NCBI GenBank assembly: GCA_003162635.1
Contig: PMNE01000030.1
Location: forward strand, 86,757 to 128,687
Source: Ignavibacteriota bacterium
Lineage (GTDB): Bacteria; Bacteroidota; Ignavibacteria; UBA10030; UBA6906
DNA: 41,931 nucleotides
Direction: 5' to 3'
The notes beneath the pieces were generated by a model. That model was not told where the DNA came from. It made no database searches and was given only the letters and a program-made list of their open reading frames with translations. Positions 1 through 41,931 of this stretch are shown here, one piece after another; the stretch's first letter is position 1, and each line of letters starts with the position of its first letter. Position numbers and translations under genes: made by a program.

Positions 1-356
1 GGAGGAGTCTCGTCCCAGAATGCCTTTGTGACAGACCAGGGGCGATAGGCGTCGAAAATCAAGAGACCCAGTCCCTTGCGGCGCAGTCCCCTGTGGACGC
101 GCACAAGCGCCTCCGCGGCCGGACGCTGGAGGAATGCCCGCGCCTCGGTGTACATCGGGCGTTTCATGAAATTCCCGGACGTGGCGTAGCGGATATCGAG
201 ATGGATGGTGCTGTCAAGGAGGGAGAGTTCGACGAGGTCGGCCGCGTTGAATGGACCCCGCTCCTGCGGTTGGGCAGAAAGACCCCCAGCCGCGAGGCAG
301 AGAAGGACGGCACAAGCGATGGACGAAAAAGAGCGGAGGAGCATCCTCTGGCACAT
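1..356 (-). CDS. D-alanyl-D-alanine dipeptidase (VanX/M15D family), secreted, truncated at window edge
   Basis: Minus-strand translation (absent from the ORF track because no stop lies in the window): MCQRMLLRSFSSIACAVLLCLAAGGLSAQPQERGPFNAADLVELSLLDSTIHLDIRYATSGNFMKRPMYTEARAFLQRPAAEALVRVHRGLRRKGLGLLIFDAYRPWSVTKAFWDETP. The DIRYAT..NF, LQRPAAEAL and DAYRP motifs are typical of VanX-like dipeptidases; signal peptide at N-terminus. Confidence 0.88.
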   Translation of the reverse strand, partial: MCQRMLLRSFSSIACAVLLCLAAGGLSAQPQERGPFNAADLVELSLLDSTIHLDIRYATSGNFMKRPMYTEARAFLQRPAAEALVRVHRGLRRKGLGLLIFDAYRPWSVTKAFWDETP

Positions 357-452
357 AGTCACTTTTTCCTGCACCCGGAGAGCGGAGCGAGAGATACCTG
401 GGGATCGACCGGTCATCGAACGCGTCGATGCCATCTTTCCCCGCGACAGCCA

Positions 453-3269
453 TCAAGCAGGCTTGACTTTGCTCTCCTTTGGCGGTCGCTGCACTTTCTG
501 CTGCTGCTGCCACTTCTTGAATGCCACATCGAGCTGCGCGAAGAACTCCCGCGCATCATTTGGCGCGATGCTCAGATCCTTGCTTCTGATGGGTGTGTTC
601 CACCATGGAATCACGACCCGCATTGCCCGGTATCCCTGGACGAGGCGAATTCTGATCTCCCCCTGGGCGGAGCCGAACGTGAAGGAGTAGGGGGGAAGAA
701 GATTAAGAACCACCTCTCGAAACCACATCGCGAACGTCAATGCCCCGTAGTCCGAGATGCGGCCGAACGGATCGAACAGTTTGTAGCGGAACGGCCGAAG
801 TGAAGTCGTACGGTTGTTGACGAAACTCATCCCTTTGATCTCGGAAAAGTCGATGGACAGGGTTGTCCCGTCCTTGTAGATGACCCGGACCTGCTCTTCC
901 GTCAGATCGTACAGTTTCGGCCTCCCCCTGAGGAATGGCACCACGCCCAGGTACCAGAGAGAGAATGCGTACCATATGCACAGCATGCTCGCGAGGATGC
1001 CGAAGAACAATTCCTGCATAACATCGACGTTGCGCGTCCTGCCGAGAATGCGGATGTACGCGAAGATAGGGAGAATCGGAATAAGCATCCCTATGAGGGG
1101 CGGGGTGATCGCCTTCAATGTCGCGCCGAGGCTCCCCTTGGCGCTCGCCGACTGGTAGAGCTTTTTGACGGCAACGTTCTTCCGCTCGAAGAAATCCTTC
1201 GATTCTTCCTGCGAGTACATCTGCCTGACCTTGTGTCCCGATTTGCTCAGGTACTCAGCGGCTTTATCCCATTGTTCCGCCTTCTCGTAGTGGAAGGCAA
1301 GCAGTTCATAGAACTCCACAAGGCGGTCCGCATAGAGCTCCTCGATTGCCCGGGCGATGGCGCCGTGCAGTTCCTTCCGCTTGTTGAGAAGAATCGTGTT
1401 ATAAGCGACTTCCTGGATCAGATAGTGCTTGAAGAGATACTCCGCTTCATGCGCCTCGCTGTTCTCCAGAATGAGCTCCAGCGCCTTGAGTTCAGTAAGG
1501 TTGGTCGACACGTCGTTCTTCCGCTCCATCACCTGCTCCAGCAGGGGACGAGAGAACTCGCGGCCGATGACTGAGGCACTAAAGAGAACATCTTTGATGC
1601 TGTCCTGTATCCGGTCGATCCGGGCCATAATGATCCCCTGGATCGTCTCCGGCACCACCGCTTCGATATTGTCGGTAAGGATCTCGACCCTGCGCCGCCG
1701 GACGGCGATGTTCCGTTTGTCGAGCAGGGTCTTGACGATCTCCTGGATGAAAAACGGATTTCCTTCCGACCTTTTGAAGATGAGATCCTCCAGGACCTGC
1801 GGCACGGCATCCACATCCATTCGCAGTTTTATCAACTTCAGCGCTTCGGTCCGTGTCAGCCGGTTCAGATCGAGCAGTTCCGCCCCCTCCGACATCTTCT
1901 TGGAGTGCTCATACTCGTCCCGGTAGAGAAGGACAAACATGGAGAGAACCACGTTGGTGGTGCGGGAAAAAATGTATTCCAGCAGTTCCTGGGAGAACCG
2001 GTCGATCCAGTGCAGGTCCTCCAGGATAAACGCGATCGGTCTCCGCGCACCGATCGCGCTCAGGAGCGTCCGGGTCGCCTGGAAGACCCGTTGTTTCCGC
2101 AGCGTCTCATCGACCATCAGGATCTCCTCATAGCGGAGCGAGAGGAGCGTCCCGAGATACGGCTCGTGTTCATCGAGCGCGAGCGTGTGCGTGATCTGGT
2201 GGAGCCGTTTCCGCACATCCGCCTCGGGGACGTCGGGGCCCACTTTCAAGAGACTCCGCATCAGCGTCGTCCAGAGGTAGTACGGCGTATTGACCTCAAA
2301 GCTCGAGCACGACCCCTCGTACGAGGCGATGCCGGATTTGTAGGCAATCCTGATCAGTTCGGCCTTCAGCCGCGATTTGCCGACGCCGGCCTCTCCCTGA
2401 ATACAGACGGTGATCTGGTTCTTATCGAGGACCGCTTCGAATGCCTTCTGGAGGACTCCAATCTCCTTTTCGCGGCCGACGAATTCGTCCTTCCCAAGAA
2501 CTTCATACCGGTGGTCCCCTTCGGTCTTCAACGAGCGGAGCTTATAGACAGGGACGGGGGCCGTTTTCCCCTTCACCATCATCCGGAAGGGACCCTCGGC
2601 GACGGCGATGCCGCTGATAAGCTTGAATGTTTCGCCCGTCAGGTACACCTCCCCGCTCGGGGCGACCTCCACAAGTCGTGCCGCGAGATTGACGGTATCG
2701 CCGATGACCGAATAATTCATGCGCAGGTCGCTTCCGACATTCCCGGCGATCACCATGCCGGAATGAAGCCCAACGTGGAGACCGAGACGGGCGGGAAGCT
2801 GGATCGCCGTCGAATTATTGAACCGCTCGATATCGGCGATCAGCTCGAGGGCGCACCGGGCGGCCCGCTCCGGGTCATTTTCATGGGCCAGCGGTGCTCC
2901 GAAGATCGCCATGATGCCGTCACCGATGAACTTGTCGATCGTCCCCTCGTACTTCAGGATGCTCGTGATAAGATCGCGGAAGCAGTCGTTCAGGATGGTC
3001 GAAACCAGTTCGACATCCATCTTCTCCGAAAGGGCAGTAAAGCCGGTGACATCCGCAAAGAGGACGGTAACGTGGCGGCGTTCGCTTTCGATCTGCTTGC
3101 CGGCCTCGAGGATCTTGCGGGCGAGCTCGGGCGGAATGTAATTCTTGATGAGGGCGTAGCCGTCAACGATGGGACGGGCGGGCAGGGCCGTGCCGGATAA
3201 CGTTGCACCGCAACTCGGGCAAAACCGGGAACCTTCAGGAACTTGGACTGAGCAGATTCTGCAGTTCAT
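453..3269 (-). CDS. Class III adenylate/guanylate cyclase with N-terminal zinc ribbon, AAA ATPase module and C-terminal membrane domain
   Basis: Start taken at MNCRICS (Met 31 of the ORF). CRIC..CPSCG zinc ribbon; VTVLFADVTGFTALSEK and FIGDGIMAIFGAP cyclase motifs, NYSVIGDTVNLAARL; P-loop GEAGVGKSRLKAEL; C-terminal hydrophobic segments. Confidence 0.9.
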   Translation of the reverse strand: MNCRICSVQVPEGSRFCPSCGATLSGTALPARPIVDGYALIKNYIPPELARKILEAGKQIESERRHVTVLFADVTGFTALSEKMDVELVSTILNDCFRDLITSILKYEGTIDKFIGDGIMAIFGAPLAHENDPERAARCALELIADIERFNNSTAIQLPARLGLHVGLHSGMVIAGNVGSDLRMNYSVIGDTVNLAARLVEVAPSGEVYLTGETFKLISGIAVAEGPFRMMVKGKTAPVPVYKLRSLKTEGDHRYEVLGKDEFVGREKEIGVLQKAFEAVLDKNQITVCIQGEAGVGKSRLKAELIRIAYKSGIASYEGSCSSFEVNTPYYLWTTLMRSLLKVGPDVPEADVRKRLHQITHTLALDEHEPYLGTLLSLRYEEILMVDETLRKQRVFQATRTLLSAIGARRPIAFILEDLHWIDRFSQELLEYIFSRTTNVVLSMFVLLYRDEYEHSKKMSEGAELLDLNRLTRTEALKLIKLRMDVDAVPQVLEDLIFKRSEGNPFFIQEIVKTLLDKRNIAVRRRRVEILTDNIEAVVPETIQGIIMARIDRIQDSIKDVLFSASVIGREFSRPLLEQVMERKNDVSTNLTELKALELILENSEAHEAEYLFKHYLIQEVAYNTILLNKRKELHGAIARAIEELYADRLVEFYELLAFHYEKAEQWDKAAEYLSKSGHKVRQMYSQEESKDFFERKNVAVKKLYQSASAKGSLGATLKAITPPLIGMLIPILPIFAYIRILGRTRNVDVMQELFFGILASMLCIWYAFSLWYLGVVPFLRGRPKLYDLTEEQVRVIYKDGTTLSIDFSEIKGMSFVNNRTTSLRPFRYKLFDPFGRISDYGALTFAMWFREVVLNLLPPYSFTFGSAQGEIRIRLVQGYRAMRVVIPWWNTPIRSKDLSIAPNDAREFFAQLDVAFKKWQQQQKVQRPPKESKVKPA

Positions 3270-3479
3270 GCCACTCTCATTGTAAGAAACTGAGCCGTCT
3301 TGGCATCCCTGCATTCCAAACTCCCTCGACGGCCCCGGACCCCCTCGCAGGCGGGACACGCGGGGAACGCGGCTGGAACAGACTCATTCATCAGGAACAA
3401 TATATCGGTACGGCGGTTCAGAAGCAAGCAACCGACTGATCGGTAGGGAAATGCGGACGCGTCCGTGAAGGGCGAATCG

Positions 3480-3821
3480 TCAGGCGAAGCTCTTCAGCGC
3501 TTCCTGACGACTGTCATGAACATCGAACACCAGCGAGAGCTTGGTAATGACGAACACGTTGTTGATGTTTTTGTTGATCCCGCAGAGCTTGATCTTCCAT
3601 CCCTTGCGCGAGTAGGTCGTGTGCGCCGCCACGAGGACGCCGATCGCCGTGCTGTTCACGTACGTGACACCACTCATGTCAATCAGCAGCTTTGCATAGT
3701 TCCGCTCGACAAAGCCCGCCACCGCCTGCCGCAGCTCCACTGTTTCGTCTCCTCCGGTGAGCGAGCCCCTGGCTTCGATCAGTCCGACCCCATTGTCCAG
3801 CGTGCTTGATTTGATTGCCAT
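3480..3821 (-). CDS. STAS-domain protein (anti-sigma factor antagonist-like)
   Basis: Start at MAIKSSTLDNG; LLIDMSGVTYVNSTAIGVLVAAH matches the conserved STAS phosphorylation-site region (D-S). Confidence 0.85.
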   Translation of the reverse strand: MAIKSSTLDNGVGLIEARGSLTGGDETVELRQAVAGFVERNYAKLLIDMSGVTYVNSTAIGVLVAAHTTYSRKGWKIKLCGINKNINNVFVITKLSLVFDVHDSRQEALKSFA

Positions 3822-3965
3822 GCTTGCTCCTCTGTGGTGTGGTAGGCGGGTGAACCTGTGCAAAGTACGCGGTTTCGCGGGGAATGTCAAGATTTCATGA
3901 TTTGGTAATTTGTTTTTCAACCCGAACTTTTCATATTGGAACGACGCCATGCAGAGAAGAATTCC

Positions 3966-6179
3966 ATGATCGATCCGACAGACCAGAATGCCAGGCCTGC
4001 GCGCAGCGATGGGGCGCGAAAGGAACGCCCTTCACGCACACGCGGGAGAAAGAAGGCCGCCGCGCACGCCGATATGGACCCCCCATCGGCGCATGGTCGC
4101 CTCGACGCCGCCCTGTACATCAACCGCGAACTCAGCTGGCTGGAGTTCAATGAGCGCGTGCTCGACGAGGCCCGAGACACACGTCACCCCCTGCTCGAGC
4201 GGGTGAAGTTCCTTGCCATCACCAGCTCAAATCTGGACGAGTTCTTCATGATCCGGGTGGCCGCCATCAAGGAACAGATCCTGGCAGACGTCTACGAGGT
4301 GTCACCGGATGCCCGGACACCCATGCAGCAGATCCAGGCGATCCACGAGCAGGTCGAATTCATGCTGGCCGCAATGTCGGCCTGCTTTTGGGACGACCTG
4401 CATCCGAAGCTTATGGAGGCAGGGATCCACCTCCTCCGAATGAACGAGATCACCGCACAGGAACGTCGGGCACTCGCCGACGCGTTCGCCAGGGAGATCT
4501 TCCCCGTCCTCACCCCCCTGGCGTTCGATCCGGGGCATCCCTTCCCGTATATCTCGAATCTGAGCCTCAGTCTTGCCGTCGTCGTCCATACCCCCGAGGG
4601 GGCCGTCCGTTTCGCCCGTGTGAAGGTCCCCGACGTCCTCCCGCGGCTCGTGCAGGTGCCGGGAACGGATGGGACGCCGTACCGGTATGTTTGGCTGGAG
4701 GATCTTATCGCGGCAAACCTCGGCATGCTCTTTCCCGGCATGACGGTGGCGGAATCCTATGCATTCCGCGTCACAAGAAACGCCGACATCGAGATTCAGG
4801 AGGACGAAGCGGAAGATTTGATCCGCACCATCGAGGAGTCCATCCGGATGCGCCGTTTCGGGTCCGTGGTCCGTGTCGGCGTTCAGCGAACGATGCCCGA
4901 CCGGATCAAGGAGATCCTCATCGAGAATCTCGAGGTGAACAGGGACGACGTCTACACCATCGTCCCCCCGTTCGGGCTGAGCCACCTCATGGCGCTGCTG
5001 CGCATCCCGCGTCCCGACCTGAAGGACATCCCGTTTGTTCCCGCTTCACCGTTTGCGGAGGAAGAGACCGAGGATATGTTCGCGGCCATCCGTCGCAACG
5101 ATATTCTTCTTCATCATCCGTACGATTCGTTCGGGCCTGTCGTCCAGTTCATCCGGGCCGCAGTGCGGGATCCGAACGTCCTCGCAATCAAGCAGACCCT
5201 CTATCGCATTGGCAAGGAATCCCCTCTTGTCCCTTTGTTCATCGAAGCGGCGGAGAACGGGAAGCAGGTTGCCGTTCTGGTTGAATTGAAGGCGCGCTTC
5301 GATGAGGAGAACAACATCGGCTGGGCGAAACAGCTCGAGCGGGCGGGGATTCACGTCGTGTACGGTCTCGTTGGATTGAAGACGCACGCCAAGATGGCGC
5401 TCGTGGTCCGGCGCGAACCGGATGGCATCAGGCGGTACGTCCATCTCGGGACCGGGAATTACAATCCGGTCACGGCCCGGATCTATACCGACGTAAGTTT
5501 CTTCACCTGCCGGGAAAAGATCACGGAGGATGCGACAGAGGTTTTCAACTATCTGACGGGGTATTCCAACAAGGACGCATTCCGGAAACTCCTTGTGGCG
5601 CCGGTCAATTTGCGCGAACGCTTGGGAGAACTGATCGAGAGGGAGATCGCGCATGCCAAGGAGGGACGACCGGCACGGCTCTTCTTCAAAATGAACGCGC
5701 TGACAGACACGGGGATGATCGAGAAGCTTTATGCGGCGTCGGCGGCCGGCGTGATGATCGACCTCGTCATCCGGGGAATCTGCTGCCTCCGGCCCGGACT
5801 GCCGGGAATCAGCGAGACGATCCGGGTCTTCAGCATCGTCGGACGCTTTCTCGAGCACAGCCGCGTCTTCTATTTCGAGAACGGGGGGAAGTCGGAGGTC
5901 TATCTCGGCAGCGCCGATCTGATGGGACGAAACCTTGACAGGCGCGTGGAGCTGGTCTTCCCCGTCGAAGATCCCGCACTGGCGGCGTTCGTTCGCCGGG
6001 AGATACTGGAGACCGCGCTGACGGATGCCGTGCGCGCGCGGCGGCTGCAGAGCGATGGGACCTACCTTCAACCCGGGAAGACGGTGGAAGGACTCGACAG
6101 CCAGCAGACCATCCTCCAATCGCGCGTCAAGGCCTCCGCGCAAAAGCCGCCTCTCCTGCGCGAACCGCCGGTGGGATGA
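3966..6179 (+). CDS. ppk1: Polyphosphate kinase 1
   Basis: NRELSWLEFNERVLDEA, ITSSNLDEFFMIRVA, LKARFDEENNIGWAKQLERAGIHVVYGLVGLKTHAKMALVVRRE, RYVHLGTGNYNPVTARIYTDVSFFT: hallmark PPK1 motifs. Confidence 0.97.
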   Translation: MIDPTDQNARPARSDGARKERPSRTRGRKKAAAHADMDPPSAHGRLDAALYINRELSWLEFNERVLDEARDTRHPLLERVKFLAITSSNLDEFFMIRVAAIKEQILADVYEVSPDARTPMQQIQAIHEQVEFMLAAMSACFWDDLHPKLMEAGIHLLRMNEITAQERRALADAFAREIFPVLTPLAFDPGHPFPYISNLSLSLAVVVHTPEGAVRFARVKVPDVLPRLVQVPGTDGTPYRYVWLEDLIAANLGMLFPGMTVAESYAFRVTRNADIEIQEDEAEDLIRTIEESIRMRRFGSVVRVGVQRTMPDRIKEILIENLEVNRDDVYTIVPPFGLSHLMALLRIPRPDLKDIPFVPASPFAEEETEDMFAAIRRNDILLHHPYDSFGPVVQFIRAAVRDPNVLAIKQTLYRIGKESPLVPLFIEAAENGKQVAVLVELKARFDEENNIGWAKQLERAGIHVVYGLVGLKTHAKMALVVRREPDGIRRYVHLGTGNYNPVTARIYTDVSFFTCREKITEDATEVFNYLTGYSNKDAFRKLLVAPVNLRERLGELIEREIAHAKEGRPARLFFKMNALTDTGMIEKLYAASAAGVMIDLVIRGICCLRPGLPGISETIRVFSIVGRFLEHSRVFYFENGGKSEVYLGSADLMGRNLDRRVELVFPVEDPALAAFVRREILETALTDAVRARRLQSDGTYLQPGKTVEGLDSQQTILQSRVKASAQKPPLLREPPVG

Positions 6180-6278
6180 CGACGAGTCTTCCATCCCCTC
6201 CCCCTTCATTGTTTCACTGAAATCCCGTACATTGCTGAAGTATCTTTCCCTTCATTCTGCTCACTGCCAGAGGCCGCT

Positions 6279-7355
6279 ATGCACAAAAAACTGTTCATCC
6301 CCGGACCAACTGAAGTCGCACCGGATGTCCTCGCAAAGATGGCCACGCCGATGATCGGTCATCGCTCCAAGGAAGCTTCGACGCTGCAGCACGAGATCAG
6401 CGACAAGCTCAGGAGGGTCATGCACACGCAGAACCCGGTCATCCTCTCCACCAGTTCCGGCTCCGGTTTGATGGAGGGATCCATTCGCTCTCTCACCGCG
6501 AAGCGGGCCATCGTTTTCTCCGTCGGAGCCTTCGGCAACCGGTGGTTCAAGATGGCCGAGGCCAACAACGTCCCCGCCGACAAGCATGAAGCGGAGTGGG
6601 GTCACCCGACAACCCCCGAGATCGTCGATAAGTACCTCGCCACCGGCAAATACGATGTCATGACGATCACCCATAACGAAACGAGCACCGGCATCATGAA
6701 CCCGGTCGAGGAAATCGCCGAGGTGAAGAAGAAATACCCCGATGTCCTCTGGTTGCTCGACGCGGTGAGCTCCATGGCAGGCGCAAAGATCGAGGTGGAC
6801 AAGCTCGGCGTCGATGTGTGCATCACCTCCACGCAGAAGGCGCTTGCCCTCCCTCCCGGCATGGCCATCGCATCGGTCAGCCCGCGCGCGCTCGAACACG
6901 GCAAGCAGGTGAAATTCAGAGGATGGTATCTCGACCTCCTCGAGATCTACAAGTACGTCGAGACGAAGGACTACCAGTACTCTGCCACGCCGTCCCTTTC
7001 CCACATGTTCGCCATGAACTACCAGCTCGACCGGATCCTGGCGGAAGGACTCGAGAACAGGTACGAACGACACCTCGCGATGGCCCGGTACACGCGGGAG
7101 TGGGCGAAACAACACTTCGCCCTCTTCCCGGAAGAGAAGCACGCCTCCGTGACGCTCACCACCATCACCAACACCAAGGGGATTTCCATCAAGGGACTGA
7201 ACGACGCCCTCGGAAAGCTGTGGATGCAAATCTCCAACGGGTACGGCGATCTCAAGGAGAAGACCTTCCGCATTGCTCATATGGGTGAACTGACCATGGA
7301 GGATGTGAAAGAAGTCACCGCCGCGATCGAGAAGATTCTTCCGACGTTGAAGTAG
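6279..7355 (+). CDS. Class V aminotransferase (alanine-glyoxylate/serine-pyruvate or SerC-like)
   Basis: FIPGPTEVAPDVLAKM..MIGHRSKE, STSSGSGLMEG, THNETSTGIMNPV, LLDAVSSMAGAKIEVDKLGVDVCITSTQKALALPPG (PLP-lysine motif). Confidence 0.92.
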   Translation: MHKKLFIPGPTEVAPDVLAKMATPMIGHRSKEASTLQHEISDKLRRVMHTQNPVILSTSSGSGLMEGSIRSLTAKRAIVFSVGAFGNRWFKMAEANNVPADKHEAEWGHPTTPEIVDKYLATGKYDVMTITHNETSTGIMNPVEEIAEVKKKYPDVLWLLDAVSSMAGAKIEVDKLGVDVCITSTQKALALPPGMAIASVSPRALEHGKQVKFRGWYLDLLEIYKYVETKDYQYSATPSLSHMFAMNYQLDRILAEGLENRYERHLAMARYTREWAKQHFALFPEEKHASVTLTTITNTKGISIKGLNDALGKLWMQISNGYGDLKEKTFRIAHMGELTMEDVKEVTAAIEKILPTLK

Positions 7356-7367
7356 CATGGTCCTGTG

Positions 7368-7398
7368 ATCCTCCCTCGCAGAGGCTGCGCGGGAGGAT
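7368..7398. other. Strong intergenic hairpin between aminotransferase and DUF1015 genes
   Basis: ATCCTCCC-t-CGC-AGAGGCT-GCG-c-GGGAGGAT: 8 bp + one mismatch + 3 bp stem, 7-nt loop; no T-tract follows. Confidence 0.55.
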
Positions 7399-7439
7399 GC
7401 ATATCGACCCCCTTCGCGTTCCATTCGCACGAGAGAACC

Positions 7440-8681
7440 ATGGCTACCATCCATCCCTTTAAGGGATTCCGTCCGCTCACCGAGCTCGCCGCCAGGGTCG
7501 CGGCCCGTCCGTATGATGTGCTGAACTCGGAGGAAGCGCGCGCCGAAGCGGCCGGGAATCCGCTCTCCTTCCTCCATGTCGGCAAGCCGGAGATCGATCT
7601 CCCGCCGGAAACCAATCTCTACGATGAACAGGTGTACCAGAAGGGGAAGCAAAATCTCGATCGGCTTGTCAGGGACGGAATTTTGAAAGCGGATTTGCAA
7701 CCGAGTCTCTATGTGTATGCCCAGACGATGGGAGAGCACACGCAGTACGGAATCATGGGGTGCGCTTCCGTGCAGGAGTATCTCAACGATACGATCAGGA
7801 AGCACGAGCTGACACGGAAGGACAAGGAGGACGACCGGACGAAGCATGTGGAGGTGACGCAGGCGCATACGGGCCCGATCTTCCTGACATACCGCGCCCG
7901 TCCGTCGATCGATGCCCTCGTGACGGCGATCTGTAACACAAGAGCGGCGTTCGACTTCACCACCAATGACGGAATCAGGCATCAGCTCTGGGTGATTGCA
8001 GCGCAGGAGACGATCGGAAAGCTCACGACGGAATTTGCGCAGGTGGCAAACCTCTACGTGGCCGACGGCCACCATCGGTCGGCGGCAGCGGCACGCGTCG
8101 GAAAGGCAATGGCCGACAAGAATCCGCATCATCGCGGAGACGAGGAGTACAACTTCTTCCTCGCAGTCCTCTTCCCCCACAATCAGCTCCGCATCATGGA
8201 TTACAATAGAGTCGTGAAGGATCTGAAGGGGATGACGGCGGAGCAATTCCTTGCCGCGGTCGCAACAACGTTCACCGTCCGGAAAGCGCGGGGACAGGTT
8301 CGGCCGTCACGGAAGGGGGAGTATGGCATGTACCTGAAGGGGGAATGGTATGCGCTCCAGACGCCGGCATCGCTGACAGCGAACGCTGATCCGGTCGAGC
8401 GGCTCGATGTCTCAATCCTCCAGCGCCATCTTCTGAGCCCCGTGTTGGGGATCGGCGACGTGCGGACCGACAAGCGGATCGATTTCGTAGGGGGGATCCG
8501 AGGATTGGAAGAGCTTGAGCGGCGGGTGAATTCGGGAGAGATGGCGGTGGCGTTTGCACTCTACCCGACCTCCATCGAAGAACTGCTGGCGATTGCCGAT
8601 GCTGGAAAAATCATGCCGCCGAAGTCGACCTGGTTTGAGCCGAAGCTTCGCGACGGGGTGGTGGTTCACTTCCTTCGTTGA
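7440..8681 (+). CDS. DUF1015 family protein
   Basis: IHPFKGFRPL..AARPYDVLNSEEARAEAAGNPLSFLHV and YVADGHHRSAAAARV are characteristic of DUF1015 proteins. Confidence 0.88.
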   Translation: MATIHPFKGFRPLTELAARVAARPYDVLNSEEARAEAAGNPLSFLHVGKPEIDLPPETNLYDEQVYQKGKQNLDRLVRDGILKADLQPSLYVYAQTMGEHTQYGIMGCASVQEYLNDTIRKHELTRKDKEDDRTKHVEVTQAHTGPIFLTYRARPSIDALVTAICNTRAAFDFTTNDGIRHQLWVIAAQETIGKLTTEFAQVANLYVADGHHRSAAAARVGKAMADKNPHHRGDEEYNFFLAVLFPHNQLRIMDYNRVVKDLKGMTAEQFLAAVATTFTVRKARGQVRPSRKGEYGMYLKGEWYALQTPASLTANADPVERLDVSILQRHLLSPVLGIGDVRTDKRIDFVGGIRGLEELERRVNSGEMAVAFALYPTSIEELLAIADAGKIMPPKSTWFEPKLRDGVVVHFLR

Positions 8682-8807
8682 CGGCAATCTACTGGAGGTC
8701 TTCCATGAAGCCCACGTCGTTCCCGCCATTGTAAACACCGCAGGAACGGACGGAGAACTTTCCCCCACTCTGCTCGTCGTCGGCGGCTTCCTCGCCACCC
8801 GGCGGGG

Positions 8808-9461
8808 TCAGAGCTCCTTGATCAGCTTGACCACCTTCCAGATGAAGTTGACGTCCCGCTTCCTTACCGTCACCGGATCGAACTCCGGGTTCAGCGGAAT
8901 GAGATGAATATAGTTCCCCTCGAGCTTCACCTTCTTCAGCGTATCCTCGTCGTTCACACGAATAACGCAGATATCGCCGCTTCTCGCTTCCGCCTGGGGA
9001 CTGACCACGACGATATCCCCGTCTTCGATCCGCGGCGCCATGCTGTTCCCCTTCACTTTCAGGGCGAACGCTCCCGAATCCTTCACATCGTCGACTGTTA
9101 CATAATCGTCAACGTAGTCGGGGTGAAACATTGTCGCCACCTTGCCCGCGGGAACGGAGGAGATCACGGGAAGCTCTGCGCGACGCATGTTCCGGCGGCG
9201 ATGCGACGGGGATAGTTCGTACATGTTCGCAGGACGGGCCGGAGACGGGTACATTTCACCATCCCCCGTGAGAAGCCACGTGGGTTGGACGTTGGTCACC
9301 CGGGCGATCGTCGTGATCGCAACTCCGTCAGGTACCTGGTCTCCCCGTTCCCATCGCTGCAGCGTGCGGGTCACCACGCCGATCTTCGCGGCGAGTGTCG
9401 CCTGGTCCATTTCCTTCCTTTCCCTTGCACTCCGGAGCCGGTCGCCAATCGTTTCTTTCAT
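8808..9461 (-). CDS. XRE-HTH/S24 (LexA/CI-like) autoproteolytic transcriptional repressor
   Basis: Start at MKETIGDRL. N-terminal HTH (QATLAAKIGVVTRTLQRWERGDQVPDG); VPAGKV putative Ala-Gly cleavage site; GNSMAPRIEDGDIVVV (Ser) and EDTLKKVK (Lys) S24 catalytic dyad. Confidence 0.92.
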   Translation of the reverse strand: MKETIGDRLRSARERKEMDQATLAAKIGVVTRTLQRWERGDQVPDGVAITTIARVTNVQPTWLLTGDGEMYPSPARPANMYELSPSHRRRNMRRAELPVISSVPAGKVATMFHPDYVDDYVTVDDVKDSGAFALKVKGNSMAPRIEDGDIVVVSPQAEARSGDICVIRVNDEDTLKKVKLEGNYIHLIPLNPEFDPVTVRKRDVNFIWKVVKLIKEL

Positions 9462-9472
9462 GATTACCCCGT

Positions 9473-9486
9473 CGACAATTATGTCC
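9473..9486. promoter_or_regulatory. Putative operator copy 1: CGACAATTATGTCC
   Basis: 12-bp palindrome-like GACA-ATTA-TGTC between divergent repressor and DUF72 genes; matches copy 2 at 12 of 14 positions. Confidence 0.6.
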
Positions 9487-9495
9487 ACTTTGCAC

Positions 9496-9524
9496 TTGAC
9501 AAGACGACAAATATGTCGTATTTT
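9496..9524 (+). promoter_or_regulatory. Putative sigma70-like promoter for DUF72 gene (TTGACA-N17-TATTTT)
   Basis: TTGACA at 9496-9501, TATTTT at 9519-9524, 17-bp spacer, upstream of the start codon at 9583. Confidence 0.6.
9504..9519. promoter_or_regulatory. Putative operator copy 2: ACGACAAATATGTCGT
   Basis: Perfect 6-bp inverted repeat (ACGACA/TGTCGT) with 4-bp spacer, located between a -35 and a -10 element. Confidence 0.68.
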
Positions 9525-9582
9525 CTCGGAGGCAATGTACGGAAATTCAGAGCGTCTGTCAAGCACTTTTTACGGAGGAAGT

Positions 9583-10497
9583 ATGGAGCGTGAGGGGACG
9601 GTTTTCGCCATCGGGACGGGAGGCTGGGAGCACGAAGTGTTCGATCACTGCTTTTATCCGCGGCCCGGAATGAGTTCGGCAGAGAAATTAGAATTCTACT
9701 CCCGCTATTTCTCGGCGACGGAAGTGCGGGCGACGTTCTGGGACGACCGGTTGACGGCAAAGGATGCGCGCGAGTGGGCTGAAGCCGTCCGTGGCAGGAG
9801 CGGCTTTGAGTTCAACCTGAAACTCCACTCCTCGTTTACGCACACACGGACGATCCGCCCCGAGGCCTCGCGGGGCGTGAGGGGCATGCTGCAGGAACTT
9901 TCGCGTCACAGCCGGCTCGGTTCGCTGTTGATCCAGTTTCCATACTCGTTCACCAACACGGGCGGAAATCGTTACCATCTCGTCCGCCTTGCGGAATCGT
10001 TTGCGGGATTTCCGCTCCACGTAGAATTCCGGCATGAATCATGGCACTTCAGCGGCCTGATGAATTTCCTGAAGGAAAACGGACTCGATATCGTCAGTGC
10101 CGACATCCCCCGGATCAGACGATACATGCCATTCATGGCAGGCACGGCAGGAGATGCGGCATACCTTCGGCTCCACGGGAGGAATGAAAAGGGATGGCTC
10201 CTGAACGGCTACGATGCGCGTTACGACTATCTTTACAATACGCGGGAGATACGTGAGCTCGGCAAGCGTCTCGACGCACTCACGCCGCGTTGCCGGAAGG
10301 CGACAGTCATCGCCAATAACAGCACGGGAGGGAAATCGATCCCTCTTGCCTTTCAATTGCAGGCGATTGTCAGAGAGGGGAAGCCGGTTCCCGTGCCGGC
10401 AGAATCGCTGAACGCCTTTCCCTTTCTTCGCCAGGTCGCGCAGCCGGAAACGGCGGAACCGCTCCTCTTGGATACAAACATCCGCAGCGCTGTGTAG
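9583..10497 (+). CDS. DUF72 (YecE-like TIM-barrel) family protein
   Basis: Start ATG at 9583 preceded by ACGGAGGAA. IGTGGWEH..FYPRPGMSSAEKLEFYSRYFSATEVRATFW, FEFNLKLHSSFTH, LLIQFPYSF, HVEFRHESW, YLRLHGR: DUF72 motifs. Confidence 0.9.
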   Translation: MEREGTVFAIGTGGWEHEVFDHCFYPRPGMSSAEKLEFYSRYFSATEVRATFWDDRLTAKDAREWAEAVRGRSGFEFNLKLHSSFTHTRTIRPEASRGVRGMLQELSRHSRLGSLLIQFPYSFTNTGGNRYHLVRLAESFAGFPLHVEFRHESWHFSGLMNFLKENGLDIVSADIPRIRRYMPFMAGTAGDAAYLRLHGRNEKGWLLNGYDARYDYLYNTREIRELGKRLDALTPRCRKATVIANNSTGGKSIPLAFQLQAIVREGKPVPVPAESLNAFPFLRQVAQPETAEPLLLDTNIRSAV

Positions 10498-10520
10498 CGC
10501 CGCCGCCTCACAAACTTCCT

Positions 10521-10544
10521 CCGTTTCCTAATAGTGGGAAACGG
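10521..10544. other. Intergenic perfect 8-bp inverted repeat CCGTTTCC-TAATAGTG-GGAAACGG
   Basis: Direct reading; lies between the DUF72 stop (10497) and the histidine kinase start (10669). Confidence 0.5.
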
Positions 10545-10668
10545 AAGATGGGCGACAGGCAAAAAGGGCCTTTTCCTCCCTCTGCCCCGCAGCTTCGCGC
10601 TGGACCAGCATGGCACGCCTGTTGCATCTCTCCGGGATTGATTCCCCTTGTGCGTGAAAGCTTCCCTT

Positions 10669-13600
10669 ATGCCTGACAGTCCTTCAGCTTCTGTCCCGAG
10701 CGAGAGCACTATCCCTTCCCTGCCGGCGCAGCTTGCCGAGCTGACCCAACAGCTTGAGGATGCCCGGGCGATCATCCGGCGCCTCATGAGCACGGAGCCG
10801 AGATCCCAGCGAGAACCTATCACCTTCGGACCGCTTCTCACAGAGTCCGAGAAGACGCTCCATGGAACGCTCCGTTCCTCGACCGTTTTGGTCTTCACGC
10901 TGGATGACCGCCTCCGGTACACGTGGTTCTTCAATCCACGCGATCCAAATGTGAAGAGGGGGATCGGGTTCGTCGGAAAAACCGATGACGACCTCTTTTC
11001 CCCCGAGAACGCCCACAAAATCACCACCCTGAAGCGGCAAGTCCTCCAATCAGGCGTTGGATCCCGCAACGACATTGTCGTTCGATCGCCAGACGGCGAA
11101 TGGGTCTACGAACTTGCCCTTGAACCCCTCAAGAATGCGGAAGGAACAGTCGAAGGGTTGAGCGGTTCCCTCCTCGATGTCACCGAACGTTCGCTGGCCG
11201 ACCGTGAGCTCCGCCTGCTTGCGCAGACGGTGGCGTCGACGCGCGACATGGTGGTCCTGACCGATCTGAGCGGGACGGTCCTCTTCGTCAACGACGCATT
11301 TCTCCAGGCACTCGGGTTCACATTCGATGAAGCGATCGGCAAAGATTTTTCCTTCGCATCGCCCCTTGGAAAGGATAAGGAGCTCCGTCACGAGATTCGC
11401 GAGGCGGCGCTTCATGACGGATGGCACGGAGAGTCAGTGGGGCTTTGCAAGGATGGCTCCACCGTTCCCGTTGATGTCTGGATTTCACAGGTGGAGAACG
11501 ACTCCGGGAAGCCGGTCGCGATGGTCGCGGTCGCGCGCGACATCACCGACGCCAAGAAGGCCCAGCGAATCCAGACCTCGATCTACAGGATCGCCGGCGC
11601 CGTCAACACCACAAAAGATCTGCAGGAACTTTACCGCGCGATCCATGAGATCGTGGGCGAACTGATGCACGCGGAGAACCTGTACATTGCCGTCAAGTCT
11701 GAAACAACGGGTCTGCTCAGTTTCCCTTATTTCGTCGACGAGGTGGATCCGCAGCCGCCCCCCCGCCTGCCTCACAAGGGTCTCACGGAGTACGTCATCC
11801 GTACCGGCAAACCCCTTCTTGCGTCCCCGGACGTGTTTAACGATCTCCTGAGCAGGGGCGAGGTGGAAAATCTCGGGACTCCCTCGCTCGACTGGCTCGG
11901 CGTTCCGCTGATCGCAGGCGGAAAGACGCTCGGCGCGCTCGTCGTCCAGACCTATGCCGGAGGAACCCGATTCCGCGACGAGGACCTGCGGATCCTGACG
12001 TTCGTGTCCACCCAGGTGGCGCTGGCCATCGACCGGAAGACGGCTGAGGAATCCCTACAGGAAAGTGAGCACCGCTACAGGAGTCTGTTCGAAGATGCGG
12101 GCATTTCGCTCTGGGAGGAGGATGCCTCCGCGCTGAAGCTCGAGCTCGACCGCCTCCGCCAGACGGGCGTGAGGGACTTCAGATCCTATCTCCTCGATCG
12201 CCCCGACGAGGCCATCCGGTGCATGCGTTTGATCAAGTGCCTCGACGTCAACCGGGCGACCGTGGCTCTCTATGGAGCCAGAGACAAGGATGAAATCCGG
12301 TCGCGCATGGGGGAAATTTTTCTACCCGAGGGGATCCCGCAATTCAGCGCCATTATTGCGTCCATTGCGGAATCTAACCTGCTCACGGCCATTGAGGCGG
12401 TCAACAGGACATTCGACGGCAGACTGCTCCATGTGGCGATCCACTTCTCCATTATGCCCGGACACGAGAACGACCTTTCCAAGATCATCGTGTCCATCGC
12501 CGACATCACAACGCTGAAGAATGCGGAGGAGGCGCTACGGGAGAGTGAAGCGCGCCTGCAGACGGTCTTCGAGAGTCTGCCGTTCGATCTCTGGGTGTGC
12601 GACGTCAACGGGCGGTATCTGATGCAGAACCCGGTTTCCATCGCCCACTGGGGAGACCACATCGGCAAGTATCCCCGGGACACCGGGCTGGATCCTGCCA
12701 TTGTCAAGGTGTGGGAGGAAAACAACGGCCGGGCGATAGCAGGAGAACTTGTCACCGGCGAACATCACTACGAACACGACGGCAAGACGATAGACGTGTA
12801 CAACATCGTCACGCCTGTCAAACGGGACGGCGCGGTGCTGGGAATCCTGGGACTCAACGTCGATATCTCGGAGAGGAAGGAATTACAGCAACAACTTCTC
12901 CAGGCGCAGAAACTCGAGTCCATCGGCACGCTTGCCGGCGGGATTGCGCACGACTTCAACAACATCCTCAGCATCATCATGGGCCACGCCTCGCTCCTGT
13001 CCGAGGTGGCCGGCAATCCTGCCAAACTTTCCCGCAGCGCCGCCGCAATTCAGAAAGCGGCGAAGCGCGGCGCCGCCCTGGTGCGCCAGATCCTCACATT
13101 CGCGCGCAAAGCTGATGCGACGTTCGAATCGGTCAACATCAACGAGATCGCAACGGAACTCGGGAAGATGCTCGAAGAGACTTTCCCTCGGACGATGAAC
13201 ATCGTTCTTGATCTTGCCGTCGATCTCCCCAGCATCGATGCCGACCGGACCCAGATGCACCAGACTCTTCTCAACCTCTGCGTCAATGCGCGCGATGCGA
13301 TGCCCCAGGGCGGGGTCCTGACCATCTCCTCCCGTCTCGCGTTTCCCCATGAGATCGCAGGCAAAACTTCTTCTTCGTTCATCTGCGTGACCGTTGCGGA
13401 CGACGGCAGCGGCATGGATGAGGCGACGCAGCGGCGGATCTTTGAACCGTTCTTTACGACGAAGGAATCAGGAAAGGGGACCGGATTGGGTCTCGCCGTG
13501 GTGTACGGCATCATGGAGAGCCATCACGGCTTCATCACCGTCGACTCCGTCTCCGGGCGAGGCACCGCCTTTCATCTCTTCTTCCCTGTTCCAGCCACAC

Positions 13601-14025
13601 ACATTGTCGAGCAACAAGCGGCAATAACGATGGAAGGAAAGGCGCAGGGGGGGACGGAAACGCTCTTGGTGGTGGAGGATGAGGAAATGTTGTGCGAACT
13701 CCTCCGGAACACCCTGGAAGCGGCGGGGTACACCGTCCTGAGCGCGAGCGACGGCGAACAGGCGGTCAGCATGTACGAATCTCTTGCGGATGACATCGCG
13801 TTGGTCATCACCGACATCGGGCTTCCGCGCATGAGCGGGCACGAAGTATTTCGCCGGCTCAGGGCAATGAAGCCGCAGGCGCGCGTGATTATCGCCACCG
13901 GCTACATCGAACCGGATGCGAAATCCAACCTCCTTGCGTTGGGAGCAAAGCACATCCTGCAGAAGCCCTATCTCCCGGAGGAGGTTCTCCGTTCGGTCCG
14001 GGAAGCTCTCACATCGAAGGGTTGA
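10669..14025 (+). CDS. Hybrid sensor histidine kinase with multiple PAS and GAF domains and C-terminal receiver
   Basis: H-box [21 protein letters not shown]-box [13 protein letters not shown]-box [14 protein letters not shown], receiver LLVVEDEEM...[12 protein letters not shown]...QKPY; PAS and GAF-like repeats upstream. Confidence 0.94.
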
Positions 14026-14604
14026 TCAGCGCCGGGGGTGCCGGGGGCGCCGCGCCGTTTTGCCGAAGGATCTGCGGGGCGATTCTCCCCTCTTGCGGAA
14101 GTCCTTCCGTGGCTTCTCCGGTTTTTCCACGGAGGGATACACGAACGATCCCTGGAATTCATAGGCAGACGGACGCGCCGCCAATCCCGCCTTGACCGGC
14201 ATGTGGAAAACCTCATCTGCCACGACTCTGGTCTCCTCGGTCTTTCGCAGCACACGCTCCTGATATCTTCGTGCGAACATCGAAGCCGCAGGCGCAACAG
14301 CCGACTTTTCCCTCCCCCGGAAGCCCGAGAGGAAGTTTTTCATATCCGATGCTTCCGTTTTTCCCCTCACGACCATGACGAGGCGCTCGGGCAGAAAGCA
14401 GTACGCAATGACATCAAACTCATGCTCCTGCGCCGATTCCCGAAGCGCTCCCAGCGTCACAAGCGTCGATTCGCGCCGGCAGAGAGAAACCGCTTTGTGC
14501 CGGGGCAGAAGAGTAATCAAATACCGGTGCATCCCCTTGTAGTTGAATCTCTCCTTCTCCGGTGCCTCCTCGCGGAGGTGCATTTCCGTCACCATGCCCA
14601 TCAC
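14026..14604 (-). CDS. IS200/RAYT-like Y1 transposase-domain protein, predicted catalytically inactive
   Basis: Fold signature MHRYLITLLPRHK...FDVIAYCFLPERLVMVVRG...RRYQERVLRKTEE...MPVKAGLAARPSAYEF resembles RAYT proteins, but the usual P-x-H-V-H-L-L is P-E-R-L-V-M-V and no Tyr precedes (N)PVKAGL. Confidence 0.7.
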   Translation of the reverse strand: MMGMVTEMHLREEAPEKERFNYKGMHRYLITLLPRHKAVSLCRRESTLVTLGALRESAQEHEFDVIAYCFLPERLVMVVRGKTEASDMKNFLSGFRGREKSAVAPAASMFARRYQERVLRKTEETRVVADEVFHMPVKAGLAARPSAYEFQGSFVYPSVEKPEKPRKDFRKRGESPRRSFGKTARRPRHPRR

Positions 14605-14769
14605 ATCAATCCCTCCAAGAGTCCCCCATCAACGCTGGCCGTCGCACCACTCACGTCGTTTGCCCGTTCCACGGGTATCCCTTCCTCTTCGTCGGTCCGG
14701 GATGCCGGCGTCTCTTACGGCACCGCAGGAGCGCGGAGTATCCCCCCCAATTGTTTCCCTGTCAACGGT

Positions 14770-15033
14770 TTATTCCGTGATCCCTTTATCCTGAAGATGT
14801 TTCCGAACCGCCGCAACGGCCTGCTCCTCGCTAACGAGCAGCCTGGCCCCGGCGCTTCGTACGCACATTTCCAGCGGGTCCTTTTTTGAGGTCAGCCAGC
14901 GCCACACGTTATATCCGAGTCGGTCGCGGTCGTGCGGTTCAACCACCGGGATATCGCGTACGCTGGCATAGGCAATCGCCTCCAGCGTCGTTGCATCGGC
15001 GGCGGTTACCGCTGCGGGTTTTTTGGTCGACAT
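14770..15033 (-). CDS. Hypothetical protein, 87 aa
   Basis: ORF start at MSTKKPAAV; the longer ORF upstream is antisense or out of frame to the patatin gene. No family recognised. Confidence 0.6.
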   Translation of the reverse strand: MSTKKPAAVTAADATTLEAIAYASVRDIPVVEPHDRDRLGYNVWRWLTSKKDPLEMCVRSAGARLLVSEEQAVAAVRKHLQDKGITE

Positions 15034-15064
15034 GCGTCTCCTTCCCCTCTCGTGAGTTGCTCGC

Positions 15065-17809
15065 CTACAATGGATAGCCGATAACAAATGTAAACTCCAG
15101 CGGACCCTGTTGCAACGGGTTTTCCGGGAGACTTCCGCTGAAGAAGAAGCTCTTCCCCAGCCCGAAGGCCGCCTGTCCCACCGGGGTGTCAAACGCCAGC
15201 TCCAGGCCCAGCCCATGCCGGAGCGCGTCGAACTTGAACTCCTCGGGGACGGAGGAGATAGTCCCGATGTCGTAACGCATCCGCACATACGTATCAAAGA
15301 GAATGCGGACCGGAAGGAAATATCGCCATTCGACATTCACGAGAACGAGCTCCCGCCCTCGCCGGTCGTCCTCCCTTACCCCGAAGAAGTTCTCCCGTCC
15401 CCCAAGCCGAAATTGCTGGGCGAATGGCATGGTCTTGTCCGCAAAGCCCATGGTCAATCGCGGATGAAATGTGAAGCGCTCGCTCCAGGTCGAGTATGTT
15501 TCATACACAAACCGCACAGCGTTATACCCAACCGTGCTCCCGAACCCTTCGAAGGCGAATTCATACTGGAGGTTGACACCTACGCCCTTCATCGGGAAAG
15601 GATACTGATCCTTTGTATCCACGAGTGTCCCGAGCCGCACGATGGCCAGTCGGTTGTGCTCCTCGAGGGCGTCGGCGCCACTCAAGTTCTTGGTTCGGAC
15701 ATCCTCGAGGAGGAACTCCGCTGTCGCGTCTCCCAGCCGCTCGAGTTGTGTTCCAAAAGTGACAGAAATCCCGTACCTGATGTCCCGGTATTCGCCGACC
15801 CTCTGGCGCAGCCAATGGTTTGCCTCGGGTTGCGGAGCGTCGGCATACAGATAACTGTCCATGTCCCTGAAGAAGCCGCCGACACCAAGCGCCAGATACC
15901 AACTGAAGAGGCGCCGTGCCTTGTACTCAATGGTGGCGTCCACATTCCTTTCTCCCCCCGCAATCGTCATCCCCAGATCCATTCCCGATCCCTGGAAATT
16001 CTCGTCGCGGACGTCGATGAGTCCCTGCAGCTGCCGCTCATTGTCCGCCCGGATTCCGAATCGCACAAGTTGCGTGGGCCGGTCTTTGAGACGGATAGTC
16101 AGGATGGGGTGGCGGTCGCTGAACGCAACCTCGAGATAGACATAGTCGAAGAGCGTCGTGCTGCCGATGTTCGTCAATCCCTGGCGGGCTTTGTCGATCT
16201 GAAACACATCGCCCGGAGAAAGCGGAAACTCGCGCAGGACGAAGCTGTCCCGGGTGCGGAGACTTCCTTCCACGCGGATGCCGCCGATGATCCCTTCGTT
16301 GATCCGGACAAGGAGGGCGCCCGTCCGTTCTTCGAAATGCATGGTGTCGATCCTGGCAAGGGAGTATCCCCGGCTGCGGTAAAGTCGCAGAACCCGTTCG
16401 AGTGCTTTGCGCGTCCCCTCCGCGTTGACGGGCCTCCCCATGATCGGTGCGAAGACGGAGGTAACGTCGGCAACGGGGACCAGCTTCACCCCTTCGAAAA
16501 CGACCGAGACAAGCGGAGGATTCGGAGTGGCGGTAAACGTCACTGTTGCACTGCTGCTGTCCGTGACAACGGCGGCCCGCACATCGCGGTAGTCCCCCAG
16601 CGCATAGAGATCATCCACGGATCTCCTGATCTTTCCTACGGGAAGATCCCGTTTCCGAAGCGCCGCTTCGATCCGGTACTTCAGCGAATCCGGAATGTTC
16701 TCGTCGTTGAAGAGAACATGCGCGACATTCAGCCTTTGTGGGAGATTTTCAGATTCCTTTTCCAGCACCGCTTGCTTCTCCTCATAGAGGGCTTTGATCG
16801 CAGGCAGGTTTTCTTCCGCCGCCCTTTCCCCCGCCTGGATGAGACTATCCATATTGGTGAAGTCCGAGGAGAGGTGTCTTCCAATTTCAGGCGTCAGAAC
16901 AACGTCTGCCTCCTGCAGCTGCCGCTCATTCACCACCTTTATCATGATGCTCATGATCTGGTCGGCGGTCTGCCATGGGGCCTTCATTTCGTCCTGGGTC
17001 CGGAGCCCGCTCGTTGAATTCACTACCAACACAAGGTCGGCCCCCCAATCCCAGGCGAGATCCACCGGAATGTTCGACACAAGCCCGCCGTCCACCAATT
17101 CCATGCCGTCTTTTTCGATGGGACTGAACAGAAGAGGAACCGTGGAACTGCCACGGAGCGCCTCCGCCAGAGAGCCCTCCGAGAGAATGACCCGGTTTCC
17201 CGAGACAAGATCGGTGGCAACTACCCGGAAGGGGATCTTCAGGTCGTCGAAACTTGGATGAGGATGGTAGGGTGCCTGGAGCGTCTGAGCACTGAGGAAG
17301 TCGGTCAGGCGCTGACCGGACGAAACAGCCGGAGGAAGAACCGGCTCAAAACCCTGGAATCGCAGGGCGAAGAAGCTCCTGTCTCCTGCGATCTTCTGAT
17401 CGACAAAGAGCTCGGATCTTTTCGTGTCACCCGTCAGAGAGAGAAGGTCATCCCAGGGGGTGTTGCGGGCCAGCGAGTCGATTTCTGCGACCGTGTATCC
17501 CGACGCATACAATCCCCCCACAATGGCTCCCATACTCGTTGCTGCGATGAAATCCACGGGGATACCATTCTTCTCCAAAACGCGCAACACGCCTATTTGT
17601 GCCATCCCCCGTGCTCCTCCTCCGCTCAGCACGAGGGCGACGTGAGGGCGTTTCAGCTCACGGTGGAAAGTGTACGGCATGCCGGAAGGGACCGAATCCT
17701 CCAGAAGGGGATGGATGGAAAAAGCCGCCCGCAGATCAGGCGGCTCCGCATGAGCAGCCATCACTGCGCCGGAAAACAGTATGATCAGGAGTGTGAGCCG
17801 GTACGGCAT
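15065..17809 (-). CDS. Patatin-like phospholipase fused to POTRA/Omp85 (BamA-like) beta-barrel
   Basis: Signal peptide MPYRLTLLIILFSGAVMAAHA; patatin GGGARGMAQIGVLRVLEKNGIPVDFIAATSMGAIVGGLYASGY and VDGGLVSNIPVDLA; POTRA-like central region; C-terminal barrel with final ..EFTFVIGYPL. Confidence 0.93.
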   Translation of the reverse strand: MPYRLTLLIILFSGAVMAAHAEPPDLRAAFSIHPLLEDSVPSGMPYTFHRELKRPHVALVLSGGGARGMAQIGVLRVLEKNGIPVDFIAATSMGAIVGGLYASGYTVAEIDSLARNTPWDDLLSLTGDTKRSELFVDQKIAGDRSFFALRFQGFEPVLPPAVSSGQRLTDFLSAQTLQAPYHPHPSFDDLKIPFRVVATDLVSGNRVILSEGSLAEALRGSSTVPLLFSPIEKDGMELVDGGLVSNIPVDLAWDWGADLVLVVNSTSGLRTQDEMKAPWQTADQIMSIMIKVVNERQLQEADVVLTPEIGRHLSSDFTNMDSLIQAGERAAEENLPAIKALYEEKQAVLEKESENLPQRLNVAHVLFNDENIPDSLKYRIEAALRKRDLPVGKIRRSVDDLYALGDYRDVRAAVVTDSSSATVTFTATPNPPLVSVVFEGVKLVPVADVTSVFAPIMGRPVNAEGTRKALERVLRLYRSRGYSLARIDTMHFEERTGALLVRINEGIIGGIRVEGSLRTRDSFVLREFPLSPGDVFQIDKARQGLTNIGSTTLFDYVYLEVAFSDRHPILTIRLKDRPTQLVRFGIRADNERQLQGLIDVRDENFQGSGMDLGMTIAGGERNVDATIEYKARRLFSWYLALGVGGFFRDMDSYLYADAPQPEANHWLRQRVGEYRDIRYGISVTFGTQLERLGDATAEFLLEDVRTKNLSGADALEEHNRLAIVRLGTLVDTKDQYPFPMKGVGVNLQYEFAFEGFGSTVGYNAVRFVYETYSTWSERFTFHPRLTMGFADKTMPFAQQFRLGGRENFFGVREDDRRGRELVLVNVEWRYFLPVRILFDTYVRMRYDIGTISSVPEEFKFDALRHGLGLELAFDTPVGQAAFGLGKSFFFSGSLPENPLQQGPLEFTFVIGYPL

Positions 17810-17937
17810 GGAATTGACAACACACGAGGGGTGTGAGAGATGGGCCTTCTCGAATCGAGTCTTTCCCATATAAATATATCCCACAGTGAGGGGAGAGTCA
17901 AGTTGCTTTTCGGTCGATTTTTACCCTTCTTTTTTCA

Positions 17938-20226
17938 ATGACGTTCCTGAATCCCATTCTCCTTTTCGGTCTCGCCGCTGCTCTCGTCCCTCTTGTGCTG
18001 CATCTTCTTACCCTGCGCAGACTGCGGACAATCGATTTCAGCTCTCTTCGGTTTCTCAAGGAGCTGCAGAAGTCCTCCATCCGGCGGATCCGCTTCCAGC
18101 AGATTCTCCTTTTGATTCTCCGGACACTGCTGATGGTCTTTCTTGTTCTGGCATTTGCACGCCCGGCATTGCGCGGCTCGTTCGCCGCCATCGGCGGAGG
18201 CGAAGCCGCCAGCACAACGGTGATTCTCCTCGATGATTCACCAAGCATGGAAGTCCGTGATGAGCGGGGAACGTCGTTCTCCCGCGCGCTGCAAAGCGCT
18301 CAGAGGATCGTCGACCTGGCACGCGACAACGACCATCTCTCTCTTGTTCCGCTTTCGACGACCGCCGGCAGCGCAGCACTGCCTGGACGCCACACTCGCA
18401 CTTCGGCACACGCCTTCCTTGCCGATGCGCATCCCTCCTCTGTCAGCGTACCGTTTCGTCACGCCCTCATGCGTGTGAACGAACTCCTCGCAGCATCGAC
18501 GGACGCAAACCACGAGGTGGTCATCATCACCGACGGACAGGCGACGCAGTTCGGGGGAACCGTTGCCGGAGAGCATGCGGATACCCGGGGGCCTCTCCCG
18601 GGAGAACGTGTGATACAGCAGGGAGGAACTCCACGCAACGACACGACAGGAAGATTTGATCCTCTCGCCCGCCTGTTTGTTCTCATGTCTCCCCCCTCAC
18701 ACCACGGAAATGCCGGCATTCTCGATGCCGAAATCCTCACCCGTATCGTCGCTGGCAACAGACCTGTTCGCCTCTCCGCACAAGTGGGAAATTTCGACCA
18801 GGGAGCTTTGCACGGGGCAGTGACAAGCGTCTATCTCGGTTCCGACAGAGTCGCCCAGCGAAGCGTTGATCTCCCACCCGAGGGAGTCACCGCGCAGGAG
18901 TACGAGTTTTCCCCGCGCCGGCGAGGCATTGTCGGTGGATACGTGGAAATACAGGAAGATCTGTTCGAGCCGGATAACCGGAGGTACTTCACGCTGGATA
19001 TTCCGCGCACCATTTCCGTTCTTCTCGCCGGCCCCGTTCAGGCTTCCACAACCCTCCCGCACCTGGCGCTCTCGCTTGCCGGCGATTCGATCCTCGCCGG
19101 GTATCTCGCAACGCAACAGATGACGACAGCCGAAATCCCCTCGGTCGATCTGGGTACATTCGACGTCCTGATCCTGTGCGGGGTCAAGAGTCTCTCACGG
19201 GCCGCCGTGCAGAACATCAGCGCATTTGTAAGGGGGGGAGGGGGCCTGATTCTCTTCCCGGGACCCGATGATCCTCCTGATGCCTACAACAACGAGCTGC
19301 TTCCCGCCCTCGGCCTCCCGCCTGTCGCCGGATCTCCCACAATCCAATCCGGAGAGAGCTTCCTGTCGATCAGCACGATCGATTATGCCCATCCTCTTCT
19401 GGAGGGCATGTTTGGCGAACGGCCGGGGATACGGAAGAGGGCACCCGCCATCGAATCGCCCCGCATCCGGACGTCGCTTCCGCTGACCACAGGGTCCAGT
19501 GGCAGCGCCATCATCACACTTTCCAACGGCCGTCCCTTCCTTTCCGAAACTCCCGTCCGAAGCGGACGGGTTCTTTTTTTTGCGGTCGAGGCGGGTCTCG
19601 GATGGTCCGATTTCCCGGTCAAGGGTCTCTTCGCGCCGTTACTTCATCGCGCCGTCCTTTACTTGAGCATGCGTTCCACCGCCGGTCAGCCACTCCTGAC
19701 GGGCGAGCAGCTGCGTATCGCGTCGCGTCTCCGCGAATTCACGGAACGCGATGTTTTCTTCCTTGTCCGTCCCGATGGATCACGTCGTCGCGTCGTTCCC
19801 GCTGTGACGGCGGGGACGGGCATGGCGATCTTTGACGGTGGCATTGCGGACGAACCGGGCGTGTATGCCGTTCTCCAGGATTCGTCGGGACAAAAGGGAG
19901 CGGTGGAACGCATCCTCGCCGCGGCCGCGGTGAACATTCCACGGGAAGAATCCGATCTCCGTCCGGCTGCGGACTCGGACTCGATTCCCCTCTGGAAGAG
20001 CGTCGGCATTGACCCCTCATCGGTCCGCTTTGTCGCCACGGGGGAGGCAGCGGCGGAAAGTATCCGCCTCTCAAGATACGGAGTGGAGTTGTGGCAATGG
20101 TGCCTGATACTCGCCCTGCTCTGCGCGCTTGCCGAAATGGTGGTCGGACGGGTTGCAGGGAAGAACGTCCGGAGGGCTTTGCAGAGCAGCGGTTTTCGCG
20201 GAGAAACGGAAGGGAGCGCATCATGA
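17938..20226 (+). CDS. BatA/VWA domain membrane protein (aerotolerance regulator N-terminal type)
   Basis: N-terminus MTFLNPILLFGLAAALVPLVLHLLTLRRLRTIDFSSLRFLKELQKSSIRRIRFQQILLLILRTLLMVFLVLAFARPAL is a BatA signature; VILLDDSPSM VWA-type motif. Confidence 0.92.
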   Translation: MTFLNPILLFGLAAALVPLVLHLLTLRRLRTIDFSSLRFLKELQKSSIRRIRFQQILLLILRTLLMVFLVLAFARPALRGSFAAIGGGEAASTTVILLDDSPSMEVRDERGTSFSRALQSAQRIVDLARDNDHLSLVPLSTTAGSAALPGRHTRTSAHAFLADAHPSSVSVPFRHALMRVNELLAASTDANHEVVIITDGQATQFGGTVAGEHADTRGPLPGERVIQQGGTPRNDTTGRFDPLARLFVLMSPPSHHGNAGILDAEILTRIVAGNRPVRLSAQVGNFDQGALHGAVTSVYLGSDRVAQRSVDLPPEGVTAQEYEFSPRRRGIVGGYVEIQEDLFEPDNRRYFTLDIPRTISVLLAGPVQASTTLPHLALSLAGDSILAGYLATQQMTTAEIPSVDLGTFDVLILCGVKSLSRAAVQNISAFVRGGGGLILFPGPDDPPDAYNNELLPALGLPPVAGSPTIQSGESFLSISTIDYAHPLLEGMFGERPGIRKRAPAIESPRIRTSLPLTTGSSGSAIITLSNGRPFLSETPVRSGRVLFFAVEAGLGWSDFPVKGLFAPLLHRAVLYLSMRSTAGQPLLTGEQLRIASRLREFTERDVFFLVRPDGSRRRVVPAVTAGTGMAIFDGGIADEPGVYAVLQDSSGQKGAVERILAAAAVNIPREESDLRPAADSDSIPLWKSVGIDPSSVRFVATGEAAAESIRLSRYGVELWQWCLILALLCALAEMVVGRVAGKNVRRALQSSGFRGETEGSAS
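19552..19581 (+). terminator. Terminator-like hairpin with T-tract inside the BatA/VWA CDS
   Basis: CCCGTCCG (19552-19559) AAG CGGACGGG (19563-19570) followed by TTCTTTTTTTT (19571-19581). Confidence 0.5.
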
Positions 20227-21503
20227 TGCAGGACACGAAACGCAGTGAACGGGCCCTCCTCGTCGGCGTGGTGACGCGCGACCAGAGACGCGCGAAGGTG
20301 GAAGACTACCTGAAAGAACTGGCGCTCCTGGCCGATTCAGCGGGGGCGGAAGTCGTTCACACCATCGTCCAGGAACGAAAATCGATCGACGCGGCGTTCT
20401 ACATCGGCAAGGGAAAAGCAGAAGAGCTTGTGTGGCTCGCGGGGGAAAAGAAAATCGATATCGTCATCTTCGACGACGACCTGTCGCCGGTACAGGTTCG
20501 CAACCTCGAGTCCCTCATCCCGTGCAAGATTATTGACCGGAGCGGCATCATCCTTGACATTTTCGCATCGCGGGCGCGCACGAGTGAGGCAAAAACCCAG
20601 GTCGAGCTCGCGCAGCTTCAATACATGCTCCCCCGCCTCACCCGCCAGTGGACCCACTTGTCGAAACAGTTCGGCGGCATCGGGACCAAGGGACCCGGGG
20701 AGACCCAGATCGAAACGGACCGGCGCACAATCCGGACGAAGATCACACGGCTCAAGGCCCGGCTTCAGGAAATCAGCACAGAACGGGACGTCCAGCGGAA
20801 AGGACGCGAGAACCTTCCCCGGGCATCGCTGGTCGGCTACACCAACTCCGGGAAGTCAACCCTCCTGAAGAGACTCTCGGGGGCCGACGTCTTCATTCAG
20901 GACCGGCTGTTCGCGACGCTCGACCCGACGGTCCGGCTGGTTGCATTCACTCCGGCCCACCGCGTGCTTCTCTCCGACACCGTCGGTTTCATCCGGAAGC
21001 TCCCCCACCATCTGGTCGCCTCGTTCAAGAGCACGCTCGATGAGGTCCGCGACGCCGATCTGCTCCTCCACGTCATTGACCTCAGCCATCCGCTCTTTGA
21101 AGAGCAAATAGCCATCGTCAATGAGACTTTGGAAGAGATCGGCACCCAGGGAAAACCGACCATCCATGTCTTCAACAAAGTGGACAGGGTCGAGAACAGG
21201 AGTTTGATCACCTCTGTCCTGTCCCGTTTCGGCAATGCGGTCTGCATTTCTGCGGAGCGGGGAATCAACATGAACGGACTTGTCAGCGCCGTCGCGGAGC
21301 TGCTCGAAGGGACGATCGTCGAAGAGACCATACGGTTCAAGCAGGACGATTACGAGCTCATGTCGCAGGTACATGACGAGGGAGAAGTGTTGGAGAAACG
21401 TTACGATGGCACCAGCGTGTTCGTCCGATTTCGCATGGACCGTGCGCGGGCCGAACGGATCAAAGACGCCCTCGCCCGCAAGCGCTCGCGCCGTCGTCAC
21501 TGA
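20223..21503 (+). CDS. hflX: GTPase HflX
   Basis: Glycine-rich HflX domain (KGKAEELV, FDDDLSPVQVRNLE, QYMLPRL..GIGTKGPGETQIETDRR) and G motifs GYTNSGKSTL, DTVGF, NKVD. Start overlaps the BatA stop by 4 nt (ATGA). Confidence 0.97.
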   Translation: MMQDTKRSERALLVGVVTRDQRRAKVEDYLKELALLADSAGAEVVHTIVQERKSIDAAFYIGKGKAEELVWLAGEKKIDIVIFDDDLSPVQVRNLESLIPCKIIDRSGIILDIFASRARTSEAKTQVELAQLQYMLPRLTRQWTHLSKQFGGIGTKGPGETQIETDRRTIRTKITRLKARLQEISTERDVQRKGRENLPRASLVGYTNSGKSTLLKRLSGADVFIQDRLFATLDPTVRLVAFTPAHRVLLSDTVGFIRKLPHHLVASFKSTLDEVRDADLLLHVIDLSHPLFEEQIAIVNETLEEIGTQGKPTIHVFNKVDRVENRSLITSVLSRFGNAVCISAERGINMNGLVSAVAELLEGTIVEETIRFKQDDYELMSQVHDEGEVLEKRYDGTSVFVRFRMDRARAERIKDALARKRSRRRH

Positions 21504-23652
21504 CCCAGATCCGAGGACGACTCCCTTTGGGAGAATTTCTTCAAGTGCCGTGCCCCCGTCATCTTTGCTTCCTTCGCGTCGAGGAACATCATCGCGGCGT
21601 CATCCGTGAAGATGAGAGTGAGGTCTTTCCCCGCAGTGAGGGAAACGGCCCCGCGCCAGGCATCACCGTTTTCCAGTATCCAGAGGAAACTCACCTTCAT
21701 CGGTTCGGGAAGATCCTGTGCGCGCAGGATGATCCGGCCCTCGCCGTGCGTGCGCCGAAGGGTGCCGTCGATCGGGTGGGAGCCCGCGTACACAGTGAAC
21801 TCCGCCTCCGTCATATCGTCCGGAAGCTTGGGCTGGATCGTCAGGGTCTTGGTCGTAAAATCGACCCGAAGACCGAGATAGTCCTGATAGATACTTCGCA
21901 TAAACTCAGCCATCCCGGTCAACGAGGCATCGCTGCCTCCCGAGCCGGGAGGAAGGATTTCCGGCAATGTCCCGGCCATCCCTTCGTTCAGGACGCAACG
22001 TGCCATGGACCTCGCCATCCGGTAGCTAAGGTCCTGCCTGTCGTACCGGGTGAGGGCGTAGGTCACCGGGCCCGCAAGCCAGCTCCAAACCTTTCCATCA
22101 AAGAGCGTCGCTCCGTCCGCCGCCGCGGGGGAGAGCGTCGCCACGCCCATCGGTGACATGAGAGTCCGTGCGGCCTGACGCACCACACCGAACCTCATTG
22201 ACTCCTGTTCCAGAATCTCAAGGCACATGACGCCATTCGGCCGGATCTCCGTACTTCGTTTCCCTCCCGATTCGAGATGGTCCACCAGCGTGTGCGATAC
22301 TGTGTCGCTAAATTCTTTTGCGAAGTTGCCGGCCGTTGCCGCCGAGGCGGCCCACCATGCCTCCTCGTGCGTGGAGTCACCCAGGAATGCCGCCACATAC
22401 GAACTGATCATTTGCTGGAAATACCAGAGAAGCTGCAATTCCACCGCCCTGTTCCCCCTCGCTTTCTGCGTCATCCATGTTTCGTAGGGACCGTGCGTGA
22501 GAAAGTTTTCCTTGTCGGTGTGACTCGCATACGTTCCCTCCAGACTTCTCTCGATGACCGGAAAGAGCGATCGGACGAGGGACGTGTCGTTCGCGTACAC
22601 AACATGTTCGTACAATTCCCTGACGAACCAAGGGGAGACATCCGCCCCACCGTAGGTGCTTTTTCCGCCAATGATCCTGTCGGGAATGCGCCCAAACGTC
22701 CGGCTTCCCGCACGCGTATCCTGGTACCGTGCCAGCGTCCGGATGATTGCCCCCGTACGTCCGTAATCGCCCGTGGCGAGCCCAATACCGGCGATCGATT
22801 GTGCGTTCCCTCTCGCGTCAATCGAACCATCCCACGGCACATTTCCGACTGCAAAAGTGTCACGTCCTTCAACGACGAACCCATCCAGTGACAGCTTGAT
22901 CCATTGGATGGCCATGGTCAGCGTGTCATCCGATGTCCGTAGGTACGATGCGTTCAGGAAGCGCTCCATCCGTCCCCTGCGCATCGCTGCCGCCGTATCG
23001 AGCGCTGCGAGAAGCAGCTCCGCCGTCGCCGGGTCTCTCCCCCTGGGAAGGTCGACAACAAGAAAACGTGCCGGCCGCCCGTGCAGCGTCACGACATCTT
23101 TTTCCCCCTCCGCCGACGGCCCTCCGGTCAACACCACAGTCCTCCCCTCCGATGTCTTCCAGATCGCCCGCCCCCTTCCCCCTCCGTCCCCCCCAAAGAC
23201 AAGCCCGCTCCCGGTGATCGGACGCACGGAGACAGGGCCATCCGATCCCCCATCGACCACCAGCGCCATCGCGTGGACGTCCCCGACGGCATCCAGAGAC
23301 GCAAGCGTGACCGTCGTCCCGCCGGCGTACGACCTGCGGACCTCGAACGGCCGGATGATTCCCGAATCGAGCCGATCGGGCATCAGGGCCTTCCCATCGA
23401 TCTCAATGTTCAGCCCGTCAAGGATGACGGTGCCGTTCACCGACCAGCGATCGCGATCCATGCTTCCCCTCGCAATCGTCCCGACGAGAAATCCCCCCTC
23501 CTTGTCGGACTGCATGTACGATCGTGGATGGTCCAGGACAGTGATGGCAATGTTTTCGATGCGGATCGCATCGCGAGCGTGTTGCGAGTAATCTGTTTTC
23601 TGACATCCCAGGAAGGAGATGGCACAGAGAAACAATGCAGCAGCGGTTCGCA
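21497..23652 (-). CDS. Lipoprotein with amylo-alpha-1,6-glucosidase/glycogen debranching (GDE_C)-like six-hairpin domain
   Basis: Lipobox MRTAAALFLCAISFLGC; AIQWIKLSLDGFVV, GIGLATGDYGR, YETWMTQKARGNRAVELQLLWYFQQM resemble GDE_C (ETWMD..RGKPVEINALWYNAL). Confidence 0.7.
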
Positions 23653-23783
23653 TGGAGGCCTCTGGTGGATGAATTGGAAAACAACCTACGGAAAACGACG
23701 CGGATTTCCAACAGGCACGGTGGCATCCGCGATGCGATTGTGGTATCTTGATGAGATCAACCATCACACAGCGGACAGAGAAG

Positions 23784-24572
23784 ATGCTCAACACTGCCAT
23801 GGAAGCGGCGCGCACGGCGGGTCAATTCCTCCGTGAAAACGTCGGTCGAGTTCGCTCCATTGAAGTGAAACAGGGACAGGAGCGCAACCTGGTGTCGGAA
23901 ATCGACAAGGGATCGGAACGGAAGATCATCCAGATGATCAAAACCCGTTATCCGGACCACGCCATCCTCGCCGAAGAGAGCGGGAAGAGCGGTGCCGGAA
24001 CCGATTGCACGTGGATTATCGATCCGCTCGATGGGACAACGAATTTTCTTCATGGTCTTCCGATCTTCAGCGTGTCGATCGCGGTGGAACAAAAGGGGGA
24101 GATCGTGGCGGGCGTCGTGTACGATCCGAACCGCGACGAAATGTTCACGGCGGAAAGAGGGAGCGGGGCATTCCTGAACGGACAACGCCTTGCCGTGTCC
24201 CAGGCAATTGCACTCATCGACGGTCTTCTCGTCACGGGTTTCCCCTATGACCTGTCGACAAATCCATGGCCGACAATCGATTACTTTACCGACTTTCTGA
24301 TCGAGGCAGGGGCGGTCAGGCGCCTCGGCTCAGCGGCGCTGGACCTCGCGTATGTCGCGGCGGGAAGATTTGACGGGTATTGGGAGGTGAGTCTCGCTCC
24401 CTGGGATATGGCAGCAGGAATACTGCTGGTACAGGAGGCGGGAGGAAGACTGAGCAACCTGACGGGCGAACCGCAGAGCATCTACGAGAAGAGTGTTCTC
24501 GCATCGAACGGCAGGATCCATGACGCGATGCTGGCAGTCCTGAACGCCTCTCCTCGGAACATCCGGCGCTAA
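23784..24572 (+). CDS. suhB: Inositol-1-monophosphatase family protein
   Basis: AILAEESGKSG, WIIDPLDGTTNFLHGLPIFSVSIA, WEVSLAPWDMAAGILLVQEAGG: IMPase signatures. Confidence 0.95.
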   Translation: MLNTAMEAARTAGQFLRENVGRVRSIEVKQGQERNLVSEIDKGSERKIIQMIKTRYPDHAILAEESGKSGAGTDCTWIIDPLDGTTNFLHGLPIFSVSIAVEQKGEIVAGVVYDPNRDEMFTAERGSGAFLNGQRLAVSQAIALIDGLLVTGFPYDLSTNPWPTIDYFTDFLIEAGAVRRLGSAALDLAYVAAGRFDGYWEVSLAPWDMAAGILLVQEAGGRLSNLTGEPQSIYEKSVLASNGRIHDAMLAVLNASPRNIRR

Positions 24573-24602
24573 GATGCCCGCACAGCCCGGAACGGCATCG
24601 GG

Positions 24603-25040
24603 TCAGAACTTCTTGATCATGTCGAGAAAGATGTAGCCGAACGTCCCGAGGAACGCCACTCCAAAGAAGAGCGCCACTGCCGCAAAGGCGATGCGTTGTT
24701 TCGTCTCAACGGCATCGAGCGGACGAACCGGGTGGGACTTCACTGTGATGTCGCCCGTCACCTTCATTTGACATGCAAGTCGCACGTTCTTGGCGACGAC
24801 ACGCGCGACAACGAGGCTCCCTCCCAGTGTCGTCTCCTCCTCCTGTGTCCGGGGCGAAGCTCCTTTCCCCTCCACGATTTCCACCGCACACGTTCCACAG
24901 AAATTGTGCCCCCGGCAATTGATCAGCCGATCAAGTCCCTGGTAGGGAGACACCCCAACGCGCAGCATCACCAGGCGCAGATTGGACCCCGCATCCACTT
25001 CGATTGCACGGTGTTCCTCAGCAAACGTCACGGTCGGCAT
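24603..25040 (-). CDS. Adrenodoxin-like [2Fe-2S] ferredoxin with C-terminal transmembrane anchor
   Basis: CRGHNFCGTC (C-x5-C-x2-C) plus RLACQ cluster ligands; C-terminal hydrophobic IAFAAVALFFGVAFLGTFGYIFLDMIKKF. Confidence 0.85.
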   Translation of the reverse strand: MPTVTFAEEHRAIEVDAGSNLRLVMLRVGVSPYQGLDRLINCRGHNFCGTCAVEIVEGKGASPRTQEEETTLGGSLVVARVVAKNVRLACQMKVTGDITVKSHPVRPLDAVETKQRIAFAAVALFFGVAFLGTFGYIFLDMIKKF

Positions 25041-25116
25041 TCCTCTCCTTTTCGCGCTTATGATAAAGAACAGTTGCCCACCCCATGCCGGAGAAGAGCG
25101 GCTCTTTCGCCGGTTG

Positions 25117-26460
25117 TCAATATGTTGGGGGGGTTGTCCACGGTGTCACCCCATCTTTGCTGACGTACGCATAAATGAACGGGCGTTGGTCGACCGGTGA
25201 AGGGCTGATGGTGAGGCAAGATCGCAGCTCGTGTGCAGCATCTCTTGCGGCCTTTTCCCGGTCAGTGGAGATCCGTGCGAGAAGATCGTTGACGGCCACC
25301 CGGTCGCCGATTTTCTTTGCCAGAACGATCCCTGCTTTCGGATCGACCGCATCGTCCACCCGGACGCGCCCGGCGCCAAGCTCGAGCGCAAGAAGGCCGA
25401 CCTGCATCGTCGCGAAGCCCGTCACATACCCGGAAACGGTCGACCGGACATCGATAACGAAGCGAGACGGCGGGTACTTTGAAGCGTCCTGGACAAAAGA
25501 GATGTCTCCCCCCTGCCTTTCGACCACCTGAAGGAATTTTTCATACGCTTTCCCCGACCAGATGGCGGACCTGCACTGTGTGATCCCGTCGGCGATGTCT
25601 GTCACCTTCCCGCCAAGGAAGAGCATTGCGCCCCCCAGGACGTAGGTGACTTCCATCAGGTCCGGCACGTTTTTTCCGCGAAGACATTCCACCGACTCCA
25701 CAACCTCGCACCAATTTCCGATCGAGAGTCCGAGCGGTTGGTTCATGTCGGTAATGAAGCCCACGGTTTCCTTCCCATGAGCAGTACCGATCCCGACCAG
25801 GGCACGCGCAAGAGCGACGGCATCATCATACGACTGCATAAATGCACCGTTGCCGGTCTTGATATCCAGGACAAGCGCATCGATCCCTTCGGCAAGTTTC
25901 TTGCTCATGATGCTGCCCGCAATCAACGGAACGGACTCCACCGTGCCTGTCACATCGCGCAGCGCGTACATCCTTCTGTCGGCCGGCACAATCTCCGCCG
26001 TCTGCCCGGCAAGGACGAGACCGGTGTCCCGTATGACCCGCACGTATTCCTCGATGTCAAGGGCAGTGGTGAAACCGGGGATTGATTCGAGTTTATCGAG
26101 CGTCCCCCCCGTGTGTCCCAGTCCACGTCCCGAGATCATGGGAACAGGGACGCCGCACGCAGCAACCATGGGGGCGAGAATCAGCGACACTTTGTCGCCC
26201 ACGCCCCCCGTCGAGTGCTTGTCCACCTTCCGCCCGGGGAGCGACGAAAGATCCACGGTCGTCCCCGATCGAAGCATGACATCCGTCAACGCGGCGGTCT
26301 CTTCAGGTTCCATCCCCCTGATAGTGACGGCCATCAGGAACGCGGACATCTGGTACTCAGGGATCGCCCCTGCAACGTAGCCGCCGATAAACGATTCAAT
26401 CTCCTGCTGCGTCAGGACGCCGCCGGACCGTTTCTTCCGGATGATTTGCACCGGGTTCAT
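25117..26460 (-). CDS. Pyrimidine-nucleoside (thymidine) phosphorylase
   Basis: DKHSTGGVGDKVSLILAPMVAACGVPVPMISGRGLGHTGGTLDKLESIPGF family signature; start at MNPVQIIRKKR. Confidence 0.95.
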   Translation of the reverse strand: MNPVQIIRKKRSGGVLTQQEIESFIGGYVAGAIPEYQMSAFLMAVTIRGMEPEETAALTDVMLRSGTTVDLSSLPGRKVDKHSTGGVGDKVSLILAPMVAACGVPVPMISGRGLGHTGGTLDKLESIPGFTTALDIEEYVRVIRDTGLVLAGQTAEIVPADRRMYALRDVTGTVESVPLIAGSIMSKKLAEGIDALVLDIKTGNGAFMQSYDDAVALARALVGIGTAHGKETVGFITDMNQPLGLSIGNWCEVVESVECLRGKNVPDLMEVTYVLGGAMLFLGGKVTDIADGITQCRSAIWSGKAYEKFLQVVERQGGDISFVQDASKYPPSRFVIDVRSTVSGYVTGFATMQVGLLALELGAGRVRVDDAVDPKAGIVLAKKIGDRVAVNDLLARISTDREKAARDAAHELRSCLTISPSPVDQRPFIYAYVSKDGVTPWTTPPTY

Positions 26461-26461
26461 A

Positions 26462-27106
26462 TTATTCCACCACGCCGAGTAGAGCGGGAAAACCATCAAT
26501 CACGTAATCGGGGCGCCACGCCTGCAGATCTTCCCTCCGCAACGCGCCGTACGTAACGGCACAAGTTGCCAGCCCCGCATTCTTGCCGGCAAGCACATCC
26601 CGGTCGGTATCCCCCACCATGAGCGTTCTCCGGATATCCCATCTCTGATCTTCCATGATCTTTCGCAGAATGGATGGGTCGGGTTTGAAGGGGAGCCCGT
26701 CGCTCCCCTGAAGCTGCACAAACAGATCGGTGACGCCAAAATGGTCGGTCGCCCGTTTGATCCCCGATCCCCGTTTCGTCGATGCAATCGCCATCGCCGC
26801 ACCTCGTGCAGAGAGGATCTCCAGCGTTTCGCGGACTCCCGGGAACAATCTCGTGGTTGCAAGCGAACGCGAGGGATAGTATTCCGCATACATCTGTGCC
26901 GCCTCGGGGACGCGCCATCGCATTGAGAGCGGGAGGAACTGTTCAAAGGTTTCGTCGAGGGGTTTGCCGATATGGGGGTAGAGGTCTTCCTCCCTGACAC
27001 CTTCCAGCCCGAGCTGCTGCATGACCCACAACTGGGCTCCCGCGATGTCCTGCCGCGAGTCGGCCAGCGTGCCGTCAAAATCGAAGATGATGCTCGTAAA
27101 CCTCAC
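26462..27106 (-). CDS. HAD-superfamily hydrolase, phosphoglycolate phosphatase-like
   Basis: FDFDGTLADS, KPDPSI, VGDTDRDVLAGKNAG motifs. Confidence 0.92.
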   Translation of the reverse strand: MRFTSIIFDFDGTLADSRQDIAGAQLWVMQQLGLEGVREEDLYPHIGKPLDETFEQFLPLSMRWRVPEAAQMYAEYYPSRSLATTRLFPGVRETLEILSARGAAMAIASTKRGSGIKRATDHFGVTDLFVQLQGSDGLPFKPDPSILRKIMEDQRWDIRRTLMVGDTDRDVLAGKNAGLATCAVTYGALRREDLQAWRPDYVIDGFPALLGVVE

Positions 27107-27669
27107 GCTTTCCTTTCCTCATCCATCCTTTGACGGGCAAAGATGAGCCCGATGATTGTCTTCGCGTCGGGATATTCCCCCCGCAGGGCACGCCGGACCG
27201 CCTCTTCGAACGGGACAGTTTCCAGCGTCATCGACATTTCTCCCTCCTCCCTCCTGGGACCGTCGGGGTGAAGGAGCAGGTCGCGGGCAAGATAGACATG
27301 GAGCGCTTCGTTGCAGAAACCCGGCGTTGTGAAGAACGTAAGAAGGTGATCGAGCCGGCCCGCCACATATCCTGTTTCTTCGGTCAATTCTCTCGCTGCT
27401 GCGGCCTTCGGATCCTCTCCCGGCGAGAGCTTCCCTGCCGGCAGCTCGGTGATCCGGCGTCCAAGCGGATAACGAAGCTGGTTGACAAAGACGACGCTCC
27501 CGTCATCCAACAGGGGAACGGCGACCGCTCCTCCGGGATGCTGCGCGATTTCCCGCACCCCCCGCTTGCCGGAGGGATACTCCACCGTGTCGACAATGAG
27601 ATCAAAGACGCGCCCCGTGTGAACGATTCGACGCGACACCTGCTTGAGTTCCATGATCAGTTCTCCCAT
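27103..27669 (-). CDS. NUDIX hydrolase (ADP-ribose pyrophosphatase-like)
   Basis: Nudix box GKLSPGEDPKAAAARELTEETGYV; 4-nt overlap with downstream HAD gene. Confidence 0.92.
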   Translation of the reverse strand: MGELIMELKQVSRRIVHTGRVFDLIVDTVEYPSGKRGVREIAQHPGGAVAVPLLDDGSVVFVNQLRYPLGRRITELPAGKLSPGEDPKAAAARELTEETGYVAGRLDHLLTFFTTPGFCNEALHVYLARDLLLHPDGPRREEGEMSMTLETVPFEEAVRRALRGEYPDAKTIIGLIFARQRMDEERKA

Positions 27670-27681
27670 GAAGTCGTTCTC

Positions 27682-28263
27682 TCAGGCGTTTCCCCGGCTC
27701 CCGGGTTTCATGACAGGAATTCCCTTCGCACACAGCGGACACAACGGGGGATCGTAGGCGACGACATCCAGGCGCATCAACGAAAACGGCTTTCCTCCGG
27801 GAGAGAATTCCACTGCGCCGCCGCTCCGGTCGACGATGCAAGCAGTCCCTGCGAGTTTTCCCCCCATCCGTGTCACGATCTCGATCACTTCCCGCACCGA
27901 CCCCCCCGTGGTCACGACGTCCTCACAGACAAGGATCTTTTCACCTTCGGCGATGTGGAAGCCGCGGCGGAGCTGCATGACACCCTCTTTCCTTTCCGCG
28001 AACAACGTGCGAATGCGGAGCTGTCTCCCCACCTCCTGTCCGACAACAATCCCTCCCAGTGCGGGAGCAATCACGACGTCGAGGAAGCTCGCGCGGAAAT
28101 GATGCGCGATCACGCCGCAGAGCAGCTCTGCATACTTCGGATACTGCAGCACCTTTGCGCACTGGAAGTAGCGATCGCTGTGCAATCCCGAGCTCAGTTG
28201 GAAGTGCCCTTCAAGGAGGGCTTGGGAATCGCGGAAGATGGCGAGGATTTCTTGTGTATCCAT
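27682..28263 (-). CDS. pyrE: Orotate phosphoribosyltransferase
   Basis: FQLSSGLHSDRYFQCAKVL, PRPP motif VLVCEDVVTTGGSVREVIE. Confidence 0.94.
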   Translation of the reverse strand: MDTQEILAIFRDSQALLEGHFQLSSGLHSDRYFQCAKVLQYPKYAELLCGVIAHHFRASFLDVVIAPALGGIVVGQEVGRQLRIRTLFAERKEGVMQLRRGFHIAEGEKILVCEDVVTTGGSVREVIEIVTRMGGKLAGTACIVDRSGGAVEFSPGGKPFSLMRLDVVAYDPPLCPLCAKGIPVMKPGSRGNA

Positions 28264-28300
28264 TTGTGTTGTGGGGATATGATTCGTTGAGACTGTATGG

Positions 28301-28930
28301 TTAGAAGGTGAATCTGACCCCGCACCGCATTGTCAGTGTTGTGCTGATGGCCTGGTCGTTCGCAACACCGAGCAGCCGCGCTTCCCCGTCGATAGATGTC
28401 TTCTTATTCACCACGTACTCAAGCCCGGCGGTGAGTCCCCCCGCCAGGCGTGTTCGTCCGGGAACGGCAAAGTACGTGGTCCGGACAGAATCGACAATTT
28501 CCCTGTAGACAGCATCGCTGGCCTTGGCCACGCCGAGCGAGAGGCCCGCGTACGGTCCGAGCCGTTTCCCCCGCATCAGATCAAATCGTCCGACGATCAT
28601 GATGGTCGTGTGGGCGATGGGAAGATTCCGCACGGAAACTCCGGGGTACACGTCGGCAAAATGCGATGCGCGGAACCAGTATGCTGCGACGCCCACCTCA
28701 AGACCCAGCGATGCCCTGCGAGAGACAGGGACGGAAAACCCGACGGCTGCGGCAGGTCCCGATCGCCAAAATTCGGTCAACCCGGGCTTTGCCAGCGGCC
28801 ATGACATCCCGCCGAAGACCTGGAGAGAGGGGATCCGCAACGGTTCGACAGCGCGGGAGGCGGCGGTCTGCGCCCATGCGCCCGCGGCACACATGCCAAG
28901 CACTGCAGCGATACAAACCCGATGGCCCAT
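28301..28930 (-). CDS. Predicted outer-membrane beta-barrel protein
   Basis: Signal peptide MGHRVCIAAVLGMCAAGAWAQ; beta-rich pattern; terminal MRCGVRFTF. Confidence 0.65.
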   Translation of the reverse strand: MGHRVCIAAVLGMCAAGAWAQTAASRAVEPLRIPSLQVFGGMSWPLAKPGLTEFWRSGPAAAVGFSVPVSRRASLGLEVGVAAYWFRASHFADVYPGVSVRNLPIAHTTIMIVGRFDLMRGKRLGPYAGLSLGVAKASDAVYREIVDSVRTTYFAVPGRTRLAGGLTAGLEYVVNKKTSIDGEARLLGVANDQAISTTLTMRCGVRFTF

Positions 28931-28986
28931 CGACGGCCTGTGGGAATGGAATTAATTATTGTTGTGGAAGCGACATGAAAAAGGCA

Positions 28987-29463
28987 CTACCAGCCCTTGG
29001 CGTTGCGCAGCCCCATGATATGTCCGACATGTTTGTCGCCGTGTCCCGCATACGTCTGCAACTGGCTTTCCAGCGTAATGCTCCCTCGTTCCGGATGGCT
29101 TGCTGTCCGCACCCACCCACCATCCGCGACGCCCCTGAGCAGGTGGTACCACCGGTCGTGGAGTCCGCGGAGGATCTCAAGTGAAACACCGATCGGCATG
29201 CCGGCGGCGTCGGGCATTGTTGCCCAGACGTCCTGGTCATACGGTTTCAGGTGAGGGTTCTCTTCCGCAAGGGTGAGTTTCATGCGGATGAATGCATTCA
29301 TATGCGAATCAGCCAGGTGGTGCACCACCTGCCGCACCGTCCATCCCCCTTCACGATAGGGCGTATCAAGCTGTTTGTCGTTCAGTCCCCGCACCGCCTC
29401 CTCCAGCGCCGCCGGCAGATCACGGATCCGCTCGATTTTCCTGTCACGTTCCTCCGGTGTCAT
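28987..29463 (-). CDS. DinB/YfiT-family putative metal-dependent hydrolase (bacillithiol transferase-like)
   Basis: TPYREGGWTVRQVVHHLADSHMNAFIRMKL and QTYAGHGDKHVGHI supply the conserved His ligands of YfiT-like proteins. Confidence 0.88.
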   Translation of the reverse strand: MTPEERDRKIERIRDLPAALEEAVRGLNDKQLDTPYREGGWTVRQVVHHLADSHMNAFIRMKLTLAEENPHLKPYDQDVWATMPDAAGMPIGVSLEILRGLHDRWYHLLRGVADGGWVRTASHPERGSITLESQLQTYAGHGDKHVGHIMGLRNAKGW

Positions 29464-29488
29464 TCCGATTCCTCCTCTTTGGTCCATG

Positions 29489-30493
29489 TCAAATGCGGTT
29501 ATCGCTCTCTCCTTTGAACGGCCTCTCCCTGTCGTCAAACTCCGGCTTATAGCACTCTGACGCTTCGAAGTCTTGTATCCATCCACGATCGAGGCCGAGA
29601 CGCTCCAGAGAGGCCAGGACGCGGTGATACTCGCCCTCGCGGATCTTCCGGTCAAGGAGAGGCATCGTCACGGCTGCATGCGTGGGGAAGTACTGCGACA
29701 TCACGCTCAGTGTCGTGTGCGCCCCCAAAGTCGATGCCACCCATCCCAACGATTGCTTGCTCCCCGCGATATCGTTGGGAAGAACGAGGTGACGGATGAT
29801 CATGCCTCGTTTGACGAAGCTATCCTCGCCAAGAAGGAGATCGCTCCCCACCTGGCGGTGCATCTCGACAAGCGCCGCACGCGCGTGGCGTGTGTACTCC
29901 TTGATCTTCGAGTACTGCTCCCCCATGTCGTCGTCCGCGTATTTCAGGTCGGGGAGATAGACGTCAATCACCCCATCGAGGAGACGGAGAACCTCCACGG
30001 AATCATACGCATTCGTGTTGTACACGATGGGACGGTCAAGCCCCCGCCCTGCAGCGATGTCCAGGGCTCTGACGATTTGCGGGACGAAGTGAGTCGGCGA
30101 GACCAACCCGATGGCATGGCATCCACGCCCCTGCAGTTCCAGCATGATGCCTGCAAGTCGGTCGATGGTGACTTCATTCTTCCGTTCCTCGCGGTGGTTC
30201 TGACTGATCAGATAATTCTGACAATAGACACACCGGAGGTTGCAGTTGCCAAAGAAGATGTTCCCGACCCCGTTCGTCCCCACCAGCGAGGGTTCTTCCC
30301 CGAAATGGGGCGTGTATGCCGAGACAACAGGGAGAGCCCCCGAAGAGCAGCGGGCCAGCTCTCCGAGAAGGCGGTTATTGCCGCAGAGGTGCGGACAGAT
30401 CGAGCAGGAGGCAAGCATGGCCTCGAGCGCGTCGGCCCGGCGGCCCAGCTCGCCGGTGCGGGAGAGAACTCTATACGAAGGAACAAAGGGCAT
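29489..30493 (-). CDS. Radical SAM protein, PflX/COG1313-like
   Basis: CSICPHLCGNNRLLGELARC and CNLRCVYCQNYLIS radical SAM motif; start at MPFVPSYR. Confidence 0.9.
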   Translation of the reverse strand: MPFVPSYRVLSRTGELGRRADALEAMLASCSICPHLCGNNRLLGELARCSSGALPVVSAYTPHFGEEPSLVGTNGVGNIFFGNCNLRCVYCQNYLISQNHREERKNEVTIDRLAGIMLELQGRGCHAIGLVSPTHFVPQIVRALDIAAGRGLDRPIVYNTNAYDSVEVLRLLDGVIDVYLPDLKYADDDMGEQYSKIKEYTRHARAALVEMHRQVGSDLLLGEDSFVKRGMIIRHLVLPNDIAGSKQSLGWVASTLGAHTTLSVMSQYFPTHAAVTMPLLDRKIREGEYHRVLASLERLGLDRGWIQDFEASECYKPEFDDRERPFKGESDNRI

Positions 30494-30620
30494 GGAGGCG
30501 CTTTTCCGTTGCGAAAAATATACGGATTTTTCCGGGCTGAATCCAATTTGCGCCCGGGGTGTTTTCCCCGTATCTTTTTCTTTTTCATCCATATTCTCTT
30601 GCTGCGGGACGCTTCCTCTG

Positions 30621-31751
30621 ATGCCCGAACACTTTTTCATCACCGGCGGGACAGGCAATGTCGGCCTGCAGCTCCTCCCGCGAATTCTCAGGAAGTTCCC
30701 CGGTTCCTCGATTACCCTTCTCGTCCGCGGCGCAAACGAGACCGAGGCCGCCGACCGAATTCACAACATCGCGGAAACCGTCATACGGGACGAAGGGATT
30801 TCCGACGCGGCCTCCCGCATTCGGGGGGTACATGGTGACGTGTTGCGGGAGCATTGCGGCCTTTCCTCCTCCCTTCTCGCACAGGTGATCCAGGAAACGA
30901 CCTACATTGTCCATGGCGCTGCAACGATCCGCTTCGACCACCCCCTGAAAGAAGCACGAGAGATCAACTGCGGCGGCACTCGGCATATGCTTGCCGTTGC
31001 CGAACAGTGTGTGACGAAGGGACGCTTGAAAAGGTTCGTGTACATCGGTACCTCTTCCGTCTCCGGCCAGCGCGAGGGAATCATCAGGGAGGATGAACTT
31101 GAGATGGGGCAGACGTTCTTCAATACGTACGAACATTCGAAATGCGAATCAGAACGAATTGTGCGTGACCACTTCCCCCGCATCCCCGCCGTCATCTTCC
31201 GGCCGAGCATCATCATCGGGGACTCACGGACGGGAAGGACCAGGTCTTTCAACGTGATCTACATCCCGCTCCGGCTTCTTTCCCGCGGGCTCCTGCGCTT
31301 CATACCCGGCACGCGGGAGACGCGCCTCGATCTGGTGCCGATCGACTGGGTGGACGACGTGATGGTTCACATCATGGCTCTTGAGCGATCGGTGGGAAAA
31401 GTCTGCCACGTGACAGCGGGACCGGACAGGGCCGCGCGTCTGGGTGATGTTGTGGAGGGTGCAGTCGCATATTTTGCAGCGCATGCGCCGTCCCGGCGTT
31501 CGGTCGAAGTCCGGTTCGTGACGAGCGGGGAATTCGACCGAAGGAGAACCGCGGCACGGGGAATGGAGGAAGCGCTCCTCGCACAACTCGATACGCTTCT
31601 GCCTTACGTCGGCATCGAGCGCTTGTTCATCTCCGGGACAACCGACGCATTACTGGAGGGGAGCGGGATCGTCTTCCCCCGGTATGCGGAGTATGACGAG
31701 AAGATCCTCTCGTACTGCCTCAGAACCAACTGGGGGAAAAAACCCGCTTGA
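30621..31751 (+). CDS. NAD-dependent epimerase/thioester-reductase-like SDR protein
   Basis: ITGGTGNVGLQLLPRIL nucleotide-binding motif, GDVLREHCGLS, VHGAATIRFDHPLKEA, YEHSK (YxxxK) motif; start at MPEHFFITGG. Confidence 0.9.
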   Translation: MPEHFFITGGTGNVGLQLLPRILRKFPGSSITLLVRGANETEAADRIHNIAETVIRDEGISDAASRIRGVHGDVLREHCGLSSSLLAQVIQETTYIVHGAATIRFDHPLKEAREINCGGTRHMLAVAEQCVTKGRLKRFVYIGTSSVSGQREGIIREDELEMGQTFFNTYEHSKCESERIVRDHFPRIPAVIFRPSIIIGDSRTGRTRSFNVIYIPLRLLSRGLLRFIPGTRETRLDLVPIDWVDDVMVHIMALERSVGKVCHVTAGPDRAARLGDVVEGAVAYFAAHAPSRRSVEVRFVTSGEFDRRRTAARGMEEALLAQLDTLLPYVGIERLFISGTTDALLEGSGIVFPRYAEYDEKILSYCLRTNWGKKPA

Positions 31752-31753
31752 GA

Positions 31754-32278
31754 TCACATCGCCCGGCGGCTGTTTCCGACTCTCTCCGCTACGATTTCCG
31801 ACCGGTACACGATATGCCGGATATCGATCGCGCGGTCGAGAGCAAGGATGCCGTTGATGTGGTCGATTTCATGCTGGAGGAGCTCCGACATCGCACCGGT
31901 TGCTTTCAGGATGCGGCGTTTCCCCTCAAGATCCTGGTAACGAACCTCAATGGTCAGATGGCGCTTCACCTTGACGGCGAGTTCCGGGAAACTGAAGCAG
32001 TCATCCCACAGTGTCATCGTCGTCCTGCTGTGGCGCACAATAAGGGGGTTGATAAGGACGGTCGGCACGTCCACGTTCGTGACGATCACCCGTTGCGCCA
32101 CGCCGATTTGCGGCGCCGCGATGCCCCGGCCAAACCCGCAGCGGAAGCGGAAATCCTCCAGTGTGTCACGGAGGTTTGCCACCAGCGCAGCAAGTGCAGG
32201 TTCATCAAACTTCTTCACGCGCGCGCAGTTTGTTCTGAGAACCGGATTGCCGAGCAGCATGATGGATTGAACACCCAT
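31754..32278 (-). CDS. def: Peptide deformylase family protein with divergent motif 2
   Basis: GRGIAAPQIG (motif 1), WDDCFSFP (in place of EGCLS), QHEIDHINGIL (motif 3). Confidence 0.87.
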   Translation of the reverse strand: MGVQSIMLLGNPVLRTNCARVKKFDEPALAALVANLRDTLEDFRFRCGFGRGIAAPQIGVAQRVIVTNVDVPTVLINPLIVRHSRTTMTLWDDCFSFPELAVKVKRHLTIEVRYQDLEGKRRILKATGAMSELLQHEIDHINGILALDRAIDIRHIVYRSEIVAERVGNSRRAM

Positions 32279-32401
32279 GTGGATCCTCCTTGAAGGAGAA
32301 GGAACGCAAGACCTGCCGTGAAAGTACGACCATTCGACGCCAAGCGCAAGGAAACCCGCGGGATCGTGCGGCTGCTCACCGCCGCGGGAAGAAGAGGGAT
32401 T

Positions 32402-33199
32402 TCAGAGGGGGACCCGTCGGACTCTCCCCATCTTCTGCCCGAGAAAGCGCTCTCCGATCTCGCTGAACTTCGCCGGGAGGTCGCTGACAAAAAACTGCAG
32501 GTTCGGCTTTTGTTTGCTCGGATTGCGAATGTCTTGCTCATCGAGCACCCTTTCCACTTCCAGCGCCGCCGCAGCGCCGGAGTCGATCAACGTCATCCGC
32601 GGGTCGAGAACCGCCGCGATGGAGGAGCGAAGGACTGGATAGTGCGTGCAACCGAGGATCAGTGTGTCCACCTTCTCGAGCGTCAGAGGGAACAGATACT
32701 CCTTCGCCACGAGCATCGTCACCTGATGGTCGATCCATCCCTCCTCGGCCAGGGGCACGAAAAGCGGGCACGCACGCGCAAAGACCTGCACTTCCTCGTC
32801 GATCTGGCGCACCGCATTCGTATACGCACCGCTGTTGACCGTCGCACTGGTGCCGATGATGCCGACCCGTTTCTTCCGCGTCGCGCTGACCGCTGCCCGG
32901 GCACCGGGAATGATCACTCCGACGACCGGCACCCGTGCCCGCTTCTGCACAATGTCCAGCGCCACTGCCGAGACAGTATTGCAGGCGACCACGAGCATCT
33001 TGATTCCCTGCGACACCAGGAAGTCTGCATCCTGCGCCGCATATTCCCGGATCACCTGCGGCGATTTCGTCCCATAGGGAACCCGCGCCGTGTCCCCGTA
33101 GTACACGATGTTCTCGTGCGGCAACTGTTTCATCAGTGCCCGCACGACGGTCAATCCGCCGATGCCGCTGTCAAACACTCCGATCGGCTCCGCTGTCAT
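32402..33199 (-). CDS. murI: Glutamate racemase
   Basis: IGVFDSGIGGLTVVRAL, YYGDTARVPYG, VVACNTVSAVAL, LILGCTHYPVL. Confidence 0.97.
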   Translation of the reverse strand: MTAEPIGVFDSGIGGLTVVRALMKQLPHENIVYYGDTARVPYGTKSPQVIREYAAQDADFLVSQGIKMLVVACNTVSAVALDIVQKRARVPVVGVIIPGARAAVSATRKKRVGIIGTSATVNSGAYTNAVRQIDEEVQVFARACPLFVPLAEEGWIDHQVTMLVAKEYLFPLTLEKVDTLILGCTHYPVLRSSIAAVLDPRMTLIDSGAAAALEVERVLDEQDIRNPSKQKPNLQFFVSDLPAKFSEIGERFLGQKMGRVRRVPL

Positions 33200-35844
33200 G
33201 TGTGTTCCTCCAGGCCCCTGTCCGATACTTCACGGATCGTTTCGAGGATCTTCTCCTTGATGATCCCCCGCTTTCCCCTGTCGGTGATCGCCTGTCCCGT
33301 CCGGTCGAGAACGTAGAAGGCGTCGACGATCCCGTCAAGACGCGTCGCGATTTTGGCAAAATAAATATCCAGGCCAAGAAGCGATATCGTTTCCGTCACA
33401 CGGTAGAGGAACCCAACGCTGTCCGGCGCGTACACATCGATAATGGTGTAGCGGGGATTGTCCTCGAATCTCACTTCCATGCTGGTTCCGGGGTTGACCG
33501 GAAGTTTCGTCCGCCGCTTCCATTTCTTCCGGTGTTCCCGGAAGAGATGTTCGACATCGACTTCCCCCTGCATGACCTGCCGGAGATCGGAAGAGATCTT
33601 CTCGCACGTTCTCGGCTCCAGGGGTTGTTTCGTCGCCGCATCGGTGACGCGAAATCTGTCGATGATCAACCCGTCGCTTCGCGTGAAAATATTCGCATCG
33701 AAGATGTTCGCATCATTTGCCGAAAGGACGGCGCAGAACCGCGAAAGAGCGAACGGGGCGTCGCGGGCGATGACCGTTACATCCGTTGCTCCCGCGGATT
33801 CCGCAAAGAACGTCGACACGGGTTTGTTTTCCGCCCCCACAAGAATGTGCTGCGCGATCTGGTCCTCATCGAAGACCGCAAGATACGAGGCATTATCGAT
33901 CCCCTGCACGTGCCGTTCCACTTCCTCACGAGGGAGTGTCGCACTCAGCGCATCCACAAGCACACCGGCCGCTTCGATATGTTTCTCCTGCTGGTACTCA
34001 TCGATCTGATCCCCGGTCAGGTTCCGGCGCAGGATTTCCGCTGTCCTCTGGTACAAGTCCTGCAGCATGGCGGCCTTCCATTCCGTCCAGACGGAGGTAT
34101 TAAGCGCGGAAAGATCTGCATACGTGAGGATGTACAGATAATCGAGCAATTCAGGCCGCTGAAACCGGGCTGCGAATTCCTTCAACGTGTCGGCGTCATC
34201 GATATTCCGGCGAAAAGCCGTCTGCTCCATCACGAGATGGTTGCGGACGAGGAAGCCGACGGCAGGGTACGCGTCATCCATGCCGATCCGGTGCAGTATC
34301 ACGCGCGACATCTCGACACCGTTGATCTCGTGATCGGCGACCCCGCGGGGCTTGGCGATATCATGGAGGAGTATTGCCGCGTAGAGTATGTCCTTTCGCC
34401 GGAGGTTCCGGAAGACTTCGTGCATCACCCCCTGCTTTTCGCGGAGCCCCTCCGCGTTCGCCACTGCAATCAGCGTGTGTTCGTCCGCCGTATAATAGTG
34501 GTACACGTTATGCTGGAAGAAGGCCACGAGATCCCCGAATTCCGGTATATAGCGGGGAAGGATGTCGAGTTCGTTCATCGCATGGAGGGTCTTTGCCACG
34601 CGTTTCGATCCAAGGATGCGGCGGAAGCAGGCGGCAAGCTCGGCCGACTGCGCGTGTTCGGGGCGGAGAACACCCATGCTTCGTTCGATGGTTCCACGGA
34701 GGCGGAGGTCGATGTCCACCTCGTGTTCCGCAGCGCATGCAAACGCCTCGAAGATCTTCCCCGGGTCGGTGAATTCACGCACGGTCGGGACGATGGTCAG
34801 GACATCGTCGAACAGGAGGAATGTCGAGCCGATCTTCTCCCCCCGATGGCTTGGCTGCGCAGGTTCGATTGCCTCCTGGAAGCGCTGCCCCAGTTGTTGA
34901 AGCACCCGGTGGATCATCCGCGCATGGATATAGTACTCACGCATAAAAACTTCCACGGAGCGAAGACCCGTCGCCGACCCGAATCCAAGACCCTCGGCCA
35001 CAAGGATCTGCAGCGAGTAGTCAAGGGTATCGTGCAGAGATTCCCGCTGATAGTGCATTTCCTGGCGGACACGCAACAGAAATTCCAACGCACGGACAGC
35101 CCGCTCGTGCTCGTCAGGGGCAAGGATCCCCAGGCGGAGGAGATCGTCGAGAAACACCTTCAGAGCTGTCGTTCCGGGCTCGAGGGGAGCGAAGAATCTG
35201 GAATCCGTGCCGCGGTGGAGCCAGAACGCCGCCTGCAAGTCGCGCATTCCCCCTGCGCTCTTCTTGATATTCGGTTCCAGCAGTTTAACGGAACTCCCGT
35301 ACCGTTCATGCCGGTCGCCGACATCGGCAAAGACCCCTTTGATGAACCACACGGAGGAGGTCACCGACATGAGCTCGCGCATGGCATCATACAACCGCAC
35401 GGCAAGTTCCTCGTTCCCCTCGACACGACGGCTCTCGATCATCGAAGTCCAAGAGTCGAACGTTGTTCCATAGAGTGCCAGCGCTTCGTCGATCGTTCGG
35501 ACGCTGTGGCCGATGTCGAGCCCGGCATCCCAGAGAATATGAAGGATCGTCTTCGCCGCCTCCGATGCTGCCGCGCGATCGCTTCCGGAAGCGCAGAGAA
35601 TCATGATGTCGATATCGGAATAGGGGCAGAGCTCTGCACGACCGTAGCCGCCGAGAGCCAGAACCGCAATATGATCCATCGTCCCCGGGGGGAGAGTCTG
35701 GAGAGCGGAGCGGATTGCTCCGTCCATAAGGGAGGTGAGAGCCGCGCAGGTTTCGAACCCTCCGGCACCCGCTTTGTGTGCGGCGGCGATCTCTCGCTTC
35801 TGGGCCTCAATGAAGGTCGCCAGCGACCGGGGGTCTGTTGACAT
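33196..35844 (-). CDS. glnD: [Protein-PII] uridylyltransferase/uridylyl-removing enzyme
   Basis: GGYGRAELCPYSDIDIMIL nucleotidyltransferase motif; HD domain AAILLHDIAKPRGVADHEINGVEMS; C-terminal ACT regions; start taken at MSTDPRS. Confidence 0.93.
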   Translation of the reverse strand: MSTDPRSLATFIEAQKREIAAAHKAGAGGFETCAALTSLMDGAIRSALQTLPPGTMDHIAVLALGGYGRAELCPYSDIDIMILCASGSDRAAASEAAKTILHILWDAGLDIGHSVRTIDEALALYGTTFDSWTSMIESRRVEGNEELAVRLYDAMRELMSVTSSVWFIKGVFADVGDRHERYGSSVKLLEPNIKKSAGGMRDLQAAFWLHRGTDSRFFAPLEPGTTALKVFLDDLLRLGILAPDEHERAVRALEFLLRVRQEMHYQRESLHDTLDYSLQILVAEGLGFGSATGLRSVEVFMREYYIHARMIHRVLQQLGQRFQEAIEPAQPSHRGEKIGSTFLLFDDVLTIVPTVREFTDPGKIFEAFACAAEHEVDIDLRLRGTIERSMGVLRPEHAQSAELAACFRRILGSKRVAKTLHAMNELDILPRYIPEFGDLVAFFQHNVYHYYTADEHTLIAVANAEGLREKQGVMHEVFRNLRRKDILYAAILLHDIAKPRGVADHEINGVEMSRVILHRIGMDDAYPAVGFLVRNHLVMEQTAFRRNIDDADTLKEFAARFQRPELLDYLYILTYADLSALNTSVWTEWKAAMLQDLYQRTAEILRRNLTGDQIDEYQQEKHIEAAGVLVDALSATLPREEVERHVQGIDNASYLAVFDEDQIAQHILVGAENKPVSTFFAESAGATDVTVIARDAPFALSRFCAVLSANDANIFDANIFTRSDGLIIDRFRVTDAATKQPLEPRTCEKISSDLRQVMQGEVDVEHLFREHRKKWKRRTKLPVNPGTSMEVRFEDNPRYTIIDVYAPDSVGFLYRVTETISLLGLDIYFAKIATRLDGIVDAFYVLDRTGQAITDRGKRGIIKEKILETIREVSDRGLEEHT

Positions 35845-36106
35845 GGGAGAGTGGGCGGTTTCTCGTTCGTTTAATATACCTATTGAGCGAGGGAGTTTCA
35901 ACTGGACGAAACGGTCTGTTTTGCCTTCTGAGAGGCCTTCGAGCGATCCTCCTTCGTTGAAAAAATGTACAGTCCGCATCAAAGACTCAACGGTTTGGTC
36001 GCGGTCTCCTGATCGGTTCCTCATGGCAATGATTCATTTAGGGGAAGTTTTTCTTAGGCATAATAGTTGCCCATAAGTACGGAGGATTTTCATTTTGGAG
36101 ACGAGC

Positions 36107-36529
36107 ATGGCGCAACCTACTGCTGAGTCTCTGGCAGACTTTCTGCTTGCACGCCGCAAAATCGATAAGCAGCTTGAAGCGGCGACGGGGTTGTCTGCCC
36201 ACGCCCTCCTAGTCCTCCTCGTCCTCCACTCCAGACATCCCGCCAGCGTGAAAGAGCTGACACATCATCTTGAAGTGAGCGGGAGTCGCACTTCGAAGCT
36301 TCTTGCCTATCTTGAGAAGAGAGACTGCATCACACGCCGTCTCAGTCCGGCGGATCACCGTACCGAAGATGTCTTCCTGACCCCGCATGGTGAGTACGTC
36401 ATCACGCGGGCCTTGACTCTTACGACGCAGCCCCCGGCGCTCGCCGCGGCCGGACGGACGGACTCTTCGGGATGGCCGGCCGGTGTGCTCGGGCTGCTTC
36501 TCCTGTGCATGCACACGATCGTCTGTTGA
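36107..36529 (+). CDS. MarR-like winged-helix regulator with atypical C-terminus
   Basis: SVKELTHHLEVSGSRTSKLLAYLEKRDCITRRLSPADHRTEDVFLTPHGEYVITRAL matches the MarR wHTH and wing; C-terminal VLGLLLLCMHTIVC is unusual. Confidence 0.72.
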   Translation: MAQPTAESLADFLLARRKIDKQLEAATGLSAHALLVLLVLHSRHPASVKELTHHLEVSGSRTSKLLAYLEKRDCITRRLSPADHRTEDVFLTPHGEYVITRALTLTTQPPALAAAGRTDSSGWPAGVLGLLLLCMHTIVC

Positions 36530-36589
36530 GATCCATCAACGGGCGATAGGTTTCATCTCATCACCGTTCTGTCAGAGAGGACGGACAGC

Positions 36590-37240
36590 ATGATGCTCCC
36601 TGTACCCCCTGCCATGCGGGCTTCGGCCGCGAAGTCTCCCCCGCCGATGAAGACCGTCGTCAGAAGAATCAAGTTCGAATCGGAACTTGATCTTGCCTTC
36701 GGCGAGCGCGTCGCCGAGCGGGCCTACGGCCAGAAACTCCTCAGTTGCATCCAGTGCGGCACCTGCAGCGCCACATGCCCGCTGAGCCATTACATGGACT
36801 ACACCCCCCGCAAGATCATCGCGATGACCAGGGAGGGTTTCAAGGATGAAGTTCTGAATAGTCTCACGATCTGGCTCTGCGCGTCGTGCTACTCCTGTCA
36901 GGTACAGTGTCCCCGGCAGATTCATATCACCGACGTGATGTATGCTTTGAAGCGGGAAGCAATCGCACGCGGTTTCTACCCGGCTCATCATCCGATTCCC
37001 GTCCTTGCGCGGTCGTTCTATGAACGTGTGTTCGCCCAGGGCCGCAATACGGAAAGCCGCCTCCTCATCACTCTCTATCTGAGGACCAATCCTCTGGTCA
37101 TGCTCCGGGAGGCGTTTCTCGGTTTCCATCTCTGGCGCAAAGGCCGATTGTCGCTCAAGAAGGAATCGATCGCAGGAAGGAAGGACTTGCGGAAAATGCT
37201 GAACGCGGTCGAACACGGGAAGAAGGAGGAACCGCTATGA
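36590..37240 (+). CDS. hdrC: Heterodisulfide reductase subunit C-like (HdrC)
   Basis: Two 4Fe-4S motifs CIQCGTCSATCP and CASCYSCQVQCPRQIHITDVMYALKR; first gene of the hdr/mvh operon. Start could be an internal Met (36647). Confidence 0.92.
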   Translation: MMLPVPPAMRASAAKSPPPMKTVVRRIKFESELDLAFGERVAERAYGQKLLSCIQCGTCSATCPLSHYMDYTPRKIIAMTREGFKDEVLNSLTIWLCASCYSCQVQCPRQIHITDVMYALKREAIARGFYPAHHPIPVLARSFYERVFAQGRNTESRLLITLYLRTNPLVMLREAFLGFHLWRKGRLSLKKESIAGRKDLRKMLNAVEHGKKEEPL

Positions 37241-38142
37241 CCTATCTCTATTTTCCGGGATGTTCACTCCGGAGCACAGGCCGTGCATACGAAGAATCGC
37301 TCCTGGCCGTGTGCAGAAAGCTCGAAATCCCCCTTCACGAACTCGACGACTGGAACTGCTGCGGGGCAACTGCGTATGTCTCGATCGACGAGACGCGCGC
37401 CTTCACACTGGCTGCGCGAAATCTGGCCATCGCCGACCACCTGCCCCAGCCCGACGGCTCCGATCCACAGATCCTTGCGCCGTGCAACGCATGCTATATG
37501 GTCCTGGCCAAGACTCACCACTTCATGGAGTCGAACGCGGAAGTCCGCGCCCACGTGAGCACCGCCCTCCACGCCGGAGGGATGACGTACACCGGCCAGA
37601 CGCGCGTGCGGCATCCCCTCGATGTTTTTGTGAACGACTTCGGAATCGACCGGATCGCAAAGAAGGTCGTGCATCCGCTCAAGGGGTTCAGAGTCGCCTG
37701 CTACTATGGATGCCAGGTCGTCCGCCCGTTCAGCGAATTTGATCACCCCGTGTATCCCATGACGATGGATCGGCTCGTCACGGCGCTCGGCGCGGAATCC
37801 GTGGACTGGCCCATGAAGACCCGCTGCTGCGGAGGAAGTCTCACAGGGACGATCCAGGAGGCCGGCTTCCGGCTGAACCGAGCTCTCCTGAAGGAAGCGA
37901 CAAAGCGGAAAGCAAACATCATCTTGACATGCTGCCCCCTGTGCCAGCACAACCTCGAGTGCTACCAGCAGAGGATCAACCGGAGATACGGCGAGACGAT
38001 CAACTTGCCGGTGGCATACTTCACGCAATTCATGGGGCTGGCACTCGGTATCCCGGCGAAGGAGTTGGCGATCCAGCGGCTTTTCAAACCCCCGTTGTCG
38101 CCGGCTCCCGCAGGAAAACAGGAGATCCACGCCCATGCCTGA
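37237..38142 (+). CDS. hdrB: Heterodisulfide reductase subunit B-like (HdrB), two CCG domains
   Basis: FPGCSLRSTGRAYEES..WNCCGAT..APCNACY and CYYGCQ..TRCCGGS..CCPLCQHNLECYQ; 4-nt overlap with hdrC. Confidence 0.94.
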   Translation: MTYLYFPGCSLRSTGRAYEESLLAVCRKLEIPLHELDDWNCCGATAYVSIDETRAFTLAARNLAIADHLPQPDGSDPQILAPCNACYMVLAKTHHFMESNAEVRAHVSTALHAGGMTYTGQTRVRHPLDVFVNDFGIDRIAKKVVHPLKGFRVACYYGCQVVRPFSEFDHPVYPMTMDRLVTALGAESVDWPMKTRCCGGSLTGTIQEAGFRLNRALLKEATKRKANIILTCCPLCQHNLECYQQRINRRYGETINLPVAYFTQFMGLALGIPAKELAIQRLFKPPLSPAPAGKQEIHAHA

Positions 38143-40159
38143 CACCGACAGCTCTCATCCCCTGCGCATCGGGTTCTACATCTGCCATTGCGGCCACAAC
38201 ATTGCAGGCACAATCGACGTCGCCTCCGTGGCACACTATGCCGCGGCCCTCCCACACGTGAGCGTGGCGCGGGAATACAAGTACATGTGTTCCGACCCGG
38301 GGCAGGAGCTTATCCAAAAGGACATTCGGGACCTGGAGCTCAACCGGATCGTCGTGGCATCATGCTCTCCTCTTCTTCACGAACACACATTCCGTCAGGC
38401 CGTGGAGAAGGGAGGACTGAACCCGTTTTTCTTCCAGATGGTCAACATCCGTGAAGATGTTTCATGGGTGAACGACAATCCGGCCGCGGCAACCGTGAAG
38501 GCGAAGGACCTCGCACGGGCGGCGATCTTCCGGGTGAGCCATCACCGCGCTCTCGACAAGAAGCATGTCAGTATTCATCCCGATGCGCTTGTCGTTGGGG
38601 CAGGCATTGCGGGAATCCACGCCGCGCTGACACTTGCCAACGCCGGCAAGAAAGTGACACTCGTGGAGAGGGAACCCACCATCGGCGGTCACATGGCAAT
38701 GTTTGACAAAACGTTCCCGACCCTCGACTGCGCTGCTTGTATCCTCACTCCGAAAATGTCGGCGGTCAGGAACCATCCCAACATCCGTCTTCTTTCGTAT
38801 TCCGAAGTGAAGGTGGTCGGCGGGTACGTCGGCAACTACAAGGTGACCATCAGGCGGAAACCACGCTACATCAAGGAGGAACTCTGCGTCGGTTGCATGG
38901 AGTGTATTGAGGCCTGCGTGTACAAGGAGGGGAAGACTCCCGACGAGTTCAACCAGGGGCTCAGCAAACGAAAGCCGATCTATATTCCGTTCCCGCAGGC
39001 GACACCCCAGGTGGTCGTTATCGATCCCGCAACGTGCATTGAATTCAAGTCGGGTCACTGCAAGAAGACGTGCGTTTCGGTATGCGATCGGGGCGCCGTG
39101 GACTTCTCGCAGAAGGAGGAGACGATCGACATCGATGTCGGGACGATCATCCTTGCCACGGGCTACGCGACGTTCGATCCCAAGCGGTTGCCCTACTACG
39201 GATACGGGAAATACCCCAACGTGTACAGTTCCCTCGAAGTCGAGCGCCTCGTCAACGCGTCAGGGCCAACGGCGGGCGAGCTGATTCTCCGCGACGGCCG
39301 GCACCCTAAGACCGTCGGGATCATCCACTGCGTCGGATCGCGCGACAGGAACACGAATCGATGGTGTTCCCGCACCTGCTGCATGTATTCGCTCAAGCTT
39401 GCGCATCTCCTCAAAGAGCATACGGAAGCCGAGGTATATAACTTCTACATCGACATACGTGCCGCAGGAAAATCATACGAGGAGTTCTACGACAAACTGT
39501 TGGAGGAGAATATCCACTTCGTCCGCGGGCGGGTGGCTGAGGTGACCGATTGGGCGGCCAGGCCTTCAGAGGAGGGGAAGCTGGTCATCCGGGTCGAGGA
39601 TACCTTGATCGGGGTGGTCCGCCGGGTGCCGGTCGATATGGTTGTCCTTGCCGTGGGGATGGAGCCCAGCGCGGATGCGCAGGACGTTCGGAGAATGTTC
39701 AACATTTCCTGCTCCACAGAGGGTTTCTTCCTCGAACGCCATCCCAAGCTCGCCCCTGTCGATACCTTTACCGACGGCATTTTCATTGCCGGTGCGTGCC
39801 AGGGGCCGAAAGACATTCCCGACAGCGTGGCGCAGGCGGGCGCAGCGGCAGCCCAGGCGCTGACGCTGATCGACACGGGCGAAGTGGAACTCGAGCCAAA
39901 CACGGCATACATCGCGGAAGAATTTTGCTCGGGGTGTAAGTCATGCCTTGGGATATGTCCCTACACAGCCATCACGCGGGACGAGATCAAGGGGAAGGCC
40001 TTTATCAATGAGGCGCTTTGCAAGGGGTGCGGCACATGCGTCGCCGCCTGCCCCTCGGGTGCCATCCGACAGCATCTTTTCGAGGACGACCAGATTTTCA
40101 GCGAGATCGACGGGATCCTCGCCGATGACAACCTCACAACCGCGGGGGTTGAACGATGA
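38135..40159 (+). CDS. hdrA: Heterodisulfide reductase subunit A-like (HdrA), FAD/4Fe-4S protein
   Basis: YICHCGHNIAGTIDV, FAD motif ALVVGAGIAGIHAALTLANAGKKVTLVEREPTIGGHMAMFDKTFPTLDCAACILTPKM, CVGCMECIEAC, C-terminal CSGCKSCLGICP and CKGCGTCVAACP. Confidence 0.96.
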   Translation: MPDTDSSHPLRIGFYICHCGHNIAGTIDVASVAHYAAALPHVSVAREYKYMCSDPGQELIQKDIRDLELNRIVVASCSPLLHEHTFRQAVEKGGLNPFFFQMVNIREDVSWVNDNPAAATVKAKDLARAAIFRVSHHRALDKKHVSIHPDALVVGAGIAGIHAALTLANAGKKVTLVEREPTIGGHMAMFDKTFPTLDCAACILTPKMSAVRNHPNIRLLSYSEVKVVGGYVGNYKVTIRRKPRYIKEELCVGCMECIEACVYKEGKTPDEFNQGLSKRKPIYIPFPQATPQVVVIDPATCIEFKSGHCKKTCVSVCDRGAVDFSQKEETIDIDVGTIILATGYATFDPKRLPYYGYGKYPNVYSSLEVERLVNASGPTAGELILRDGRHPKTVGIIHCVGSRDRNTNRWCSRTCCMYSLKLAHLLKEHTEAEVYNFYIDIRAAGKSYEEFYDKLLEENIHFVRGRVAEVTDWAARPSEEGKLVIRVEDTLIGVVRRVPVDMVVLAVGMEPSADAQDVRRMFNISCSTEGFFLERHPKLAPVDTFTDGIFIAGACQGPKDIPDSVAQAGAAAAQALTLIDTGEVELEPNTAYIAEEFCSGCKSCLGICPYTAITRDEIKGKAFINEALCKGCGTCVAACPSGAIRQHLFEDDQIFSEIDGILADDNLTTAGVER

Positions 40160-41733
40160 ACGACAAGGAAATCCTGGAAGAGAAGAAGTGGGAGCCGCGC
40201 ATTGTCGCATTCTTTTGTACCTGGTGCACCTACACAGCCGCGGATTTGGCGGGCGTCTCGCGGTTGCGTCACGCGCCCAATGCCCGGATTATCCGGGTCA
40301 TGTGCTCGGGGCGCATCGATCCCCAGTTCGTGCTTGACGCTTTCGCGCGCGGCGCCGACGGCGTCCTCATCGGAGGATGCCATCCCGGCGATTGCCATTA
40401 CATGGAGGGAAATACCAAGGCTCTCCGGCGTGTGCGTGCGTTGCAGCGTCTCCTGCGCGACATGGGGGTCCATGAAGACCGGTTCCGCCTCGAATGGATT
40501 TCGGCATCCGAAGGCGAAAAAGTCAAGACCGTCATCAACGATATGGTCGAACGGATCCGCGTTCTCGGTCCCCTCTCGCTCCCCGCGCACTGCGCCCAGT
40601 GGGACGCGGAGGTGGGATCGCTGGAGAGAGCCATCGCTGCGGAACAGAAGCAGGCCGACGGAGACGCAGGAGTTCAGATCCCATCGAGCCCGCCGGCTGC
40701 CGTGGGGGCGGATCAGACTCAGGAGAGTTCATCGCTCCCGCAGCATCACAGCGGCGCAAAGCCGAAGATCGCCCTCTATTGGTGCGCTTCGTGCGGCGGC
40801 TGCGAAGAATCGGTCGTCGATCTGGCCGAAGGAATCATTGGCCTCCTCGCCACAATCGATATCGTGTTCTGGCCGGTCGCGATGGACTTCAAAAAGTCTG
40901 ATGTGGAAAAACTCGGCGATGGCGAGATCTTTGCATCCCTCATCAATGGAGCGGTCCGCACGTCGGAGCAGGAGGAGATGGCACACCTTCTCAGGCGGAA
41001 AAGCAGAATTGTCCTCGCATACGGCTCCTGCGCACATCTCGGCGGGATACCCGGTCTGGCAAACCAGTTCAACCGGGACGATATCCTCCGATACGTGTAC
41101 GAAGGATCCCCGTCGACTGTCAACGAGGAGAAAACCCGCCCGCTCGTGACGACCCAGCGTGACACGCACACACTCACCATTCCGGCATTCCATTCGCAAG
41201 TGCGAACACTGAACCAGGTCATTCCCGTCGACTACTATCTGCCGGGCTGCCCCCCGGTTCCGCGTTTGCTGGCGGCCGGACTTGCGCAATTACTTTCGGA
41301 CAATCCTCCGCCCCGCGGGTCGGTCCTCGCTCCGGATACCGCACTGTGCGATACATGTCCGCGGAAGGATACCAAACCTGCCGATCTGCAATTCACCTCA
41401 TTCTCGCGGCCGCACCAGATCAACATTGATCCGGCAATGTGCTTTCTTGCGCAGGGAGTGGTCTGCATGGGACCGGGAACGCGCGGCGGCTGTGAGGCAC
41501 AATGCATCAACGGCAACATGCCCTGCTCTGGATGCTTCGGTCCCCCCTCCAACGTCAAGGACCAGGGAGCAAAAATTCTTGCAGCCATTTTCTCCTCGCT
41601 GAAGGCGAAGGATGAAAAAGGAATCGACGAGGCTGCCGGCACCGTACCGGATCCGATCGGAACGTTTTACCGGTACGGACTCCCGGGGTCCCTCCTGCGG
41701 CGCAAAACGATGGAAACCCACACCAAAGGATAG
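40156..41733 (+). CDS. MvhD (hydrogenase iron-sulfur delta subunit) fused to MvhG-type [NiFe]-hydrogenase small subunit
   Basis: Residues about 1-145: FFCTWCTYTAADLAG, RVMCSGRIDPQFVLDAF, GCHPGDCHY (MvhD/FlpD). Residues about 203-525: WCASCGGCEESVVDL, YGSCAHLGGIPGLAN, LPGCPPVPRLL, CFLAQGVVCMGPGTRGGCEAQCINGNMPCSGCFGP (small subunit). Low-complexity linker between them; 4-nt overlap with hdrA. Confidence 0.93.
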   Translation: MNDKEILEEKKWEPRIVAFFCTWCTYTAADLAGVSRLRHAPNARIIRVMCSGRIDPQFVLDAFARGADGVLIGGCHPGDCHYMEGNTKALRRVRALQRLLRDMGVHEDRFRLEWISASEGEKVKTVINDMVERIRVLGPLSLPAHCAQWDAEVGSLERAIAAEQKQADGDAGVQIPSSPPAAVGADQTQESSSLPQHHSGAKPKIALYWCASCGGCEESVVDLAEGIIGLLATIDIVFWPVAMDFKKSDVEKLGDGEIFASLINGAVRTSEQEEMAHLLRRKSRIVLAYGSCAHLGGIPGLANQFNRDDILRYVYEGSPSTVNEEKTRPLVTTQRDTHTLTIPAFHSQVRTLNQVIPVDYYLPGCPPVPRLLAAGLAQLLSDNPPPRGSVLAPDTALCDTCPRKDTKPADLQFTSFSRPHQINIDPAMCFLAQGVVCMGPGTRGGCEAQCINGNMPCSGCFGPPSNVKDQGAKILAAIFSSLKAKDEKGIDEAAGTVPDPIGTFYRYGLPGSLLRRKTMETHTKG

Positions 41734-41737
41734 CATC

Positions 41738-41931
41738 ATGGCACCCTCCACCGGGCAAACACGCAGGATCACGATCGATCCGATCACGCGGCTCGAAGGT
41801 CACGGGAAAATCGAGATATTCCTCGATGACCGGGGGGAAGTGGAGAGGGCTTACTACCAAATCCCTGAACTCCGGGGATTTGAGTCCTTCGTGGTGGGAC
41901 GACCCGCCGAAGAAATGCCGCAGATCACCAG
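41738..41931 (+). CDS. [NiFe]-hydrogenase large subunit (MvhA-like), truncated at window edge
   Basis: Translation MAPSTGQTRRITIDPITRLEGHGKIEIFLDDRGEVERAYYQIPELRGFESFVVGRPAEEMPQIT; ITRLEGHGKIEIFLDD and RGFE are typical of the large-subunit N-terminus just before RxCxxC. Confidence 0.93.
   Translation, partial: MAPSTGQTRRITIDPITRLEGHGKIEIFLDDRGEVERAYYQIPELRGFESFVVGRPAEEMPQIT

What the first reader, a model, noticed from the sequence alone, without database searches (positions are those of the whole stretch)
9473..9519. Paired palindromic operators 32 bp apart between an S24 repressor and a DUF72 gene
CGACAATTATGTCC (9473-9486) and CGACAAATATGTCG (9505-9518) are 12/14 identical, both palindromic, with centres at 9479.5 and 9511.5: 32 bp, about three helical turns, as expected for same-face cooperative dimers. 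Copy 2 sits wholly inside the 17-bp spacer of TTGACA-N17-TATTTT driving DUF72; copy 1 overlaps a minus-strand CATAAT that could be the repressor's own -10. The repressor has an apparent Ala-Gly cleavage site and Ser/Lys dyad, so the pair looks like a LexA/CI-style, damage-inducible switch controlling a DUF72 protein. The motif does not match the LexA boxes I know from Bacillus or Proteobacteria.
Basis: partly seen in the sequence, partly recalled or inferred. Interest (0 to 1): 0.62.

Follow-up and report, generated by a model that had tools for sequence, protein, structure and literature searches.

The report
Phage-type SOS switch for PolB2 mutasome
In one order of Ignavibacteria, a phage-type self-cleaving repressor that appears to have replaced LexA sits on paired, highly conserved DNA sites that seem to shut off its own gene, a DUF72 gene and, elsewhere in the genome, an error-prone DNA polymerase (PolB2) operon, which gives the uncharacterised DUF72 protein a likely place in the DNA-damage response.

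Summary
The two palindromes are real, conserved and functional-looking. They share the core GACA-W4-TGTC and lie 32 bp apart. All 20 family genomes with the S24 gene keep the promoter-embedded operator. In the 21 S24/DUF72 promoters compared, the pair spacing is 32 bp in 19, with one at 31 and one at 33. The same operator in the same TTGACA-[operator]-TAT frame occurs at one other promoter in this genome: the iRadA-PPB2-PolB2 translesion mutasome operon. In 19 of 21 family genomes it precedes that operon, often with dinB in front. In a 149-genome class sample the promoter-operator occurs in 14 of 16 genomes with the S24 ortholog and 0 of 133 without. The S24 protein is the genome's only one; canonical LexA is absent from 20 of 21 family genomes but present in sister families. 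It has a CI-type HTH, a cleavage site and an invariant Ser/Lys dyad. So this is very probably a LexA-equivalent, but with an operator unlike the published non-canonical LexA motifs and a tiny regulon (itself, DUF72, PolB2 mutasome; not recA). One correction: the repressor's own promoter is TTGACA-N17-TACATT beyond copy 2. DNA binding, cleavage and damage induction are inferred, not shown.

The parts
8808..9461 (-). S24/XRE repressor (217 aa, ATG at 9461): CI-type HTH (res. 5-65), linker, S24 autoprotease domain (98-210); Ala105-Gly106 cleavage site, Ser140/Lys176 dyad
   Evidence: sole PF00717 protein of the genome; ortholog in 20/21 family genomes
9473..9486 (.). Operator O1 (upstream-of-DUF72 copy), core GACAATTATGTC 9474-9485
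   Evidence: conserved at 31-33 bp from O2 in the 21 S24/DUF72 promoters compared
9496..9501 (+). -35 (TTGACA) of the DUF72 promoter
   Evidence: invariant in alignment
9505..9518 (.). Operator O2, perfect CGACAAATATGTCG, core 9506-9517, inside the DUF72 promoter spacer and just downstream of the S24 start point
9519..9524 (+). -10 (TATTTT; TATCTT/TATGTT in relatives) of the DUF72 promoter
9534..9539 (-). -10 (TACATT) of the S24 repressor's own promoter
   Evidence: read from sequence; conserved TATATT/TATCTT in orthologs
9557..9562 (-). -35 (TTGACA) of the S24 repressor's own promoter, 17-bp spacer
   Evidence: invariant TGTCAAG on + strand
9583..10497 (+). DUF72 protein (TIM-barrel family PF01904), preceded by GGAGGA ribosome-binding site; divergent neighbour and regulon member
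   Evidence: DUF72 adjacent in family S24 loci and under its own operator, unlinked to S24, in order relatives (L195, L197)

Best explanation
The region is the autoregulatory hub of a LexA-equivalent DNA-damage switch. The S24/XRE protein binds GACA-W4-TGTC as a dimer. A pair of dimers 32 bp (about three turns) apart covers two overlapping promoters, one for the repressor gene and one for DUF72, so one complex represses both. Another pair at the same spacing covers the promoter of the iRadA-PPB2-PolB2 translesion mutasome operon. On DNA damage, RecA filaments would trigger self-cleavage between Ala105 and Gly106 (Ser140/Lys176 chemistry), the dimers fall off, and PolB2 mutasome, DUF72 and repressor are made. 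The repressor is of phage CI type and stands in this order where sister families keep canonical LexA. Shown from sequence: sites, spacing, promoters, regulon, co-occurrence, catalytic residues. Inferred: binding, cooperativity, RecA-triggered cleavage, induction, and replacement of LexA.
For: Both sites conserved in orthologs. TTGACA-N3-CGACA-N4-TGTCG-TAT hits at S24/DUF72 in 20/20 family genomes with the gene (exact, but G017 with 1 mismatch) and at the PolB2/DinB cassette in 19/21 (exact, but G015 with 1 mismatch). Only two perfect sites in this genome. 31-32 bp pairs also at 14 of 17 family cassette-type promoters. 14/16 v. 0/133 co-occurrence. In order relatives DUF72 carries its own operator away from S24, and S24 lies beside the cassette. 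Cassette identity: MGRT-motif PPB2, Rad51/RadA fold without Walker A, archaeal-type PolB with broken DxD (DCM), matching PMC11791011. S24 sole and LexA absent. Ser/Lys/Gly invariant. HTH turn-recognition region TRTLQRWEKGEQVPD almost unchanged across families that keep the operator. Full-length match to phage repressor family phrog_4, E=2e-43.
Against: No binding or induction data. recA carries no such operator in 18 genomes, unlike most SOS systems. Second sites vary (G002 and G003 have degenerate O1; a few cassettes lack a clear partner). Seven orthologs of the f2 family have Gly-Gly, not Ala-Gly, at the cleavage position. G018 keeps a canonical LexA as well.
Confidence: 0.85

Rival explanations
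1. The S24 protein is a prophage or defective-prophage CI repressor, and its operators belong to a phage lysis-lysogeny switch.
For: CI-type HTH; about 30% identity over full length to many phage CI repressors; phrog_4 full-length match.
Against: Flanking genes are cellular (polyphosphate kinase, aminotransferase, DUF1015, histidine kinase). Ortholog at 68-81% identity in 20/21 family genomes, beside DUF72 and not beside phage genes; its operator sits on a DNA polymerase operon elsewhere. Phage origin is likely, present phage function is not.
Confidence: 0.04
2. A stress switch that uses S24 cleavage but answers something other than DNA damage (as HdiR also answers heat), with PolB2 as one output.
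For: recA is not in the regulon; a ChrR-like cupin gene carries the operator in one genome.
Against: The conserved core targets are translesion synthesis proteins (PolB2 complex, DinB), and S24 switches of this shape characterised so far respond to RecA-ssDNA (established knowledge).
Confidence: 0.1
3. Another regulator, not the S24 protein, binds the GACA-W4-TGTC sites; the S24 gene is only one of its targets.
For: No binding data; the site-protein match is by association.
Against: The operator tracks the S24 ortholog across the class (14/16 v. 0/133), autoregulation is kept in four families even where neighbours change, and the HTH stays constant with the operator.
Confidence: 0.05
4. The paired palindromes are chance repeats in an AT-rich intergenic gap.
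For: Loose matching in the window alone is only slightly enriched.
Against: Conservation, spacing and genome-wide placement.
Confidence: 0.01

Closest known systems
Non-canonical LexA proteins of the Bacteroidetes (PMC8565304)
   Same: S24 protease domain with an all-helical CI-type HTH in place of LexA's winged HTH, regulator of an SOS-like regulon with translesion polymerases, autoregulated, promoters often with two sites.
   Different: Operator here is GACA-N4-TGTC, not GGA-N5-TCC or CTAA-N5-TTAG; the modelled protein lacks the extra C-terminal helix described there; regulon lacks recA and is built round PolB2; the paper's text does not mention Ignavibacteria.
Canonical LexA
   Same: S24 domain aligns with E. 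coli LexA including Ala-Gly, Ser119 and Lys156 equivalents; controls error-prone polymerases and itself.
   Different: No LexA_DNA_bind (PF01726) winged HTH; different operator; sister families of the same order and class keep canonical LexA.
HdiR (Lactococcus) and FddR (Francisella, PMC13148647)
   Same: Phage-type S24 repressors taken over for a cellular damage response.
   Different: Here the protein is a conserved core gene of several families of one order with its own operator; relation to those proteins was not tested by a tree.
PolB2 mutasome iRadA-PPB2-PolB2 (PMC11791011)
   Same: Gene order, MGRT motif of PPB2, inactive RadA fold, PolB2 with broken DxD, clamp-like C-terminus QGSLFD, DUF72 and a lexA-like gene reported nearby.
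   Different: That paper reports neighbourhood enrichment only and does not mention Ignavibacteria; here a shared operator ties PolB2, DUF72 and the repressor together.

Membership tests
Canonical LexA | N-terminal winged HTH (PF01726) | tested here: not met
   HTH_3/CI-type instead; five helices, no wing in model; PF01726 absent from own genome
Canonical LexA | S24 domain with cleavable Ala-Gly and Ser/Lys dyad | tested here: met
   (residues present; cleavage itself not tested)
Non-canonical LexA of Bacteroidetes | CI-type all-helical HTH plus S24 domain | tested here: met
Non-canonical LexA of Bacteroidetes | Operator GGA-N5-TCC or CTAA-N5-TTAG in own promoter | tested here: not met
   neither motif in 11 order-relative S24 promoters; family promoters carry GACA-N4-TGTC
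Non-canonical LexA of Bacteroidetes | Extra C-terminal helix after the S24 domain | tested here: not met
   model ends in a strand at 204-214, no helix (pLDDT 80-89 there)
Non-canonical LexA of Bacteroidetes | Falls in their clade in an S24 tree | not tested
   their sequences were not at hand
Non-canonical LexA of Bacteroidetes | Mitomycin C induction and binding shown | not testable with these tools
   needs wet work
SOS regulon (functional definition) | Repressor controls translesion polymerases and itself | tested here: met
   predicted from operator placement only
SOS regulon (functional definition) | recA under the same operator | tested here: not met
   no site in 350 bp upstream of recA in 18 genomes; PMC13148647 notes functional SOS networks in which recA is not regulated by LexA
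PolB2 mutasome | iRadA-PPB2-PolB2 gene order in one operon | tested here: met
PolB2 mutasome | iRadA: RadA/Rad51 fold with lost ATPase site | tested here: met
   AlphaFold model pLDDT 83; best PDB matches are RAD51/RadA/Dmc1; no GxxxxGKT in sequences
PolB2 mutasome | PPB2 with N-terminal MGRT | tested here: met
   MGRTVPTFTMV...
Prophage CI switch | Lies among phage genes | tested here: not met
   flanking genes cellular; conserved core gene

The most novel reading that the evidence does not exclude
An independent capture of a phage CI-type repressor replaced LexA in one order of Ignavibacteria and controls a minimal SOS response whose core is an archaeal-derived PolB2 mutasome plus DUF72. DUF72 is then a damage-inducible TIM-barrel repair enzyme working with PolB2.
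Probability: 0.45. Interest if true: 0.78.

Novelty: new variant of a known kind. Interest (0 to 1): 0.66.

Why it matters
DUF72 is a widespread family of unknown function; a shared, conserved operator with a translesion polymerase complex gives it a concrete damage-response hypothesis. It supplies a candidate regulator and operator for bacterial PolB2 mutasomes, for which only gene-neighbourhood links to lexA were reported. It also appears to be another case in which a phage-type repressor stands in for LexA, here with sister lineages still carrying LexA, so the replacement can be studied in one order.

Tried and rejected
CATAAT in copy 1 as the repressor -10: rejected, not conserved. Other GACA-W4-TGTC sites of this genome (C20, C62 twice) lie inside ORFs, as do the 2-mismatch sites examined, so the visible regulon is two promoter regions. 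CGACATGTTTGTCG at window 29025: inside an ORF. recA as a target: none. RNA element in the intergenic region: none at Rfam thresholds. Chance explanation rejected. No paper on LexA or the SOS response in Ignavibacteria was found in the open library (the few hits with both words appear incidental and were not read), which holds few subscription journals.

Full report
WHAT WAS CHECKED. The two palindromes are at the stated coordinates. Copy 1 (O1) is CGACAATTATGTCC at 9473-9486, copy 2 (O2) CGACAAATATGTCG at 9505-9518; core starts 9474 and 9506, 32 bp apart. O2 lies inside the spacer of TTGACA (9496-9501)-N17-TATTTT (9519-9524) reading into DUF72. The gene on the left, 8808-9461 minus, has PF00717 (E=1e-26) and an HTH_3 domain; the one on the right is PF01904. 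Within the window alone the motif is only mildly enriched, so the case rests on comparison.

CONSERVATION. The genome's family yields an S24 ortholog in 20 of 21 genomes, 68-81% identical; named relatives found with the protein are nearly all Ignavibacteria(e) MAGs (one record is labelled Bradyrhizobiaceae). Their upstream regions keep TTGACA, O2 and TAT-NTT facing DUF72 and, in nearly all, O1. In the 21 promoters compared (two loci are the same G008 promoter), the second site is 32 bp from O2 in 19, 31 in one and 33 in one. At the other target promoters it is 31 or 32 bp in 14 of 17. About three helical turns is therefore a conserved feature.

PROMOTERS. The alignment also shows an invariant TGTCAAG and a conserved AATaTA right of O2. 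Read on the minus strand this is TTGACA (9562-9557)-N17-TACATT (9539-9534), the repressor's own promoter; in relatives TATATT or TATCTT. Its start point would fall near 9527, so O2 lies roughly at +9 to +22 of the repressor transcript, and the two promoters overlap. One bound O2 can thus block both genes (inference).

REGULON. A genome-wide scan gives two perfect ACGACAWWWWTGTCGT sites: this one and C67:50238-50253. The latter sits in TTGACAAGACGACAAATTTGTCGTATGAT with a partner GACATAAATGTT 32 bp upstream, before a 263-aa protein, a 97-aa protein and a 763-aa family-B polymerase. The polymerase matches PF00136 (E=7e-33), its best solved relatives are archaeal PolBs, and its motif C reads DCM, not DTD. 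The 97-aa protein is 82% identical to MGRTVPTFTM... proteins of the relatives. The 263-aa protein models (pLDDT 83) as a RadA/Rad51 fold without a Walker A motif. These are the marks of the iRadA-PPB2-PolB2 translesion mutasome (PMC11791011), whose authors found lexA and DUF72 enriched near polB2. In the family the TTGACA-operator-TAT unit lies at S24/DUF72 in 20 genomes and at this cassette in 19 of 21, with dinB in front in several. In order relatives DUF72 has its own operator away from S24 (L195, L197), and S24 lies beside the cassette in G051 and G143. recA has no such site.

ASSOCIATION. In 149 genomes of the class, the unit with at most one mismatch occurs in 14, all among the 16 with an S24 ortholog (E < 1e-79); none of the other 133 has it (Fisher p = 7e-18; about 0.2 chance hits expected in all; the reversed-pattern control gave none). 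The genomes are related, so the p value overstates independence, but the pattern spans four families. The two exceptions still have GACA-W4-TGTC in front of S24 (L203, L204).

THE PROTEIN. It is the only PF00717 protein of a 98%-complete genome. Canonical LexA (PF01726) is missing from 20 of 21 family genomes, while a sister family of the same order and others of the class have it. The C-terminal domain aligns with E. coli LexA: Ala105-Gly106 at the cleavage site, Ser140 and Lys176 at Ser119 and Lys156. In 30 orthologs Gly106, Ser140 and Lys176 are invariant; Ala105 is Gly in 7. The model has a five-helix N-terminal domain without a wing and no helix after the S24 domain (overall pTM 0.50, so domain arrangement is unreliable). 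Phage repressors match over the full length, yet the neighbours are cellular genes.

COMPARISON. PMC8565304 described S24 proteins with CI-type HTH as SOS regulators of the Bacteroidetes, binding GGA-N5-TCC or CTAA-N5-TTAG and with an extra C-terminal helix. The present protein works like them but fails those two tests; a tree was not made, so shared ancestry is open. PMC13148647 reports a phage repressor in Francisella with a similar role. I therefore call this a new variant of a known kind.

LIMITS. Everything about binding, cooperativity, cleavage, induction and replacement history is inference from sequence. The genomes are largely draft assemblies (MAGs). The literature search covers open-licence papers only.

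Noticed in passing
L202, L206-L210 (order relatives, f2): Seven of 30 S24 orthologs have Gly-Gly instead of Ala-Gly at the presumed cleavage bond.
   Followed up: partly
L212-L223: Other families of the class carry canonical LexA with an upstream box like GTACACTATATTTGTAGTGAACA; whether this LexA box is already catalogued was not checked.
   Followed up: no
L225 (G018): One family member keeps a canonical LexA alongside the phage-type S24 repressor, a possible intermediate or later gain.
   Followed up: no
L130:2316-2546, L136:2507-2740: The same operator lies just before a ~63-aa charged, possibly coiled-coil protein of no Pfam family in two genomes.
   Followed up: partly
L156 and L144: Operator precedes, directly or after a DUF72-like gene, a ~65-aa protein MFHAPYGG... 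of no Pfam family.
   Followed up: partly
L190 (G143): Operator in front of a DUF5131 (PF07505) gene next to the S24 gene.
   Followed up: no
L149/L199 (G003): Operator in front of a ChrR-like cupin gene in one genome.
   Followed up: no
L266:3839-6130: PolB2 ends in QGSLFDP, like a beta-clamp binding motif.
   Followed up: no
L115, L267, L277, L278: Several cassettes carry a second, diverged DUF72-like gene between dinB and iRadA.
   Followed up: partly
window 29025-29038: CGACATGTTTGTCG, a perfect CGACA-N4-TGTCG palindrome, lies inside an ORF and looks like a chance match.
   Followed up: yes
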